Below, one piece after another: positions 1-64,000 of a stretch of 64,000 nucleotides of DNA (the first letter of the stretch is position 1; each line of letters begins with the position of its first letter). A model generated the notes under the pieces. The model did no database searches and was not told where the DNA came from. It worked only from the letters and a program-made list of their open reading frames with translations. The position numbers and the translations under genes were made by a program. Source of the DNA: Sedimenticola thiotaurini. GTDB lineage: Bacteria > Pseudomonadota > Gammaproteobacteria > Chromatiales > Chromatiaceae. The stretch covers positions 1,302,001-1,366,000 of the forward strand of contig NZ_CP011412.1 of NCBI RefSeq assembly GCF_001007875.1, in the 5' to 3' direction.

Positions 1-1
1 G

Positions 2-1825
2 CAGCTGAGCCGACAACTGGCGGCGGAAGGGGTGAAACGGATCGCCCTGGTCAGCGACGATCCGGACAAGTTCAAGGACCGCACCGAGTTTGCGCCGGAC
101 ACCACGTTTGATCACCGGGACAACCTGGAAAAAGTGCAGCGCGAGCTACGTGAAACCCCGGGGGTGTCGGTGCTGATCTACGAACAGACCTGTGCCGCCG
201 AGAAGCGGCGACGGCGCAAGCGGGGGCTGCTGAATGATCCCAAGGTACGTCCCTTTATCAACAGCGCCATCTGCGAGAACTGCGGCGACTGCAGCACCCA
301 GTCCAACTGCCTGTCGATCATTCCGGTGGAGACCGAGTTCGGTCGCAAACGGGCCATCGATCAATCCTCCTGTAACAAGGACATGCGTTGTGTGGAGGGT
401 TACTGCCCCAGTTTCGTCACCGTGCACGGCGGCCAGCTGAAACGGGTCGCCAGCCAGCCGGACGGACTGGAGTGGCCCGATCTGCCTCTCCCTGAACTGC
501 CCGGCCTGGAGCGTCCGCACAACATCCTGCTGACCGGGATCGGCGGCACCGGCGTGGTGACCATCGGCGCCCTGCTTGGCATGGCGGCCCACATCGACGG
601 CCGCGGCGTCACGGTGCTGGACATGACCGGCCTGGCCCAGAAATACGGTGCCGTGGTGAGTCACATCCGAATTGCCGTAAAACCTGAGGATATCCACGCC
701 ATGCGCATTGCCGCCGGTCAGGCGGACACCCTGCTGGCCTGCGATCTGGCGGTGGCCACCGGTTTCGAAGCCATGGCCAAGCTGAACCCGGAACGGACCG
801 ATGCGGTGATCAACAGCCACCAGGCCATGACTTCGGGATTCATCAAACAGAAGGATCTCACTTTCCCGGCCCCGGCCCTGGAGGCCCAACTGGAGAAGAC
901 CACCCGGCATGCCCAGTTCATCAATGCCAGCCAGCTGGCGGAGTCCCTGCTCGGGGATGCCATCGGCGCCAACCTGTTCATGGTGGGTTTCGCCTGGCAG
1001 AAGGGCTATCTGCCCCTCTCCCTGGAGGCGCTCAAAAAGGCCATCGAACTGAATGGCGTGTCGATCCAGGACAACCTGCGCGCCCTGCTCTGGGGCCGCC
1101 GTGCGGCGGTCGATCTGGAGGCGGTACAGCAGCTGGCCGCGCCGGACAAGCCGGCCGTTGCAGCCCCCAAAACCCTGGATGAGCTGATCGCTCACCGCAG
1201 CCAACACCTGACCGATCACCAGAACGCCGCCTACGCCAGACGCTATCGCCAGCTGGTGGAGCGGGTGCGGGAGCGGGAGCAGGTGCTTGGACTGAGTGGC
1301 CTGACTGAGGCCGTAGCGGAGAACTATGCCCGCCTGCTCGCCTACAAGGACGAATACGAGGTGGCCCGACTCTACAGCGACCGCGCATTCAGGGAACAGA
1401 TCGCCAACCAGTTCGAAGGCGACTTCCACCTGGAATTCCATTTCGATCCGCCAATCCTGTCGAAGGCTGACCCGGAAACCGGCAAACACCGGAAGCGCCG
1501 GTTTGGCCCCTGGATGCTGAAAATGCTGGGACTGCTGCGACACCTGAAGGTGTTACGCGGCAGTCGCCTGGATCCGTTCGGCAACAATCCCGACCGGCAG
1601 CTGGAACGGGCACTGATCGAGGATTACGAAACCACCCTGGAGACACTGCTCTCTGGGCTGAACAGGGATAACCTGGAGACCGCCATCGCTTTGGCTCGAC
1701 TACCGGAGGAGATTCGTGGTTTCGGCCATGTCAAACAGGCCGCAGCCGAGCAGGCCGCAATCCGACAGCAGGCACTGCTTAACCAATTGCTGGGAAACAC
1801 GCTGGAAGCACAGCAGGCCGCGTGA
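2..1825 (+). CDS. Indolepyruvate:ferredoxin oxidoreductase, fused subunits (3' part; start lies upstream of window)
   Basis: The frame is open from the first bases, so the N-terminal thiamine-diphosphate half of this roughly 1,150-residue family is outside the window. Numbering from the GTG at position 32, a ferredoxin-like module has Cys81, 84, 87 and 93, then Cys114, 120 and 125, which can ligate two Fe-S clusters. A pyruvate-ferredoxin oxidoreductase gamma domain follows, starting near residue 168 with the motif LLTGIGGTGVVTIG. The last 200 residues match the C-terminal domain usual for the fused proteobacterial form. The family oxidises aryl or branched 2-oxoacids to acyl-CoA, reducing ferredoxin. 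It is followed 35 bp later by an amino acid dehydrogenase that would supply 2-oxoacids. The family call is secure; substrate preference is inferred. Confidence 0.93.
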   Translation, partial: QLSRQLAAEGVKRIALVSDDPDKFKDRTEFAPDTTFDHRDNLEKVQRELRETPGVSVLIYEQTCAAEKRRRRKRGLLNDPKVRPFINSAICENCGDCSTQSNCLSIIPVETEFGRKRAIDQSSCNKDMRCVEGYCPSFVTVHGGQLKRVASQPDGLEWPDLPLPELPGLERPHNILLTGIGGTGVVTIGALLGMAAHIDGRGVTVLDMTGLAQKYGAVVSHIRIAVKPEDIHAMRIAAGQADTLLACDLAVATGFEAMAKLNPERTDAVINSHQAMTSGFIKQKDLTFPAPALEAQLEKTTRHAQFINASQLAESLLGDAIGANLFMVGFAWQKGYLPLSLEALKKAIELNGVSIQDNLRALLWGRRAAVDLEAVQQLAAPDKPAVAAPKTLDELIAHRSQHLTDHQNAAYARRYRQLVERVREREQVLGLSGLTEAVAENYARLLAYKDEYEVARLYSDRAFREQIANQFEGDFHLEFHFDPPILSKADPETGKHRKRRFGPWMLKMLGLLRHLKVLRGSRLDPFGNNPDRQLERALIEDYETTLETLLSGLNRDNLETAIALARLPEEIRGFGHVKQAAAEQAAIRQQALLNQLLGNTLEAQQAA

Positions 1826-1860
1826 CAACAACCCTGACAAAAAACAAAGGACAATAAGCA

Positions 1861-2910
1861 ATGAAACTGTTTAGCCATCACGAATTCGACAACCATGAAC
1901 AGGTGGTTTTCTGCCATGACAAAACATCGGGGCTGAAGGCCATTATCGCCATCCATAACACTCACCGGGGACCGGCCCTGGGCGGCTGCCGTATGTATCC
2001 TTATGCCAGTGAAGCGGAGGCGTTGAATGACGTGTTGCGACTCTCCCGGGGCATGACCTACAAGTCCGCCATTGCCAACCTGCCCCTGGGAGGTGGCAAG
2101 TCGGTCATCATCGGCGATCCACATAGCGACAAAACCCCGCAACTGATCCGCGCCATGGGCGTGGCGGTGGAACGCCTGGGCGGTCGTTACATCGTGGCGG
2201 AGGACTCCGGCACCAGTGTTCCGGACATGCTGCTGATGAGTGAGCAGACCCGCCATATCTCCGGCATTGCGGAAAAGTTCGATGCCGACGGCAAGCGGCG
2301 CAGCGGCGACCCCTCCCCCATTACCGCCCGGGGCGTCTTTGTGGGCATCCAGGCGGCGGTCAGATACCGCCTGGGCCGGGATGATCTGCAGGGGGTCCGG
2401 GTGGCTATTCAGGGCCTGGGCAACGTGGGTTATCACCTGGCCAGCCAGCTGCGCGCCGCAGGCGCCCGGCTCTGGGTCTCCGATATCAATCAGGCGGCAG
2501 TGCAGCGCGCAGTCGACGAACTGGGGGCCGTGGCGGTGGCCAACGGGGAGATTTATGATCAGGCGGTGGATCTGTTCGCCCCCTGCGCCATGGGGGCGAT
2601 TCTTAACGACACCACCATCCCGCGCCTGCAGGCCCGAATCGTGGCCGGGGCTGCCAACAACCAGTTGGCGGACAAACGCCACGGCCAGGCATTGATGGAA
2701 CGGGGCATACTTTACGCCCCGGACTATGTGATCAACGCCGGCGGAGTGATTGATGTCTGTTACGAACGATCGGACATGGATCCGCAGCAGGTGATGGAAC
2801 AGGTGGATGGTATCGGCGACACCCTGACGGAGATCTTCAGCCGCGCCGAACAGCAGCACAAACCCACCGATGTGCTGGCTGATCAGCTGGCGGAAGAGCG
2901 GTTCAGCTGA
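1861..2910 (+). CDS. Leucine/valine/phenylalanine dehydrogenase (Glu/Leu/Phe/Val dehydrogenase family)
   Basis: This 349-residue protein has the usual length and layout of leucine-type dehydrogenases, which reversibly deaminate branched or aromatic amino acids with NAD+. The dimerisation/substrate domain holds [10 protein letters not shown] (residues 36-45), Lys68 in MTYKSA and the catalytic Lys80 in [10 protein letters not shown]. The Rossmann dinucleotide motif GLGNVG is at about 185-190. An AGGA-type ribosome site precedes the ATG. It sits 35 bp after the indolepyruvate:ferredoxin oxidoreductase, so the pair looks like an operon turning an amino acid into 2-oxoacid and then acyl-CoA plus reduced ferredoxin. 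Whether leucine, valine or phenylalanine is preferred cannot be read from the sequence. Confidence 0.9.
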
Positions 2911-2987
2911 AGCCTGATCAGCGCCGGTGCAGGATCAAAGGTTCTGCGAGGATAACGGCGAAGAGAACATTGGCCGATTGAAGGGGA

Positions 2988-3049
2988 TTCGCCCGGCCAG
3001 CCGGCCTTCGGCGAGGTACTTTTGTGGCCAAAAGTACCCAAAAGCCTTT
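2988..3049 (+). repeat. 62-bp direct repeat box, copy A
   Basis: Runs from TTCGCCCGGCCAGCCGGCC to CCCAAAAGCCTTT and contains the core GGCCAAAAGTACCCAAA. It matches copy B at 3470-3531 with about six or seven mismatches and no gap. The core TACTTTTGTGGCCAAAAGTA is itself an imperfect palindrome. Confidence 0.8.
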
Positions 3050-3406
3050 CCCGGTCAGCCTGCCCTGCGTGTGCTCTGCGCTTCTCGGCCCGAGCGGCGC
3101 GTGAAAAAACTCGCCGCGTTGCGGCTCAGACAATTTCACGCTTGATTCCGCTCAGTCCTGCGATGCTCGACAGGCTGAACGGGGTTGGCGCACTATCATA
3201 CAGTCTGCCAATCGGCTTGTTCGCCATAAAGCAGGTAACCCGGAGTTCGGGGCCGGCAGGATAGTCCGACTTCCACGCCACCGAGTATCGCAGCCGGCGA
3301 CGGAAAACGGCGCGCATTTGTCTGAGCGCAGCGAGTTATGCGCGCCCCGTCGCTGGCGAGAAACGCAGGGAACCCCGCAGGGGTGGCGTGGTGGAGCGAG
3401 GGTTTT

Positions 3407-3432
3407 GGTTACTTTTACCCCTAAAAGTAACC
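3407..3432. repeat. Perfect 10-bp inverted repeat, 6-bp loop
   Basis: GGTTACTTTT, loop ACCCCT, AAAAGTAACC. The arms share the ACTTTT/AAAAGT core with the two 62-bp boxes on either side, so all three probably belong to one repeat family. No T-run follows on either strand, so a simple terminator is unlikely. Confidence 0.75.
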
Positions 3433-3469
3433 CTGTCCACAGGACCGGAATCCTCATTGTAAAACAAAT

Positions 3470-3531
3470 TTCGCCCGGCCAGCCGGCCTTTGGCGAAGCA
3501 CTTTTGAGGCCAAAAGTACCCAAATACCTTT
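3470..3531 (+). repeat. 62-bp direct repeat box, copy B
   Basis: Second copy of the box at 2988-3049, in the same orientation and 482 bp downstream. Differences cluster at GGCCTTTGGCGAAGCAC versus GGCCTTCGGCGAGGTAC and at the 3' edge. The gene at 3659 starts 127 bp later. Confidence 0.8.
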
Positions 3532-3658
3532 TTCCAGGCACAGGGTTATTGATACCGGACAATGCCGGTGACCACTCCGTTGGTGGAGCCATTCTCCATC
3601 AGATATACTGACATATAAGGGCGCAGACACAGGCGCCACAGCGAACAGGACAAGGTTC

Positions 3659-4462
3659 TTGGAACGCCCAGATACCGCACAGACCCCGACCCACCAGGAT
3701 CTCCTCACCCCGGAAGAGCCGCCGGCCTGGGAGGAGTTAAACAGTGAGAGCCAATCCCCGCTGCTGCTGGTCTGTGACCACGCCAGTAATCGGGTGCCCC
3801 ATAAACTGGCCCATCTGGGTCTTGATCTCAATATTCTGGGCATGCACGTCGCCTACGACATCGGCTGTGAGAAGCTGACCCGCCTGCTGGCCAGTCACTT
3901 CAACGCAACGGCCCTGCTGGCCAACTACTCCCGCCTGGTGATCGACCTGAACAGACACCCGGGTGATGGCTCATCCATACCCGAGGTCAGCGATGATATC
4001 GAGATTCCCGGTAACCACGCCCTGACGCCGGACCAGATCAGGCAAAGAGAGATGGCCCTGTTCTGGCCCTATCACAACCAGATCGAACATATTCTGGGCA
4101 GAATTGTCAGTCGGGGCCAGACACCGATACTCTGCTCCATTCACAGTTTCACCCCCATATTCAAGGGATTCAGCCGTCCCTGGCATATCGGCATTTTGTG
4201 GGATCGGGACCGGCGGATCGCCCAGCCTATGCTGGAGAGCCTGAAAGCCGCCCAACGCTTCAACGTGGGTGACAATGAGCCGTACCATGCGCGTAATCCG
4301 GTCGGCTTTACCATGGATGTGCATGCGGAGAAAAACGGCTACCCCCATCTGCTGATGGAGATCCGCCAGGATCTGATCGGACAACAGGCGGGAGTCACTG
4401 AATGGGCCGAAATCATCCATAGCCATCTAAAACCGATCCTGGCTCGGATGACCTTTACCTGA
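3659..4462 (+). CDS. N-formylglutamate amidohydrolase family protein
   Basis: The 267-residue translation matches the N-formylglutamate amidohydrolase (HutG-type FGase) family, which hydrolyses N-formyl-L-glutamate to glutamate and formate. Visible family features are LLLVCDHASNRVP (about 36-48), HVAYDIG (62-68), YSRLVIDLNR near 90-100, the ILCSIHSFTP block near 160, and a C-terminal LLMEIRQDLI. The frame opens with TTG at 3659; an AGGA sits about ten bases upstream, but the true start could be slightly inside. No other histidine-degradation gene is nearby. The next gene, 39 bp on, is a carboxylate-amine ligase, a recurrent partner, so a role in processing a gamma-glutamyl or formylated compound is possible. 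Confidence 0.85.
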   Translation: MERPDTAQTPTHQDLLTPEEPPAWEELNSESQSPLLLVCDHASNRVPHKLAHLGLDLNILGMHVAYDIGCEKLTRLLASHFNATALLANYSRLVIDLNRHPGDGSSIPEVSDDIEIPGNHALTPDQIRQREMALFWPYHNQIEHILGRIVSRGQTPILCSIHSFTPIFKGFSRPWHIGILWDRDRRIAQPMLESLKAAQRFNVGDNEPYHARNPVGFTMDVHAEKNGYPHLLMEIRQDLIGQQAGVTEWAEIIHSHLKPILARMTFT

Positions 4463-4501
4463 CGAGCACCATAGCAATAAACCGGTCGACCTGGAGGGCA
4501 C

Positions 4502-5656
4502 ATGAAGGAACCGTCTTTTACCATCGGTATCGAAGAGGAGTACATGCTGGTCGACAGGGAGAGCCGCAATCTGATCAGCCAGGCACCGAAGACCATGCTG
4601 AAAGAGTGCGAGGCGTTGCTGGTGGACCAGGTTTCACCGGAATTCCTCCAGTGCCAGATCGAGGTGGGCACCCAGATCTGCAACAGCCTCTCCGAGGCCC
4701 GGGAGAATCTCGCCTATCTGCGCCGTACCGTGGCCGGTGTCGCCGAACGGCACAACCTGGCACTGGTTGCCGCCTCCACCCATCCCTTTGGCAGACCGAG
4801 CCAACTGGAGCATACCCGCAAGAAACGCTACAACCAACTGGCCAACGACCTGCAGGAGGTGGTACGGCAGCTGGTGATCAGCGGCATGCATATCCACGTC
4901 GGCATCGAGGACGACGACCTGCGCATCGACCTGATGTCCCAGGCTACCTATATACTGCCCCATATCCTGGCGCTCACCACCTCATCGCCCTTCTGGCGCG
5001 GCCGCAACACCGGCCTGAAGTCCTATCGTATCTCCCTGTGGGACGGCATGCCCAGAACCGGCCTGCCGGACTATTTCGACAGCTACGGGGAGTACGAACG
5101 GCATATCGCGGTACTGGTCAAGGCCGGCGTTATCGAGGACGCCTCCAAGATCTGGTGGGATATCCGCCCCAGCCACCGTTACTCCACCCTGGAGATGCGC
5201 ATATCCGATGTCTGCCCCCGGCTCGATGATGTGCTCTGCGTAGCGGCCTTCTATCGCTGCTGGCTGCGCATGCTCTACCGGCTCCGCCGCAGCAATCAGC
5301 GTTGGCGGCGCTATAGCCTGTTTCTGATCAACGAGAACCGCTGGCGTGCCCACCGCTACGGGATCGACGAGGGGCTGATCGATTTTGGCCATGGGACCAT
5401 TGTCCAGTTTGACGAGTTGATGGATGAGGTGCTGGAGCTGTTACAGGAGGATGGGGAGTTTTTCGGCTGCCAACAGGAGCTGAACCACATGCGCACCATT
5501 GTCCGGGAAGGCACCAGCGCCCATCGTCAGGTCAGGGCTTACGAGACGGCACTGGCCGACGGCATGGAGCATGAGCAGGCACTGCGGGAGGTAGTGGGTC
5601 TGCTGATCGATGAGACCCTGGTAGGCACCGAAGCGTCCGCTGCCTGGCAGCCGTGA
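4502..5656 (+). CDS. YbdK-type carboxylate-amine ligase (glutamate-cysteine ligase family 2)
   Basis: The 384-residue protein starts with the family signature FTIGIEEEYMLVD, has the HIHVG motif near residue 130 and ends with the usual helical tail. GCS2/YbdK proteins are ATP-dependent enzymes with a glutamine-synthetase-like fold that join a glutamate carboxylate to an amine; E. coli YbdK has weak gamma-glutamylcysteine synthetase activity. A clear GGAGGG ribosome site lies five bases before the ATG at 4502. It probably shares a transcript with the amidohydrolase upstream and ends four bases before the convergent asparaginase-like gene. The physiological substrate is unknown. Confidence 0.88.
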   Translation: MKEPSFTIGIEEEYMLVDRESRNLISQAPKTMLKECEALLVDQVSPEFLQCQIEVGTQICNSLSEARENLAYLRRTVAGVAERHNLALVAASTHPFGRPSQLEHTRKKRYNQLANDLQEVVRQLVISGMHIHVGIEDDDLRIDLMSQATYILPHILALTTSSPFWRGRNTGLKSYRISLWDGMPRTGLPDYFDSYGEYERHIAVLVKAGVIEDASKIWWDIRPSHRYSTLEMRISDVCPRLDDVLCVAAFYRCWLRMLYRLRRSNQRWRRYSLFLINENRWRAHRYGIDEGLIDFGHGTIVQFDELMDEVLELLQEDGEFFGCQQELNHMRTIVREGTSAHRQVRAYETALADGMEHEQALREVVGLLIDETLVGTEASAAWQP

Positions 5657-5660
5657 CGGC

Positions 5661-6143
5661 TCAGACCGCCTCGAACCGGTGTGCAGCCACATTCTTGCGC
5701 GCATGCAACGGATCGAACACCTGACCGTTCATGGCCACGTAGATGCCGGGCGGCATCATCTGCACCGTGGCAATCGCATAACCGATATTGAAAACCGCAT
5801 CGCTGTAACGCAGCCGGGCCGGCTGCATGGAGCCGACCAGGACAATGGTCTTACCCTCGATCCCCAGTAACGCCCGGGCGGTCTCCACCATGGTATCGGT
5901 GCCATGGGTCAGCAGAATGCGCGAATCCGGATCCTGGCGAATCCGCTCCGCGATCAGCGCCCGGTCTGCATCATCCATATCCAGGCTGTCCTTGCGCATC
6001 AGGGATTCCAACTCGTAATCAAAGGTGATGTTGGCTTCCCGCAACAGCTCCACAATCTGCGGTTCGCCCACCTGGAACTCACTCTTCTGATCAAAATAGA
6101 TCTTGTCGATGGTGCCACCGGTGGTATAAATCTTGATCTTCAT
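5661..6143 (-). CDS. Short asparaginase-like protein (N-terminal domain only)
   Basis: This 160-residue protein corresponds only to the N-terminal domain of L-asparaginase I/II, which is normally about 330 residues with two domains. It keeps the first catalytic threonine motif (IYTTGGTIDKIY, residues 4-15) and the second Thr-Asp motif (LLTHGTDTMVET). The stretch that should carry the catalytic lysine reads IATVQMMPPGIYVAMNG and has no lysine. The start is taken at the ATG at 6143, preceded by GGGGAT; a longer in-frame start at 6200 adds unrelated residues. Compact one-domain homologues are known in proteobacteria. Activity on asparagine is uncertain. It converges on the YbdK-like gene. Confidence 0.8.
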   Translation of the reverse strand: MKIKIYTTGGTIDKIYFDQKSEFQVGEPQIVELLREANITFDYELESLMRKDSLDMDDADRALIAERIRQDPDSRILLTHGTDTMVETARALLGIEGKTIVLVGSMQPARLRYSDAVFNIGYAIATVQMMPPGIYVAMNGQVFDPLHARKNVAAHRFEAV

Positions 6144-6292
6144 TGCGGTGTATCCCCTAGTCGTAGAGCGTCTGTCGGTTATAAAGTGATGGGATGCCAT
6201 TCAGTGTATGCTGCCATACTCAACTCGGCTAACATGCAGCTATTTGCGCCGGGTGCCAATCATGCCTGAAACGCCACTGTGGACCAACCATT

Positions 6293-7093
6293 ATGTCCGT
6301 TATTGAACTGTCGGCGGAGCTCCTGATTCTGCTATTTGTTACCGGCCTGCTGGCCGGCATGGTGGATGCAATCGCCGGCGGTGGTGGACTGATCGCCCTG
6401 CCCGCCCTGCTCGCCACCGGCATGCCACCCACCCAGGCCCTGGCCACCAATAAGTTGCAGGGCTCTTTTGGCACCTTCTCCTCGTCGCTCTATTTCATCC
6501 GCAACGACCTGATCAAGCTGGGTGAGCTGAAATTGATGATCGCCTGCACCTTTGTCGGTGCCGTGGCAGGAACCCTGGTGGTGCAGCGGATCAGCACCCA
6601 GTTTCTGGCCGGTATCATCCCGCTGCTGCTGATCGGCATGGCGCTCTATTTCCTGCTCTCCCCAACCATCAGCGACGAGCATCGCAACGCCCGTATCACA
6701 CCCTGGCTGTTTTCCTTGACCGTGGGGTTTGGTGTCGGCTTTTATGATGGTTTTTTCGGGCCGGGTGCCGGTTCATTCTTTGCCATCGGTTTTGTCGGCC
6801 TGCTCGGCTTTGGGCTGACCCGGGCTACCGCCCACACCAAGGTACTCAATCTGACCAGCAATCTTGCTTCCCTGAGCTTTTTCATTCTCAGCGGTCACGT
6901 GGTCTGGAGCATCGGACTGATCATGGGAGTGGGACAACTGATCGGCGCCCGGTTTGGCGCCCGGCTGGTTCTGAAACGGGGCGTACGGTTGATCCGCCCC
7001 ATGATCGTGCTGGTCTGTATCCTGATCAGCGCCAAACTGCTGCTGGAGAATTACCCGGCCCTGCTGGCCTGGAGCGGTCTCACGCAACACTGA
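6293..7093 (+). CDS. yfcA: TSUP (TauE/SafE) family membrane exporter, YfcA-like
   Basis: A 266-residue inner-membrane protein of the TSUP family, whose members export sulfite, sulfonates or similar organic acids. It matches E. coli YfcA along its whole length: the N-terminal GMVDAIAGGGGLIALPALL repeat signature, LATNKLQGSFGT, GFYDGFFGPGAGSFFAIGF in the second half-repeat, TAHTKVLN, and a C-terminal RLIRPMIVLV segment. About eight hydrophobic segments in two inverted halves are visible. No strong ribosome site precedes the ATG. It is divergent from the asparaginase-like gene. The E. coli protein's substrate is not settled, so the cargo here is unknown. Confidence 0.88.
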   Translation: MSVIELSAELLILLFVTGLLAGMVDAIAGGGGLIALPALLATGMPPTQALATNKLQGSFGTFSSSLYFIRNDLIKLGELKLMIACTFVGAVAGTLVVQRISTQFLAGIIPLLLIGMALYFLLSPTISDEHRNARITPWLFSLTVGFGVGFYDGFFGPGAGSFFAIGFVGLLGFGLTRATAHTKVLNLTSNLASLSFFILSGHVVWSIGLIMGVGQLIGARFGARLVLKRGVRLIRPMIVLVCILISAKLLLENYPALLAWSGLTQH

Positions 7094-7246
7094 ACCAGTG
7101 GTTTGGGGAGCGGGTTCCGGGCGCTCCTCAATGGCCCGATCAGTAGAGAAATCAATCTGCCGGACAGTCCGATAACCGGACCGGAATGCCCCTTGGCGGC
7201 CAATCCGTCAACCGCTCGAAAATCTGCCAGAAATTTCAGTTAGCGC

Positions 7247-7274
7247 TTGACATGACAATCATAATCAATAGAAT
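7247..7274 (+). promoter_or_regulatory. Sigma-70-type promoter for tRNA-Gly
   Basis: A perfect -35 hexamer TTGACA (7247-7252), 16-bp spacer and TAGAAT (7269-7274) as -10, ending 17 bp before the mature tRNA 5' end. Confidence 0.75.
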
Positions 7275-7291
7275 ACCGGCCTTCGATTGAT

Positions 7292-7367
7292 GCGGGAATA
7301 GCTCAGCTGGTAGAGCACAACCTTGCCAAGGTTGGGGTCGCGAGTTCGAATCTCGTTTCCCGCTCCA
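7292..7367 (+). tRNA. tRNA-Gly (anticodon GCC)
   Basis: A complete 76-nt cloverleaf. The acceptor arm GCGGGAA (7292-7298) pairs with TTCCCGC (7357-7363), the discriminator is T and CCA is encoded (7365-7367). The D-loop carries AGCTCAGCTGGTAGAGC, the anticodon loop is TTGCCAA within CCTTGCCAAGG, and the T arm has GTTCGAATC. A promoter lies directly upstream and a strong terminator follows, so it is a single-gene transcript. Confidence 0.98.
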
Positions 7368-7372
7368 AACAC

Positions 7373-7409
7373 AAAAAAGCCCGGGACCGATTGGCCCCGG
7401 GCTTTTTTT
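7373..7409 (+). terminator. Intrinsic terminator after tRNA-Gly
   Basis: A GC-rich stem, GCCCGGG pairing with CCCGGGC, lies between an A-run and a T-run (AAAAAA...TTTTTTT), so it can act in both directions. It ends the tRNA transcript and may also serve the convergent HDOD gene. Confidence 0.9.
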
Positions 7410-7446
7410 ATGCGCGATTCAAAAAAGTAAAACCATCCGCGACCGA

Positions 7447-8307
7447 TCAGTTCAGCATATCGCTCAGTTCCGACTCGTCCTCTTCAACTTGCACGGATTT
7501 ATCCAGGTTTGCAATCAGGTCCAGGCCCACCCGTATGCAGGCCAGGTTGCTGCTGATATCCAGGCCGGCCCAGCGCTGTTCAGTTCCCTGGTGGCTGAGA
7601 ATGTTCGCCACCTGGATAATATCTACGTAGTCCACCTTGTCCCCTTTCGGCACACGATCCAGCTTGTCATGGCTGGCAGCCACGTCCACCAGGGCGGGAT
7701 CGAAGTTCCAGCGCGACAGCATGAATTTACCGATCGGCATGTGCAGTTTATCGACCACCTTGTCGAGATTCTCCTCGCTCTCCAGCAGGAAGGGATATTC
7801 CGTGGCCTTGATCAGTACCGGAATGACACCCACGTCGTGAATCAAACCGGCCAGCATCGCCTCATCCTTATTCAGATGGGAAAAGTGGGACGCCAGCAGG
7901 GTCGCCTTGGTAGCCACATCCACACTATGTTTCCAGAGCGCTTCCATTCGCGATTGCAGGGGTCTGAAGGCGGTGGTGAATACATCCCGCATCGCCAGGC
8001 TGAGAATGGCGTTCTTAACCGCATCAAAACCGATCCGGGTGATGGCCATTTTCACGGAAGTGACGGTACTGACGCCCCGGTAGAGCGGGCTGTTGGCGTA
8101 CCGCACCAACCGGGCCGCCATGGAGGTATCCTTGCTGATAATACGCGCCACATCGGCCATGGAACTGGCCGCATCATTGACCACCAGCAGTGCTTCCAGA
8201 GAGATCGCCGGCAGAGTGGGCAGCCGAATACGGTTACTCTCGATATCCGCCACCAGGGTGTTTGCGAACGCCTTTACATCAAATTTAGGAGTATCACTAT
8301 CACTCAT
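7447..8307 (-). CDS. HDOD domain protein
   Basis: The 286-residue protein is almost entirely one HDOD domain, a catalytically inactive relative of HD phosphohydrolases found in signalling proteins. Matching segments include IRLPTLPAISLEAL (about 27-40), ISKDTSMAARLVRYANSP (about 57-74), VKMAITRIGFDAVKNAILS, LAGLIHDVGVIPVL and LMHMPIGKFMLSRW-like helices. The C-terminus is acidic. HDOD proteins often couple to c-di-GMP, chemotaxis or stress signalling, but no effector domain or partner is visible here. It is transcribed alone, towards the tRNA terminator. Confidence 0.88.
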   Translation of the reverse strand: MSDSDTPKFDVKAFANTLVADIESNRIRLPTLPAISLEALLVVNDAASSMADVARIISKDTSMAARLVRYANSPLYRGVSTVTSVKMAITRIGFDAVKNAILSLAMRDVFTTAFRPLQSRMEALWKHSVDVATKATLLASHFSHLNKDEAMLAGLIHDVGVIPVLIKATEYPFLLESEENLDKVVDKLHMPIGKFMLSRWNFDPALVDVAASHDKLDRVPKGDKVDYVDIIQVANILSHQGTEQRWAGLDISSNLACIRVGLDLIANLDKSVQVEEDESELSDMLN

Positions 8308-8439
8308 GCGGCAACCAAAGGATATAGATTAAGTTGAGTAATCCAAAAAGGCTATTATCAGTCAGATTACAGTGGAGAAAAACACCCCTGGCCGGAATAT
8401 GGACTGAAAAAATGGAACCAGCTCCCCATCTCTGTCCGG

Positions 8440-8907
8440 CTATTCAACCAGAATAGACACAGTTCGGGCACTCCAGGTCTCGCCACCGATGGCGGGACGG
8501 CCCTGATCATTCCAGAGTGAAGCGATCTGGGGGAAGGATATGGCATTTTCCTGCAGTTCCACCGCCTCCCGTCTCAGGGCTGCGATGTAGGCGGTTTTTC
8601 CGATGCTCTGGATCAGGCCCACCAAGTCAACTGTAATGCCATGCTGCGCCTCCAGAATTTCGATCGTTTCGTCCAGAGTGTGCCCCTGCTTCTCCAGCAG
8701 TTCATTGGCCAGCGGTTTCAGTTCAGGCGCCTGCTGATCAGAGCTCTCGTCCACCTGCTCAGCAAGAACCTGTTCCCTGACCACTCTCCAGGTCTTGACA
8801 CTCTCCCGGGTCGCCTCGGTAGACAGGTGTGTGTAACGCTTATTCAACTGATCCAAGCGCTCGGCACAGGCTTCGATGGAATCAAACAGTTTTTGCATAC
8901 TTTCCAT
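8440..8907 (-). CDS. Hypothetical protein, coiled-coil N-terminus with recombinase-like C-terminal HTH
   Basis: I do not recognise this 155-residue protein as a named family. The first 60 residues are helical and charged (MQKLFDSIEACAERLDQLNK). The last 35 residues contain QIASLWNDQGRPAIGGETW followed by SARTVSILVE, which resembles the small helix-turn-helix at the end of large serine recombinases (IAxxLNxxGxPTxxGxxWxxxTV). There is no catalytic recombinase domain, so DNA binding or a relic are both possible. The ATG at 8907 has GGAAAAG eight bases upstream; a second ATG lies three codons in. The gene stands alone between the HDOD gene and a LeuA-like gene. Confidence 0.6.
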   Translation of the reverse strand: MESMQKLFDSIEACAERLDQLNKRYTHLSTEATRESVKTWRVVREQVLAEQVDESSDQQAPELKPLANELLEKQGHTLDETIEILEAQHGITVDLVGLIQSIGKTAYIAALRREAVELQENAISFPQIASLWNDQGRPAIGGETWSARTVSILVE

Positions 8908-8992
8908 GAATTACTTTTCCATTTGCATAGAGCTTACCCGGAGTTAGCGACATACCACTGAAAATCTTTAAATCAGACCGGACAGCTGCGCG

Positions 8993-10540
8993 CTACCTCT
9001 CGGCCAGTTTCTCCTGCCGATGCAGCAGGATATTGAGCATGCGCATGGTGGCGTTGATAGCGGCAAACACCTGGTTGTAGTGGATACCACGGGTGTTATA
9101 GCTACGCCCATCGATCTCCCAGGCGATTGATGCCTCGGTCAGCGCATTGGTCTTGCCTCCCCGGGGGATACGCACTTCAAAATCCACCAGTTTCGGCAAC
9201 GGCACATCATGCTTCTTCAGCACCTTGGCCACTGCGTGCATAAAGGCATCGAAACCGCCATTCCCGATGCCGGAGGCGCGCACCTCCTCACCCTTTATCA
9301 GTACCCGGATGCTGGCGGTGGACTCCAGGTCGAGTCCGGATGTAATGGAGCAGTTCAACAGTTCAATGTGGTGATAGTCCTTGCTCTCCAGCACCTCGGC
9401 AATGATAAAAGGCAAGTCATCGGAGGTGATCGCCTTCTTCTCGTCACCCAGTTCCACCACCCGCTTCAGCACCTTCTCCAGATTCTCCGGAGAGAGGGAG
9501 ATATCCATCCGCTCCAGGTTTTTCTGCAGCGAGGCCTTGCCGCTCATCTTGCCCAGGGCATAACTGCGGCGACGGGAGAAGCGCTCGGGTGTCAGCTTGG
9601 TCTGGTAGAGTCCGCCCTTCTTGTCCCCATCCGCATGGATACCGCTGGTCTGGGTAAACACGTCGGCGCCGATAATGGGCGCGTTGTCCGCCACCCGCTT
9701 GCCGGAGAAGCTCTCCACCATCTGGCTGAGCAACACCAGGTGGGATTCGTTAATACCCAGCTTGATGCCCATCTGATCCTTCAGGTTGACCGCCACTTCC
9801 GCCAGGGAGGCGTTACCGGCCCGTTCACCGAGGCAGTTCAGGGTACAGTGGATGGAAGAGACCCCGGCTTTGACCGCCATCACCGCGTTGGCGGTCCCCA
9901 GACCATAATCGTTGTGGGGATGGAAATCGAACTGGCACTCCGGGAAACGTTCGATCATGTCGGTGAGATCGCTGTACACCTCATCCGGGGTGAGTACGCC
10001 CAAAGTATCCGGCAACATGAAATGCTCGATGCCGAGCCCCTTGAGGCGGTCCATCAGTTCGTAGACATACTCCCGGTTGTCCCGATAACCGTTGGACCAG
10101 TCCTCCAGGTAGATATTGACCTTCATGCCCTGTTTGTGGGCGTAATTGATGGTCTTCTTGATATCCCCCACGTGCTGGGTCAGGCTCTTCTTCAGCTGGT
10201 TGACACAGTGGTTCTCGCTGCCCTTGGCCAGCAGGTTGATGACCCGGCCGCCCGCCTCCCGAATCCAGTCCACGCTGCGTTTGAAATCGACAAACCCCAG
10301 CACCTCGACCCGATCAGCCAGACCCACACTGTCCGCCCAGCGGATAATCTCCGCCACCGCCGCCTTCTCGCCTTCGGAAATTCGCGCTGAGGCCACCTCA
10401 ATGCGGTCAACCTTAAGCAATTCCAGCAGCGATTTGGCAATATTCAGCTTCTCTTCCGGTGAAAAGGAGACCCCCTGGGTCTGCTCACCATCACGCAGGG
10501 TGGTATCGACGATCTTGATCTGTCTGGACTCTGTTGCCAT
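8993..10540 (-). CDS. 2-isopropylmalate/citramalate synthase family enzyme (LeuA-like)
   Basis: A 515-residue Claisen-condensing enzyme. The TIM-barrel domain starts with IVDTTLRDGEQTQGVSFSP (residues 10-28) and includes FDFHPHNDYGLGTANAV, with the metal-binding HxH and the catalytic region, then LNCLGERAGNASLAEV. A C-terminal LeuA regulatory (dimer) domain spans roughly residues 390-510. The sequence resembles the divergent LeuA branch that includes citramalate and homocitrate synthases more than the classical 2-isopropylmalate synthase, so the 2-oxoacid partner could be 2-oxoisovalerate or pyruvate. It lies far from the leuCDB genes at the other end of the window. The product name should be read as a family assignment. 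Confidence 0.82.
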   Translation of the reverse strand: MATESRQIKIVDTTLRDGEQTQGVSFSPEEKLNIAKSLLELLKVDRIEVASARISEGEKAAVAEIIRWADSVGLADRVEVLGFVDFKRSVDWIREAGGRVINLLAKGSENHCVNQLKKSLTQHVGDIKKTINYAHKQGMKVNIYLEDWSNGYRDNREYVYELMDRLKGLGIEHFMLPDTLGVLTPDEVYSDLTDMIERFPECQFDFHPHNDYGLGTANAVMAVKAGVSSIHCTLNCLGERAGNASLAEVAVNLKDQMGIKLGINESHLVLLSQMVESFSGKRVADNAPIIGADVFTQTSGIHADGDKKGGLYQTKLTPERFSRRRSYALGKMSGKASLQKNLERMDISLSPENLEKVLKRVVELGDEKKAITSDDLPFIIAEVLESKDYHHIELLNCSITSGLDLESTASIRVLIKGEEVRASGIGNGGFDAFMHAVAKVLKKHDVPLPKLVDFEVRIPRGGKTNALTEASIAWEIDGRSYNTRGIHYNQVFAAINATMRMLNILLHRQEKLAER

Positions 10541-10687
10541 GATTTTTATTCGCTGATTTTTGATTAGTCACTGATTGCCAATGACGGACAGGCATGGGCC
10601 TATCCGCCCTCTGTATCTGGATCTCGACAGGAGATTGGGCCTGGCGCAGGCCGGCTTATCAACCGGAATGACCCCATGCCTTCGGGA

Positions 10688-12070
10688 TCAGTCGGCCAGG
10701 GTCGATTTCATGAAATCCCGGATCACCCCTGCATCCGCAGCCAGCACGGCGCAACGGGTCTCTTTCTCCATCAGACCCTGCAGCGAAGGGGGCGGTTCGG
10801 ACTCCACGCCGATCGCCTCTTTCACCGCCGCGCCGAACTTGGCCGGATGGGCCGTTGCCAGGCAGATAGCGCCGGGGAACGCCCTGGCCGCATGCACACC
10901 AACCGCGGTGTGGGGATCGAGAATATAACCGGTCTCGGCATAGGTTTCCCGGATCTGTTCCCGGGTCTCATCTTCACTCACGGCCGCCGCATGGAACAGC
11001 GCTGCCACTTCGGCCCGCTTCTCCGGCGACACCTCCAGCTTGCCCTCCCGGCCCATCTGCTCCATCAGCTCCCGCACTTTGGCGGGATTCTGGTCCATCA
11101 GGAAGTAGAGATAACGCTCAAAGTTGGAGGAGATCTGGATATCCATGGATGGACTGATGGTGGGATGGACCTCGCCGGTCTGATAGACACCGCTGTTAAC
11201 GAAGCGGCTCAGGATGTCGTTGCGGTTGGTGGCCAGGATCAGGCGCTCCACCGGCAGCCCCATACGCAGGGCCACGTAGCCGGCGAATATATCGCCAAAG
11301 TTTCCGGTCGGAACCGAGTAGGAGACCTTCTGCGAAGCATCCCCACCACTCACCCGCCCCCAGGCGTAGAAGTAGTAGACCACCTGGGCCAGGATACGCG
11401 CCCAGTTGATGGAGTTGACCGCACCCAGCTTGTACTCCTGTTTGAAGTCGAGGTCGTTGAACAGCTCTTTGACAATCCGTTGACCGTCGTCAAAAGTGCC
11501 GGTGATGGCGATATTGTGCACGTTTGCATCCAGCACCGTGGTCATCTGGCGCTCCTGGATGGGCGACACCCGTCCCTTCGGATGCAGGATAAAGATATCA
11601 ATCCGCTCCTGGCCCCGCACACCATAAATGGCCGCCGAGCCGGTATCGCCAGAGGTGGCGCCCAGAATATTCAGGCGCTGGCCACTGCGCTCCAGCAGCA
11701 GCTCAAACAGGTTGCCCAGGAACTGCAAGGCCACATCCTTGAAGGCTGCGGTGGGACCGTGGAACAGTTCCAGAATCCGCAGGTTGCCCGGCTCCACCAG
11801 CGGGGTCACTTCCGGATGACTGAAACTGGCATAGGATTTCTCAACCAGCGCCACCAGCTCCTCACGGGAGATGTCCTCCCCCACAAAGGGCTGCATCACC
11901 TCCACCGCCAGCGCCTGGAACGACAGCTTGGCCCAGCGCTGCAAGGTTGCGGCATCGACCTGCGGAAAGGACTCGGGCAGCAGCAGACCGCCATCGGTGG
12001 CCAGTCCCATCATGACGGCCTGAGAAAAGGAAACCGGCTCTATGCCCCCTCGGGTACTCACATAACGCAT
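10688..12070 (-). CDS. thrC: Threonine synthase
   Basis: The 460-residue PLP enzyme converts O-phospho-L-homoserine to threonine. The start MRYVSTRGG at 12070 matches known ThrC N-termini and has GAGGA about eight bases upstream; an in-frame ATG 13 codons earlier adds unlike residues. Visible features are the PLP-lysine motif FHGPTAAFKDVALQ near residue 100, the GATSGDTGSAA phosphate-binding loop, and AVNSINWARILAQ, all typical of the longer proteobacterial form. In many gammaproteobacteria thrC follows hom, but here hom is 31 kb away. It is divergent from the XRE regulator. Confidence 0.95.
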   Translation of the reverse strand: MRYVSTRGGIEPVSFSQAVMMGLATDGGLLLPESFPQVDAATLQRWAKLSFQALAVEVMQPFVGEDISREELVALVEKSYASFSHPEVTPLVEPGNLRILELFHGPTAAFKDVALQFLGNLFELLLERSGQRLNILGATSGDTGSAAIYGVRGQERIDIFILHPKGRVSPIQERQMTTVLDANVHNIAITGTFDDGQRIVKELFNDLDFKQEYKLGAVNSINWARILAQVVYYFYAWGRVSGGDASQKVSYSVPTGNFGDIFAGYVALRMGLPVERLILATNRNDILSRFVNSGVYQTGEVHPTISPSMDIQISSNFERYLYFLMDQNPAKVRELMEQMGREGKLEVSPEKRAEVAALFHAAAVSEDETREQIRETYAETGYILDPHTAVGVHAARAFPGAICLATAHPAKFGAAVKEAIGVESEPPPSLQGLMEKETRCAVLAADAGVIRDFMKSTLAD

Positions 12071-12290
12071 GGTTGATCGTCCTCGATCCTGATAATGGTA
12101 AAAACGCAACAGCGGGCCAGTATACCAGTCTTGAGCAGAGAATCAGATTCCAAGCTACCCTTTGAAGCGTTATCTGCAAATCTTTTCAAACTGTATTGCT
12201 AACACAGGATATGTAACATAAGATTCTGTTTGTTATATATTTTTATGCAATTATATTTACAATTCAGCATATTCAACGAGTCCTTGGCGA

Positions 12291-13736
12291 ATGACAAAAC
12301 TGACCAACCTGGGTAGTCGAATCCGGAAGCTGCGGGATCAGAAGGGCCTGACCCAGGCCGCACTGGCGGAAAAGATGGCCATTTCAGCCAGCTATCTCAA
12401 CCAGATCGAGAACGATGCCCGCCCGCTCAACAAGCGCATCCTGACCAAACTGGAACTGGCCCTGAACATCGACTTCACCGACTGGACCGAGGATGAGGAC
12501 CGGCGCGCCAACCAGTTGCGGGAGTCCCTCAACGACCCGATCTTCCGGGGTTCCGATATCGCCATCCATGAACTGCGGGAAGTGGTCTCCACCTCGCCCC
12601 GGCTGGCGGACCGTTTCCTGCAACTGTTCCGTGCCTATCAACGCCTCCAGGTGGATCACCAGACCCTGTCCGAATCGATTGCCGGTGAAGAGCGCATCAA
12701 AGCGCTGCATGGTGCCCAGTTCCCCTATGAAGAGGTGCGTGACTTCTTCTATCGGCGCAACAACCATATCGAATCCCTGGACCAGGCGGCCGAATCCCTG
12801 TTTGAGGCGCAGCGGTTTGAAATCGACAACCTGGAACAGAACCTGACCGAATTCGTCAGGCAGCAGTACGGCATCAAGGTACAGCTGAACAGTTTTGAAC
12901 AGAAAGGCTCACTGCAGAAAAAGTACAATGCCACCAACAAGACCCTCTACCTGGCCAAACCCTCCTCCCCGGCCCGACGCTCGTTCCATATCGCCTACCA
13001 GATTGCCCTGTTGCGCTTCCACGATCTGATCGAGCAGGAACTGGCCGACGCCGAACTGGGCAGCAGCCAGGCCCAGGCGATCTGCCGGGTCGGCCTGGCC
13101 AACTATTTTGCCGGCGCCCTGCTGATGCCCTACAGCCAGTTTCTCAACGACGCCCGGCGGCTGCGCTACGACATCGGCTGCCTGAGCGGGCTCTACGGCA
13201 CCAGCTTCGAACAGGTGTGTCACCGCCTCAGCACCATGCAGCGGGCCGGTGACAAGGGCGTCCCGTTCTATTTTGTACGGGTCGACATGGCCGGCAACAT
13301 CTCCAAGCGACAGAGCGCCACCAGTTTCCACTTTGCCCGACTCGGCGGCGTCTGCCCACTCTGGAACGTGCATGAAGCCTTCTCTTCCCCCGGCACCATC
13401 CTGCGCCAACTGGCCAGAATGCCGGACGGCAAGACCTATCTCTGCCTGGCCCGTACCGTATATGAATCCGACACCAGTTACCTGCAACCGCAGCGCAAGT
13501 TCGCCATCGGCCTGGGTTGCGAGATCAAACACGCCCACAAGCTGATCTACTCCACCGGTCTCGACCTGGAAGATCCGGCGGCCGTGGAACCGATCGGTGT
13601 CAGCTGCCGGGTGTGTGAGCGCCGCGACTGCCCGCAACGGGCCTTCCCGCCCCTCTCCCGGCGTATCAGCATCGACGAGAATGCCCGCAGCGCATTCCCC
13701 TATTCCTTCGAGGATTCCGACTCCGGTGAGCGCTAG
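12291..13736 (+). CDS. XRE-family regulator with IrrE-like and ScfR C-terminal domains
   Basis: This 481-residue protein has an N-terminal XRE helix-turn-helix (GSRIRKLRDQKGLTQAALA, then ISASYLNQIEND, about 8-45), a central IrrE-type domain around residues 170-300 and a C-terminal ScfR/DUF2083-type domain. The C-terminus has a Cys pattern, SCRVCERRDCPQRA, conserved in the family. Relatives such as corynebacterial RamB and other short-chain fatty-acyl regulators control glyoxylate, acetate or propionate metabolism. No such target operon lies beside it, so the regulon is unknown. A 220-bp AT-rich region separates it from divergent thrC and probably holds both promoters. Confidence 0.87.
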   Translation: MTKLTNLGSRIRKLRDQKGLTQAALAEKMAISASYLNQIENDARPLNKRILTKLELALNIDFTDWTEDEDRRANQLRESLNDPIFRGSDIAIHELREVVSTSPRLADRFLQLFRAYQRLQVDHQTLSESIAGEERIKALHGAQFPYEEVRDFFYRRNNHIESLDQAAESLFEAQRFEIDNLEQNLTEFVRQQYGIKVQLNSFEQKGSLQKKYNATNKTLYLAKPSSPARRSFHIAYQIALLRFHDLIEQELADAELGSSQAQAICRVGLANYFAGALLMPYSQFLNDARRLRYDIGCLSGLYGTSFEQVCHRLSTMQRAGDKGVPFYFVRVDMAGNISKRQSATSFHFARLGGVCPLWNVHEAFSSPGTILRQLARMPDGKTYLCLARTVYESDTSYLQPQRKFAIGLGCEIKHAHKLIYSTGLDLEDPAAVEPIGVSCRVCERRDCPQRAFPPLSRRISIDENARSAFPYSFEDSDSGER

Positions 13737-13793
13737 ACAACGGCTGACACGACACGCCCGACCTATTCCCGTAAACATCAGTCGGAGAACGCC

Positions 13794-14423
13794 ATGAAAC
13801 CGATCGACCGCAAAGCACACTGGGAACATCTCTACCAGAGCCGCGACGCCGACAAGATGAGTTGGTTTCAACCGGCCCCGGCACGCTCCCTGGAACTGAT
13901 CGCCCAATGTCACCTCGCCCCGGAAGAGACCATTATCGACGTGGGCGGCGGCGCATCCCGGTTGGTTGATCATCTTATCGAGGCCGGTTACCGCTCCATC
14001 ACGGTACTGGATATTGCCGGGGCGGCCCTGGATCTGGCCCGGGCGCGCCTGGGGGATCGGGCAAGCCAGGTCGACTGGCTGGAGGCGGACGCCACCGATT
14101 TCCAGCTACCGCACCAGGTACACCTGTGGCATGACCGGGCGGTGTTTCACTTCCTCATCCAGGCGGAGGAGCGGCATCGCTATCTGGCCAATGTAAAAAA
14201 GACGCTGCTGCCGGGCGGACACCTGATTATCGCCGCCTTCGCCCCGGAGGGGCCGAAACAGTGCAGTGGATTGGATATTGTTCAGTATGACAGTCGGAAG
14301 ATTTCCGCGGAGCTGGGGCACGCCTTTAAACTGCAACAGACCCGGCAGGAGACCCACCAGACACCGGACGGCACGGAGCAGCAGTTCAACTACTTTCTGT
14401 TGCGCTTCACCCCGGCGCTGTAG
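13794..14423 (+). CDS. Class I SAM-dependent methyltransferase
   Basis: A 209-residue cytosolic protein. Motif I is IIDVGGGASRLVDHL near residues 44-58, and the acidic end of beta-2 is VLDIAGAALDLAR near 71-83. The later DRAVFHFLI and LLPGGHLIIAAF strands complete the Rossmann core. The N-terminal HWEHLYQSRDADKMSWFQ segment is typical of a small bacterial subfamily annotated as trans-aconitate- or thiopurine-like methyltransferases, but the acceptor is unknown. A GGAG ribosome site precedes the ATG. It follows the XRE regulator by 57 bp and may be cotranscribed. Confidence 0.85.
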   Translation: MKPIDRKAHWEHLYQSRDADKMSWFQPAPARSLELIAQCHLAPEETIIDVGGGASRLVDHLIEAGYRSITVLDIAGAALDLARARLGDRASQVDWLEADATDFQLPHQVHLWHDRAVFHFLIQAEERHRYLANVKKTLLPGGHLIIAAFAPEGPKQCSGLDIVQYDSRKISAELGHAFKLQQTRQETHQTPDGTEQQFNYFLLRFTPAL

Positions 14424-14444
14424 AGCCGCCCCGGCGAGCCCGGA

Positions 14445-16580
14445 TCAGCGCCGCTTACCGACCCGCTTCCGGCCACCGGCAACCTTTCTCGCCACCGGTG
14501 GTTTGATGCCACGGGGGGTACGTTTCACCTGACTGCCCCGACGCCCATCCCGTTTACCGGTGCCTTCCGGCTGCCAGGTCGGCACCAGGTGACGCTTGCC
14601 ATTGCCGATCAGGTCGGCCCGGCCCATCTGCTTCAGCGCCTCCCGCAGCAGCGGCCAGTTCTCCGCATCGTGGTAGCGTAAAAAAGCCTTGTGCAGCCGC
14701 CGCTGGCGCGCCCCCTTGGGGGTCGACACCAACTCTGAATCCCGTTTCACTTTTTTCAGCGGATTGCGATCCGTGTGGTACATGGCGGAGGCGATTGCCA
14801 GTGGCGTGGGCAGGAACGCCTGCACCTGGTCGAGACGGAAGTCGTTCCGCTTCAACCACAGTGCCAGGTTGAGCATATCCTGGTCCGAGGTGCCGGGGTG
14901 GGCGGCGATAAAGTAGGGGATCAGATACTGCTCCTTGCCCGCCTCCCGGGAGTACTTCTCGAACAGCTTCTTGAAGCGGTCGTAGGTACCGATGCCCGGC
15001 TTCATCATCTTGTCCAGCGGCCCCGCCTCGGTGTGCTCCGGGGCGATCTTCAGGTAACCGCCCACGTGGTGGGTCACCAGCTCCTTAATGTATTCCGGGT
15101 CCCGCACTGCCAGGTCGTAACGCAGACCGGAGGCGATCAGCACCCGCTTCACCCCTTTCACTGCCCGGGCCTTGCGATAGAGCTGGGTCAGGGAGCTGTG
15201 GTTGGTCTGCATATGCTTGCAGACATCCGGGAAGACACAGGAGAGCCGGCGACAGGCGGACTCGATCTTCTCACTCTCGCAACGCATCCGGTACATGTTG
15301 GAGGTGGGCCCACCCAGGTCGGAGATGGTGCCGGTAAAACCCGGCACCGTATCGCGGATGGTCTCGATCTCATGGATCACCGATTCGTGGGAGCGGTTCT
15401 GGATAATGCGCCCCTCGTGCTCGGTGATGGAGCAGAAGGTACAACCACCGAAACAGCCGCGCATGATCGGGATGGAGAAGCGGATCATCTCCCAGGCCGG
15501 GTTTTTCGCCTCGCCATATGCGGGATGGGGCTTGCGGGTGTAGGGGAACTCGTAGAGCCGGTCGAACTCGTCGGTCTCCAGCGGGATCGGTGGCGGGTTG
15601 AGCCACACCTCCCGCTTGCCGTGCCGCTGCACCAGGGCCCGGGCATTGCCCGGATTGGTCTCCAGGTGAAACACCCGCGAGGCGTGGGCATAGAGCACCG
15701 GGTCCGCCACCACCTGGTCGAACGAGGGGATACGCACCACCGCGTGACTGCGGTCGGACTTTTTCGGCCGCTGATGAAAAGTGACCACCTGACCATCTGC
15801 AGCCGGGGCCGACTCACAGGCCGGCTCACTCTCATAGGGCGAGGGTTTCGGATCAATCCGGCCCGGCTCATCCACCGTGCTGGAGTCGATCTCCAGCCAC
15901 CCCTCCGGCACACTCTGGCGCATGAAACCGGTGCCCCGCACATCGGTAATCTCGCTGATCGGCTCGCCCCGGGCCAGCCGGTGGGCCACCTCCACAATGG
16001 CCCGCTCCGCGTTACCGTACATCAGCAGGTCGGCCTTGGAGTCCGGCAGAATGGAGCGCCGCACCTTGTCAGACCAGTAATCATAATGGGCAATACGGCG
16101 CAGGCTCGCCTCGATCCCGCCGATGATAATCGGCACCCCTTTGAACGCCTCCCGGGCACGCTGGGCATACACCACCACCGAACGATCCGGCCGCTTGCCG
16201 CCCTCCCCGTCCGGGGTATAGGCATCGTTGGAGCGGATCTTGCGGTCGGCGGTATAGCGGTTGACCATGGAGTCCATGTTGCCAGCGGTGATACCGATAA
16301 AGAGATTCGGCTTACCCAGCCGCTGAAAATCCTCCACCGAGCGCCAGTCCGGCTGGGCGATGATACCGACCCGGAACCCCTGGGCCTCCAGCAAGCGACC
16401 GATCAGCGCCATACCGAAACTGGGGTGATCCACATAGGCATCCCCCGTCACCAGGATCACATCGCAGCTATCCCAACCAAGCTCATCCATCTCCGCGCGG
16501 GACATGGGCAGCACCGGCGCTGTGCCAAACCGCTTGGCCCAGTACTGGCGATAGGAGAAGAGATTGGGAGCCGATTGCAT
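14445..16580 (-). CDS. ygiQ: YgiQ family radical SAM protein
   Basis: This protein is collinear with E. coli YgiQ. The chosen start at 16580 ([19 protein letters not shown]) aligns with that protein's N-terminus, giving 711 residues. Conserved blocks include [37 protein letters not shown], the radical SAM cysteines in [17 protein letters not shown] (CxxxCxxC-type), and [13 protein letters not shown]. The C-terminus is basic and low in complexity. The family's reaction is still undefined. The gene is convergent with the methyltransferase, with 21 bp between the stops. Confidence 0.95.
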
Positions 16581-16854
16581 GGGAAATATTCCGTGAAGAG
16601 AGTTGACGGAACAGTATACCCGGTTGGCTGAAGGAATGCAGGCGGGCATGGCTTAACCTGATGAAATAAAAGGTTAAACCAGGACAATAAGCCACCCACC
16701 TTAAAGCCGAAGAAACGATATCCCGCTGTATAAAACCTACTCGTTAAATAGCCAAGCTTGAGCGGGCAATCGAAATGCTTTTCACCTAATTTGAATTTGT
16801 TGACAGCCTCCCATGAATTTAACGCATATCTACAACACTCGGCTTAATCAACTA

Positions 16855-17298
16855 TTAGCGGTTTAAAGTATCAGAGATTCTTTTAAGGACTGACAGTGTA
16901 GTTTCGAGTTCTACTTTCGTAATACCAATGGAGCATTTCGTTGCCCATTCTGTTTGTTTTTCATCCAACTTCAAATAAACCTCTTCACCTAGTTCTGACA
17001 GACTGATCAACTTGGCACGCTTATGATCTGGATTCTCGTGAAAGATCAGGAGTTGATCCTCGTACATGGCATCAACCAATCGTTGTACAGCTTGTCTTGT
17101 TAACCCCATGCTTCTTGCTATCTGTGAAGCAGTTTGCGGCTCACCGGCCAGTGAGAGTGCCCCCAGCACTTTCCAACGAGCACTGGTGACGCCATACTCA
17201 AAACCCATCTGGTCACCTTCACTAACCAGCAATCCTCCTAGTCTGAACACTTCAAGCACAATATTGGTGAATACTGAACCTTTCCCGGATTCTTTCAT
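16855..17298 (-). CDS. MarR family transcriptional regulator
   Basis: A 147-residue winged-helix protein. The recognition region is TASQIARSMGLTRQAVQRLVDAM (split here as TASQIARSMGLTR and QAVQRLVDAM), followed by a wing containing HENPDHKRAKLISLSELG, both MarR hallmarks. The start at 17298 has GGAAG eight bases upstream; the open frame continues beyond it, but only into the intergenic region and a gene on the other strand. It faces a small membrane protein gene across 97 bp holding a promoter-like element and two GACAAYATGTT sites, so it probably represses that gene and itself. Ligand unknown. Confidence 0.88.
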   Translation of the reverse strand: MKESGKGSVFTNIVLEVFRLGGLLVSEGDQMGFEYGVTSARWKVLGALSLAGEPQTASQIARSMGLTRQAVQRLVDAMYEDQLLIFHENPDHKRAKLISLSELGEEVYLKLDEKQTEWATKCSIGITKVELETTLSVLKRISDTLNR

Positions 17299-17319
17299 CT
17301 GCAATTCTTCCAATAACTT

Positions 17320-17368
17320 GACAACATGTTGACAACCAAATACATCACTCGCATAATGACAATATGTT
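17320..17368. promoter_or_regulatory. Paired GACAAYATGTT operator-like sites and promoter between marR and its neighbour
   Basis: GACAACATGTT (17320-17330) contains the perfect palindrome CAACATGTTG, and GACAATATGTT (17358-17368) repeats it 38 bp on. Between them a plus-strand promoter is visible: TTGACA (17329-17334), 17-bp spacer, CATAAT (17352-17357). The first site overlaps the -35 and the second sits just past the -10, the geometry expected of a repressor. Confidence 0.55.
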
Positions 17369-17395
17369 ACCAAATTAACGCTTCCGGAAGAAACT

Positions 17396-17857
17396 ATGAC
17401 ACTTCTACTCCATAGATTCGCAGCATTAGTAGCCATTTTGTGTGTAGCTATGTTTTTTTCAGCAACTCTTCTTGTCGAAATTTTTGGTGACACGACAACT
17501 ATCGCAACGGTAAAAAGTTTGATTGTATCGCCGGGACTTTTCATCCTGGTCCCTTCCATCGCGCTGACTGGTGGAAGCGGTTTTGCCCTGGCGAAATCAC
17601 GAAATGGAAAATTGACCCAACTGAAGAAGCGCCGAATGCCGATTATCGGTGCAAATGGCATAGTCGTATTAATACCCTGCGCAATACTGCTAGACCACTG
17701 GGCTTCCGCTGGCATGCTCGGCACCCATTTCTATATTGTCCAAAGTATTGAGCTGTTAGCAGGAGGGATTAATCTTATACTAATGGCAATGAACATCAGA
17801 GATGGTCGCAGAATACATACCAAATTGAGTGTCCGACCTATGTTCGAAAGATTGTAA
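17396..17857 (+). CDS. Small four-helix membrane protein, MarR-linked
   Basis: I do not recognise a named family. The 153-residue protein has about four hydrophobic segments: residues 5-30, 44-62, 83-101 and 118-135, with a basic loop LAKSRNGKLTQLKKRR between the second and third. CCGGAAG lies five bases before the ATG. It is divergent from marR, across the paired operator-like sites, so expression is probably controlled by that regulator. The local base composition is more AT-rich than the flanking core genes. An exporter, scaffold or stress-response membrane protein are all possible. Confidence 0.7.
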   Translation: MTLLLHRFAALVAILCVAMFFSATLLVEIFGDTTTIATVKSLIVSPGLFILVPSIALTGGSGFALAKSRNGKLTQLKKRRMPIIGANGIVVLIPCAILLDHWASAGMLGTHFYIVQSIELLAGGINLILMAMNIRDGRRIHTKLSVRPMFERL

Positions 17858-17950
17858 CCCTTGGAGAATTATTACTTGCTGGGCACAAACCCCGGGGACA
17901 ACAAAATGATGCTCGAAGACGCAACATTTGAGGAGAGAATAGCCCCTTGG

Positions 17951-17975
17951 GGATGAAAGACGTGCCCGTCCTACC
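17951..17975 (-). repeat. Degenerate REP element
   Basis: GATGAAAGACGTGCCCGTCC followed by TACC resembles the right half of the REP hairpins that flank the RAYT gene, but the stem is incomplete. Confidence 0.5.
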
Positions 17976-17997
17976 AAACTAAAACAGTTGCAGACAA

Positions 17998-18029
17998 GTA
18001 GGGTGGGCACGCCTTTCGTGCCCACGCGG
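17998..18029 (+). repeat. REP hairpin, left of RAYT
   Basis: Head GTAGG, then an 8-bp perfect stem GTGGGCAC (18003-18010) and GTGCCCAC (18018-18025) around a 7-nt loop, then GCGG. It is the inverse of the element at 18612-18644. Confidence 0.85.
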
Positions 18030-18058
18030 ATCAAACAACAATCAAAAATCGAACAAGG

Positions 18059-18607
18059 ATGTCTCGATACAGACGAACTCATAACAAAGGCACCAGCTAT
18101 TTTTTCACGGTGGTGACCTATCGCCGACAACAGATCCTATGTGATCTGCAAATACGCACAGCGTTGCGACAGGCTATCAAAACGGTGCGCGAAAAATACC
18201 CATTCAAAATAGAAGCGTGGGTTCTGTTGCCTGATCATTTGCATTGCATCTGGACACTGCCACCGGATGACGTAAATTATTCGTTTCGATGGGGAATGAT
18301 CAAACGCTTGGTCAGCAGAGCCTGTGCGAAAGATTACAAACGGCACGATTGGATCAACGCTTCAAAACGTAAGTATCGGGAGTCGACGATCTGGCAGCGC
18401 CGCTATTGGGAACACCAAATCCGGAATGAGCAGGACTTTGCCCGGCATGTCGATTATATTCACTACAACCCGGTCAAACATGGCATTTGTAACCGGGTGA
18501 TGGATTGGCCCTACTCCACCTTTCACCGGGAGGTGGCGCGAGGTATTTATACAGAGGATTGGGCTGGGGATAAGACAAAACCGGTTGGTGGGGATTTTGG
18601 GGAATGA
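18059..18607 (+). CDS. REP-associated tyrosine transposase (RAYT, Y1/IS200-like)
   Basis: The 182-residue protein belongs to the single-strand-specific HUH transposases that process REP hairpins. The HUH metal site is LLPDHLHCIW with His60 and His62. The catalytic tyrosine is probably Tyr133 in HVDYIHYNPVKHG. The N-terminal SRYRRTHNKGTSYFFTVVT is a standard family start. It is bracketed by inverted REP hairpins at 17998-18029 and 18612-18644, the expected arrangement of a non-autonomously spreading, domesticated RAYT. The frame and catalytic residues are intact, so it could be active. Confidence 0.93.
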   Translation: MSRYRRTHNKGTSYFFTVVTYRRQQILCDLQIRTALRQAIKTVREKYPFKIEAWVLLPDHLHCIWTLPPDDVNYSFRWGMIKRLVSRACAKDYKRHDWINASKRKYRESTIWQRRYWEHQIRNEQDFARHVDYIHYNPVKHGICNRVMDWPYSTFHREVARGIYTEDWAGDKTKPVGGDFGE

Positions 18608-18611
18608 TATA

Positions 18612-18644
18612 CCGCGTGGGCACAAACGACGTGCCCACCCTACC
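18612..18644 (-). repeat. REP hairpin, right of RAYT (inverted)
   Basis: CCGC, then stem GTGGGCAC (18616-18623), a 7-nt loop, GTGCCCAC (18631-18638), then CCTACC. Read on the minus strand it is GGTAGG plus the same stem and GCGG tail, matching the left element. A weaker trace, ACACCCACCCTACTGCCC, follows near 18660-18678. Confidence 0.85.
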
Positions 18645-18806
18645 CATATTGGAACGCCGCGACACCCACCCTACTGCCCAATGCCTGATGCTATTTTACG
18701 GAGCAAAGAAACAACAAGTATTTGTCTGCGTAACCCTGGGGACAGCGTATAATGACGGCAGTGCAAGCTTGTAGCGACTACCGTCTAAGACTATTGGTGC
18801 GGAATA

Positions 18807-19247
18807 ATGCATGTCTATACTATCGGGTTCACCCAGAAAAAAGCGGAGCATTTTTTTACCCTTATCCGTAACTCGAACATACGCACCTTAATTGATGTAC
18901 GGTTGAATAATATTTCACAACTGTCCGGTTTCGCTAAAAAAGATGATCTGCGCTTTTTTCTACGGGAGTTATGTGACGCATCATATATTCACCTACCTGA
19001 CTGGGCACCAACCAAGGATATACTCAGCGCATACCAGAAAAAAGCAATCACGTGGGATGCTTACCAGGATAAGTTTCTGAATCTCATGGCACGCAGATCA
19101 ATAGAAAAAGATGTGGATCAAAGCGTTCTGGAGCAGGGTTGTTTACTCTGTAGTGAACACCAACCGCATCACTGCCACCGCAGGCTTGTGGTGGAATACT
19201 TGAACGAGCATACCGGGCTCGAACTTCAGGTTAAGCATTTAATATAG
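18807..19247 (+). CDS. DUF488 family protein
   Basis: The 146-residue protein starts with HVYTIGFTQKKAEHFFTLI and continues with TLIDVRLNN and SGFAKKDDLRFFL, the DUF488 signature. Near the C-terminus are two cysteines and a His/Cys cluster, CLLCSEHQPHHCHRRLV, present in most members. The family is widespread in bacteria, often mobile, with no established biochemical role. A second, distantly related DUF488 protein is encoded at 28037-28393. It lies in the AT-richer patch with the RAYT and MarR genes. Confidence 0.88.
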   Translation: MHVYTIGFTQKKAEHFFTLIRNSNIRTLIDVRLNNISQLSGFAKKDDLRFFLRELCDASYIHLPDWAPTKDILSAYQKKAITWDAYQDKFLNLMARRSIEKDVDQSVLEQGCLLCSEHQPHHCHRRLVVEYLNEHTGLELQVKHLI

Positions 19248-19293
19248 TTATGGCACCTTCCTTGGTTCTCGTTACTACCCGACTATTAACAGC

Positions 19294-20562
19294 CTAAGCC
19301 GGTCGCAGTGACTTCCCCCCTTCCGGCCGATTCTGACCCAGGGCAATCCGAAAACACGCTTCGGCATGTTGCCGGGCCAGGGCGGAAATTTCCGGATCCA
19401 GTTTCCCACTCTGGCTGTACTCTTCCAGGATTATCAGTACCTCATCCATCTGCATGCCGGCCCGGTACGGGCGGTCCTGCACCAGCGCCTGGAACACATC
19501 TGCCACGGCGATGATTCGCGCTTCGATACTCAGCTCCTGTGCCCGGCGATGGAACGGGTAGCCGGCCCCATTCAGCTCTTCGTGATGAAACGCCGCCCAG
19601 TCGGCGATTTCGTTCAGCCCCTGGATATGACGCAGGATTTGAAAAGTCTCAAAGCTGTGTTTATTCATGATGGAACGCTCAAGCGGTGTGAGCGGCCCCG
19701 GCTTCTCCAGGATCTGGTCCGGCATATGGAGTTTGCCCAGATCGTGCAGCAGCCCGGCGATTTCGATCTTGTCACACTGCTCCCCCGGTAGGCCATGCTT
19801 ATCAGCCAGGTAGCGGGCCAGGCCGGCCACCCGGACCGAATGCCGGGCAGTGAACGGGCTCTTCTGATCCACGATATAAGCCATGATCAGTGACAGCTGC
19901 TTGATCTGGGCAATGCTCAACTTTTCCCGGTTTCCGTACTGGCCCATGTCCCAGACGTAACGGGTGACATGCCGATCCTCCAGCGCAATCCAGAAAGCTT
20001 CCGACTGTTCCGCTAATTGAAAAGCCGCCACCAGTTCCGGGTCAAAATAGCTGCCGCGATAACGAAGGATGGACTGCATCACCTCCTGCCGGGCCAGCAG
20101 TATATCGTTTTCGTAATGGGAGACCGCCAGTACGTCTATCCGGTCTGACAGAAAAATAAGATTCGCCATCTGCTTGTCCCGCTGACTGATATCCAGCTCC
20201 CGGAGCTTCTCCCAGGGTGTGTGGTGATAGCGAATGGGACCGGCAAAGCGCGCCAGCGGTTCAAAATCCTTCAACAGACGGTAACCGATCTCGCAGTGGA
20301 TATAGGCATCTCGCCAGTCAAAGTGATTAACCAGCGCCGAATGCATCTGCTCAGTAGAGACCCCGCTGTCATGCAACAGGCCAAGCTCGAAGGCAAACTG
20401 GATATCCGCCTCATCCCAGTCCAGGTGGTGGGCCAGCTGACTGGCGATATAGCCAACCCGCTTGCCGTGATTGGTATCGTTCATCCCCACCTGGGAAACT
20501 GCTGCCTCGATGGCAAAGATCATCTGACGAAGGTCGATGGTCAGGGTTTCAAAAGAATTCAT
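19294..20562 (-). CDS. Two-HD-domain protein with C-terminal HD-GYP-like domain
   Basis: A 422-residue protein without signal peptide. An N-terminal HD-type region has HGKRVGYIASQLAHHL (about 32-48) and LGLLHDSGVS (about 60-70). The C-terminal half is HD-GYP-like: ARHSVRVAGLARYLA, IAGLLHDLGKLHMPD, and AAFHHEELNGAGYPFHRR, which retains the HHE and GYP elements. HD-GYP enzymes hydrolyse c-di-GMP, and the retained metal ligands suggest possible activity. No response-regulator receiver or membrane segment is present, so its input is unknown. It is convergent with the upstream DUF488 gene. Confidence 0.86.
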   Translation of the reverse strand: MNSFETLTIDLRQMIFAIEAAVSQVGMNDTNHGKRVGYIASQLAHHLDWDEADIQFAFELGLLHDSGVSTEQMHSALVNHFDWRDAYIHCEIGYRLLKDFEPLARFAGPIRYHHTPWEKLRELDISQRDKQMANLIFLSDRIDVLAVSHYENDILLARQEVMQSILRYRGSYFDPELVAAFQLAEQSEAFWIALEDRHVTRYVWDMGQYGNREKLSIAQIKQLSLIMAYIVDQKSPFTARHSVRVAGLARYLADKHGLPGEQCDKIEIAGLLHDLGKLHMPDQILEKPGPLTPLERSIMNKHSFETFQILRHIQGLNEIADWAAFHHEELNGAGYPFHRRAQELSIEARIIAVADVFQALVQDRPYRAGMQMDEVLIILEEYSQSGKLDPEISALARQHAEACFRIALGQNRPEGGKSLRPA

Positions 20563-20983
20563 TCAGTTACCTGAAGCAGCCTGTTTAAATGGTGGATAGT
20601 CTAACTGCCGCCAAAAATCCAGAACGATATAAATGATAATCAGTTGATCTGTCCCAACAAGCAGGCCAATCCCCCGCCGAATAACACTGTTTTAATTCTC
20701 CTTCGCACCATAAATGTGCCGATTCCGTGAAGAAAAACAGAATACGGTTCCGACTGTTCGGTTGCCGGCAATTAATCCAGCATCGAAAAATCCAGGCATG
20801 CGCTGGCAACCCCCTTTCTCACCTCACTCGTTTCCCATATCAATTCCCCCCCCAGTAAACGCCAATAACGCGCATCAAACCGTACAAAACACCGGTTATT
20901 TTTTCTCTTTCAGAGCGCTTGCCACTGTAATGTATGACTGATATGTTAGTTATACATCTATTGGATCTCTGTGAGGCGCAACT
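20563..20983 (+). promoter_or_regulatory. 421-bp intergenic region with a promoter/operator before the FAD oxidoreductase cluster
   Basis: No gene is visible between the divergent HD-GYP and FAD oxidoreductase genes. Near the plus-strand gene, TTGCCA (20919-20924), 17 bp, TATGTT (20942-20947) form a plausible promoter. An inverted repeat centred on the -10 has arms ATGTATGAC (20930-20938) and GTTATACAT (20949-20957) with one mismatch. This is a candidate site for the GntR regulator encoded at the end of the cluster. Confidence 0.45.
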
Positions 20984-22339
20984 ATGCAATGGCAGCTAAA
21001 TCAGGTTCACCAGACCGATCACTCACTCCCGGTTCTAACGGAGGTTGACGTTGTGGTTGTCGGTGGTGGCGCGGCGGGTATCGCAGCCGCGGTAACCAGC
21101 GCTCAACGCGGTCTTAAAACCTTGTTGGTGGAGCGTTACGGATTTTGTGGTGGTGCAGCTGTGGCGGGTCTGTCCGGCACCATCTGTGGTATGTACCTCT
21201 CCACCGACGCGCTCAAAAGCGGACCGGAGCAGGTGGTGTTCGGTTTTACGGAACGCTTCCGGGCCGCCATGGCGCTGCGTAACGGCATCACCGATCCACA
21301 ACTCTATGGCAAAACCTGGACGGTCACTCACGACCCACTGGTCTGGCGCGAAGTTGGCGAGGGCCTGCTGATCGACGCCGGTGTACAGATGCTCTACCAC
21401 ACCCAGGTGATCGGTGTGATCAAGGAGGATGACACCCTGCACGGCGTGGTGCTCAACAGTAAATCCGGCATTGGCGCGGTACACGCAAAAGTGGTTATCG
21501 ATGCCAGTGGTGACGCCGATGTGGTGGCCCGCGCCGGTTACAGCTTCAAACTGGGTGACGATGGCCACATCCAGAATCCCACCATGATCTTCCGTCTCGC
21601 GGGTGTGGACACGGACCGATTCAAAGCCTATTGGGGCGACGATACGATCAGCTCCCAGAAAGTGATCAAGGCCCTGATCGAAGCGGATAGTACGGGTGGT
21701 TATGAGCTACCCAGATCCAAAATCTGGATTTTTGAAACACCCCGCCCCGGGGAATTACTCATCAACGCGACCCGCGTCCTGGGTCGTGACGGCCGGGACC
21801 TGAATGTCCTCGACCCGGTGGATCACACCGAGGCAGAACAGGTGGGCCGTGGTCAGGCCCGCGAATATGCACGCTTTCTGCGTGACCAAGTGCCCGGCTG
21901 CGAAGCCAGCTTTATTAACGATACCGGTGTTGAAGTAGGTATACGCCAGACCCGCTCCATTGTTGGCGTGGAGACACTCTCCGACAGTGATGTGGTGAAC
22001 CGGCGTAAACGGGCTGACGGCGTGGTTCGCTCGCCCTGGCCGATAGAAATGCACAACGGTCAGAAACCAACCGTCGAATGGCTGCTTGATGACTACTACG
22101 AAGTACCTTACGGCGCCCTCGTTCCAGCCCAGGGCGAGAATCTGCTGGTGGCCGGCCGCTGCCTCAGCGCACAACACCAGGCGCTGGCATCCGCCCGGGT
22201 TACCGCACAGTGTTTCGGTTATGGCCACGCGGCCGGGATTGCCGCCGTCACCGCCATCCGTGAACGCATTCCCCTACGCGCCATCAGCGGCGAACAGATA
22301 CGTGCCCTGCTAAACGAAGATGGTGCTGCGCTCGACTGA
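20984..22339 (+). CDS. FAD-dependent oxidoreductase
   Basis: The 451-residue protein has an N-terminal dinucleotide fold, VDVVVVGGGAAGIAAAVTSA (about 22-41), followed by LLVERYGFCGGAAVAG. A second FAD contact, VVIDASGDADVVARAG, lies near residues 170-185, and the C-terminal EVPYGALVPAQGENLLVAGRC block is typical of the FAD_oxidored family. No signal peptide is visible, so it is probably cytosolic. GAGG lies nine bases before the ATG. It leads a cluster with a TRAP transporter and a GntR regulator, so it probably oxidises or reduces the imported compound or a product. Substrate unknown. Confidence 0.85.
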   Translation: MQWQLNQVHQTDHSLPVLTEVDVVVVGGGAAGIAAAVTSAQRGLKTLLVERYGFCGGAAVAGLSGTICGMYLSTDALKSGPEQVVFGFTERFRAAMALRNGITDPQLYGKTWTVTHDPLVWREVGEGLLIDAGVQMLYHTQVIGVIKEDDTLHGVVLNSKSGIGAVHAKVVIDASGDADVVARAGYSFKLGDDGHIQNPTMIFRLAGVDTDRFKAYWGDDTISSQKVIKALIEADSTGGYELPRSKIWIFETPRPGELLINATRVLGRDGRDLNVLDPVDHTEAEQVGRGQAREYARFLRDQVPGCEASFINDTGVEVGIRQTRSIVGVETLSDSDVVNRRKRADGVVRSPWPIEMHNGQKPTVEWLLDDYYEVPYGALVPAQGENLLVAGRCLSAQHQALASARVTAQCFGYGHAAGIAAVTAIRERIPLRAISGEQIRALLNEDGAALD

Positions 22340-22413
22340 GCGGCACTGCAGATAAAAGTATTACAAGAGGGGCTGGCAAGTCCCGTTTTTATCCCTAGGT
22401 TGGAGGAAGAGTG

Positions 22414-23472
22414 ATGAAGTTATCGTTTGTAAAAAAAGTACTCGGCGTCACCGCCGCGCTATGCATCGCCGCATCAACGGTCAATGCGGCCGGGTCACCC
22501 GAATACCGGTTCAAGATGGCAACGGGATGGCCCGGCGGTCCCATCATGGATGAGGGCCCGAAGGCGTTTGCCAAGAAGGTCGAGGAACTTTCGAATGGGC
22601 GCATCCAGATCCAAGTGTTCCCGGGCGGCGCGTTGGGCAATCCGCAAAAAGTGTCGGAGACGGTGAAAAACGGTATCGCCGATATGGGCCATCTCTGGAT
22701 GGGCCACGACTGGGGCAGGGACACCACCACCGTGCTGTTTGCCGGATATGCCGGCAGTTTTGACAGCGAGGTGATGTTGCACTGGCTCTACCAGGGCGGT
22801 GGTTATGAGTTGCAGCGGGAGTTCCGTGAAAAGGAGTTTGGTCTGGTCTCCATGCCCCTGTTTATCCGCACCCCGGAAGTGTTTCTGCACTCCCGTAAAC
22901 CGGTCCGCACCCTGGCCGATATGCAGGGCCTGAAACTGCGCACCGTGGGTGCCTGGCTGGATCTGGCCAAGCAGTTAGGGGCCGCCACTGTCACCTCCCC
23001 GGCCGCTGATGTCTACACCATGCTGGAGCGTGGGGTGATCGATGCCACCGAATGGGGAACGCCTTATGAGAATGTCTCCCCCGGCTTTAACAAGGTGTCC
23101 AAATACGTGATCGTGCCCGGCGTTCACCAACCCACTGCACCCTTCGAACTGGTCATCAACCACAAGACCTGGGACAAGCTCAGCGCCGAAGATCAGCAGA
23201 TGATCGAATATGCCGCCCGGTTGGTGACACTGGATAGCTGGCTGAAGCTCGGCTACGAAGATGCCAAGGCACTGAAGTGGTTTGAAGAACAGGGCAACGA
23301 AGTGATTGAGCTGGATCCTGAAGTTCAGCAAGCGGTACTGAAAACGGCCCAGAAATGGGGCGCTAGTCAGGCGGCAGAGAACGACTGGTTCAAGCGGGTG
23401 ATGGAACATCAGGCGGCATTCGAGACTGTCTGGCGCAAGGGCCAACGCTCCCGGAAACTGTCAAACCAGTAG
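22414..23472 (+). CDS. TRAP transporter solute-binding protein (DctP family)
   Basis: A 352-residue periplasmic protein with a signal peptide ending near STVNA-AGS. Family features are FKMATGWPGGPIMDEG at the mature N-terminus, VFPGGALGNPQKVSETV, and the ligand-arginine region LKLRTVGAWLDLAKQLGA, where the Arg should pair with a substrate carboxylate. The ATG at 22414 is preferred over GTG at 22411 because GGAGG is then seven bases upstream. It is followed by the Q and M membrane subunits. It should deliver an organic acid to them, but the ligand cannot be deduced. Confidence 0.92.
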   Translation: MKLSFVKKVLGVTAALCIAASTVNAAGSPEYRFKMATGWPGGPIMDEGPKAFAKKVEELSNGRIQIQVFPGGALGNPQKVSETVKNGIADMGHLWMGHDWGRDTTTVLFAGYAGSFDSEVMLHWLYQGGGYELQREFREKEFGLVSMPLFIRTPEVFLHSRKPVRTLADMQGLKLRTVGAWLDLAKQLGAATVTSPAADVYTMLERGVIDATEWGTPYENVSPGFNKVSKYVIVPGVHQPTAPFELVINHKTWDKLSAEDQQMIEYAARLVTLDSWLKLGYEDAKALKWFEEQGNEVIELDPEVQQAVLKTAQKWGASQAAENDWFKRVMEHQAAFETVWRKGQRSRKLSNQ

Positions 23473-23535
23473 TCGACACTTCTACGATTGGTGGGGGCGG
23501 GACCAGCCCGCCACCCACCTGATACCAGGGTAACC

Positions 23536-24048
23536 ATGATGAAAGCAACCATCGCCCTCTTGGAACTGATGCCGCGCTGGGTCGGCTACGCCTCCTGCCT
23601 GCTGTTGATTCCACTGATTCTTACCACCTGTTACGAAGTGGTGGCCCGCTATCTGTTTGGCGCACCGACCATCTGGTCGTTCGAGATCGGTTACATGCTC
23701 ACCGGTACATTTTTCCTGCTGGGCAGCGGCCTGGCCCTGCAGCGGGGCAGCCACATCCGGGTGGATCTGTTCTATCACCGACTGTCACTGCGAAAACGGG
23801 CCTGGCTCGACCTGCTGTTCTATGCACTGGTGGTGCTGCCCCTGGTGGCCTGGACCACCTATGCACTCGCCGGCTACTTCTGGTCAGGTCTGGAGAGTGG
23901 TGAGACTACCGGCGCATCGGCCTGGAATCCACCGGTCTGGCCACTGCGCCTGGTCTTTGTGGTGGGCTTTTCCACCCTCGTCCTGCAACTCATAGCCGAA
24001 TGCCTGAAGCGGATAGATACGCTGTTTGGCCAGCCGGAGAAGCTCTGA
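23536..24048 (+). CDS. TRAP transporter small permease subunit (DctQ family)
   Basis: A 170-residue membrane protein with four hydrophobic segments (about 13-35, 48-66, 87-107, 130-150). The DctQ signature includes CYEVVARYLFGAPTIWSFEI and RGSHIRVDLFYHRLS. The start is at 23536, where AGGG precedes ATG-ATG. Its stop overlaps the start of the large subunit (TGATG), indicating translational coupling. It forms the membrane pair with the next gene. Confidence 0.92.
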   Translation: MMKATIALLELMPRWVGYASCLLLIPLILTTCYEVVARYLFGAPTIWSFEIGYMLTGTFFLLGSGLALQRGSHIRVDLFYHRLSLRKRAWLDLLFYALVVLPLVAWTTYALAGYFWSGLESGETTGASAWNPPVWPLRLVFVVGFSTLVLQLIAECLKRIDTLFGQPEKL

Positions 24049-25364
24049 TGGAAATCGTCGCCCTTATCATGTTTGTAGCGCTGTTTGCGCTGATCCTCAC
24101 CGGCGTGCAAGTGGCCTTTGCACTGATGGCCGTAGCCACTGTCGGCGGCCTGGTCGTCTTTGGTGACTCGGTATTTCATCAGTTTGTCGGCAAGATCGAG
24201 GATGTGGCCACCAACTTCATTCTGGCCGCCGTGCCCCTGTTCGTGTTCATGGGTGCCATGCTGGAGCGTTCCGGAATTGCCGAGGATCTGTTCTCTGCCA
24301 TCCGTATCTGGACCCGCAAGCTGCGCGGTGGTGTCGCTGTCGGCACGGTGCTGATGGCGATTGTATTCGCCGCATCCACCGGCGTGGTGGGCGCAACCGA
24401 ATCCTTGATCGGCCTGCTGGCCATTCCTCCGATGCTGCAACAGGGCTACAAAAAGAGTCTTATCAGCGGAACTATCTGTGCCGGCGGATCACTGGGTACG
24501 GTTATTCCTCCGTCGATCATCATCATCCTGCTCGGTCCACTGGCCGACGTCAGCGTCGGTGATCTGATGGCCGGCATGATTATTCCCGGCCTGTTGCTCG
24601 GCTTCTTCTATCTGACGTACGTGTTGGTGGCCAGCGCCATGGGTGGTGCCGGCCCACGTCTTGAGCATGATCCTGCGGACGACATGAGCCTGTCTGAAAA
24701 ACTGGTATTGTCCGCCAAGGCCCTGCTGCCACCGCTGGTGCTGATCTCGGCCGTACTGGGGTCTATTGTTACCGGCGCCGCATCACCCACCGAGGCGGCC
24801 GGCATCGGTGCTGCCTGTGCCGTGGTACTGGCGGCACTGCATGGAAAACTCAACTTAAGGATGTTGTGGCACTCATTGGTTCAGACACTCTCCGTCACCA
24901 CCATGATCATGTTCATCGTACTCGGTGGCAGCCTGTTTACCGGCGTATTGCTGGGAACCGGTGCACTGTGGAATGTTCAGGACGCCATCTCGGCAATGGA
25001 TGTACCGACCTGGGTGTTGATCCTCACTTTCCTCGGTATCGTGTTTGCTGCCGGCTTCTTTCTGGAGTGGATCTCCATCCTGCTGATCTTCGTGCCTATC
25101 TTCATGCCGTTCATTAAAGCAGCCGGTGTTGATCCGGTCTGGTTTTCAGTCCTGGTGCTGATTACGGTTCAGACCAGCTACATGACGCCACCCATGGCAC
25201 CGGCAATCTTCTATCTGCGTGGCGTAGCGCCGAAAGAGATCACCCTAAAGCATATGTACGCAGGCGTGATGCCATTCGTTATAATACAGTTCGTTCTACT
25301 CGGCATTGTCGCGGTATTCCCGGTTACCGTGTTGTGGCTACCCAGTATTCTGCTGGGCTTCTGA
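24048..25364 (+). CDS. TRAP transporter large permease subunit (DctM family)
   Basis: A 438-residue integral membrane protein with about 12 hydrophobic segments. DctM signatures include AAVPLFVFMGAMLERSGIAEDLF, SAATEGV-like residues in ASTGVVGATESLIGLLA, GTVIPPSIIIILLG and TSYMTPPMAPAIFYL. It couples sodium entry to substrate delivered by the DctP protein. The start at 24048 overlaps the stop of dctQ; the longer frame from 24000 lies inside dctQ. It completes the P-Q-M set. Confidence 0.93.
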   Translation: MEIVALIMFVALFALILTGVQVAFALMAVATVGGLVVFGDSVFHQFVGKIEDVATNFILAAVPLFVFMGAMLERSGIAEDLFSAIRIWTRKLRGGVAVGTVLMAIVFAASTGVVGATESLIGLLAIPPMLQQGYKKSLISGTICAGGSLGTVIPPSIIIILLGPLADVSVGDLMAGMIIPGLLLGFFYLTYVLVASAMGGAGPRLEHDPADDMSLSEKLVLSAKALLPPLVLISAVLGSIVTGAASPTEAAGIGAACAVVLAALHGKLNLRMLWHSLVQTLSVTTMIMFIVLGGSLFTGVLLGTGALWNVQDAISAMDVPTWVLILTFLGIVFAAGFFLEWISILLIFVPIFMPFIKAAGVDPVWFSVLVLITVQTSYMTPPMAPAIFYLRGVAPKEITLKHMYAGVMPFVIIQFVLLGIVAVFPVTVLWLPSILLGF

Positions 25365-25435
25365 ACCGTGATGGGACTGACAGGGAGCGACAGTTTACGG
25401 GTCGCAGCATCGATAATTAGAAATATGGAACCTGC

Positions 25436-26101
25436 ATGACAGACAGAGACACGATCCGACCCAACAAGCGCCGGTCACTTACCGAACAGGCCTATGACGC
25501 CCTGGAGGCACGTATTGTCACCGGGCAACTGGAACCGGGGATGATGGTCTCGGAGGCCCAGTTGGCCAAGGCACTGGAGATGGGCCGCATGCCGATACGG
25601 GAATCTCTGCAGCGACTGGCCCGGGACGGGCTGGTCTCCATTCATCCGCGCCGGGGGGTGATGATCCCAGAAGTGTCGGTCAATACCGAGTTAAAACTGC
25701 TGGAGGTGCGTCGCCCGTTGCAGAACCTGGCGACCCGTCTGGCTGCCCGCCGCGGCAGCAAGCAACACCGGGAGCAGATGCAGTCCCTGGCAAACTGCCT
25801 GGAGCAGTTGGCCACCGAGCAGAATGCCGAAGAGTTTCTGTACGTATTGCGTGATGTGCACCACCTCCTCACCGAAGCCGCCGCCAACGAGTACATCGAG
25901 CGGGCCATGGGACCGGTACAGGGCATGACCCGCCGCTTCTGGTATCTCAACATGCGCGAGGGAGACCTTGCCACCGGCGCCGGTCTGCACGCCTCGATCA
26001 TGCGTACCGTGGCGGAAGGCAACGAACAGGAGGCAGAGGATCTCTCCAACTCGCTGATGGATTACCTGGAGCAGTTCGCCCGGCGCACCCTGGACATCTA
26101 G
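25436..26101 (+). CDS. GntR family regulator with FCD ligand domain
   Basis: The 221-residue regulator has an N-terminal winged helix, SLTEQAYDALEARIVTGQL then VSEAQLAKALEMGRMPIRESLQRLARDGL, within residues 14-70. A helical FCD domain follows, with metal/ligand residues around DVHHLL (about 140) and LHASIMRTV (about 183). FadR-type members usually bind a small carboxylate. Its position 71 bp after dctM makes it the likely regulator of the FAD oxidoreductase/TRAP cluster. A candidate site is the inverted repeat at 20930-20957. Confidence 0.9.
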   Translation: MTDRDTIRPNKRRSLTEQAYDALEARIVTGQLEPGMMVSEAQLAKALEMGRMPIRESLQRLARDGLVSIHPRRGVMIPEVSVNTELKLLEVRRPLQNLATRLAARRGSKQHREQMQSLANCLEQLATEQNAEEFLYVLRDVHHLLTEAAANEYIERAMGPVQGMTRRFWYLNMREGDLATGAGLHASIMRTVAEGNEQEAEDLSNSLMDYLEQFARRTLDI

Positions 26102-26255
26102 GCGGCAAACCGGAACCTGCAACAGCGCCCTTACACCAGCCGTCCCATGTGTGGCATGATCTCTCCAGCAACCGTCCTGCAACTACCCGGTGATCATTCC
26201 GGACGGTGGCGCCATCCCGGTAGACAGCCACGACAGCACACATGAGGAGAGTCCG

Positions 26256-26882
26256 ATGAAACTGACCAGCAACCAGATCAAGGATAACCAGCCGATCCCC
26301 GTATCAAACGCCTTTGGCACCCATGATGCGACCACGCATGTGGCGCTGGCCGATAACCGCAATCCCGACCTGAGCTGGGACGATGTACCAGAAGGTACAC
26401 GCTCTTTTGTATTGATCTGCCACGACCCCGACGTACCCAGCAAACCGGATGATGTGAACCAGGAGGACCGTGAAGTTCCAGCCGATCTGCCCCGGGTCGA
26501 CTTCTATCACTGGGTGCTGGTGGATATTCCGGCTGACCAGCGACAGATTGCTGCCGGCGCTGACTCGGACGGCATCACTCCCAAAGGCAAACCGGGCGGC
26601 GCCTCTCCCGCCGGTGGTATCCGCGGCATCAACAACTACACCGACTGGTTTGCCGGCGATGCCGACATGGCGGGCGACTACTACGGTTATGATGGCCCCT
26701 GCCCGCCCTGGAATGACAGTATCCTGCACCGCTACTGCTTCACCCTCTATGCACTGGATATCGAGAGTTGTGGTCTGAGCGGCCGCTTCGGTGGACCGGA
26801 GGCACTCGCCGCCATCGAAGGGCATGTGCTGGAGAGTGCCAGCATCACCGGAACCTATGCCATCAACCCGAGAGTAGCCTGA
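26256..26882 (+). CDS. YbhB/YbcL family (PEBP-like) protein
   Basis: This 208-residue protein is a phosphatidylethanolamine-binding/Raf-kinase-inhibitor-like protein. Visible family features are the NPDLSWDDVPEGTRSFVLICHDPD block (residues about 36-59, quoted here in parts), VDFYHWVLVDIP, and DGPCPPWNDSILHRYCFTLYAL. The gene has GAGGAGA ten bases before the ATG at 26256. Members are small, single-domain proteins whose bacterial function is mostly unknown; it lacks a signal peptide. It may be transcribed after the GntR gene. Confidence 0.88.
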   Translation: MKLTSNQIKDNQPIPVSNAFGTHDATTHVALADNRNPDLSWDDVPEGTRSFVLICHDPDVPSKPDDVNQEDREVPADLPRVDFYHWVLVDIPADQRQIAAGADSDGITPKGKPGGASPAGGIRGINNYTDWFAGDADMAGDYYGYDGPCPPWNDSILHRYCFTLYALDIESCGLSGRFGGPEALAAIEGHVLESASITGTYAINPRVA

Positions 26883-26972
26883 ACCCGACCACCCGACCCG
26901 CACCGGCGCGGGCCCAATCCGCCCGCGCCCCGGACTATCCGGTCATCACCGATCAGATCCCATGAGGTAGCC

Positions 26973-27512
26973 ATGTTAACCAGAGATAACACCGGCCTTA
27001 TTGTTGTCGATATACAGGGCAAGCTGGCCGAAATTGTCCACCAGAGTGAACAGCTGATTACCAACACCCTGGCCCTGATCCAAGGGGCCAAGGTGCTGAA
27101 TCTGCCGATCCTTTGGCTGGAACAGAATCCCGAAAAACTCGGCCCTACCACACCGGCAATCGCCGCAGCCCTGGTACCCCGTGAACCGATCACCAAATAC
27201 ACCTTCGACGGTTTTGGTTCGGTGGAGTTTGAGGATGCCGTCAAACAGTCCGGCGTTGGTCGTTGGCTGGTATGCGGTATCGAAACCCATATCTGTGTGT
27301 ACCAGACCGTATCCAGCCTGGTCCATCTCGGCTACGACGTGGAGTTGGTCTGCGACTGTGTCTCGTCCCGCACCCTGGCCAACAAGGAGCTGGCCATTGC
27401 CAAGCTCACCGCCAACGGTGTCGGGATCACTGGAGTGGAGATGTGCCTCTATGAACTGGTGGGTGACTGTCGATCCGGCGAGTTCCGTGACATACTCCGA
27501 CTCATCAAGTAA
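26973..27512 (+). CDS. Isochorismatase-family cysteine hydrolase
   Basis: A 179-residue hydrolase of the YcaC-like branch. The catalytic triad can be placed: Asp13 in GLIVVDIQGKL, Lys in EPITKYTFDGF (about residue 73), and Cys in VCGIETHICVYQTV (about 109). These enzymes hydrolyse amides, ureas or vinyl ethers; the substrate here is unknown. TGAGG precedes the ATG by seven bases. It follows the PEBP-like gene by 90 bp in the same direction and may share a message. Confidence 0.9.
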   Translation: MLTRDNTGLIVVDIQGKLAEIVHQSEQLITNTLALIQGAKVLNLPILWLEQNPEKLGPTTPAIAAALVPREPITKYTFDGFGSVEFEDAVKQSGVGRWLVCGIETHICVYQTVSSLVHLGYDVELVCDCVSSRTLANKELAIAKLTANGVGITGVEMCLYELVGDCRSGEFRDILRLIK

Positions 27513-27584
27513 TCCAAGCCGACAGGGCAGACACGCTTAAGTGCTGTTCGCCCTGCCGACCTGACGCCCGACTTTCCAATATCC

Positions 27585-27914
27585 ATGGCATACCTCTACC
27601 TGACAGTCGCTATCATCGCTGAAGTGATCGCCACCAGCGCGCTGAAGGCTTCCGCGGAATTTACCAGACTCTACCCCACTCTGCTGGTGGTTGTGGGTTA
27701 TGGTCTGGCGTTCTACTTCCTGACCCTGGCACTGCGGACCATCCCGATCGGCATCACCTACGCCATCTGGTCCGGTTTCGGTATTGTGCTGATCACCATC
27801 GCCGGCACTTTCCTGTACCGGGAGATCCCGGACGTCCCCGCCATGATCGGTATGGGCCTGATTATCGCCGGCGTGCTGGTGATTCACATCTTTTCAAAAA
27901 CCATCAGCCACTGA
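27585..27914 (+). CDS. SMR family multidrug efflux protein (EmrE-like)
   Basis: The 109-residue protein has four hydrophobic helices and matches E. coli EmrE. The essential glutamate is Glu13 in AIIAEVIATSALK. YAIWSGFGIVLITIAG (third helix) and GLIIAGVLVIHIFSK (fourth helix) are typical of the drug-exporting rather than the guanidinium-exporting branch. It would export cationic hydrophobic compounds using the proton gradient as a dimer. No good ribosome site is visible. It is probably independent of the isochorismatase gene. Confidence 0.92.
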   Translation: MAYLYLTVAIIAEVIATSALKASAEFTRLYPTLLVVVGYGLAFYFLTLALRTIPIGITYAIWSGFGIVLITIAGTFLYREIPDVPAMIGMGLIIAGVLVIHIFSKTISH

Positions 27915-28036
27915 ACCAGGCCATTCAAATCACTGCAGTGGAAACAGGCGCCTGAATCGGATGTATTAAGCAACGGAAACGCTCATCTATAATGGAAAGG
28001 TGTGCCACACCAAACCCATACCGATTAAGGTGCGCC

Positions 28037-28393
28037 ATGAACATTCTGCTCAAACGGGCCTATGACCCGGCCGATCCCGGGGATGGCTTCCGGATACTGG
28101 TGGACCGCCTATGGCCCCGGGGCCTTTCCCGGGAGAGTGCGAAGATTGACCTGTGGCTGAAGTCCATCGCTCCTTCCAATGAACTGAGAAAGTGGTATCA
28201 GCATGATCCTGAAAAGTGGCCCGAATTCCAGAAACGCTATTTCGCGGAACTGGACACCAACAGGGCAGCGGTCACGGAACTGATCAACCACCTCAAGCGG
28301 CAAAATGTGACGTTTCTGTTCGGCACCAAGGATCTGCAATACAATAATGCGGCCGCTTTAAAGACCTATGTGGAATCAAAACTGGCCCGTTAG
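28037..28393 (+). CDS. DUF488 family protein, YeaO-like
   Basis: A 118-residue protein of the compact YeaO-type DUF488 group. Family marks are ILLKRAYDPADPGDGFRILVDRLWPRGLSR (in parts), the WLKSIAPSNELRKWY block, and VTFLFGTKD. AAGG lies six bases before the ATG at 28037, which is preferred over an upstream in-frame ATG. The family is common but uncharacterised. It stands between the SMR gene and the sigma-54 promoter region. Confidence 0.88.
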   Translation: MNILLKRAYDPADPGDGFRILVDRLWPRGLSRESAKIDLWLKSIAPSNELRKWYQHDPEKWPEFQKRYFAELDTNRAAVTELINHLKRQNVTFLFGTKDLQYNNAAALKTYVESKLAR

Positions 28394-28720
28394 GGCATAC
28401 CAGCCGCTCAAACACCACATTTACAGATATCGCACCTTCGTTTGAGACATCGCCGCCGCCCTGATGCAGGGGCTAGCCCTCCGGGGTCTTCAGAGTCAAT
28501 GGTTATCAACCCAGCCGGCAAAACGTCAGAATTTTTTACACTCACCCCATTAAAAGAGTGGTATATGGTAAGACATCGCAAGTAACCCATTGAGTGTAAA
28601 TTAAATTCTTAATTTGGCATTTAATTTGCTTAATATGGCGTGAAATTTGGGTAAGGTTAAATTAACAGGCAAACTGAATTTCTAATTAAAATTTGGTACA
28701 CCTAAGAAGGGTTCTTCATA
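28394..28720 (+). promoter_or_regulatory. AT-rich regulatory region before the PEP-CTERM gene
   Basis: There is no gene in these 327 bp. The second half is strikingly AT-rich. It contains a perfect 10-bp inverted repeat, TTTACACTCA (28535-28544) and TGAGTGTAAA (28591-28600), followed by a sigma-54-type promoter at 28614-28630. The arms lie about 14-80 bp upstream of the -24 element, where an enhancer-binding protein could act. The leader to the ATG is about 80 nt, ending in AAGAAGGG as ribosome site. Confidence 0.65.
28614..28630 (+). promoter_or_regulatory. Sigma-54 (RpoN) promoter, -24/-12
   Basis: TTGGCAT-TTAAT-TTGCT fits the consensus TTGGCACG-N4-TTGCW. The invariant GG (28616-28617) and GC (28628-28629) have the required 10-bp separation. 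Only the two bases after TTGGCA differ from consensus. Transcription should start near 28641. Confidence 0.75.
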
Positions 28721-29548
28721 ATGAATAAAAACATCGCTTTCCTTTTGACGCTTGTAGCAGCTGGTATGACCCAGTCGGGTACGGTTTCGGCTGCAATCAG
28801 TTATGACCAGAACGTTACGCCTGATGTGATCTTTGGTTCCGGCGTCAGCAACGGCTCTTTCACCGTGGACCGCAACAACGGCATCGAACTGGGACTGCGT
28901 GGCAAGCTGCGCCACAACGCAGCCGGTAACCCGGAAAACACTTTTAACAGCAATGGTGATGGCACCTACAGCTTTGACGCAGGCGTCGCACCGGGCCAGT
29001 CCTCCCCCACCGCGGTCTGGAGCTTTGAGTGGTCAATCAATACTGACTTTGACGGTAGCACCGGTCTCAATGTCGGTGACCTGACCTACGCTCTGGGTCT
29101 GGACAACGATCCGTCGCAGGACACCAGCTTCACCGTTTTCGATCCCATTTTCGATCTTGGCGGTTTGACACCACCCGATCATTCATTCGGGAACAACAGC
29201 ACTGGTAATGGTGGCGGTGAAGAAACTTTGAGTTGGTTTTCCATATCGTTCTTCGGCACAATTGGCATAACCGGCTATAACGATCTGGTAGCAGACAACA
29301 ACGTGGCACAAAACTCCTGGAAGCCACACTGGTACTTCGCCTCTTTTGACCCCACGGTCGACGGCACTTACGACATCTACCTGGCCGCTTTCGATGACAG
29401 TGGCGCCCAGCAGGCGCGCACCGAGATACAGATCATTGTCGGTAACGGGGCTGCTGCTGATGTACCGGAACCCGCCACCCTCGCACTGATGTGTCTGGGT
29501 CTGGCCGGCGTCGGTTATGGACGGCAACGTAGCAGAAGAAACGCCTGA
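28721..29548 (+). CDS. PEP-CTERM sorted secreted protein
   Basis: The 275-residue protein has an N-terminal signal peptide cleaved near TVSA-AIS. Its C-terminus is a PEP-CTERM signal: VPEPATLALMCLGLAGVGYG then RQRSRR, that is, the Pro-Glu-Pro motif, a hydrophobic helix and a basic end. The middle is low in cysteine and rich in Asn/Gly/Asp, typical of surface or matrix proteins in this class, with no enzyme motif. An exosortase would process the tail; none is encoded in this window. It has a dedicated sigma-54 promoter and terminator, so it is a single-gene unit. Function unknown, possibly biofilm or exopolysaccharide matrix. Confidence 0.92.
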   Translation: MNKNIAFLLTLVAAGMTQSGTVSAAISYDQNVTPDVIFGSGVSNGSFTVDRNNGIELGLRGKLRHNAAGNPENTFNSNGDGTYSFDAGVAPGQSSPTAVWSFEWSINTDFDGSTGLNVGDLTYALGLDNDPSQDTSFTVFDPIFDLGGLTPPDHSFGNNSTGNGGGEETLSWFSISFFGTIGITGYNDLVADNNVAQNSWKPHWYFASFDPTVDGTYDIYLAAFDDSGAQQARTEIQIIVGNGAAADVPEPATLALMCLGLAGVGYGRQRSRRNA

Positions 29549-29571
29549 TCGATTACCGATCATCGGTACAG

Positions 29572-29598
29572 AACCCCGCTTCGGCGGGGTTTTTTTTA
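29572..29598 (+). terminator. Intrinsic terminator after the PEP-CTERM gene
   Basis: AACCCCGC-TTC-GGCGGGGTT followed by a T-run, 24 bp after the stop codon. A textbook tetraloop-like terminator. Confidence 0.93.
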
Positions 29599-29751
29599 TG
29601 CCTGTGGAATTCGTCGCCGCTTCGATCGGGGTCATGCCGGTAGGCGAGCCGGGACGCTGTCAGCAGCGTCCCGGTGGCCTGAGTTCAGAGAAACAACAAC
29701 GGCCCAGGCCCACCCATTCCCTGGCGTTTCTGCCCACAATCCCCCGATCCG

Positions 29752-30636
29752 CTACACTCCGTTCTGGGCCAGGATATAGGCCAGGGCCAGGGGAATCACC
29801 AACAGGCTACCCAGATTTCCCAGCATGACAATGGAGGCCACCTTGCGGGGCTCCTGGTTGTACTTCTCCGCCACCATGAAGTTGAGTACCGCGGGCGGCA
29901 GTACGCTGAACAGCAGCAGCTGGCCGTACTGCAGCGCCGGCAGATCCAGGAAAGGACTCATCAGCAACAGCATGACCAGCCCGCTGGCCGGACAGATCAG
30001 GGCGCCGATAACTCCGATACGCCAGTCCTTCAGATCCACACCGGTAAGACGCACCCCCAGTGAAAAGAGCATCAGGGGGATAGCCACCTGCCCCACCATC
30101 TCGATGGAGACCGACAGCACCTGGGGTAACACCCAGCCGGTGAGACTGAAGGCGATACCCACTACCGTGGCCAACACCATCGGGATACGCAGAATACCCA
30201 CCAACGAAGTTCGATGATCCAGCATCTTCATGCCGACACTGAAGTGCAACGTGTTCTCCACGATAAACAGCACCACCGCTGCCGGTAGCGCCGCCTCACC
30301 AAATGCAAACAGGGCCAGTGGCAACCCCATATTGCCAGAGTTGGAGAACATCATGGGCGGCACAAAGGTCTTGGCCTGGTAGTTCAGCAAGCGGGCCACA
30401 ACCCAGGCCAACAGACCGGAACCCAGCACCACCACCAGCCCGGCGATGGCCAGCTCCTGGTAGGTACCCAGAGCAAAACTCTTCTGGGACAGCACATGGA
30501 AAATCAACGCCGGAACAAAGATATCCAGGTTGATCTGATTGGCTGCCGCCATATCCGGCGCATGACGACGCCCATAGAGATAGCCCACCAGGACGATGGC
30601 GAAGATTGGAAAAATGATGCTGAAAATCTGCTGCAT
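29752..30636 (-). CDS. AEC family transporter (auxin efflux carrier type)
   Basis: A 294-residue membrane protein with about ten hydrophobic segments. AEC family features include the N-terminal FPIFAIVLVGYLYGRR, NLDIFVPALIFHVLS, the MMFSNSGNMGLPLALFAFG central motif, and IPLMLFSLGVRLTG. Bacterial members carry malate, malonate or similar acids or amines. It is divergent from the lutABC operon, so lactate or a related hydroxy acid would be a reasonable but untested substrate. Its stop faces the PEP-CTERM terminator. Confidence 0.88.
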   Translation of the reverse strand: MQQIFSIIFPIFAIVLVGYLYGRRHAPDMAAANQINLDIFVPALIFHVLSQKSFALGTYQELAIAGLVVVLGSGLLAWVVARLLNYQAKTFVPPMMFSNSGNMGLPLALFAFGEAALPAAVVLFIVENTLHFSVGMKMLDHRTSLVGILRIPMVLATVVGIAFSLTGWVLPQVLSVSIEMVGQVAIPLMLFSLGVRLTGVDLKDWRIGVIGALICPASGLVMLLLMSPFLDLPALQYGQLLLFSVLPPAVLNFMVAEKYNQEPRKVASIVMLGNLGSLLVIPLALAYILAQNGV

Positions 30637-30904
30637 GGGCTGGATGACCTGAATCGTGACGGCTGGATTTAAAAGCCGCTAGTATCTCCGGTGAATTGGG
30701 AAAAAACCAGCGGCCCGGCAGATCATGTCGCTCCGGATCGGCAGTTCCGGTGCTTCGGCCTGTTCATCAATACCCCATGCCCTATAATGACGACTATTCA
30801 AATAGCGCCGACTGTTGTGAATTTCTGACCGGGCCTGTCACCACACTCGGCACATACAACGATTCTGTGTACAGCTTTTTGATCCACCCTACCCAGGAGA
30901 CACC

Positions 30905-31672
30905 ATGTCTTTGACAAAGCAGTACCCGGGCAAACCCGAGAAAGTCTACTTTTTCGGCACCTGCCTGATCGACCTGCTCTATCCCCAGGCCGGACTGGCC
31001 GGCATGCAGCTGATCCGCCGCGAAGGGGTCCAGGTGATCTTTCCCCAGGACCAGACCTGTTGCGGCCAACCCGCCTGGAACGCCGGCTACCGGGAACAGG
31101 CAGAGGCGGTGGTGCTGAATCAGATTCGCTGCTTTCCGGAAGAGTATCCGGTAGTGGTACCATCCGGCTCCTGCGCCGGTATGCTGCGTAACCAGTACCC
31201 GGAACTGTTCCGGGACAAGCCCGAAGCGCAGCAGGTGGAGCGCTTCTCGAAACGGATCTTCGAGCTGACCGAGTTCCTGGTGCATGTCCTTAAGATCGAA
31301 CTGAAGGATCTCGGCCAACCTACCAAAGTGGCCCTGCACGCCTCCTGTTCAGCACGCCGGGAGATGGATGTTGCCGGTGAGCACGAAGCACTGCTGCAGC
31401 AACTCGAAAACGTGCAACTGGTGGAACAGGTGCGCAAAGCGGAGTGCTGCGGCTTCGGCGGCACCTTTGCGGTCAAGCATCCCGATATCTCCGCCGCCAT
31501 GGTGGCGGACAAGGCCCAGGCGATCACCGATACCGGGGCTGACCAACTGGTGAGCGGCGATTGCGGCTGCCTGATGAACATCACCGGACACATGGAACAC
31601 CAGGGCGTTGGCCCCAAGGGCCAGCACATCGCCAGTTTTCTCTGGGAGCGCACCCATGACCCAAAAAGCTGA
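30905..31672 (+). CDS. lutA: Lactate utilisation protein A, (Fe-S)-binding subunit
   Basis: The 255-residue protein has two CCG-domain repeats typical of LutA/LldE: QTCCGQPAWNAG near residue 57 and AECCGFGGTFAVKHP near 182, plus Cys residues in FFGTCLID and LHASCSARR. LutA, LutB and LutC together form an Fe-S lactate oxidase complex that converts L-lactate to pyruvate. CAGGAG lies seven bases before the ATG. The stop overlaps the lutB start by 17 bp, so the three genes are translationally linked. Confidence 0.93.
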   Translation: MSLTKQYPGKPEKVYFFGTCLIDLLYPQAGLAGMQLIRREGVQVIFPQDQTCCGQPAWNAGYREQAEAVVLNQIRCFPEEYPVVVPSGSCAGMLRNQYPELFRDKPEAQQVERFSKRIFELTEFLVHVLKIELKDLGQPTKVALHASCSARREMDVAGEHEALLQQLENVQLVEQVRKAECCGFGGTFAVKHPDISAAMVADKAQAITDTGADQLVSGDCGCLMNITGHMEHQGVGPKGQHIASFLWERTHDPKS

Positions 31673-33074
31673 GTTCGACCAACGGGTAAAGCAAGCCCTG
31701 GACAATCCCCAGCTGCGGCGCAATTTCCGCGTCACCATGGATGGGCTGATGGAGAAGCGCGACAAGGCGTTTCCCGACAAGGCGTTCCTGGAGGAGCTGC
31801 GCACCATCGGCGCCAATATCCGCGCCAACGCTCTGGCCCGGCAGCCGGAACTGCTGGAGCAGCTGGAGGCCAACTGCACCCGCAACGGCATACAGGTGCA
31901 CTGGGCCGAGACCATTGAGCAGGCCAACCGGATTGTGCTCGACATCATGGAGCGGCACCACGCCACCCGCATGATCAAGGGCAAATCCATGGTCTCGGAA
32001 GAGATGCAGATGAACCACTTCCTGGAAGCGAAGGGTAAAAGCTGCGTTGAATCGGACCTGGGTGAATACATTATCCAGCTGGATAACGAGGCACCCTCCC
32101 ACATCATTGCCCCGGCCATCCACAAGAGCAAACAGGAGGTTGCCAGGCTGTTCAAGGCCAAGCATCCCGACATCCCCTACAGTGAGGATATCGACACCCT
32201 GACCCGCAGTGCGCGCCAGATCCTGCGGCGCAAATTCCACGACGCGGAGATTGGGCTGTCCGGGGTCAACTTTGCAGTGGCGGAGACCGGCACCCTCTGC
32301 CTGGTGGAGAACGAAGGTAACGGTCGCCTTTGTACCACGGTACCGCCGGTACACATTGCTGTCACCGGCATCGAGAAGGTGGTGGAGAAGCTGGCGGATG
32401 TTCCGCCCCTGCTGAAACTGCTGACCCGTTCCGCCACCGGCCAGCACATCACTACCTACTTCAACATGATCAGCTCGCCCCGCAAGCCGGGTGAGCGGGA
32501 TGGCCCGAAAGAGGTACACCTGGTGCTGCTGGATAACCAGCGCTCCCGGATCTACGGGGACAGTGAACTGTTCGACAGCCTGCGCTGCATCCGCTGCGGC
32601 GCCTGCATGAACCACTGCCCGGTCTATACCCGTATTGGTGGTCACGCCTACGGCCCGCCGATTCCCGGTCCGATCGGCTCGGTCATCGAACCCCAGAAAT
32701 TCGGCCTGGAAAACTTCGGTGTCCTGGCCACCGCCTCCACCCTGTGCGGCGCCTGTGGCGAAGCCTGTCCGGTACGGATACCGCTGCCGAAACTGCTGCA
32801 CCGGCTACGCTACGAACAGGTGCGGGAAGACCGCACCGGCGCCACCATCGGTCAGGGCTCGCAACGCTCCGGAAAAGAGGCACTGATCTGGAAACTGTGG
32901 AGCTGGATACACGCCACCCCGTTGGTCTATCGCAGTGCTACCCGGCTGGCCAGTCTGTTCAGAAACCGTATACCAAACCGTATCGGCCCCTGGAGCCAGG
33001 TACGGACCACACCACGGATCGCCCCGAAATCGTTACACCAACTGGCCCGGGAAGAGGGTTTTAAGCATGAATAA
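31656..33074 (+). CDS. lutB: Lactate utilisation protein B, Fe-S protein
   Basis: A 472-residue protein. The N-terminal two thirds carry the LUD-type domain with HHATRMIKGKSMVSEE and the FAVAETGTLCLVENEGN block; the C-terminal ferredoxin region has CIRCGACMNHCPVY and LCGACGEACPVRIP, two 4Fe-4S cysteine sets. The start at 31656 follows GGGAG with seven-base spacing and overlaps lutA. Its stop overlaps lutC by eight bases. It passes electrons from lactate to the respiratory chain. Confidence 0.94.
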   Translation: MTQKAEFDQRVKQALDNPQLRRNFRVTMDGLMEKRDKAFPDKAFLEELRTIGANIRANALARQPELLEQLEANCTRNGIQVHWAETIEQANRIVLDIMERHHATRMIKGKSMVSEEMQMNHFLEAKGKSCVESDLGEYIIQLDNEAPSHIIAPAIHKSKQEVARLFKAKHPDIPYSEDIDTLTRSARQILRRKFHDAEIGLSGVNFAVAETGTLCLVENEGNGRLCTTVPPVHIAVTGIEKVVEKLADVPPLLKLLTRSATGQHITTYFNMISSPRKPGERDGPKEVHLVLLDNQRSRIYGDSELFDSLRCIRCGACMNHCPVYTRIGGHAYGPPIPGPIGSVIEPQKFGLENFGVLATASTLCGACGEACPVRIPLPKLLHRLRYEQVREDRTGATIGQGSQRSGKEALIWKLWSWIHATPLVYRSATRLASLFRNRIPNRIGPWSQVRTTPRIAPKSLHQLAREEGFKHE

Positions 33075-33723
33075 GGCACGCGACAACATTCTGGCCCGGC
33101 TGCGGGCCCGCTCCACGGAGATCCCTCCCGTGGAGCTGGATCGGGGCTTCCGGTCGCCCGACTGGAACCGGCAACAACGTATCGAGCTGTTCTGCAAGGC
33201 GATGACCTCGGTCCGAACCGAGATACACCGGGTAAGAGCATCGGACTGGGCCGACCGGCTGGCGCAGTTGGTCAAGGAGAGAAAGCTCAACAACCTGCTC
33301 TATGCACCCAACGGCCCGCTGGCCAGGCAGATCGAAGCGGCCTGGCGCAACGGAGAAGCGCTACCGGAGCTGGTGTCCCGGACGGCAGAGCTGGATGAGT
33401 GGAAAGAGGAGCTGTTCTTCGGCATCGACGCCGCCATCACCTCCACCCGTGGCGGCATCGCCGAAGTGGGTGCTCTCATTCTCTGGCCGACCCCGCAAGA
33501 GCCCCGCAGTTTCTCCCTGGTGCCACCGATCCATATCGCCGTAGTGAAAGCGGATCAGCTGCACAACACCTTTGCCGACGCCATTGCCGATGAAAACTGG
33601 CAAGCCGGCATGCCCACCAATGCAGTGCTGATCTCCGGTCCCTCCAAGTCTGCGGATATCGAACAGACACTGGCCTACGGTGTGCACGGACCGGTGGAAC
33701 TGATTGTGCTGCTGATCGAATAG
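33067..33723 (+). CDS. lutC: Lactate utilisation protein C (LUD domain)
   Basis: The 218-residue LUD-domain protein starts MNKARDNILARLRAR, the usual LutC opening, at the ATG overlapping the end of lutB. The DAAITSTRGGIAEVGALILW motif lies near residues 118-137, followed by SLVPPIHIAVVKADQL. It completes the lutABC operon. A further in-frame extension upstream lies within lutB and is not the real start. About 250 bp without a gene follow before sprT. Confidence 0.92.
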   Translation: MNKARDNILARLRARSTEIPPVELDRGFRSPDWNRQQRIELFCKAMTSVRTEIHRVRASDWADRLAQLVKERKLNNLLYAPNGPLARQIEAAWRNGEALPELVSRTAELDEWKEELFFGIDAAITSTRGGIAEVGALILWPTPQEPRSFSLVPPIHIAVVKADQLHNTFADAIADENWQAGMPTNAVLISGPSKSADIEQTLAYGVHGPVELIVLLIE

Positions 33724-33975
33724 AAGCGATACTGACAAACAGCTGAACCGATAATTCGGACCTATTCAACCGGCAGCGTTCTGGCCCCTGCCGCAGCTTG
33801 CCTGTATGCTCTCTACCCCTCTGTGTGGCGATTGCGCAGGGTGGAAACGTTTTTTGCGCCCACGGAATAATGACTCTGCCCACCCAGCCCGATGAAATCT
33901 GGTCAGAAGCAGTTACGCTTATGGCTTTGCAGTGCCTGCGGCCCCATGCGGGCTTGGCCGAAACGATACAAAATA

Positions 33976-34518
33976 ATGGATAACCCGATTCAGACGTTTG
34001 ACAACCCACTCCAGCAACAGGTGGAAGCCCGCACCCAGCAGTTGCTGGCGACCGCCCGGCTACACTTCCAACAGGATCCCGGCCGGGTGGTAATCCGCTT
34101 CGACCTCACCGGCAAGGCCGCCGGCATGGCCATGTTCCCCTACCGGGGGACACCGGTAATCCGCTACAACGCACTACTGTTGGCCGAAAACCGGGAGGAC
34201 TTCCTCACGCGCACCGTACCCCATGAAGTGGCCCACGTGGTCGCCCGCCAACTGTTTGGCAAACGGATCAAACCGCACGGTGCAGAGTGGCGCCAGGTTA
34301 TGCAACTGTTTGGCGCCGAGGCCTCCCGCTGTCACAACTACGACGTCAGTCGCTCCGTGCGACGCAGGTTGAAACGCTACGCCTATCGTTGTGGTTGTCG
34401 CACCCACCAGCTCAGCAGCATTCGGCATAACCGGGTTAAACGGGGTCAGACCTATCACTGCCTGGCCTGCAAACAGCCGCTTATCGCCCTGGAAAAATCA
34501 GACCCATCCGACCGCTGA
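33976..34518 (+). CDS. sprT: SprT family zinc metalloprotease-like protein
   Basis: A 180-residue protein with the zinc-protease motif HEVAHVVARQLFG near residue 80 and KPHGAEWRQVM after it, then a C-terminal zinc ribbon made of YRCGCRTHQLSS and YHCLACKQPL. This is the layout of bacterial SprT, related to the Spartan protease. The start at 33976 (MDNPIQTFDN) is chosen because upstream in-frame codons do not resemble the family. No clear ribosome site is visible. Its cellular target is not established. Confidence 0.9.
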   Translation: MDNPIQTFDNPLQQQVEARTQQLLATARLHFQQDPGRVVIRFDLTGKAAGMAMFPYRGTPVIRYNALLLAENREDFLTRTVPHEVAHVVARQLFGKRIKPHGAEWRQVMQLFGAEASRCHNYDVSRSVRRRLKRYAYRCGCRTHQLSSIRHNRVKRGQTYHCLACKQPLIALEKSDPSDR

Positions 34519-34600
34519 TCAGGCAACAGAAACCGGCCAATTCATAAAATGGTAACAATCGGAGACTAGCCTTGCTTCCGCTTCAGACAACAGAGGTGGA

Positions 34601-36397
34601 ATGGCGATGGCGCTACAACTCTCCTTGGAAGAGTATCTCTACAGGACGATCCGCGATCGCACGCTCACCGTACTGTTTCAACCTATAGTCGGCAACCAGA
34701 AACGGGCTATTTTTGGCTATGAAGCGCTGATACGCGGCCCCTCCAACACCCCCCTGCACTCCCCGGTAACCCTGTTTGAGACGGCGGCCCGTCAGGGTCG
34801 TCTGGTGGAACTGGATGTACTCTGCCGGGAGGTGGCAATCAAGCAGTTTGTCCACCTTAACCTGCCGGGCAAGTTGTTTCTCAACACCAGCCCGGAGTGT
34901 CTGTTTCAGCCCAATTTCCGCACCGGTGCGACCCTGGGCATATTGAAACAGGTGGGGCTGTCTCCTGAACGGATGGTGATCGAACTTACCGAACAGTTCC
35001 CCACCGAAAACTACCAAGCAGTCCGGGAGGCGAAAAATCACTATAAGTCCATGGGGTTCGAGATCGCCATCGACGACCTGGGAGCCGGTTATGCCGGATT
35101 GCGACTCTGGTCGGAGCTGCGTCCGGACTATGTAAAAATTGATCGCCACTTCATACAGGATATCCACGACGACCCGGCCAAGCAGGAGTTTGTACGCTCG
35201 ATAAAAAACATCGCCCGGGGACTCAACTGCAAGGTGGTCGGCGAAGGGGTGGAGACCGCCGATGAGTTGGATTGCATCTCCAAACTGGGTATCGAATTCA
35301 TCCAGGGCTACTACTTCGCCCGACCGGCGCCGATACCGGTAACTGAAATTCCCAAAAGCGCATTTCAGGAAACCCGGGAGAACCTGACACAGGGTATCGG
35401 CCGCAGCCTGTTCTCCAGGGTTATCGGCGACCTGCTGGTGCCGGTGCCGGGTATCACCGCCACCACCAATATCGAAGAGACGGCGGAGATCTTCCAGCGC
35501 GCCCCGCAGCTGGAGAGCCTGCCGGTAGTGGTCGGTCACCACCCCCTGGGGCTGGTACGCCGAACCAGACTGATGAACCTGTTGTTGACACGTTACGGAC
35601 GGGATCTGCATGGTAAGAAACCGATCATGCAGTTTCTGGATCATGACACCTTGATGCTGGACAGACAGGTGCCGATTGAGCAGGCCAGTTCCCTAGTCAG
35701 CGAACAGATGAAACAGCACAAGGAACTCGATTTCATTATCACAGATAACGGCGCCTACGTGGGTACCGGATCAGTCATCGACCTGCTTGAGATCATCACC
35801 GAAATGCAGGTGCGCAGTGCCCGTTATGCCAATCCCCTCACCCTGCTGCCGGGCAATGTGCCGATCTACGAGGAGCTGGATCATCTGCTGCGGGAACAGC
35901 AGGAGTTCGTGGTCTGTTACTGTGATCTGGACAACTTCAAGCCGTTCAATGACAAGTACGGTTATGAAAAGGGCGATCAGGTAATCCGGGACCTGGCCAA
36001 TATCCTGCGCGACCACGTTCAGCAGGAGCATGACTTTATCGGCCACATCGGCGGCGATGATTTCATCCTGATCTTCCGCAGCCCGGACTGGCAGAAACGG
36101 TGTGAATTGATCCTGGACCATTTCAAACAGACTGCGCCAAAATACTACAGCCGGGAAGATAATGAGCAGCAAGGGATCTGGTCCCAGGACCGCTCCGGCA
36201 ATTACCGTTTTTTTCCCTTACTCACCCTCTCCATCGGCAGTGTACGTCCGGACCCGTCAGCCTGCAAAAGCCATCACGACGTAGCATCCCTGGCCAGTAT
36301 CGCCAAGCGCGAAGCGAAACGGCTGCCGGGAAACAGCCTGTTCCTGGAGCGACGCAGACGCCCCAACTGCCAACGCCCCCGGGAAGCGGTTGCCTGA
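34601..36397 (+). CDS. EAL-CBS-GGDEF protein (c-di-GMP turnover)
   Basis: A 598-residue cytosolic protein. The EAL domain (about 15-255) appears complete: EAL at 41-43, LNTSPE, IELTEQ, IAIDDLGAGY, VKIDR, GEGVET and the IQGYYFARP end. A CBS pair lies around residues 275-400. The GGDEF domain (about 420-590) has YCDLDNFKPFNDKYG and an altered signature, GGDDF at 484-488. The residue pattern before it is QEHD, so the I-site arginine is missing. An EAL-first, GGDEF-last order with CBS between is a known minor architecture. Phosphodiesterase activity looks likely; cyclase activity is uncertain. ATG at 34607 is an alternative start. Confidence 0.92.
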   Translation: MAMALQLSLEEYLYRTIRDRTLTVLFQPIVGNQKRAIFGYEALIRGPSNTPLHSPVTLFETAARQGRLVELDVLCREVAIKQFVHLNLPGKLFLNTSPECLFQPNFRTGATLGILKQVGLSPERMVIELTEQFPTENYQAVREAKNHYKSMGFEIAIDDLGAGYAGLRLWSELRPDYVKIDRHFIQDIHDDPAKQEFVRSIKNIARGLNCKVVGEGVETADELDCISKLGIEFIQGYYFARPAPIPVTEIPKSAFQETRENLTQGIGRSLFSRVIGDLLVPVPGITATTNIEETAEIFQRAPQLESLPVVVGHHPLGLVRRTRLMNLLLTRYGRDLHGKKPIMQFLDHDTLMLDRQVPIEQASSLVSEQMKQHKELDFIITDNGAYVGTGSVIDLLEIITEMQVRSARYANPLTLLPGNVPIYEELDHLLREQQEFVVCYCDLDNFKPFNDKYGYEKGDQVIRDLANILRDHVQQEHDFIGHIGGDDFILIFRSPDWQKRCELILDHFKQTAPKYYSREDNEQQGIWSQDRSGNYRFFPLLTLSIGSVRPDPSACKSHHDVASLASIAKREAKRLPGNSLFLERRRRPNCQRPREAVA

Positions 36398-36571
36398 AAG
36401 GGAGACCATCCCGTCCCCTGCCATCCGCTCCGCCCCGGCCACCATCGACAGGTTTCAGATACAATTTGTCACAGTTGTTAACGCTTCCGCCGGACAAAAC
36501 AACCTATACTATTGGGAACAAGGGGTGCATGCTGGTTTCTGCATCTCGACAGGCAGCCGTTTCAAAGGATC

Positions 36572-38266
36572 ATGGCCAGGATTGACATTTACTTCCGTTT
36601 CCATCTGTTGGCACTGCTGGCACTGATGACCGTTCTGTCACCGGGCAGAGCCAACGATGGGGAGAACCAGACCAATGTCATCAGGCAATCACTGCAGGAA
36701 CAGCTCGCTATCGGTGAATCACTGTCGATCCAGCCACAACCGGACTGGAGCCTATTGCGACAGGTATACGCCAATTACGATTACCGGCCGCTTTGGCATA
36801 CCCCCTTCGGGCAACTGGCTGAAGCGGGCACTGCCCTGAAGCAGTACATCCAGGACGTTGCCGGAGCTGGGCTCGAGCCGGCACTCTACCAGGCGGATAA
36901 CTTCAGTCATCTGTTGGACAACCAGCCCCAGCAGCTGGCCAGGGAGGATCTGTTACTGACCGATGGATTTCTCAGGCTCGCCCGCCACCTCGCCGAAGGA
37001 CAACTGGATCCGGCAGCCGTTGATCCACTGTGGAAAATCCCCATGGAGCGGATTGACAGCGCCCGGTTGCTGGATCAAGCGGTGATCGGCCTGAATCCGG
37101 TTTCGGTTCTGGAGTCGCTCAATCCACGCAATCACGGCTACCAGGCCCTGCTACGGGCCTTGTCCGACTATCGCCGCATCGCCAGCGAGGGGGGCTGGTC
37201 GCCATTGCCAGAAGCCCCCCTGCTACGCCCCGGTGAACAGCACGGACTGGTGCCGTTGTTGCGCCAGCGACTCCGGACCACGGGACATTTTGACGCCCCG
37301 TCACCAGCAACCGATGTCCTGACTTACGACCCCGATCTGCAACAGGCCGTGGAGCGTTTTCAGCAGGCTCACGGGCTCAAGCAGGATGGCATCATCGGCC
37401 CGCAAACCCGCGCCGCATTGAATGTTTCCGTCGAACAACGTATCGCCCAGATCGAATCCAACCTGGAACGTTGGCGCTGGTTGCCTCAACAGCTTGGTGA
37501 CCGCTACATCCTGGTTAATATCGGTGGTTATCTGGTACAGCTGGTAGAGCATGATAAGGTCAGGCTGGAGAGCCGTAGCATTATCGGCCGGCCAATGCGC
37601 TATACCCCCTCATTCAGTGCGCGCGCCACCCATCTGGTGCTGAACCCTACCTGGACAGTACCCCGCCGTATTGCGGTGGAGGATCTGTTGCCGGCACAGC
37701 GCCGGGACTCGGAGTACCTGTTGCGCAAGAACATCCAGATTCAACAGCGCGAGGGAGATCAATGGGTGAGCCAGGATCCGGCCATGATCGACTGGGGAGC
37801 ATTCAACAGGAACAATTTCCCGTTCCGCCTGCAACAGAGCCCCGGTGACGGCAACAGCCTGGGCCGCATCAAATTCCACATGCCGAACCCCTACGCCATC
37901 TATCTCCACGACACCCCGGCCAAGGGTCTGTTCAGCCACCCGGTCCGGGACTTCAGTTCAGGCTGTGTACGGGTGGAGGGGATTCAGGATCTGGCCCGGC
38001 AGCTGCTCGTCAGCGAGCCGGAGACGATCAGCCTGTTTAGCGATCGACTGGCATCCCGTCAGAGCAGCTATTTCAAACTCCCGCAGCCGATTGACGTCTA
38101 CCTGGTCTATTTCACCGCCTGGATTGACCCCGATACAGGTGTCCAGTTCCGTCCCGATATCTATGACCTTGACCGCCCCCTGATGCTGAGCCTGCGGCAG
38201 TTATCCCCCTCCCAGGACAAGCAGTTCGCCCACCGCGAAACCGAACCGGTCTCTATCGCCAATTAA
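36572..38266 (+). CDS. ldtD: L,D-transpeptidase, YcbB/LdtD type
   Basis: The 564-residue envelope protein starts at 36572 (AAAGGA upstream) with a basic N-terminus and hydrophobic signal segment. It has a scaffold region with YRPLWH, a peptidoglycan-binding domain around residues 250-300 (LQQAVERFQQAHGLKQDGIIG, in parts) and a YkuD catalytic domain. The active site includes YLHDTPAKGLFSHP and the catalytic cysteine in FSSGCVRVE. It makes 3-3 cross-links between peptides. The next gene is mepK, as in E. coli (ycbB-ycbK). Confidence 0.93.
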   Translation: MARIDIYFRFHLLALLALMTVLSPGRANDGENQTNVIRQSLQEQLAIGESLSIQPQPDWSLLRQVYANYDYRPLWHTPFGQLAEAGTALKQYIQDVAGAGLEPALYQADNFSHLLDNQPQQLAREDLLLTDGFLRLARHLAEGQLDPAAVDPLWKIPMERIDSARLLDQAVIGLNPVSVLESLNPRNHGYQALLRALSDYRRIASEGGWSPLPEAPLLRPGEQHGLVPLLRQRLRTTGHFDAPSPATDVLTYDPDLQQAVERFQQAHGLKQDGIIGPQTRAALNVSVEQRIAQIESNLERWRWLPQQLGDRYILVNIGGYLVQLVEHDKVRLESRSIIGRPMRYTPSFSARATHLVLNPTWTVPRRIAVEDLLPAQRRDSEYLLRKNIQIQQREGDQWVSQDPAMIDWGAFNRNNFPFRLQQSPGDGNSLGRIKFHMPNPYAIYLHDTPAKGLFSHPVRDFSSGCVRVEGIQDLARQLLVSEPETISLFSDRLASRQSSYFKLPQPIDVYLVYFTAWIDPDTGVQFRPDIYDLDRPLMLSLRQLSPSQDKQFAHRETEPVSIAN

Positions 38267-38406
38267 GAACAAACCGCGTACTGACCCGTCAACAGCGTGA
38301 CACAGTGCACAGGGCTGGCAACCCGCCAGCGCTTGCGATAGTATCTCCAGAGTTTTTTGGTTATAAAACAACCAATTCTACACATTTGACTGGGGATTAC
38401 GGTTGT

Positions 38407-38982
38407 ATGACGGTTAAGCAGAAAGATCACGCATCACGCCAGACACCCACCCTCAGCCGACGCGGTTTCATCACCGGCTGTGCGGCTGCAGCAGCGGCCA
38501 TGGTTGCGCCCACCGCCTTCGCCAACATCAAACAGTCACCCGAGCGCGTGCTGGCGCTGCATCACCTGCACACCGGAGAGCGCAGACGGGTCACCTACTG
38601 GGCCGAGGGCAGCTACATCCAGGATGGACTGAAGGAGATCAACCACCTGTTGCGGGATCACCGTACCGGCGATCAGCACAGCATGGATCCCGCACTGTTC
38701 GATCTGCTGCACCAGGTACAGGCCCGCCTGGAGTGCCGTGGTGAGTTCCAGATCATCTCGGGCTACCGCTCTCCCAAGACCAACAAGATGCTGCGCCAGA
38801 ACAGCAGCGGCGTAGCCAAGCGCAGCATGCACATGGACGGCAAGGCGCTCGACATCCGTCTCGCCGGCTGTGAGCTGAAACAGCTGCACCGGGCCGCCAA
38901 ATCACTCAAGGCGGGCGGCGTCGGCCTCTATACCCGCTCCAATTTCGTGCACGTGGATACAGGCCGGGTCAGATACTGGTAG
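38407..38982 (+). CDS. mepK: MepK-type murein endopeptidase (DUF882)
   Basis: A 191-residue M15-family peptidase that cleaves 3-3 cross-links in E. coli. The N-terminus carries a twin-arginine signal, LSRRGFITGCAAAAAAM, so export through Tat is likely. Zinc ligands are visible in RSMHMDGKALDIRL (His and Asp) and NFVHVDTGRV (His). The ATG at 38407 is chosen because it gives the correct signal peptide and lies about ten bases after GGGGATT. It follows ldtD by 140 bp, a conserved enzyme pair that makes and removes the same bond. Confidence 0.93.
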   Translation: MTVKQKDHASRQTPTLSRRGFITGCAAAAAAMVAPTAFANIKQSPERVLALHHLHTGERRRVTYWAEGSYIQDGLKEINHLLRDHRTGDQHSMDPALFDLLHQVQARLECRGEFQIISGYRSPKTNKMLRQNSSGVAKRSMHMDGKALDIRLAGCELKQLHRAAKSLKAGGVGLYTRSNFVHVDTGRVRYW

Positions 38983-39001
38983 CTGACCCACCGACCCCTG
39001 C

Positions 39002-39487
39002 TCAATCTTTCACCTGTGCCGACAGCCGTTTTGCCTCGATACGTTTTTTCAGCTGGTAGACCCGTCGGCCATTGACACCACTATCGCTATAACCCACCCG
39101 TGAACCGGAACGGATATGCAACAGCTGCCGCTGCGGATCCATTCGCAGTTCCAGGTCATCCGTAAAACCGAACAGGGCGGAACGGAAAGTGGCGGCCAGA
39201 TAACCATCCTGTTCAACCACCACCCGGCCACCCATCTCTTCGATAACGCTCCGCATCAACTGAGTAAACCAGTCCTGCGCCCCAGCGGGCAGTTGCACCG
39301 GCTGGACATAGTGGTTACTGTCTTCGGCATACTCGCTACAGACACAGTTGGGCCGATCGGGACATCGGGTCAGCCGCCCGTCCAGCAGGCCCGGAGACTC
39401 TCCGGAACGGGAGACCATGCCCATCACAAACAACAGCAGGGTCACTCCGACCACCATCAGTAATAAAATAATCAGTGTTGTTTTCAT
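39002..39487 (-). CDS. DUF1499 family membrane-anchored protein
   Basis: The 161-residue protein has one N-terminal hydrophobic helix (about residues 3-22) followed by the DUF1499 domain. The family signature TRCPDRPNCVCSEYAED is seen after the helix, and a later SALFGFTDDLELRMD and SGSRVGYSDSGVNGRRV block matches the conserved core. The start at 39487 is preferred over one 22 codons upstream. DUF1499 proteins have no known biochemical function; some are outer-envelope proteins. It is convergent with mepK, with 19 bp between stops. Confidence 0.88.
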   Translation of the reverse strand: MKTTLIILLLMVVGVTLLLFVMGMVSRSGESPGLLDGRLTRCPDRPNCVCSEYAEDSNHYVQPVQLPAGAQDWFTQLMRSVIEEMGGRVVVEQDGYLAATFRSALFGFTDDLELRMDPQRQLLHIRSGSRVGYSDSGVNGRRVYQLKKRIEAKRLSAQVKD

Positions 39488-39696
39488 CACGACACATCCG
39501 GTTGGGGAAAACAGCAACAGTTCCGCCGATGATACTCCAGAATGGTTTATCATGGGCCATTTGAGATACGCTGGCGCCTTGCCAGGCTCGGCGAACCACC
39601 CACTTTCCGTGGATTTTCAACTCCCGGGCCGGAATAGAATAACCACGGAATTACATCACTACAGAAGCCTGTATCGGGCAGACGACATCGAGCATC

Positions 39697-40557
39697 ATGG
39701 ACTGGAACCACTTTATTCTTGAATACGAAGTACCGATACGACTCGGTTTTTTCTTCGGCATACTGCTGCTGGTAGCACTGTGGGAGCTGGCTTCACCACG
39801 TCGACCGTTGAGCCAGCCCAAGCTGCTACGCTGGGGCAATAATCTGGGTCTCACCTTTCTCAACTCCCTGCTGCTGCGCCTGCTGTTTCCGGCAGCGGCC
39901 GTGGGCGTGGCGGTTTTTGCCAATCAACAGGGCTGGGGACTGTTCAACTACTACCAGCTGCCGCTGGTTATCTCGGCCACCGTCTCCGTCATACTGCTGG
40001 ATGGGGTGATCTATCTGCAGCATGTGATGGTACATGCAGTTCCCCTGCTCTGGCGCCTGCACCGGGTCCATCACGCAGACCTGGACTTTGACGTCACCAC
40101 CGGCGCCCGCTTCCACCCGATCGAGATCATCCTCTCCATGCTGATCAAGTTCGCCACTATCCTGCTGCTTGGCCCACCGGTGGTCGGGGTGGTGATTTTT
40201 GAAGTGCTGCTCAACGCTACGGCCATGTTCAACCACGGCAATCTGCGGTTACCTGAAAACCTGGACCGGGTGCTGCGACTGTTCGTCGTCACACCTGACA
40301 TGCACCGGGTCCATCACTCCATCGAAGATGACGAGACCAACAGCAACTTCGGTTTCAACCTGCCCTGGTGGGACCGCGTGTTCGGCACTTACAAGGCACA
40401 ACCCGATGCGGGCCACGAAGGAATGACCATCGGCATCGACCGGTTCCGTGATCCGTCCAGGGTTGAGCGGTTAGCCGGCATGTTAACCCTGCCGTTTAGT
40501 GGAGGCAGCACCGGTTACACCATCAATCGGCGCAGCTGGAAGAAGCCACCGAGTTGA
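39697..40557 (+). CDS. Fatty acid hydroxylase/sterol desaturase family protein
   Basis: A 286-residue membrane protein with four or five hydrophobic segments in the first 175 residues. Histidine clusters that bind the di-iron centre are QHVMVHAV, RLHRVHHADLD, RFHPIE, FNHGN and DMHRVHHS. The family includes hydroxylases and desaturases of sterols, carotenoids, fatty acids and ether lipids. The substrate is unknown. No clear ribosome site precedes the ATG. It stands alone between DUF1499 and the RpfE-like gene. Confidence 0.89.
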   Translation: MDWNHFILEYEVPIRLGFFFGILLLVALWELASPRRPLSQPKLLRWGNNLGLTFLNSLLLRLLFPAAAVGVAVFANQQGWGLFNYYQLPLVISATVSVILLDGVIYLQHVMVHAVPLLWRLHRVHHADLDFDVTTGARFHPIEIILSMLIKFATILLLGPPVVGVVIFEVLLNATAMFNHGNLRLPENLDRVLRLFVVTPDMHRVHHSIEDDETNSNFGFNLPWWDRVFGTYKAQPDAGHEGMTIGIDRFRDPSRVERLAGMLTLPFSGGSTGYTINRRSWKKPPS

Positions 40558-40588
40558 TGATATCGGAGGAGAAGCAGTCGGGGGAAAT

Positions 40589-41632
40589 TCAGACCAGTGG
40601 ATTGCTGTCCAGCCGCTGACTCAGGGGGCTTGGCCGTTTCCAGAAACGGCGCAGGCTGTGCCTGTCGATCCGGTATTGCTGGCCGTTGCAGGGATAGAGA
40701 AACAGCGAGTTGAGCCGTTTCTGACGCAACCCATCCAGCAGGGGTTCGATCCAGTTCTGTAACTGGATCAGCTGCTCACTCCAGGCGAAAGGATCGGCAC
40801 AGAGCACTGGGCGCCGCAGCAGTTCATAGCAGACCAGGATCTCGCCGCCGCTTGCATCACACAGTCCATCTAACCTATCAGGCAGCGTTTCAACCGGTGT
40901 GCCAGCCGTGCTGGCCAACCCACGCAGCAGGGCTGAATCACCATACAGTGCACTCATTCCTGTCTGCAGCTGACTATGGGACTTGCCGCCACCCGACAAC
41001 CAGAGCCCGTTTACCGGCCCCTTCCCCGACTGTTCCCGCTGCGCATTCAGCTCCGACGTGTAAAACAACATCTGAATTTCGTTCAACACGCCATGCCAGC
41101 GTATCCCTTCCTCGCCCTCGGGCAGAAACAGATCCATATTGCGCCCAAACACATCGGTCAGTTCATAGGTTTTGAGGTCGGGCTCTTCTGCCAGGGACAG
41201 ATACCAGCGGTGGGGATGGGGCACCTCCACCTGCCAGCCCTCATCGATAAAGTGGTCGTTAAACAGCTTGGCCAGCCCTTTCGACTCCGCCAGGGTGAGA
41301 TTCAGATCTTCAACGTCAAACAGCAGCAGCCGATCCTGGTCGGGTCGCAGATATACCGGGGTCAGTTGCAACCAGTAACGACTGTCCGCAGTGCCGCCAT
41401 CACCGATCCGACGATAGGCCGCGGTGGGCAGGTTGCCCCCGTTTTCGCTGGAAATGCCAAACAGGCCGAATAGCACAGACTCCAGATCATCACCGGGGTG
41501 GGTCTGGCGATCACTGCGTGCAAATAGCCGCTCCAGGAGTTTGAAACCCGGCTGTGGCTGGAGTTGATCAAGGGTCGGCATCGGCCCCAACAGACCGGGT
41601 ATCAGAAGATGAAGATTGGGTAGTTTGCTCAT
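40589..41632 (-). CDS. RpfE-type / phosphoglycerate mutase-like protein
   Basis: The 347-residue protein starts at 41632 with MSKLPNLHLLIPGLLGP, preceded by no strong ribosome site; the upstream in-frame extension is arginine-rich and unlikely to be coding. The motif PVNGLWLSGGGKS near residue 230 and the general fold pattern match the bacterial RpfE/ApgM-like family usually found next to recJ. Some annotations call it cofactor-independent phosphoglycerate mutase, but no catalytic proof exists. recJ is not present here. It shares orientation with hom, 202 bp downstream of it. Confidence 0.72.
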   Translation of the reverse strand: MSKLPNLHLLIPGLLGPMPTLDQLQPQPGFKLLERLFARSDRQTHPGDDLESVLFGLFGISSENGGNLPTAAYRRIGDGGTADSRYWLQLTPVYLRPDQDRLLLFDVEDLNLTLAESKGLAKLFNDHFIDEGWQVEVPHPHRWYLSLAEEPDLKTYELTDVFGRNMDLFLPEGEEGIRWHGVLNEIQMLFYTSELNAQREQSGKGPVNGLWLSGGGKSHSQLQTGMSALYGDSALLRGLASTAGTPVETLPDRLDGLCDASGGEILVCYELLRRPVLCADPFAWSEQLIQLQNWIEPLLDGLRQKRLNSLFLYPCNGQQYRIDRHSLRRFWKRPSPLSQRLDSNPLV

Positions 41633-41797
41633 CAGCTGTTTTTGACTGTCACGGTGGATGGTTGGTTGCCTGGTCTCTGCCCCAACTGCCAGCAGCAAGT
41701 CGAGCAGGCGCGGCTGCAACCGCAAGCCTGCTGGTCCAAGCCTGCCTGTCGGGGAAGTCAGCCGCCGAAGAGCGCGCCGGACAAATAGCAACAGCGC

Positions 41798-41824
41798 GGT
41801 TAAGTTGGCCCGGCCAACTTAACC
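41798..41824 (-). terminator. Perfect hairpin after hom
   Basis: GGTTAAGTTGGCC and GGCCAACTTAACC form a 13-bp perfect inverted repeat around one base, 11 bp after the hom stop. It lacks a strong T-run on the minus strand, so it may act as a stability or attenuation hairpin rather than a full terminator. Confidence 0.6.
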
Positions 41825-41834
41825 CCAAACAGTG

Positions 41835-43154
41835 TCAGCCGTCGAGCTGCTCCATGCGGATGCGGATGACCGGGGCAGTCACCGCAGCCAGGGCCTCGAT
41901 TCGCTTGATTGCCTGATTCATCTGCCGCTCCAGCACTTCGTGGGTCAGCATAATGAGTGATACCTGGGTATCCCCTTCCGCCGGCTCTTTCTGCTGAATC
42001 GCTTCGATGCTGATCTCGGCATCCGCCAGGATACGGGTGATCTCCGCCATCACACCCAGTTCGTCAGCCACCTGCATGCGCAGATAATAGGCGGTCTCCA
42101 CATCCTCCATACCCAGAATGGGCAAATCGGACAGCTCGTTGGGCTGGAACGCCAGGTGCGGCACCCGGTTCTCGGGATCTGTGGTCAGGGCACGCACCAC
42201 ATCTACCACATCCGCCACCACCGCCGAGGCGGTCGGTTCGGAACCGGCACCTGCGCCGTAATAAAGTGTCGGACCCACCGCATCACCTTTGACCAGGACG
42301 GCGTTCATCACCCCATCCACATTGGCCAGCAGGCGGCGTTCCGGGATCAGCGTCGGGTGAACCCGCATCTCGATCCCCTTGTCCGTCTTGTGGGCGATAC
42401 CCAGATGCTTGATCCGATAACCCAGCTCACTGGCAAAGGCCACGTCCTGGCGATCGATACGGGTGATCCCCTCGGTGTAGGTCTTGTCAAACTGCAGCGG
42501 AATCCCGAAGGCGATTGAGCTGAGAATGGTCAGCTTGTGAGCCGCGTCTATACCTTCCACATCAAAAGTGGGATCGGCCTCGGCATAACCGAGCGCCTGG
42601 GCCTCCGCCAGCACGTCATCAAAATCCCGGCCCTTGTCGCGCATTTCGCTCAGGATAAAGTTGCCGGTACCATTGATAATACCCGCCACCCACTCAATCT
42701 GGTTGGCAGCCAGGCCTTCACGGATGGCCTTGATAATGGGGATACCACCGGCGACGCCAGCCTCGAACGCCACCGTTACCCCCTTGGCCTGGGCGGCGGC
42801 AAAAATCTCATTGCCGTGCATGGCGATCAGTGCCTTGTTGGCCGTAACCACATGCTTGCCGTTCTCGATTGCCTGCAATACCAGTTCCCGGGCCGGCGAG
42901 TAACCGCCGATCAGCTCAATAACAATCTCGATTTCCGGGTTGTTGACCACGGCGAAGGCATCATCGGTGACATCGATCTGATCCAGCCCGTTGATCGCCT
43001 CGGCGTCATAGTCCCGCGCCGCCGCCTGGATAATGCGGATTCCCCGGCCGGCCCGACGGGTAATCTCATCCGCGTTCCGGGTCAGCACATTCACCGTACC
43101 GCCACCGACCGTACCCAGACCCAACAAACCTACCTTGACCGCGTCCAAACTCAC
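41835..43154 (-). CDS. hom: Homoserine dehydrogenase
   Basis: The 439-residue enzyme reduces aspartate semialdehyde to homoserine with NAD(P)H. VGLLGLGTVGGGTVNVL (about 8-24) is the dinucleotide site. VTANKALIA and GIINGTGNFILSEM belong to the catalytic domain; a C-terminal ACT domain (about 355-435, MQVADELGVMAEITRILAD) suggests feedback inhibition by threonine. It lies 117 bp after alaC in the same direction. thrC, its usual partner, is elsewhere in the window. Confidence 0.96.
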   Translation of the reverse strand: MSLDAVKVGLLGLGTVGGGTVNVLTRNADEITRRAGRGIRIIQAAARDYDAEAINGLDQIDVTDDAFAVVNNPEIEIVIELIGGYSPARELVLQAIENGKHVVTANKALIAMHGNEIFAAAQAKGVTVAFEAGVAGGIPIIKAIREGLAANQIEWVAGIINGTGNFILSEMRDKGRDFDDVLAEAQALGYAEADPTFDVEGIDAAHKLTILSSIAFGIPLQFDKTYTEGITRIDRQDVAFASELGYRIKHLGIAHKTDKGIEMRVHPTLIPERRLLANVDGVMNAVLVKGDAVGPTLYYGAGAGSEPTASAVVADVVDVVRALTTDPENRVPHLAFQPNELSDLPILGMEDVETAYYLRMQVADELGVMAEITRILADAEISIEAIQQKEPAEGDTQVSLIMLTHEVLERQMNQAIKRIEALAAVTAPVIRIRMEQLDG

Positions 43155-43271
43155 TCTCCCAATACTATTTACTACGGGGCAGCTCCGCTGCCGAAAAAAT
43201 ATTTAGCTTATCTTGCCACACTTTCACCCGGTCTATCCCCACCCGTGCACTGTTTGCCGGATCCGGGACAG

Positions 43272-44480
43272 CTACGCCTCACTCTGTTTGGCGTCTCTGC
43301 GGATCATCTCCTTGATACCGCGAACCGCCTGCCGGGTTCGATGCTCATTCTCAATCAAGCCGAAACGGACGTAGTCATCGCCGTGCTGGCCGAATCCAAC
43401 ACCGGGAGAGACCGCCACCTTGGCATCCTTCAACAGTTTCTTGGAGAACTCCAGGGAACCCATCTCCAGGTACTGCTCCGGTATTTTCGCCCAGACAAAC
43501 ATGGTCGCCTTCGGCCGCTCCACCGGCCAGCCGGCGGCATTCAATCCATCACAGAGCACATCCCGGCGGCGCTGGTACATATCGCGGATCTCCCGCACGC
43601 AATCCTGCGGCCCTTCCAGGGCCTGGATGGCCGCCACCTGGATCGGCGTGAACATGCCGTAGTCGAGGTAGGATTTCATCCGTGCCAATGCCGCCACCAA
43701 CACCTTGTTGCCGCACATGAAGCCGACGCGCCAACCGGGCATATTGTAACTCTTGGACAGTGAGAAGAACTCCACGGCGATATCTTCCGCACCTTTGACC
43801 TGGAGAATGGAAGGCGCCACATAACCATCGAATGCAATATCCGCATAGGCCAGGTCATGCACCACCCAGATATTGTTCTCCCGGGCAATCTCGATCACCT
43901 TCTCGAAGAAATCCAGCTCGACGCACTGCCCGGTTGGATTGCCGGGAAAGTTCAGCACCAGCATTTTTGGCTTCGGCCAGCTGTCCACAATGGCCTCTTG
44001 CAGCTTGTCGAAAAAGTCCACGCCCGGCACCAGCGGAACATGCCGAATATCGGCACCGGCAATGACGAATCCGTAGGGGTGGATCGGATAGGCCGGATTG
44101 GGCACCAGTACCGAATCGCCCGGTCCCAGGCAGGCCAGGGACAGGTGGGCCAGGCCCTCTTTGGAGCCGATGGTGACAATCGCCTGGGATTCCGGATCCA
44201 GCTCCACATCGTAGCGATCCTTGTACCAGCGACAGATGGCACGGCGCAGCCGGGGAATACCCCGGGACATGGAGTAACGATGGGTATCCTTGCGTTGCGC
44301 CGCTTCCACCAGTTTGTCAACAATGTGCTGCGGGGTTGGTTGATCGGGATTCCCCATACCGAAGTCGATAATGTCCTCGCCCCTCGCTCGCGCCGCTGCT
44401 TTCAAATCATTGACGATATTGAAAACATAGGGCGGCAGTCGCTTGATTCTGCTGAAATCTTCCATCTCGGGCGTTGACAC
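43272..44480 (-). CDS. alaC: Alanine transaminase AlaC
   Basis: A 402-residue PLP aminotransferase of fold type I. The characteristic start is [44 protein letters not shown] and the PLP-lysine motif [15 protein letters not shown] follow in order. AlaC interconverts pyruvate and alanine with glutamate. The upstream neighbour hom is a common gammaproteobacterial linkage. It is divergent from the Mth938-like gene across 149 bp. Confidence 0.93.
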
Positions 44481-44629
44481 TGGGGACCTCTTGGTTGCAC
44501 TGAAGCAGTGGCTGGGGAAAAAAGATCTAACCTACCCGAGGGGTCACGGGGCTGTCAATCTCATATAGAGACCACGATAGTGAATTTATTCCTTTTGCAG
44601 GGAATAGCGCAGGCTGCTATCTTTCCTGC

Positions 44630-45001
44630 ATGAAATTCTCAGTTGTGGATCAATCAAACGGTTACACCATTCAGGGCTACACCGACAACAGCGTGACAGT
44701 GAATGGTACGGTTTTTTCCAAAAGCCTGGTGGTTATGGCCGAGCGGGTCATTCCCGACTGGCGCCCGGACTCTTTCCAGGCGCTGCAGGAGACCGACTTT
44801 GCCGCCTTTGTCGATCTGCGCCCGGATCTGGTGGTGCTGGGTACCGGCCAGCAGCAGCGCTTCCCGGATCCGCAACTCTATCGGGCGCTGATCGAAGCCG
44901 GCATCGGTATTGAGGTAATGACCACCCCTGCCGCCTGTCGCACCTATAATATTCTCACGTCGGAGGGCCGCAGGGTGATCAGTGCCTTGCTGTTCAGCTG
45001 A
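44630..45001 (+). CDS. Mth938-like domain protein
   Basis: The 123-residue single-domain protein belongs to the Mth938-like (DUF498) group, related to NDUFAF3-type assembly factors. Visible family pieces are YTIQGYTDNSVTVNG, FSKSLVVM, LVVLGTGQQQRFPDP and VMTTPAACRTYNILTSEGR. No active site is known. It is divergent from alaC and followed by an FAH-family gene 73 bp on, so it may be the first gene of a four-gene run to 46597. Confidence 0.85.
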   Translation: MKFSVVDQSNGYTIQGYTDNSVTVNGTVFSKSLVVMAERVIPDWRPDSFQALQETDFAAFVDLRPDLVVLGTGQQQRFPDPQLYRALIEAGIGIEVMTTPAACRTYNILTSEGRRVISALLFS

Positions 45002-45074
45002 TCTCACCGCCCTGTCGAACCCGGCAGGCAACCGTGCTGTTTGACCACTACCGGCATGCCAACCTGGAGCAAAG

Positions 45075-45686
45075 ATGAACCAGATCCTGTTTGAATCTGA
45101 ACAGATCACCCCATCCAAGGTGGTCTGTATCGGCAGAAACTATGTCGATCACGCCAAGGAGTTGAACAACGACGTTCCGGACTCACCGGTTATTTTCATC
45201 AAGCCCAATTCGGCCATCTGCGGTGAACTTCACGCCGGTACGGACCAGGCGCTGCATTATGAAGGGGAGATCGCACTGCTCATTATGGACGGTGCCATTA
45301 CCGGGGTCGGCTTCGGACTGGACCTGACCAATCGGGAGATTCAAAATCAACTGAAAGCCAAGGGACTCCCCTGGGAGCGGGCCAAGGCGTTCGACGGTGC
45401 CGCCGTCTTCAGCCAGTTTGTGCGGCTCTCGGAACCGCTCGAATCGCTCAGCCTGGAGCTGCTTATCAACGACAAGCTGGTTCAACAGGGTGGCTATGGG
45501 TTGATGATCTTCAAACCGGAGTTTCTGCTGCGGGAGATATCCCGCAGTTTCACCCTGGAGGATGGCGATATCATTCTGACCGGGACCCCCAAGGGGGTTG
45601 GCGCCTTCCAGCGGGGAGACCGGTTCCAGGGTACGATTCTGGCCGCTAACCGACCACTGGTCACCCAGGAGTGGACCGCTCTCTAG
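45075..45686 (+). CDS. Fumarylacetoacetate hydrolase family protein
   Basis: A 203-residue compact FAH-fold protein. The conserved CIGRNYVDHAKELNN lies near residues 17-31, the metal-binding acidic residues are in HYEGEIALLI, and DLTNREIQNQLKAKGLPW, GGYGLMIFKP and LTGTPKGVGAFQRGD follow. Family members hydrolyse or decarboxylate acylpyruvates and similar 2-oxoacids, or act on oxaloacetate. The exact substrate is unknown. GGAG precedes the ATG by five bases. Two thioesterases follow directly. Confidence 0.9.
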   Translation: MNQILFESEQITPSKVVCIGRNYVDHAKELNNDVPDSPVIFIKPNSAICGELHAGTDQALHYEGEIALLIMDGAITGVGFGLDLTNREIQNQLKAKGLPWERAKAFDGAAVFSQFVRLSEPLESLSLELLINDKLVQQGGYGLMIFKPEFLLREISRSFTLEDGDIILTGTPKGVGAFQRGDRFQGTILAANRPLVTQEWTAL

Positions 45687-45705
45687 AGGGAGTTACAGCT
45701 GACTT

Positions 45706-46155
45706 ATGAATCAATTAACACACTATGCACCGGATGATGTTCAGGCGGTGATGGAACAGTTGCCACAGATCCGGGCACTGAGGTTGACCGTGGTGGATAT
45801 GCAGCGGGGCTCCTGCCTGTTCCGGGTCGAATACGCCCCCCACCTGGTGGGTAACCTGGAAAGCGGCGTGATCCACGGTGGCGTTATCACCACCCTGCTG
45901 GACAGTGCCGGTGGTGCCGCCGCCTTTAGCGTGGCGCCACTCAACTCCACTGTGGCCACCCTGGACCTGCGGATCGACTATCTGAAAAAGGCGGAGCCGG
46001 GAAAATCCATACTGGGCTTTGCCGAGTGCTACCGACAGACCCCGCACATACTGTTCGTAAAGGGCCACGCCTACCACGACCAGCCGGAGGACCCGATTGC
46101 CCATTTTGTCGCCAGTTTCATGATTGGCTCAACAGGACCCGCCTCTGATGCATAA
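45706..46155 (+). CDS. PaaI-family thioesterase (first of a pair)
   Basis: The 149-residue hotdog-fold protein has the family pattern ESGVIHGGVITTLLDSAGG (about 60-78), where HGG and the following Asp are the active-site region, and ATLDLRIDYLKKAEPG. It probably hydrolyses an acyl-CoA. The stop overlaps the next start (ATGCATAA), so the two are made together. The pair may act on the same acyl-CoA as a heteromer or on different chain types. It follows the FAH gene by 19 bp. Confidence 0.89.
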   Translation: MNQLTHYAPDDVQAVMEQLPQIRALRLTVVDMQRGSCLFRVEYAPHLVGNLESGVIHGGVITTLLDSAGGAAAFSVAPLNSTVATLDLRIDYLKKAEPGKSILGFAECYRQTPHILFVKGHAYHDQPEDPIAHFVASFMIGSTGPASDA

Positions 46156-46597
46156 CAGTGAATCCTCGTTGTTTGAAAAAGTGATGGCGCTGAAAGCGGC
46201 CGGTGAGTTTGCCGCTATCAGTGCCCTAATCCCCTACAGTGCCTTTGTCGGGCTCGAACTGGTTTCAGATGATCAGGGCCTGACCACCATTTTACGCGCA
46301 AAGCCGAGTAATGTTGGGAATAGCAGCATTCCCGCAGTGCATGGCGGTGTGGTTGGTGCGATGCTGGAACACGCCGGGGTGATGCACATTATCCACGAGT
46401 GTGAAATCAGCCGCTTCCCGAGGATTATCAATATTTCCGTGGATTACCTGCGACCCTGTCTGGGTAACCAGGATACCTTCGCCAGGGGTTACCTGATCAG
46501 GCAGGGCCGCAGTGTGTCCAATGTTCGGATAGAGGCGTGGCAGGCGGATCGGCAGCGACCGGTGGCTGCTGCCCATGCCCATTTTCTGATGGGTTAG
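46148..46597 (+). CDS. PaaI-family thioesterase (second of a pair)
   Basis: Another 149-residue hotdog protein starting at 46148, eight bases inside its neighbour. The SIPAVHGGVVGAMLEHAGV block carries a Glu-His pattern in place of the usual catalytic Asp, and INISVDYLRPCLG matches the shared family strand. AGGAC lies about ten bases upstream. Sequence similarity between the two is only moderate, so they are an old duplication. The altered active site suggests a different acyl group or a non-catalytic partner. Confidence 0.87.
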   Translation: MHNSESSLFEKVMALKAAGEFAAISALIPYSAFVGLELVSDDQGLTTILRAKPSNVGNSSIPAVHGGVVGAMLEHAGVMHIIHECEISRFPRIINISVDYLRPCLGNQDTFARGYLIRQGRSVSNVRIEAWQADRQRPVAAAHAHFLMG

Positions 46598-46637
46598 GCG
46601 GCGGGATCTGTCGCGGCGGGACAGTGCGGTTTAAAAA

Positions 46638-46667
46638 GATGGGCACAGGCCATGTGCCCACCCTGCC
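46638..46667 (-). repeat. REP-like hairpin between the thioesterases and purF
   Basis: A 7-bp stem TGGGCAC (46640-46646) and GTGCCCA (46654-46660) with a 7-nt loop, followed by CCCTGCC. The stem, loop length and CCCT(A/G)CC flank match the RAYT-associated REPs at 18.0 and 18.6 kb. It lies between two converging transcripts. Confidence 0.75.
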
Positions 46668-46682
46668 AAAGGTCAGACACCG

Positions 46683-48197
46683 CTAGCGATTGTTGTGCAG
46701 GCCGATCACCACGTCTGCACCGGAACTATCGCCCTGCTTGGCCGAGTCATTACGGATCAGTTCCAACTGCTCCAGGTACTGGGGACTTACGTCCCCGGTC
46801 ACGTACTGACCATCGAATACAGCGGTATCAAAACGTTTTACCGCCGACTTGTCCTCCTTCTTGACCGCCGCAATCAGATCTTCCAGATCCTGGAAGATCA
46901 GTCGATCGGCCCCAATGATCTCCTGCACTTCCTCGATGCTGCGATTAAAGGCCACCAGTTCGTGGGCCGATGGCATGTCGATACCGTACACATTGGGGTG
47001 TTTGACCGGCGGTGCAGCGGAGGCGAAATAGACCCGGGTGGCACCGGCCTCACGGGCCATCTGCACAATCTGCTGGGAGGTGGTGCCACGTACAATGGAG
47101 TCGTCCACCAGCAGTACCCTTTTATCCTTGAATTCTGAGTCGATCGCATTGAGTTTCTGCCGCACCGACTTCCGCCGCACCTGCTGGCCGGGCATGATGA
47201 AGGTTCGACCGATATAGCGGTTCTTGATAAAGCCCTCCGCATACTCCACGCCCAGCGCATTGGCCAGCGCCAGCGCGGCGGTACGGCTGGTATCGGGAAT
47301 CGGGATAACCACGTCGATATCGTGATCGGGCCAGTCCCGTTGAATCTTGCTGGCCAGTTTGGCCCCCATACGGGAGCGGGCCTTGTGCACAAAGATATCG
47401 TCAATAATGGAGTCGGGACGGGCGAAATAGACAAACTCGAAAATGCAGGGGGTGTGTTCGGTATGGGCTGCGCAGACACAGCTATGCAGCTTGCCGGTCA
47501 TATCGATATAGATCGCTTCACCCGGCGCCAGGTCCCGCACCAGTTCGAAATCCTGGGAATCAAGCGCCACGCTCTCAGAGGCGATCATGTATTCCGTACC
47601 CTGATCGGTCTCACGCTTACCAAACACAATGGGGCGGATACCGTGGGGGTCACGAAATGCCACCATGCCGTAACCGATGATCATGGCAACCGCGGCATAG
47701 CCACCCCGGGAACGACGGTGTACGGCCGCCACTGCCTTGAACACGTCATTCTCATCAATCCGCAGTTTACCCAGGCTGTGCAGCTCATGGGCAAACACGT
47801 TCAGCAGCACTTCCGAATCGGATGAGGTATTGATGTGGCGCAAATCTTCCCGGTACAGGTCACCCTTTAACTCATCGGCATTGGTCAGGTTGCCGTTATG
47901 GGCCAGGGTGATACCGTAGGGTGAGTTGACGTAGAAGGGCTGCGCCTCGGCCGATGACGAGCTGCCGGCGGTAGGGTAGCGGACATGGCCTATCCCCATA
48001 TTCCCCTTCAGATTGATCATGTGTTCGGTCCTGAACACATCCCGCGCCAGGCCATTGTCCTTACGCAGATGAATTTTCCTGCCATCCAGAGTGACGATTC
48101 CAGCCGCATCCTGTCCACGATGCTGCAACACCATCAGCGCCTCGTAGATCCCTTGATTCACCGGGCTGTAACCGAAGATTCCGACAATACCACACAT
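46683..48197 (-). CDS. purF: Amidophosphoribosyltransferase
   Basis: A 504-residue glutamine amidotransferase that starts purine synthesis by making phosphoribosylamine. It begins MCGIVGIFG, so Cys2 becomes the N-terminal nucleophile directly without propeptide processing. The PRPP-binding region is [18 protein letters not shown] near residue 360. The C-terminus is typical. It lies after cvpA, as in many gammaproteobacteria (cvpA-purF), with a gap of 43 bp. A REP-like hairpin follows its stop. Confidence 0.98.
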
Positions 48198-48240
48198 GAT
48201 CCGTCTACCCTTGAGAGTCTTCTCAATCGTTAATCAAGCG

Positions 48241-48729
48241 TTAAACAAATTTAAACTTCTCGCCAATATCCGCAGGTAGCAGCTGTTTCAACCAGATAGC
48301 CAGCTCCTGAAAATATCCGATCAATTGTGACTCCTTCCACCAGGGATCGTTTGGAAAGGGTGTCAACCCCGCCAAAAGCACCAGTATCGCTACCAGTATA
48401 GCCCCCCGAGCTGCTCCAAACAGAATACCGATGAGCCGGTCGGTGCCACTCAGGCCGGTCTTGTCCACCAGCTGACCCATCAGGAAATTAACCAGCGCAC
48501 CCACCATCAGGGTCGCGATAAAGAGTATCAGGAAAGCGGCACCGAGCCGGACCGAGGGTACGGTGAACCAGTCCAGTTGCAGTGCCAGTTTGCGGAAAAA
48601 GGTCCAGGCGACCCAGAAGGCGAGCACCCAGGCGGCTAGGGACAGGGCCTCACGCACGAAACCACGCATCAGACTGATAATCGCCGAAAGCCCAATAATG
48701 CCGAGAATGACGAAATCGATCCAGATCAT
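48241..48729 (-). CDS. cvpA: CvpA family membrane protein
   Basis: A 162-residue inner-membrane protein with four hydrophobic helices; the N-terminal FVILGIIGLSAIISLMRGFVREALSL is the usual CvpA start (quoted in part: IDFVILGIIGLSAII). GTDRLIGILFGAARGAILV is the third conserved segment. CvpA is needed for colicin V production in E. coli and has been linked to envelope stress; its chemistry is not known. It precedes purF by 43 bp. Confidence 0.94.
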   Translation of the reverse strand: MIWIDFVILGIIGLSAIISLMRGFVREALSLAAWVLAFWVAWTFFRKLALQLDWFTVPSVRLGAAFLILFIATLMVGALVNFLMGQLVDKTGLSGTDRLIGILFGAARGAILVAILVLLAGLTPFPNDPWWKESQLIGYFQELAIWLKQLLPADIGEKFKFV

Positions 48730-48864
48730 TCAGAACAGGCCTGGGTAGTGGGTAGAAACCTAAAACTCATAAAAGGAATTTTTATCTTTGAAAGCGGTTA
48801 ATTTTATCAGAGGCTCATAGGGAGCAGAAGCGATTAATGTCATGCTGACCGATCAGCCCCCCTA

Positions 48865-49491
48865 TCAAGGATAGGATCTGACTCTGCCCTTTAAATCCAG
48901 TGACTTTATATCCTTGTTCAGCTTGACCAGCATCTGGTCTGCCAGTTTCCGATCAACTTCCGGCCCCACCATGACCCGGAACAGGGTCTTGCCATCCACA
49001 GCGGCCTGTTCCATAAAGGCGGCATACTTCATGTTGCGAATGGTCTCCACCAGCTTCTCCGCATTCTCCCGATTGGAGAAACTGCCCACCTGGATCACCC
49101 AGGCGGCCAGCCCTTCCCGGGGCTGCACAGGCTGGGGTTTTTCTACCGGCGGGGCTTGGACAGGCGGCGCCTTGTTCTCCGCCACTGTGGGTACCGCAGT
49201 CTGTTCGACAGGTGCAGTGGGTTCGGGCGTCTCCGGAGTTGGGGCAGGTGCCGGCGGCGGCGTCAGGGGCACAATCTCCGGCCGCTGTGACAGCGGTGGA
49301 ATCGACAACTCCTCATCCTCGGCTGGAATCACCCGGGAAGAGAAATCCTGCGCTGGTTTGGGCGGTATATTGGTTTCAGTAATGCCGCTTTCCACCATCG
49401 GCTCATCATCCAACAGCATGGGCACGAAGATCACTACCAGTGACACCAGCACCGTCGCCCCTACCAGGCGTTTTTTTAATGTTTCATCCAC
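48865..49491 (-). CDS. dedD: SPOR-domain cell-division protein (DedD-like)
   Basis: The 208-residue protein has an N-terminal cytoplasmic tail, one membrane helix (about 9-27), a Pro/Ala/Thr-rich periplasmic linker (about 65-125) and a C-terminal SPOR domain, AAWVIQVGSFSNRENAEKL to RVMVGPEVDRK. SPOR domains bind septal peptidoglycan. Position between folC and cvpA and the overall layout identify it as the DedD orthologue. It would act at the division site. Confidence 0.9.
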   Translation of the reverse strand: MDETLKKRLVGATVLVSLVVIFVPMLLDDEPMVESGITETNIPPKPAQDFSSRVIPAEDEELSIPPLSQRPEIVPLTPPPAPAPTPETPEPTAPVEQTAVPTVAENKAPPVQAPPVEKPQPVQPREGLAAWVIQVGSFSNRENAEKLVETIRNMKYAAFMEQAAVDGKTLFRVMVGPEVDRKLADQMLVKLNKDIKSLDLKGRVRSYP

Positions 49492-49601
49492 GTCGTATAT
49501 CCTATACCCATTTACAGGCCGTTCCTATTATAGGGACGGATCGAACCACCGTTCCAGCCCCCCGGCAAGAATAGATCCGGGCATCCACTGATCGTCCTGC
49601 C

Positions 49602-50864
49602 TCAGAGCAGTTTGACCACATCACCCACACTGTAGAAGGATCCGAACACCACAATACGATCACCCTCGCCAGCACTCTCCCTGGCAGCCGCGAAGGCCGC
49701 TGCCACATGGTCGAAATCGCGCCACTGCTGCGGTTCTATCCCCTGGTTCTGCAGCGCCTCATGTAATCGGGAGAGGCTGGCTGCCCGCCCCGTATCGATG
49801 GGAAACAGATACCACTCATCGATGCGTGAAGAGACCGCCTGCACCACCCGTTCAATATCCTTGTCCGCCAGCATGGAGAAAACAGCAATGGTTCGACCGT
49901 GACAGAACATGTCACCCAGATTGCCGGAGAGTGCCTGGGCAGCCTGGGCGTTGTGCGCCACATCCAGGATCACCTGGGGATCACGCCCAACCACCTGGTA
50001 GCGGCCAAACAGCTGGGTCTCCTGCAATCCGTAACGGATCGACTGCTGATCCAGCGGCAATGCATCGCGCAACAGCTCCAGCACCATCAGAGCGGCAGCC
50101 GCATTCTGCAACTGGTAGTCTCCGCGCATATAGGGCAGCGGCAGTGAATGGCGGGGATGATCCCCATGCAACCAGTCCCAGCCCTGATCCTGCCGGCGCC
50201 ACTGGTAGTCCTGCCCGGCCCGTAACAGCCTGGCACCGGTCTGATCAGCCACCTGCTGTATGGAGTCCGGCATCGCATCAGCGGCAAACACCACCGGCCG
50301 GCCGCCCCGCATGATGCCGGCTTTTTCCCGGCCAATCAGCTCCCGGGTTTCACCCAGCCAGTCAGTGTGATCTATCTCCACGTTGGTGATCAGGGCCACA
50401 TCAGCGTCGATGATATTGACCGCATCCAGGCGTCCGCCCAGGCCGACCTCCAGCACCACCACGTCCAGCCCGGCGCCGGCAAACAGATCAAGAGCCGCCA
50501 GTGTACCGAACTCGAAATAGGTAAGTTGGCTCTCCCCACGGGCCTGGTCAACTCGTTCAAATGCCTCGCAAAGCTGGTCATCCGTGACCGGTTTGCCGTC
50601 AATCAGAATACGCTCGTTATAACGTACCAGGTGCGGCGAGGTATAACAGCCAACCCGGTAGCTGGCAGAGCGCAACATCGCCTCCAGGAATCCCACACAG
50701 GAACCCTTGCCGTTGGTACCCCCCACTGTGATCACCTTGCAGTCCAGCGGCGCCGCACGAAGCTGCTGCCAGACCGCACTGACCCGCTCCAGGCCCAGCT
50801 CGATCTCTTTCGGATGCAGCTGGCTTTGCCAGTCCAGCCACTCATCAAGGTTGTTAAAGCGCAT
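49602..50864 (-). CDS. folC: Folylpolyglutamate/dihydrofolate synthase
   Basis: A 420-residue Mur-ligase-fold enzyme. The P-loop is VITVGGTNGKGSCVGFLEAM (about 43-62), preceded by ERVSAVWQQL, and the carbamylated-lysine/ribose region is in ALITNVEIDHTDWLG and IGREKAGIMR. It adds glutamate to dihydropteroate and folates. The usual neighbours accD upstream and the DedD-like SPOR gene downstream are present. The accD-folC gap is 139 bp. Confidence 0.95.
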   Translation of the reverse strand: MRFNNLDEWLDWQSQLHPKEIELGLERVSAVWQQLRAAPLDCKVITVGGTNGKGSCVGFLEAMLRSASYRVGCYTSPHLVRYNERILIDGKPVTDDQLCEAFERVDQARGESQLTYFEFGTLAALDLFAGAGLDVVVLEVGLGGRLDAVNIIDADVALITNVEIDHTDWLGETRELIGREKAGIMRGGRPVVFAADAMPDSIQQVADQTGARLLRAGQDYQWRRQDQGWDWLHGDHPRHSLPLPYMRGDYQLQNAAAALMVLELLRDALPLDQQSIRYGLQETQLFGRYQVVGRDPQVILDVAHNAQAAQALSGNLGDMFCHGRTIAVFSMLADKDIERVVQAVSSRIDEWYLFPIDTGRAASLSRLHEALQNQGIEPQQWRDFDHVAAAFAAARESAGEGDRIVVFGSFYSVGDVVKLL

Positions 50865-51003
50865 AGGGATATCTACCTGTAGACAGGATCAGGGCCACCC
50901 TGTCCAGGGCACTCAAAGCATTGCTGCGGCATCGTGCCCATCCGGACAGGGTTCAGGGCAGGACACCCGACGACCTGAACAGAGCCGGCGGGATTTCCAC
51001 CGC

Positions 51004-51909
51004 TTACTCGGTCGGTGTCGCCAGGGCGACGGAGTCGTCCGCAGGTTTGTTGGGTTTGGGTTGATGGGTCAGGATACTCAGCAGATCAGCCAGCTTGTCG
51101 CGCATCTCGCGCCGGTCGATGATCATGTCCAGGGTGCCGTGTTCCAGCAAAAACTCGCTGCGTTGGAATCCGTCCGGCAGGGTCTCCCGCACGGTCTGCT
51201 CAATCACCCGGGGTCCGGCAAAGCCGATCAGGGCATTCGGCTCGGCCACGTTCAGATCCCCCAGCATGGCGAAACTGGCGGAGACTCCACCGGTGGTGGG
51301 GTCGGTCAACACGGAAATGTATGGAATCCCCTGCTCCCGCATCTTGTGCAGGGCTGCACTGGTCTTGGCCATCTGCATCAGGGAGAAGAGCGACTCCTGC
51401 ATCCGGGCGCCACCACTGGCGGCAAAGCAGATGAAGGGTATGCGCTGCTCCAGCGCCACATTGACCCCCTGGACAAACTTCTCGCCCACCACGGAACCCA
51501 TGGAGCCCCCCATAAAGCTGAATTCAAAGGCCGCCGAAACCACCGGCAGACCTTTCAGGGTGCCCTGCAAGACAATCAGTGCATCCTTCTCTCCCGTCGC
51601 CTTCTGGGCCTGGGTGAGCCGGTCCTTGTACTTTTTACTGTCTTTGAATTTGAGCGGATCGGTGGGTGATAACTCGTTGGCGATCTCGCTGGTGGAATCG
51701 GCATCGAGAAACGCCTCCAGACGCTTGCGTGCGCCGATCCGGTTATGGTGGCTGCACTTGGGGCAGACGTCGAGATTGCGCTCCATCTCGGCGCGGTAGA
51801 GGACTGCGCCACAGCCGGGACACTTGGTCCAAAGACCTTCTGGAACCGCCCGCTTGTTGCCACCTTCCGTACGGATACGGCTCGGCATCAGTTTTTCAAA
51901 CCAACTCAT
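51004..51909 (-). CDS. accD: Acetyl-CoA carboxylase carboxyltransferase subunit beta
   Basis: The 301-residue protein has a full N-terminal zinc ribbon: [19 protein letters not shown] (Cys about 28 and 31) followed by CPKCSHHNR (about 47, 50). The carboxyltransferase domain follows, with [25 protein letters not shown] and [15 protein letters not shown]. It partners AccA to carry carboxyl from biotin to acetyl-CoA. The start [12 protein letters not shown] is canonical. It lies 70 bp after trpA. Confidence 0.97.
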
Positions 51910-51979
51910 GGTTAAATCCTGTCTATGCTCTGTATAGCTTAAGCTGGAATGCGTGGATCAGTATCCTGCCGCACCCCGG

Positions 51980-52786
51980 TTAATTCAGGTCAATGGCATG
52001 ACGCATATCGGAGAGAATCCCGGCTACGGCCGGTGCAATCGCCGCCGGCGTTTCACGCAACTCTTCAATACGTCTCACCAGTACACTGCCCACAATAACT
52101 GCATCCGACACCTGTGCCACGGACCGGGCCATTTCGGCATCCTTGATGCCAAACCCGACCCCCACTGGCAGTTGGGTATGCCGGCGTATCCGGTCGGTCA
52201 TGGCCGACACTTCATCGATTGCCAGATGGGCGGCACCCGTAATACCTTTTACCGAGACATAATAGACAAATCCACTGGCCGTATCACAGATACGCTGCAT
52301 TCGATCTTCAGTGGTGGTGGGTGCCATCAGAAATATGGGATCGATATCCCGTGGGCGCAGGGATGAGAGCAGGTCATCCGCCTCTTCCGGCGGCAGATCC
52401 ACCGTCAGGACGCCATCCACCCCCGCCTCCTCGGCAGCCAGGGCAAACCCCTCGTAGCCCATCACTTCAATGGGATTCAGATACCCCATCAGGATGACCG
52501 GAGTGGTCTGATCCTGCTCCCGGAAACTGTGTACCATGGCCAGCACATCCCGCAGGCTGACGCCGTGCTCAAGGGCCCGCTCGCTGGCGCGCTGGATCAC
52601 CGGACCATCCGCCATCGGATCGGAAAAGGGCACGCCCAGTTCGATGATATCGGCCCCGGCCGCCACCATGGCGTGCATCAACGGCACCGTGATGCCCGGC
52701 TCCGGATCCCCGGCGGTAACAAATGGGATGAGCGCAACCCGCCCCTGCTCTTTCAACTGTTTGAAGCAATTACTGATTCTGCTCAT
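51980..52786 (-). CDS. trpA: Tryptophan synthase alpha subunit
   Basis: A 268-residue TIM barrel. The catalytic Glu is in [18 protein letters not shown] (about 44-61), where the Asp after PMA is the second active residue. It cleaves indole-glycerol phosphate and passes indole to TrpB. The start overlaps the trpB stop by four bases (ATGA). [13 protein letters not shown] and a C-terminal [13 protein letters not shown] complete the phosphate site. Confidence 0.97.
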
Positions 52787-54000
52787 AGTTTCAGTCCATC
52801 CAGTGCTGCCACGGTGTGCATATCCTTGTCACCACGACCGGAGAGATTAACCAGTATGGTCCGCTGCTGATCCATTTCCCGGGCCAGCTTGAGGGCATAG
52901 GCGATGGCATGACTCGACTCCAGGGCCGGGATAATACCCTCCACCCGGGTCAGGGTGTGGAATGCCGCCAACGCCTCCTGATCGGTAGCCGCCACGTACT
53001 TGGCACGGCCCACATCCTTCAACCAGGCGTGTTCGGGACCGACCCCCGGATAGTCCAGGCCGGCCGAGATGGAGTGGGTCTCAATGATCTGGCCGTTGGG
53101 ATCCTCCATAAGATAGGTGCGGTTACCATGCAGCACGCCAGGTGTTCCGGCACAAAGTGGCGCCGCGTGACGCCCGGAATCGAGCCCGTCACCCGCCGCT
53201 TCAACACCGTAGATGGCCACCGAGCTGTCGTTCAGGAAGGGATAGAAGAGCCCGATCGCATTGGAGCCACCACCCACACAGGCCACCAGCGCATCCGGCA
53301 GATCACCGGTCTGCTCCTGCATCTGCAACTTGGCCTCACGCCCGATGACCGCCTGAAAATCCCGCACCATGGCCGGATAGGGATGGGGTCCGGCCACCGT
53401 GCCGATAATATAGAAGGTATCGTCGATATTGGTCACCCAGTCCCGCATCGCCTCATTCAGGGCATCCTTGAGCGTCCTGGAGCCGGACTTCACCGACTCA
53501 ACCCGGGCACCCAGCAGCTTCATGCGATAGACATTGGCCTCCTGACGGGCAATATCCACCTCGCCCATATAGACCACGCACTCCAGACCCAGTCTGGCGG
53601 CGACCGTGGCGGTGGCCACGCCGTGTTGACCGGCACCGGTCTCGGCAATAATGCGGGTCTTGCCCATCCGCTTGGCCAGCAGCGCCTGACCGATGGTGTT
53701 GTTCACCTTGTGCGCGCCGGTATGATTGAGATCCTCACGTTTCAGGTAGATCTGGGCGCCGCCATTCTCCCGACTCAACCGCTGGGCGTAGTAGACCGGC
53801 GATGGACGTCCCACATAGTTGGCCAGATCGGCATCCAGCTCGGCCAGAAAAGTCGCATCCTGCATATATTTTTCATAGGCAGCGCGCAGCTCTTCCAGCG
53901 GCTCCATCAAGGTTTCGGAGACAAACAGGCCGCCATAGGGGCCGAAATGCCCCCGGGCATCCGGCATATGGGTGAAATCTACGGTTTTATCGGTTGGCAC
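52783..54000 (-). CDS. trpB: Tryptophan synthase beta subunit
   Basis: A 405-residue PLP enzyme that joins indole and serine. The PLP lysine lies in [17 protein letters not shown] near residue 96; the phosphate loop is [15 protein letters not shown]. The start overlaps trpF by 14 bases, and its stop overlaps trpA by four, so trpF-trpB-trpA are tightly coupled. The N-terminal [18 protein letters not shown] is typical. Confidence 0.98.
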
Positions 54001-54610
54001 GCTCTACTCCTCGCATGAATGCCCTGATCTTTTCTGCATCCTTGATACCCTTCTCCCGTTCCACGCCGCCACTGACATCAACCGCGTAGGGGCTGCTCTG
54101 TCGAATGGCATCTTCCACATTGTCCGGGGAGAGCCCACCGGCCAGGATAATCCGGCTCCCCATACTCGCCGGGATACGTTCCCAGTCAAAAGTAGCACCG
54201 GTGCCGCCCGGTTTGCCGGGTTGATAACTGTCCAGCAACAATCCCTGCGCGGAGTGGTAGAGCCTGTCCTGCTCGGCCAGATCCACACCGGGACGCATAC
54301 GCACTGCCTTGATGTAGGGGCGACCCTGTCCTGCGCAGAAGGCCGGGCTCTCGTCACCATGGAACTGCAGCAGATCCAGTGGCACGCTCTTCAGCACCTC
54401 CGCCACCTCGTCGGCCGCAGCATTCACAAACAGTCCGACCGCAGTGACAAAGGGCGGCAGGTTGTGAATGATCTGTGCTGCCCGGGATAGACTGATAGCC
54501 CGCGGACTCGGCTGATAGAACACCAGTCCGATCGCATCCGCGCCTGCTTCGACCGCAGCAGCAGCATCTTCAGGACGGGTGATACCGCAAATTTTTACCC
54601 GGGTTCTCAT
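53987..54610 (-). CDS. trpF: Phosphoribosylanthranilate isomerase
   Basis: The 207-residue barrel begins [18 protein letters not shown] from the start at 54610; the longer open frame upstream does not resemble the family. The catalytic Cys is in KICGIT, the general acid Asp is near [11 protein letters not shown] or later, and phosphate contacts are [11 protein letters not shown] and VDVSGGVE. It isomerises N-(5-phosphoribosyl)anthranilate in tryptophan synthesis. It heads the trpFBA set after truA, with a gap of 218 bp that probably holds the promoter. Confidence 0.95.
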
Positions 54611-54828
54611 AAAACAGTTAACAATACAGGATCGTGGTGAATTGAGAAAGATCTTACCCGCTATCGGGATCGAACGCAGTCTAAAAAAATCCTGCTCAGC
54701 GGTGCAAACTGATCCGCCCCCCTGCGTCCAAGACCACGAAGAATACAACAGTGATCTCTCTACATCATCCGCTGTTCGCTGACCAGCCGGGTAAGCGGAT
54801 AAAGGCAGCGGTCAATTCACGACGCCGG

Positions 54829-55605
54829 CTACTCCCCGCCGCCATGGATTGGCAACCGGTACTCCTCCGGATAGCCCACATGCACCAGGTAGAGCCCTTC
54901 CGGCGGGGCGGTCACCCCACCCAGGGTGCGATCCCGATACTCCAGCACCTCCCGGCTCCACTCCACCGGCTGCTCACCCTTGCCAATGGCAATCAACACG
55001 CCGGCAATGTTGCGGACCATGTGGTGCAGAAAGGCATTGGCGGTCACTTCGATCACGACCCGATCATCCTGGCGGGTCACCTGGAGCCTGGTGATGGTTC
55101 TGACCGGACTTTTGGCCTGGCAGCCCACCGCACGGTAGGAGGAGAAATCATGGGTACCCAGCAGATGTTCAGCCGCCGCCTGCATGGGTTCCACATCCAG
55201 GGACTGGTGAATCCAGACTGCCCGGTGACGCCAGATCGCTGAACGGGTGGGTCGGTTCAGTATCACATAGCGATAACTGCGGCTGGTGGCGGAAAAGCGC
55301 GCATGGAACGATTCCGGCACTTCCCGGACCCAGTTCACATTCACATCATCAGGCAGATTGACGTTGGTCCCCAGCAACCAGCCCCGCATGGCCCGTACCG
55401 AGGGGGTGTCAAAGTGAATCACCTGGCCTTCTCCATGGACGCCTGTATCGGTTCTGCCGGCACAATGGGTACGTACCGGATGGGCCGCCACTTTAGAGAG
55501 AGCGGTCTCCAGCATCAGTTGTACGGTGCGCACACCGGATTTCTGCAACTGCCAGCCATGGAACGATGAGCCGTCATACTCAATGCCCATTGCTAAACGC
55601 GTCAT
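54829..55605 (-). CDS. truA: tRNA pseudouridine(38-40) synthase
   Basis: A 258-residue enzyme that makes pseudouridine in tRNA anticodon stems. The active-site aspartate is in HCAGRTDTGVHGEGQV near residue 52. GIEYDGSSFHGWQLQ is the usual opening; NAFLHHMVRNIAGVLIAIG is the conserved C-terminal strand/helix. The ATG at 55605 (AGGGAC upstream) is chosen, but an ATG eight codons earlier is also possible. It follows fimV, as in related genomes. Confidence 0.95.
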   Translation of the reverse strand: MTRLAMGIEYDGSSFHGWQLQKSGVRTVQLMLETALSKVAAHPVRTHCAGRTDTGVHGEGQVIHFDTPSVRAMRGWLLGTNVNLPDDVNVNWVREVPESFHARFSATSRSYRYVILNRPTRSAIWRHRAVWIHQSLDVEPMQAAAEHLLGTHDFSSYRAVGCQAKSPVRTITRLQVTRQDDRVVIEVTANAFLHHMVRNIAGVLIAIGKGEQPVEWSREVLEYRDRTLGGVTAPPEGLYLVHVGYPEEYRLPIHGGGE

Positions 55606-55759
55606 AATGTTGTGTCCCTGGTTCGCCATTTTTCGGAAGGATTGATACGGTGCGCTATCTTACCCGAAATTTTTCATCCCAACGCCACCGGCGTTTCTGC
55701 CTGGGGTAACCGGCTGACATAACACCTGGCCAACCAGCTAACGACAATTAACGGCCCAA

Positions 55760-55792
55760 AACGAAGGAAGGCGCACCAGGGTGCGCCTTCCT
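55760..55792 (-). terminator. Terminator-like hairpin after fimV
   Basis: AGGAAGGCGCAC and GTGCGCCTTCCT form a perfect 12-bp stem with a 4-nt loop, starting 22 bp after the fimV stop. The minus strand then reads TCGTTTTGGG, a weak T-run. It separates fimV from truA. Confidence 0.8.
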
Positions 55793-55813
55793 AAACGTTG
55801 CTGGTAAAGGGTA

Positions 55814-58720
55814 TCAGGAAATCTGATCCAGCAACTTCCGGGCCTCGGCCTGCTGGCCTTCATTACCCTCTTTCACCACTTCGTCGAGGATACTCCTGGC
55901 CCCTTCGGCATCTTCCATCTCCACGTAGGCACGGGCAAGATCCAGCTTGGTATTGATTTCATCCGCGAGATCCTGATCCGAGTCTTCAAGTTGCACCTCG
56001 CTGTCTCCTTCCTCAGCCAGATCGTCCAGGGAGAAGGATTCATCCAGATCGAGCGAGGTCTCTTCACTCTCAGCATCCAGTTCCAGAGAATCAAACATCT
56101 GGGAATCGCCCTCTTCCAGCGACAGTGAGTCACTGAAATCCAGCACTGCATCGCCCAACTCCTCGGCTTTACTCTCGGCATCCAGTTTCAACTCATCCGC
56201 CTCAGCACTCTCCAACGGATCTTCGATCGACAACGCGCCGTCCACATCCATATCGCTGAGTGTCAGGTCGGTATCTGCATCGGCTTCTTTTGAGTCTTCG
56301 GTCTGATCCAGTCCGAAGTCATCTCCCAACTCCAGCCCCTCAACATCGTCAAGCGACAGAACTTCGTCATCTGCCTCAGGTACTGATGGCTGGGCCGAAT
56401 CTTCCGAGTCAAATCCCAGATCGGTACTGATCTCATCCAGGTTGGACTGCAGCAGTTCACTGTCCAGGCTGAGATCATTCAGATCCTCCAGATCAGTGAA
56501 CTCAGAGTGCTTCTCCATGTCCAGTGCACTAACCGACTCCAACTCCTCGGTCGCATCCAGATCTACCGTGCTGGAAGGCTCATCCAGGTCAAGACCATTA
56601 TCCAATCCCAGTTCATTCTCCAGGGAAGTGAGTTCGTCTTCATCCAGTTCAGACTGACCCGCCTGGGCGGCACCCGCAAACAGGGCGTGGCCCGCGGCCA
56701 GTTGCGCACCCATGGAGGCAATCTTGCCCCAGGCGGCCGGATCTTTCTTGTCCAGCCCATCGGCCGCGGCACTTTCCGCCAACTCGACAAAGGCGTCCTT
56801 GTCCTTGGTGGCGTATAGAATCTCCAGCAGTTTGAATTTCAGCTCTTCCCGATCAGGCGATTTCTCCATGGCCTGGCGAATCAGCTCTTCAGCCTGCTGG
56901 TAGCGGCCGTAAGCGATATAGACATCGGCTTCTGCCAGCGGATCCACCTCACCGGTTTCGTCCTGCAAGGCATCGATATCGCTGGGAGAGAAATCACTCA
57001 GGAACGAGGTCTCTTCGGTTGGGTGCGATGGCGCTTCGGGGGCCACATCAGCCGCCACCTGTTCGGAATCACCCTCGTCAATCGTGCTGATCAGGATGCT
57101 CTCCTGGAAATCTGCACTGCTGGAACGACGCCGGCTGATGGCCACCCAGAGCAGCGCCAGCAGCACCACAATACCGGCCACCGCCACGCCCAGCATGGTG
57201 GTGTCTCCAGTGATCATATCCAGCAGACCCTGCTCCTTGGCTGGAGCGGGTGCCGGAGTGGGTTTCGGCTCCGGTTCAGGCTGTACGACAGGTTCTGCCG
57301 GCTCCTGCTCCATCACCGCGGTACTCTCTGTCTCCTCCATGATTGAAGAGGACATCTGCTCGCTTTCAGCAGAGGTATCCGGAGCAACCGTTTCCTCATC
57401 CATAATCACAGGTGCATCCGCATCTGCGCTGTCACCCTCGGCTGGCAGCAGGATCTCCTGATCCATGCCGCTGGCCTCCGGTGCTACCTCTGCCTCTGCC
57501 TCGGACTCCGCCTCGGCTTCCGGCGCTGCTTCAGTATCCTCGCTGATAACAGGACTCTCTTCAGGGGTTACCGGGCTATCCGCCGCAACACCCGCCTGCA
57601 ACCGGGACAACTGCTCGCTCTTGAGCGTCAGCAGTCGCTGCAGATCTTCCAGTTGGGATTCCAGATCCTCTACCCGGGAGCGCACATTCTCGGCTTCCTG
57701 CAGCGCCGCTTCCTTAGCCTCTTCCGAGGCGATCAGATCCTGTCTCAAGCGCTCCAGTTCAGCGCCCGGCCCGGTACCCTCACTTGGACCGGCTTCGCCC
57801 TCACCGGAGGGCCTCGCAGAGGCAATTTTCAGCTCAGCTTCCGGTTCTGGCGTGGCGGGTGCCGTACTGTCCATGGCCACGCTCTGGTCGGCGGTGGTCT
57901 CATCGGCGGCCATCTCGGTCGGCTTGCTGTCGGCCTGCCAGTCCTGCAGCTGTTCCTGGTAGGCGATGGAGGCCTCACGGCGACTCAACTCAAGCACTTC
58001 CTCGGCTTTCGGGATGCGGAGGATCTGGCCCACCTTGAGATTATTGATATTCTGATCGATGAATGCCTGGGGATTGGCCCGCTGCAGTGCAATCATCATC
58101 TGCACCATGGTGGCGCCTTCGGTCCGCACCTGCCGGGCGATACCCCACAAGGTATCGTTACGCTGGGTCGGGCCATATTCGGTAGCAGACGGACCACCCG
58201 CCCACGCCACATCTGAAGGGGTTACCGCTGAACTGCCGCCGGATGTTGCAGCGGGCGCGCTCGCCTGCCGGGTCGGGGCGGATTGCATCGGTGCCTGCTG
58301 TACCGCTGCCGGCCGTCGATCCAACGTAACCGGCGGATCAAGCAATACGGTGTATTCACGCAGCAGCTTGCCTTTCGGCCAGTTTACTTCAACGAGAAAG
58401 TTAAGGAAGGGCTCGCGAATCGGATCACGACTGGACACCCGGATAACGGCCTTTCCATCAGCAGTCTCTTCCGCTTTGAAGCGGAGTTTGCTGAGGATAA
58501 ATGGACGCTCCAGACCCGAGCGGCGGAACGCCTCCGGACTGGCCAGCGTCACATTGATATCGGCAATCTCATCCTGATCCACCGAAAGCAGGTCAATCTC
58601 TGCATCAAAATACTGGTTCAACGCAGAATTAAGGTGGATGTTCCCCAGCCCTACCGCAAATGTGCTGAACGGTGATATTCCCAATACCAAGGCTACTGCC
58701 AAGGATAACTTACGCACCAT
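55814..58720 (-). CDS. fimV: FimV polar-organising protein
   Basis: A 968-residue inner-membrane protein. A signal segment at residues 2-22 is followed by the FimV N-terminal domain (LGNIHLNSALNQYFDAEIDL), a LysM peptidoglycan-binding motif NDTLWGIARQVRTEGATMV (near 190-240), a coiled coil (about 320-375), and one membrane helix MLGVAVAGIVVLLALLWVAI near residue 525. The cytoplasmic part is very acidic, with Asp/Glu/Ser-rich low-complexity stretches, and ends in a TPR-like FimV C-domain (LARAYVEMEDAEGARSILD). FimV marks cell poles for type IV pili and related systems. A start five codons earlier is possible. Confidence 0.93.
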   Translation of the reverse strand: MVRKLSLAVALVLGISPFSTFAVGLGNIHLNSALNQYFDAEIDLLSVDQDEIADINVTLASPEAFRRSGLERPFILSKLRFKAEETADGKAVIRVSSRDPIREPFLNFLVEVNWPKGKLLREYTVLLDPPVTLDRRPAAVQQAPMQSAPTRQASAPAATSGGSSAVTPSDVAWAGGPSATEYGPTQRNDTLWGIARQVRTEGATMVQMMIALQRANPQAFIDQNINNLKVGQILRIPKAEEVLELSRREASIAYQEQLQDWQADSKPTEMAADETTADQSVAMDSTAPATPEPEAELKIASARPSGEGEAGPSEGTGPGAELERLRQDLIASEEAKEAALQEAENVRSRVEDLESQLEDLQRLLTLKSEQLSRLQAGVAADSPVTPEESPVISEDTEAAPEAEAESEAEAEVAPEASGMDQEILLPAEGDSADADAPVIMDEETVAPDTSAESEQMSSSIMEETESTAVMEQEPAEPVVQPEPEPKPTPAPAPAKEQGLLDMITGDTTMLGVAVAGIVVLLALLWVAISRRRSSSADFQESILISTIDEGDSEQVAADVAPEAPSHPTEETSFLSDFSPSDIDALQDETGEVDPLAEADVYIAYGRYQQAEELIRQAMEKSPDREELKFKLLEILYATKDKDAFVELAESAAADGLDKKDPAAWGKIASMGAQLAAGHALFAGAAQAGQSELDEDELTSLENELGLDNGLDLDEPSSTVDLDATEELESVSALDMEKHSEFTDLEDLNDLSLDSELLQSNLDEISTDLGFDSEDSAQPSVPEADDEVLSLDDVEGLELGDDFGLDQTEDSKEADADTDLTLSDMDVDGALSIEDPLESAEADELKLDAESKAEELGDAVLDFSDSLSLEEGDSQMFDSLELDAESEETSLDLDESFSLDDLAEEGDSEVQLEDSDQDLADEINTKLDLARAYVEMEDAEGARSILDEVVKEGNEGQQAEARKLLDQIS

Positions 58721-58821
58721 GTCTCCCCCTTCCATACCCACTTTCCATAAAATCCAGACAGGAAAATCCGGCAAATACCCACAACATAGAATGAACTTAA
58801 TATTTGTCGCCTAACTATAGC

Positions 58822-59847
58822 TTACAAATAGCCTTTTTCCAAAATCTCGGCAATCTGTATAGTGTTAAGTGCAGCACCTTTTCTCACATTATCAGACACA
58901 ATCCACAAATTGAGTCCCCGTGGATGGGAAATATCCTCCCGGATACGCCCCACAAATGTACCATCCCGACCCGCCGATTCAGTCACCGGGGTGGGATATC
59001 CATCATCATCTGTCTCGTCGACCACCTCTATGCCCGGCGCACCCGACAGCAACTCCCGGGCCTGTAGCGCACTGATCTTGTCCCGGGTTTCAATATGTAC
59101 CGCCTCGGAGTGACCATAGAACACCGGCACCCGCACAGCGGTGGCATTGACCTGAATCGATTCGTCGCCCAGGATCTTACGGGTCTCCCACACCATTTTC
59201 ATCTCTTCCCGGGTGTAGCCGTTTTCCATCATCTGGTCAATCCGGGGCAAAACGTTAAAGGCTATCTGCTTGGGAAACACATGCGGTGTGATCTTCTGAC
59301 CATTCAGCAGCCGAGCGGTCTGGCCGGCCAGTTCCTCGACTGCCCGGCGTCCCGCACCGGAAACAGACTGGTAAGTGCAGACATTAATGCGCTCGATACC
59401 AACCGCGGAATGGATCGGTTTCAGGGCCACCAGCATCTGCATGGTGGAGCAGTTCGGATTGGCAATAATACCATGCTGACGGTAATCGGCGATCCGCTCC
59501 GGATTCACTTCCGACACCACCAGTGGAATCCCCTCATCATAACGGAACCGGGAAGTGTTATCGATGCAGATACAGCCGGCTTCGACCGCTTTCGGAACAT
59601 ACTCTGCCGAAACCGCTGCACCAGCAGAGAACAGGGCAATCCGCACCTGGGAGAAATCAAAGTCGGCCAGATCCTGCACCACCAGGTGCGTCTCTCCGAA
59701 GGAGACCCGCTTGCCGACCGAACGACTGCTGGCCAGAGCATGTACGGTGCCGACCGGGAAATTCCGCTCATCAAGAATTGAAAGCATCGCCTCGCCGACC
59801 GATCCGGTGGCGCCCACAATGGCGATAGCCACTTTCTTATCTGTCAT
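58822..59847 (-). CDS. Aspartate-semialdehyde dehydrogenase, second paralogue
   Basis: The 341-residue protein has IAIVGATGSVGEAMLSIL (7-24) as nucleotide site and the active Cys in IIANPNCSTMQMLVALKP (about 135). Further family residues are in TYQSVSGAGRRAVEEL and AVRVPVFYGHSE. It belongs to the shorter Asd branch, which in E. coli is represented by the non-catalytic Usg; here the cysteine and the histidine region are intact, so it should be active. It lies 86 bp after the longer Asd. Confidence 0.92.
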   Translation of the reverse strand: MTDKKVAIAIVGATGSVGEAMLSILDERNFPVGTVHALASSRSVGKRVSFGETHLVVQDLADFDFSQVRIALFSAGAAVSAEYVPKAVEAGCICIDNTSRFRYDEGIPLVVSEVNPERIADYRQHGIIANPNCSTMQMLVALKPIHSAVGIERINVCTYQSVSGAGRRAVEELAGQTARLLNGQKITPHVFPKQIAFNVLPRIDQMMENGYTREEMKMVWETRKILGDESIQVNATAVRVPVFYGHSEAVHIETRDKISALQARELLSGAPGIEVVDETDDDGYPTPVTESAGRDGTFVGRIREDISHPRGLNLWIVSDNVRKGAALNTIQIAEILEKGYL

Positions 59848-59933
59848 TCACCTGCCTCATAAATGGAAAAGGGAGTTGCCTCAACAGCCGCTAGATGCTG
59901 CCAAGCCAACTCCCGGTCTGTCTCTATTTCAGA

Positions 59934-61049
59934 TCAGTCCTGAAGCAGGATGCGCAGCATGCGCCGAAGCGGTTCCGCAGCGCCCCAGAGTAACTGATCA
60001 CCGACCGTGAATGCCGAGAGGTAGTCCTCACCCATGGAAAGTTTTCGCAGACGCCCGACCGGCACACTCAAGGTACCGTTCACCACTGCTGGCGTCAGTT
60101 CCTGGACAGTGCGTTCCCGATCATTGGGAATCACCTTGACCCAGTCATTGGCCTCCGCCAGCATGCCTTCGATCTCGTCTATCGGCAGATTCTGCTTTAA
60201 CTTGATAGTCAGGGCCTGACTGTGGCAGCGCATTGCGCCGACGCGCACACAAAGCCCATCGATTGGAACCGGATTGGACTCCCGGCCAAGAATCTTGTTG
60301 GTTTCAGCTCCACCCTTCCACTCTTCCCGACTCTGTCCGTTGGGCAGTTGGGTGTCGATCCAGGGAATCAGGCTGCCGGCCAGAGGTACACCGAAGTTGT
60401 CAGTGGGGAACGCTTCGCTGCGCATGGCGGCGGCCACATCCCGGTCAATATCCAGAATGGCGGATGCGGGATCGGCCAGCAGAGTCTCGACGGAGGCGTG
60501 GGCAGCCCCCATCTGGGCCAGCAGTTCACGCATGTTCTTGGCACCGGCACCGGAGGCGGCCTGGTAGGTCATGGCACTGGCCCACTCCACCTGATCCCGG
60601 TTAAACAGGCCACCCAAAGCCATCAGCATCAGGCTGACAGTGCAGTTGCCGCCAATGAAATCCTTCACACCGGAGGCCAGGGCGCTCTTGATCACATCCA
60701 TATTGACCGGATCAAGAATAATCACGCTGTCCTGCTCCATGCGCAGAGCGGAGGCCGCATCAATCCAGTAGCCTTTCCAGCCGGCACCACGCAGATCCTT
60801 GAACACCTGCTTGGTGTAATCGCCACCCTGACAGGAGACGATGGCATCCATCGCCTTCAGCTCATCAATATTGGTGGCATCCTTGAGGGCGGGTATCGCC
60901 TTGCCGATATCGGGGCCAGCCTGCCCCACCTGCGAAGTGGTGAAAAAGACCGGCTCTTCGATCAGATCAAAGTCTTTCTCTGCGAGCATCCGCCCCATGA
61001 GGACCGAGCCCACCATGCCACGCCAGCCGACAAAACCTACCCGTTTCAT
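59934..61049 (-). CDS. asd: Aspartate-semialdehyde dehydrogenase
   Basis: The 371-residue enzyme makes aspartate semialdehyde for lysine, threonine and methionine synthesis. [18 protein letters not shown] is the classic gammaproteobacterial start, the catalytic Cys lies in [17 protein letters not shown] (about 135), and [16 protein letters not shown] is the conserved C-terminal strand. ATG at 61049 has AGGTGA six bases upstream and is preferred over GTG at 61058. It follows leuB, as in Pseudomonas-type orders, with a 119-bp gap. Confidence 0.96.
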
Positions 61050-61168
61050 TGCTATCACCTGTTCCTGTAAATAGAAAAATCGTTAATTGAGCCGCGCTTC
61101 CTGACGGCCTTTGACTGCGGACTGGGGATCGTGAACTCACCCCAATCCGCACACCAGACTAAAGCGGT

Positions 61169-62251
61169 TCAGCCTGCCCGCAGCGCAGCGACTACCGCGT
61201 CACCCATCGCTTCGGTACCCACTTTCTGGGTGCCCTCGGAGTAGATGTCGGGCGTGCGCAGCCCCTGATCCAGGGTCTTGTTGACCGCCTGCTCGACCCG
61301 ATCGGCCATCGCCTCCTCATTCAGGGAGTAGCGCAACAGCATGGCGACGGAGAGTATGGTGGCCAGCGGATTGGCCACGCCCTGACCGGCGATATCCGGT
61401 GCGGAACCGTGGATCGGCTCGTACATACCCTTGCCGTTCTCGTCCAGGGAGGCGGACGGCAGCATGCCGATGGAGCCGGTCAACATGGAGGCACAGTCGG
61501 ACAGAATATCCCCAAACATGTTGGTCGTCACCATCACATCGAACTGTTTCGGCGCACGCACCAGTTGCATGGCGGCGTTATCCACGTACATGTGGGAGAG
61601 TTCCACCTCCGGATAGTCGGCCCCAACCTTTACCGCCACATCACGCCACATCTCGGTACACTCCAGCACGTTGGCCTTGTCCACCGAGCAGAGGCGCTTG
61701 TTGCGTTTCATGGCGATATCCATCGCCACACGAACGATACGATCCACCTCGGACTCTTTATAAATCAGGGTGTTAAAACCCTCTTTTTCACCATTCTCCA
61801 GCTCCCGCACACCCCTCGGCTGACCGAAGTAGATGCCGCCGGTCAATTCCCGCACGATCATGATATCCAGACCGGCCACCACTTCCGCCTTCAGAGTGGA
61901 GGCATCCGCCAGTTGGGGATAGAGAATGGCGGGACGCAGGTTGGCAAACAGACCCAGCTCCTTGCGGATACCCAGCAGACCCTTTTCGGGCCGCACCGAG
62001 ATATCCAGCGGCTCCCACTTGGGGCCACCCACTGCGCCCAGCAGCACCGCATCGGACTCCTTAGCCATATCCAGGGTCGACTGGGGCAGCGGATCACCGG
62101 CAGCATCATAGGCTGCACCGCCGATCAGCGCCTCATCCATATCGATATCCAGACCGAACTCATCACGCAGACAGGCCAAAACCTTGACGGCCTCATTGAC
62201 GATCTCGGGACCGATGCCGTCACCCGGCAGTACCAGAATATTCTTGCTCAT
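61169..62251 (-). CDS. leuB: 3-isopropylmalate dehydrogenase
   Basis: A 360-residue NAD-dependent enzyme in leucine synthesis. It begins [20 protein letters not shown]; later conserved regions are [15 protein letters not shown] (with the substrate Arg/Tyr), [13 protein letters not shown] with the metal-binding Asp, and [13 protein letters not shown] near the C-terminus. The length is normal. It follows leuD after 134 bp and precedes asd. Confidence 0.97.
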
Positions 62252-62385
62252 TATTTGATTCCTAGAAGATTTTGCCTACGGGAAGGGGCAGGAGCGGTCC
62301 TGGCCGGGCAAGACGCCTGAACAGAGACTCTATTCGCGACTCGAGCCGCTCCTGATAACTATCCGTTCGCCGTATAGCTGATTTG

Positions 62386-63024
62386 TTAATTAAATATCCA
62401 TGGCGCCTTGGCCTGACGCTGTTTTTCGAAGGCGGCAATCTCGTCACTGTGACGCAGGGTCAGACCGATATCATCCAATCCCTCCAGCAGGCACTGCTTG
62501 CGGAACTCATCCACATCGAACTTGATCACTTCGCCATCAGCCAGGGTGAGGGTCTGAGCTTCCAGATCCACCGTGATCTGCAATGCCTGCCCACCGGTCG
62601 CCTTGTCAAACAGCCCGTCAATCTGGGCACTGCTCAGCCGGATCGGCAGGATGCCGTTCTTGAAACAGTTATTGAAAAAGATATCGGCAAAGCTGGGCGC
62701 CAGAATCACCTTGAAGCCGTAGTCGGCCAACGCCCAGGGGGCGTGTTCGCGGGACGAGCCACAACCGAAATTATCCCGCGCCAGCAGTACCTGGGCACCG
62801 GCATAACGGGGATCGTTCAACACGAACGACTCGTTCAGCGGACGATTGCTGCAGTCCATATCCGGCTCGCCGTGATCCAGGTAGCGCCACTCGTCAAACA
62901 GGTAAGGGCCAAAGCCGGTCCGTTTGATCGACTTGAGAAACTGCTTGGGAATGATGGCATCGGTATCCACATTGGAACGATCCAGCGGGGCCACCACACC
63001 GGTAAATGTTTTAAACGCTTCCAT
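62386..63024 (-). CDS. leuD: 3-isopropylmalate dehydratase small subunit
   Basis: A 212-residue aconitase-like swivel domain. It starts [20 protein letters not shown] (about 4-23), and the active-site loop is [20 protein letters not shown] near residue 80. Its start codon shares a base with the leuC stop (TGATG), so the large and small subunits are translated together. It forms the dehydratase with LeuC. Confidence 0.97.
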
Positions 63025-64000
63025 CAGAGCCCCCTCACATCAACAAAATGACCCATGACAGCGGCGGCAGCCGCCATCGCCGGACTGACCAGATGGGTAC
63101 GCCCACCCTGCCCCTGGCGTCCTTCAAAGTTACGATTCGAGGTGGAGGCGCAGCGCTCACCCGGTTTCAGCCGGTCCGCGTTCATCGCCAAGCACATGGA
63201 ACAGCCCGGTTCGCGCCATTCGAAGCCGGCCTCGATAAAGATCTTGTCCAGCCCTTCCGCTTCCGCCTGCTGTTTCACCAGTCCGGTGCCCGGCACCACC
63301 AGCGCCTGCACGATATTGGGCGCCACCTTGCGACCCTTGGCAACCGCCGCCGCGGCACGCAGATCCTCGATCCGGCCATTGGTACAGGAGCCGATAAAGA
63401 CATGATCGGGACGGATCTCCACCAGCGGCGTACCCGCTTTCAATCCCATGTACTCAAGGGCACGGCGCATGCCGTCCGCCTTGGTGGGATCAGTTTCCTG
63501 GTCCGGATCAGGCACGACCCCATCGATCGGCAACACCATCTCCGGGGAAGTACCCCAGGTGACCTGGGGCTGAATCTCGCTGGCGTCGATGTGTACCACT
63601 GCGTCGAACTCGGCCCCGGCATCGGAGTGCAGTTCCCGCCAGGCCGCCTCGGCCTGCTCCCACAGCTCACCCTTGGGGGCATAGGGGCGACCCTTGAGGT
63701 AGTTGATGGTGGTATCATCCACCGCCACCAGTCCCGCCCGGGCGCCGGCTTCAATCGCCATGTTACAGACCGTCAGACGCCCTTCCATGGTGAGATTGCG
63801 GATCGCCTCACCACCGAATTCGATCACGTAGCCGGTGCCGCCCGCGGTACCCAGCACACCGATAATCTTCAACACGATATCCTTGGCGGTGACACCCGGC
63901 CCCACCTCGCCGTCCACGCTCACCAGCATCGACTTGGATTTTTTCTGGATCAGTGTCTGGGTGGCCAGCACGTGCTCCACCTCGGAGGTGCCGATACCGA
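63024..64000 (-). CDS. leuC: 3-isopropylmalate dehydratase large subunit (3' part; start lies beyond window)
   Basis: The visible 325 residues are the C-terminal two thirds of the normal ~470. The frame remains open to the window edge, with [12 protein letters not shown] at the first readable motif, matching the region of LeuC near residue 145. Iron-sulfur ligands are in [10 protein letters not shown] and GCSMCLAMN. LeuC-LeuD converts 2-isopropylmalate to 3-isopropylmalate. The stop overlaps leuD by one base. Confidence 0.97.

Follow-up and report, generated by a model that had tools for sequence, protein, structure and literature searches.

A predicted PrsR-dependent sigma-54 promoter with an IHF-like element upstream of a PEP-CTERM gene in Sedimenticola thiotaurini

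The segment at 28524-28630 of the window, the 64,000-nucleotide stretch of Sedimenticola thiotaurini DNA analyzed here (positions 1302001-1366000 of a 3.96-Mb genome), very probably represents a sigma-54 promoter dependent on PrsR, of the type that Haft et al. reported in 2006; here an IHF-bent loop would serve a single PEP-CTERM gene. This reading is drawn from sequence comparisons within the genome, its family and its class. The same comparisons make it probable that PrsR promoters have three parts: the IHF site would start some 32 bp upstream of the -24 element, and the box would lie whole helical turns away, at 51, 63 or 74 nt and less often near 85 or 96 nt.

Inspection of the sequence confirmed all the letters and coordinates of the initial annotation, and its proposal of a sigma-54 promoter was supported. 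This promoter, TGGCATTTAATTTGCT, carries its -24/-12 elements at 28615-28630 on the forward strand, matches 10 of the 12 specified positions of TGGCACG-N4-TTGCW and displays a GG to GC offset of 12. The transcript start deduced from it is predicted at 28641 on the same strand, 12 nt past the C of the -12 GC, which would leave an 80-nt leader before the start codon. The intergenic region extends over 327 nt, from the end of the previous ORF at 28393 to the start of the gene at 28721. This gene (28721-29548, forward strand) encodes a PEP-CTERM surface protein of 275 aa and is followed at 29574-29597, on the same strand, by a terminator-like hairpin recognized by eye, CCCCGC-TTCG-GCGGGG then eight T. 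Upstream of the promoter, the predicted PrsR box CGTCAGAATTTTTTACA, corresponding to motif 1 of Haft et al., occupies 28524-28540 on the forward strand. It agrees with TGTCRNNWTTTTTTACA, a consensus derived from promoters of the host's own family, at 14 of 15 positions, and is the only match of at least 13/15 in the window with both strands scored. The spacer between the box and the -24 element measures 74 nt. A strict box-plus-promoter pattern returned six matches in the genome, against none for the reversed-pattern control, and the combination at 28524-28630 is beyond chance. Two further proposals of the initial annotation, an activator site upstream and control of the PEP-CTERM gene by a PrsK/PrsR system, are likewise supported.

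To describe the box, 117 places were fetched, comprising 108 from other PrsR-bearing genomes of the family, six pattern matches from the host genome and three further host places that miss the pattern; this set omits two of the 116 matches in PrsR-bearing genomes and all matches from PrsR-less genomes. The left half of the box was present in 84 of them. The other 33 (TGTCR under 4/5) were used as controls, among which some (L202, L236) resemble genuine boxes that have gained or lost one T. Removal of two near-duplicates from the 84 left 82 non-redundant family promoters, whose box reads TGTC(A/G)-N-N-W-TTTTTTACA, a rough dyad of TGTCA and TTACA; for most of these promoters the letters TTTTTACA were set by the search pattern, which leaves the left half unconstrained. 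The four bases 3' of the box, CTCA here, are variable, with C in 31, T in 42, C in 31 and A in 27 of the 82.

Comparison of the regions upstream of PEP-CTERM genes in the host genome revealed a common longer word, GTC(A/G)NNWTTTTTTACA or a one-mismatch variant of it. A box with a sigma-54 site precedes six of the seven PF07589 matches in the genome (all five that exceed the cut-off and one of the two that fall short of it), the PEP-CTERM promoters having spacers of 42-74 nt, and also precedes three other genes. The remaining weak match (14 bits) has neither TTTTTTACA nor a sigma-54-like site within 1500 nt on each side. On its own and with two mismatches allowed, the box occurs at 79 places genome-wide and the reversed pattern at 68; the analysis was therefore restricted to the 12 places that deviate at no more than one position. 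A sigma-54 site was in range at nine of these 12, and at none of the boxes at 715683, 937533 and 2204070.

Several of these places lie before genes of other kinds. At genome positions 794977-795061, a box and a sigma-54 site, with a spacer of 53 nt and an 8/9 IHF-like match, are located upstream of a 145-aa ORF, with cobalamin genes on one side and, on the other, the EpsB-type glycosyltransferase that belongs to the prsK/prsR locus; the PrsR regulon may extend to the EPS locus itself. One-mismatch boxes with an in-phase sigma-54 site were found at 819026-819041, before a lytic-transglycosylase-like gene (IHF-like 8/9), and at 1003283-1003298, before the gene of a 198-aa protein with an SRRRFTKAG start (IHF-like 9/9), and PF07589 did not match either downstream gene. 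The one-mismatch box at 715683-715698 precedes a 228-aa protein whose C-terminus is like a PEP-CTERM variant, VPTPGTLLLLTLGLGVIGLRR; this variant was reported by neither Pfam nor NCBIfam, and a sigma-54 site is absent within range of the box.

The genome encodes a single PrsR above the cut-off, at 797670-798998 (TIGR02915, 719 bits, cut-off 502.6), with receiver, sigma-54 and Fis-type HTH domains. The adjoining prsK scores 799 bits with TIGR02916 (cut-off 300), and the neighbors of the pair include the EpsB-type glycosyltransferase and two relatives of the XrtA-associated ATPase (322.9 and 260.8 bits against a cut-off of 324.5 bits). The presence of rpoN is inferred from the many sigma-54 activators of the genome. 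About twenty NtrC-type regulators besides PrsR are encoded, any of which might in principle drive the promoter; that a sigma-54 regulator other than PrsR does so is nevertheless very improbable, given that the box is common to the PEP-CTERM set of the genome and that its presence tracks PrsR across the family. Box-promoter matches were found in 37 of 49 family genomes with PrsR, against 23 of 67 without it (116 genomes including the host's own; Fisher p 1.3e-5). Matches totaled 116 in PrsR-bearing genomes (reversed control 11) and 38 in PrsR-less ones (control 9), and because of these control counts some matches must be due to chance, more so in the PrsR-less genomes. The strict pattern had no match in 12 of the 49 PrsR-bearing genomes.

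Analysis of the distance between box and promoter revealed a consistent periodicity. Spacers of the 84 boxes with a left half fall at 50-53, 61-66 and 71-74 nt, with one of 42, against a wider spread for the 33 controls. Off-phase spacers (54-60 or 67-71 nt, ranges set after the histogram had been inspected) account for one of the 84 and for 10 of the 33, and at period 11 the 84 give a resultant of 0.78 and the 33 one of 0.24. In relatives, spacers of at least 44 nt were searched, those above 74 nt in the family only. A search of 369 genomes of the class gave 75 matches in 41 genomes, six of them the host's, against one for the reversed-pattern control; beyond the family there are 69 matches in 40 genomes, with 2/69 off-phase and a resultant of 0.74. 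The longer family spacers (n = 16, from 17 rows minus one repeating the same box) measure 75-76 (8), 85 (2), 89 (1) and 94-97 nt (5). Pooling of 167 spacers left none at 54-60 or 77-84 nt and gave a best period of 11.25 nt (resultant 0.756), the optimum being broad (0.714 at 10.5, 0.724 at 12). The spacers thus form clusters near 51, 63 and 74 nt, and a few lie at about 85 and 96. These steps of about 11 bp presumably reflect a requirement for the box to face the correct side of the helix, and a short activator loop acting from a fixed helical face would give such a quantized spacing.

A third element was recognized inside the spacer. The IHF consensus is WATCARxxxxTTR (PMC7962754, PMC3897727), and TAACCCATTGAGT, on the forward strand at 28583-28595, agrees at eight of nine positions with YAANNNNYTGATW, the complement of WATCARNNNNTTR. 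It sits exactly at -32, starting 32 nt 5' of the -24 element, and its final TGAGT forms the first five bases of the right arm of the repeat discussed below. When the family spacers were aligned on the -24 element, A predominated at -31 and -30 (0.68 and 0.65), and T and G at -24 and -23 (0.65 and 0.44); these specific columns match the complement of the consensus. A match of at least 8/9 starting at -33 to -30 was present in 36 of the 82 family promoters, compared with a mean of 0.7 and a maximum of 4 in shuffled spacers. An initial analysis used another form of the consensus, YAANNNNTTGATW, and the counts given here use the printed one. The same register was observed in 12 of 28 class loci (30 minus the host's own locus and L289) and in 9 of 17 orthologues, shuffles giving 0.2 with a maximum of 2 and shuffles confined to the final 36 nt 0.3 with a maximum of 3 in each set; both sets test a register and off-phase ranges chosen from the family set, and both had previously been seen with YAANNNNTTGATW. 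Among the host's own promoters, seven of nine reach at least 8/9 in register and the remaining two have an 8/9 match elsewhere in the spacer. The combined rule of spacing and IHF position probably extends to several families within the class. The genome encodes both IHF subunits, ihfA (TIGR00987, 161.1 bits, cut-off 120.25) and ihfB (TIGR00988, 154.4 bits, cut-off 119.95), the latter at 779953-780225, about 17 kb from prsR.

This third element could also be a generic AT-rich bent stretch, or a site for another nucleoid protein that aids looping. Such a view draws on the broadly AT-rich columns -21 to -15 and -10 to -8 of the family spacers, on the 46 of 82 family promoters without an 8/9 match at -33 to -30, which leaves fewer than half in register, and on a second cluster in the opposite orientation. 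This cluster, at -22 to -17, reaches at least 8/9 in 13 of 82 family promoters (shuffles 1.1), 5 of 28 class loci (0.3) and 1 of 17 orthologues (0.2); when scored with YAANNNNTTGATW, the class set showed it at almost the strength of the main register (mean 4.71 against 4.82), and this minus-strand cluster is perhaps an alternative site. Against this view, the AA at -31/-30 and the TG at -24/-23 are specific columns that coincide with the IHF consensus in register, and shuffling of the final 36 nt alone, which keeps the AT content, yielded a mean of 1.3 and at most 6 matches against the 36 observed. Six control patterns, each taken at its best offset, reached 8/9 at 0, 0, 0, 1, 1 and 6 sites, compared with 22 sites for the consensus at -32; the pattern with six (also at -32) retains the YAA half. 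We therefore regard an element other than an IHF site as unlikely. As for the exact position, that of IHF at 28583-28595 is likely, not sure, because an equally good 8/9 match occurs at -16 on the other strand of this very spacer.

The initial annotation had placed the regulator on a distant 10-bp inverted repeat and had suggested its half-site as the binding word. The left arm TTTACACTCA (28535-28544, forward strand) and the right arm TGAGTGTAAA (28591-28600, forward strand) are indeed perfect inverse copies with 46 nt between them. The left arm consists of the final six bases of the box followed by the four variable bases, so that only TTTACA is shared with the box, and the right arm overlaps the IHF-like site. 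When the 126-nt region was shuffled 3000 times with dinucleotides preserved, 1.1% of the shuffles contained a perfect inverted repeat of at least 10, and an inverse copy of the decamer in its own spacer had a frequency of 0.0004 in 20000 shuffles, both values having been computed after the pair was seen; as a pair, the repeat is not clearly beyond chance. Genome-wide, TTTACACTCA occurs exactly five times, two of which form the pair at 28535/28591. For the other three, the same strand carries no inverse copy in the 250 nt downstream. Sigma-54-like matches in these stretches are at best none, 6/12 and 9/12; the last has a spacer of 57 nt, which is off-phase, and its box lacks the left half. When one mismatch was allowed, TTTACACTCA was found at 50 places in forward and 46 in reverse orientation, compared with 34 and 23, respectively, for the reversed pattern, and was discarded as a genome-wide word: the excess is mild and the places listed include the ends of true boxes, such as that at 937310. 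The conserved word is the 17-nt TGTCRNNWTTTTTTACA instead, the CTCA portion of the proposed half-site being variable in the 82 family promoters. The initial annotation had named a lack of enrichment before other PEP-CTERM genes as its refutation. This lack was observed for the paired arms; TTTACA does recur there, as the end of the box.

If the two TTTACACTCA arms formed a true split operator, two regulator dimers, of PrsR or another protein, would bind them and loop or cooperate. The perfection of the arms, the five exact decamers of the genome with two of them here, and the rarity of an inverse copy in shuffles of the spacer speak for this arrangement, as do the statement of Haft et al. (PMC1569441), in its accessible text, that motif 1 is sometimes repeated, and one promoter of the genome that has a second, one-mismatch box farther upstream (937533). 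The pair, however, does not recur in family, class or orthologue spacers, and a split operator made of the two decamers was rejected. TGTAAA is present in one of the 82 family spacers, that of the promoter with the arm at 28591, against 3.8 expected, and in none of the 28 class spacers. Best inverse matches to each promoter's own box-end decamer stay near shuffle levels in the family set, with 10/10 once (here), no 9/10, six of 8/10 (4.8 expected) and 29 of 7/10 (22 expected), so that a 9/10 or 10/10 inverse copy is absent from all the other spacers of the 82-promoter set. In the 17 orthologue spacers the best inverse match was 9/10 once, 8/10 once and at most 7 in the others. The right arm was also rejected as a second, reversed box, since its best minus-strand score is 10/15 and the GTC half is missing. 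We consider a split operator very improbable; the inverted repeat is a coincidence between the box end and an unrelated stretch overlapping the IHF-like site.

The product of the gene at 28721-29548 matches PF07589 with 29.1 bits (cut-off 20.7) and TIGR02595 with 23.3 bits (cut-off 16). Its nearest named family is the floc-associated PepA, NF033554, and this identity was not retained: because its score of 36.3 bits is below the cut-off of 80, the product is not a PepA equivalog by this test. No full-length relative was found at E 1e-5 in 73 related genomes (eight of the same genus, several incomplete), two of which gave short matches only. Relatives elsewhere, in Alteromonadales, Planctomycetota and others, comprise 32 loci, 38-73% identical over the best segment, and the gene has probably spread between lineages. 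A box with a sigma-54 site was detected at 17 of these 32 loci, all 17 titled proteobacterial, with spacers of 50, 50, 51, 51, 51, 61, 61, 61, 62, 63, 63, 63, 63, 63, 64, 75 and 97 nt. The 15 loci without this combination include planctomycetal, myxococcal and other records, with one gammaproteobacterial locus (L097) and one with just 38 nt upstream (L092). The regulatory cassette thus appears to accompany the proteobacterial copies of a gene that seems to travel.

With the box, the promoter, the spacing rule, the IHF-like register and the prsK, prsR, ihfA and ihfB genes in hand, we infer the phosphorylation, binding, bending and activation steps as follows. PrsK would activate PrsR, an NtrC-type response regulator, by phosphorylation, and PrsR would bind the 17-bp box at 28524-28540. 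A bending protein, IHF or one like it, would bind at about 28583-28595 and bend the DNA between box and promoter, the resulting loop delivering PrsR to the sigma-54 RNA polymerase at 28615-28630. ATP hydrolysis by PrsR would then open the promoter, and transcription of the PEP-CTERM gene would begin near 28641. PrsK/PrsR is considered a regulator of surface proteins linked to exopolysaccharide and flocs, for which direct mechanistic evidence is thin. The spacing rule and the IHF-like register provide the two-motif prediction with clear and cheap tests, and a tempting split operator is explained away. If the three-part architecture is true, members of the PrsR regulon could be predicted from phase, among them EPS and cell-wall genes that lack PEP-CTERM.

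Regarding known systems, the closest is that of Haft et al. (PMC1569441), whose accessible text describes a 17-nt motif 1 ending in TTTACA, predicted as the PrsR site, a spacer of mean 62.8 nt (32-92) and then the sigma-54 motif, at a mean distance of 71 (S.D. 38.5) from the start codon. The 28524-28630 promoter likewise has a TTTACA-ending 17-nt motif, a 74-nt spacer and -24/-12 elements, with 90 nt to the start codon, a long intergenic region, and prsK and prsR in the genome. No feature distinguishes it from that system, and an IHF-like element and quantized spacing are absent from the same accessible text. A regulator that Haft et al. predicted for PEP-CTERM, DVUA0057 of Desulfovibrio, enriched its five predicted targets in DAP-chip according to the portion available of PMC3333781, where the motif is not validated. 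For Aquincola tertiaricarbonis RN12, the available text of PMC9850573 reports that pepA transcription requires RpoN1, with the start mapped and an enhancer predicted upstream; more experiments are called for in this 2023 paper. The present locus resembles RN12 pepA as a PEP-CTERM gene with a sigma-54 promoter and PepA as its best NCBIfam match (36.3 bits), and is unlike it in that the 28721 product scores below the PepA cut-off of 80. As in the IHF-assisted sigma-54 promoters presented in the accessible parts of PMC3897727 (the orp operons of Desulfovibrio vulgaris) and PMC7962754, an IHF-like site lies between the activator site and the -24/-12 elements, and the predicted site here matches at 8 of 9 positions. 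Full-text searches of open-licence papers, judged by title and the start of the abstract, yielded no report of an IHF register or quantized spacing for PEP-CTERM promoters. The promoter belongs to the described PrsR/sigma-54 kind, to which the IHF register and the helical phasing, not found in print, are refinements.
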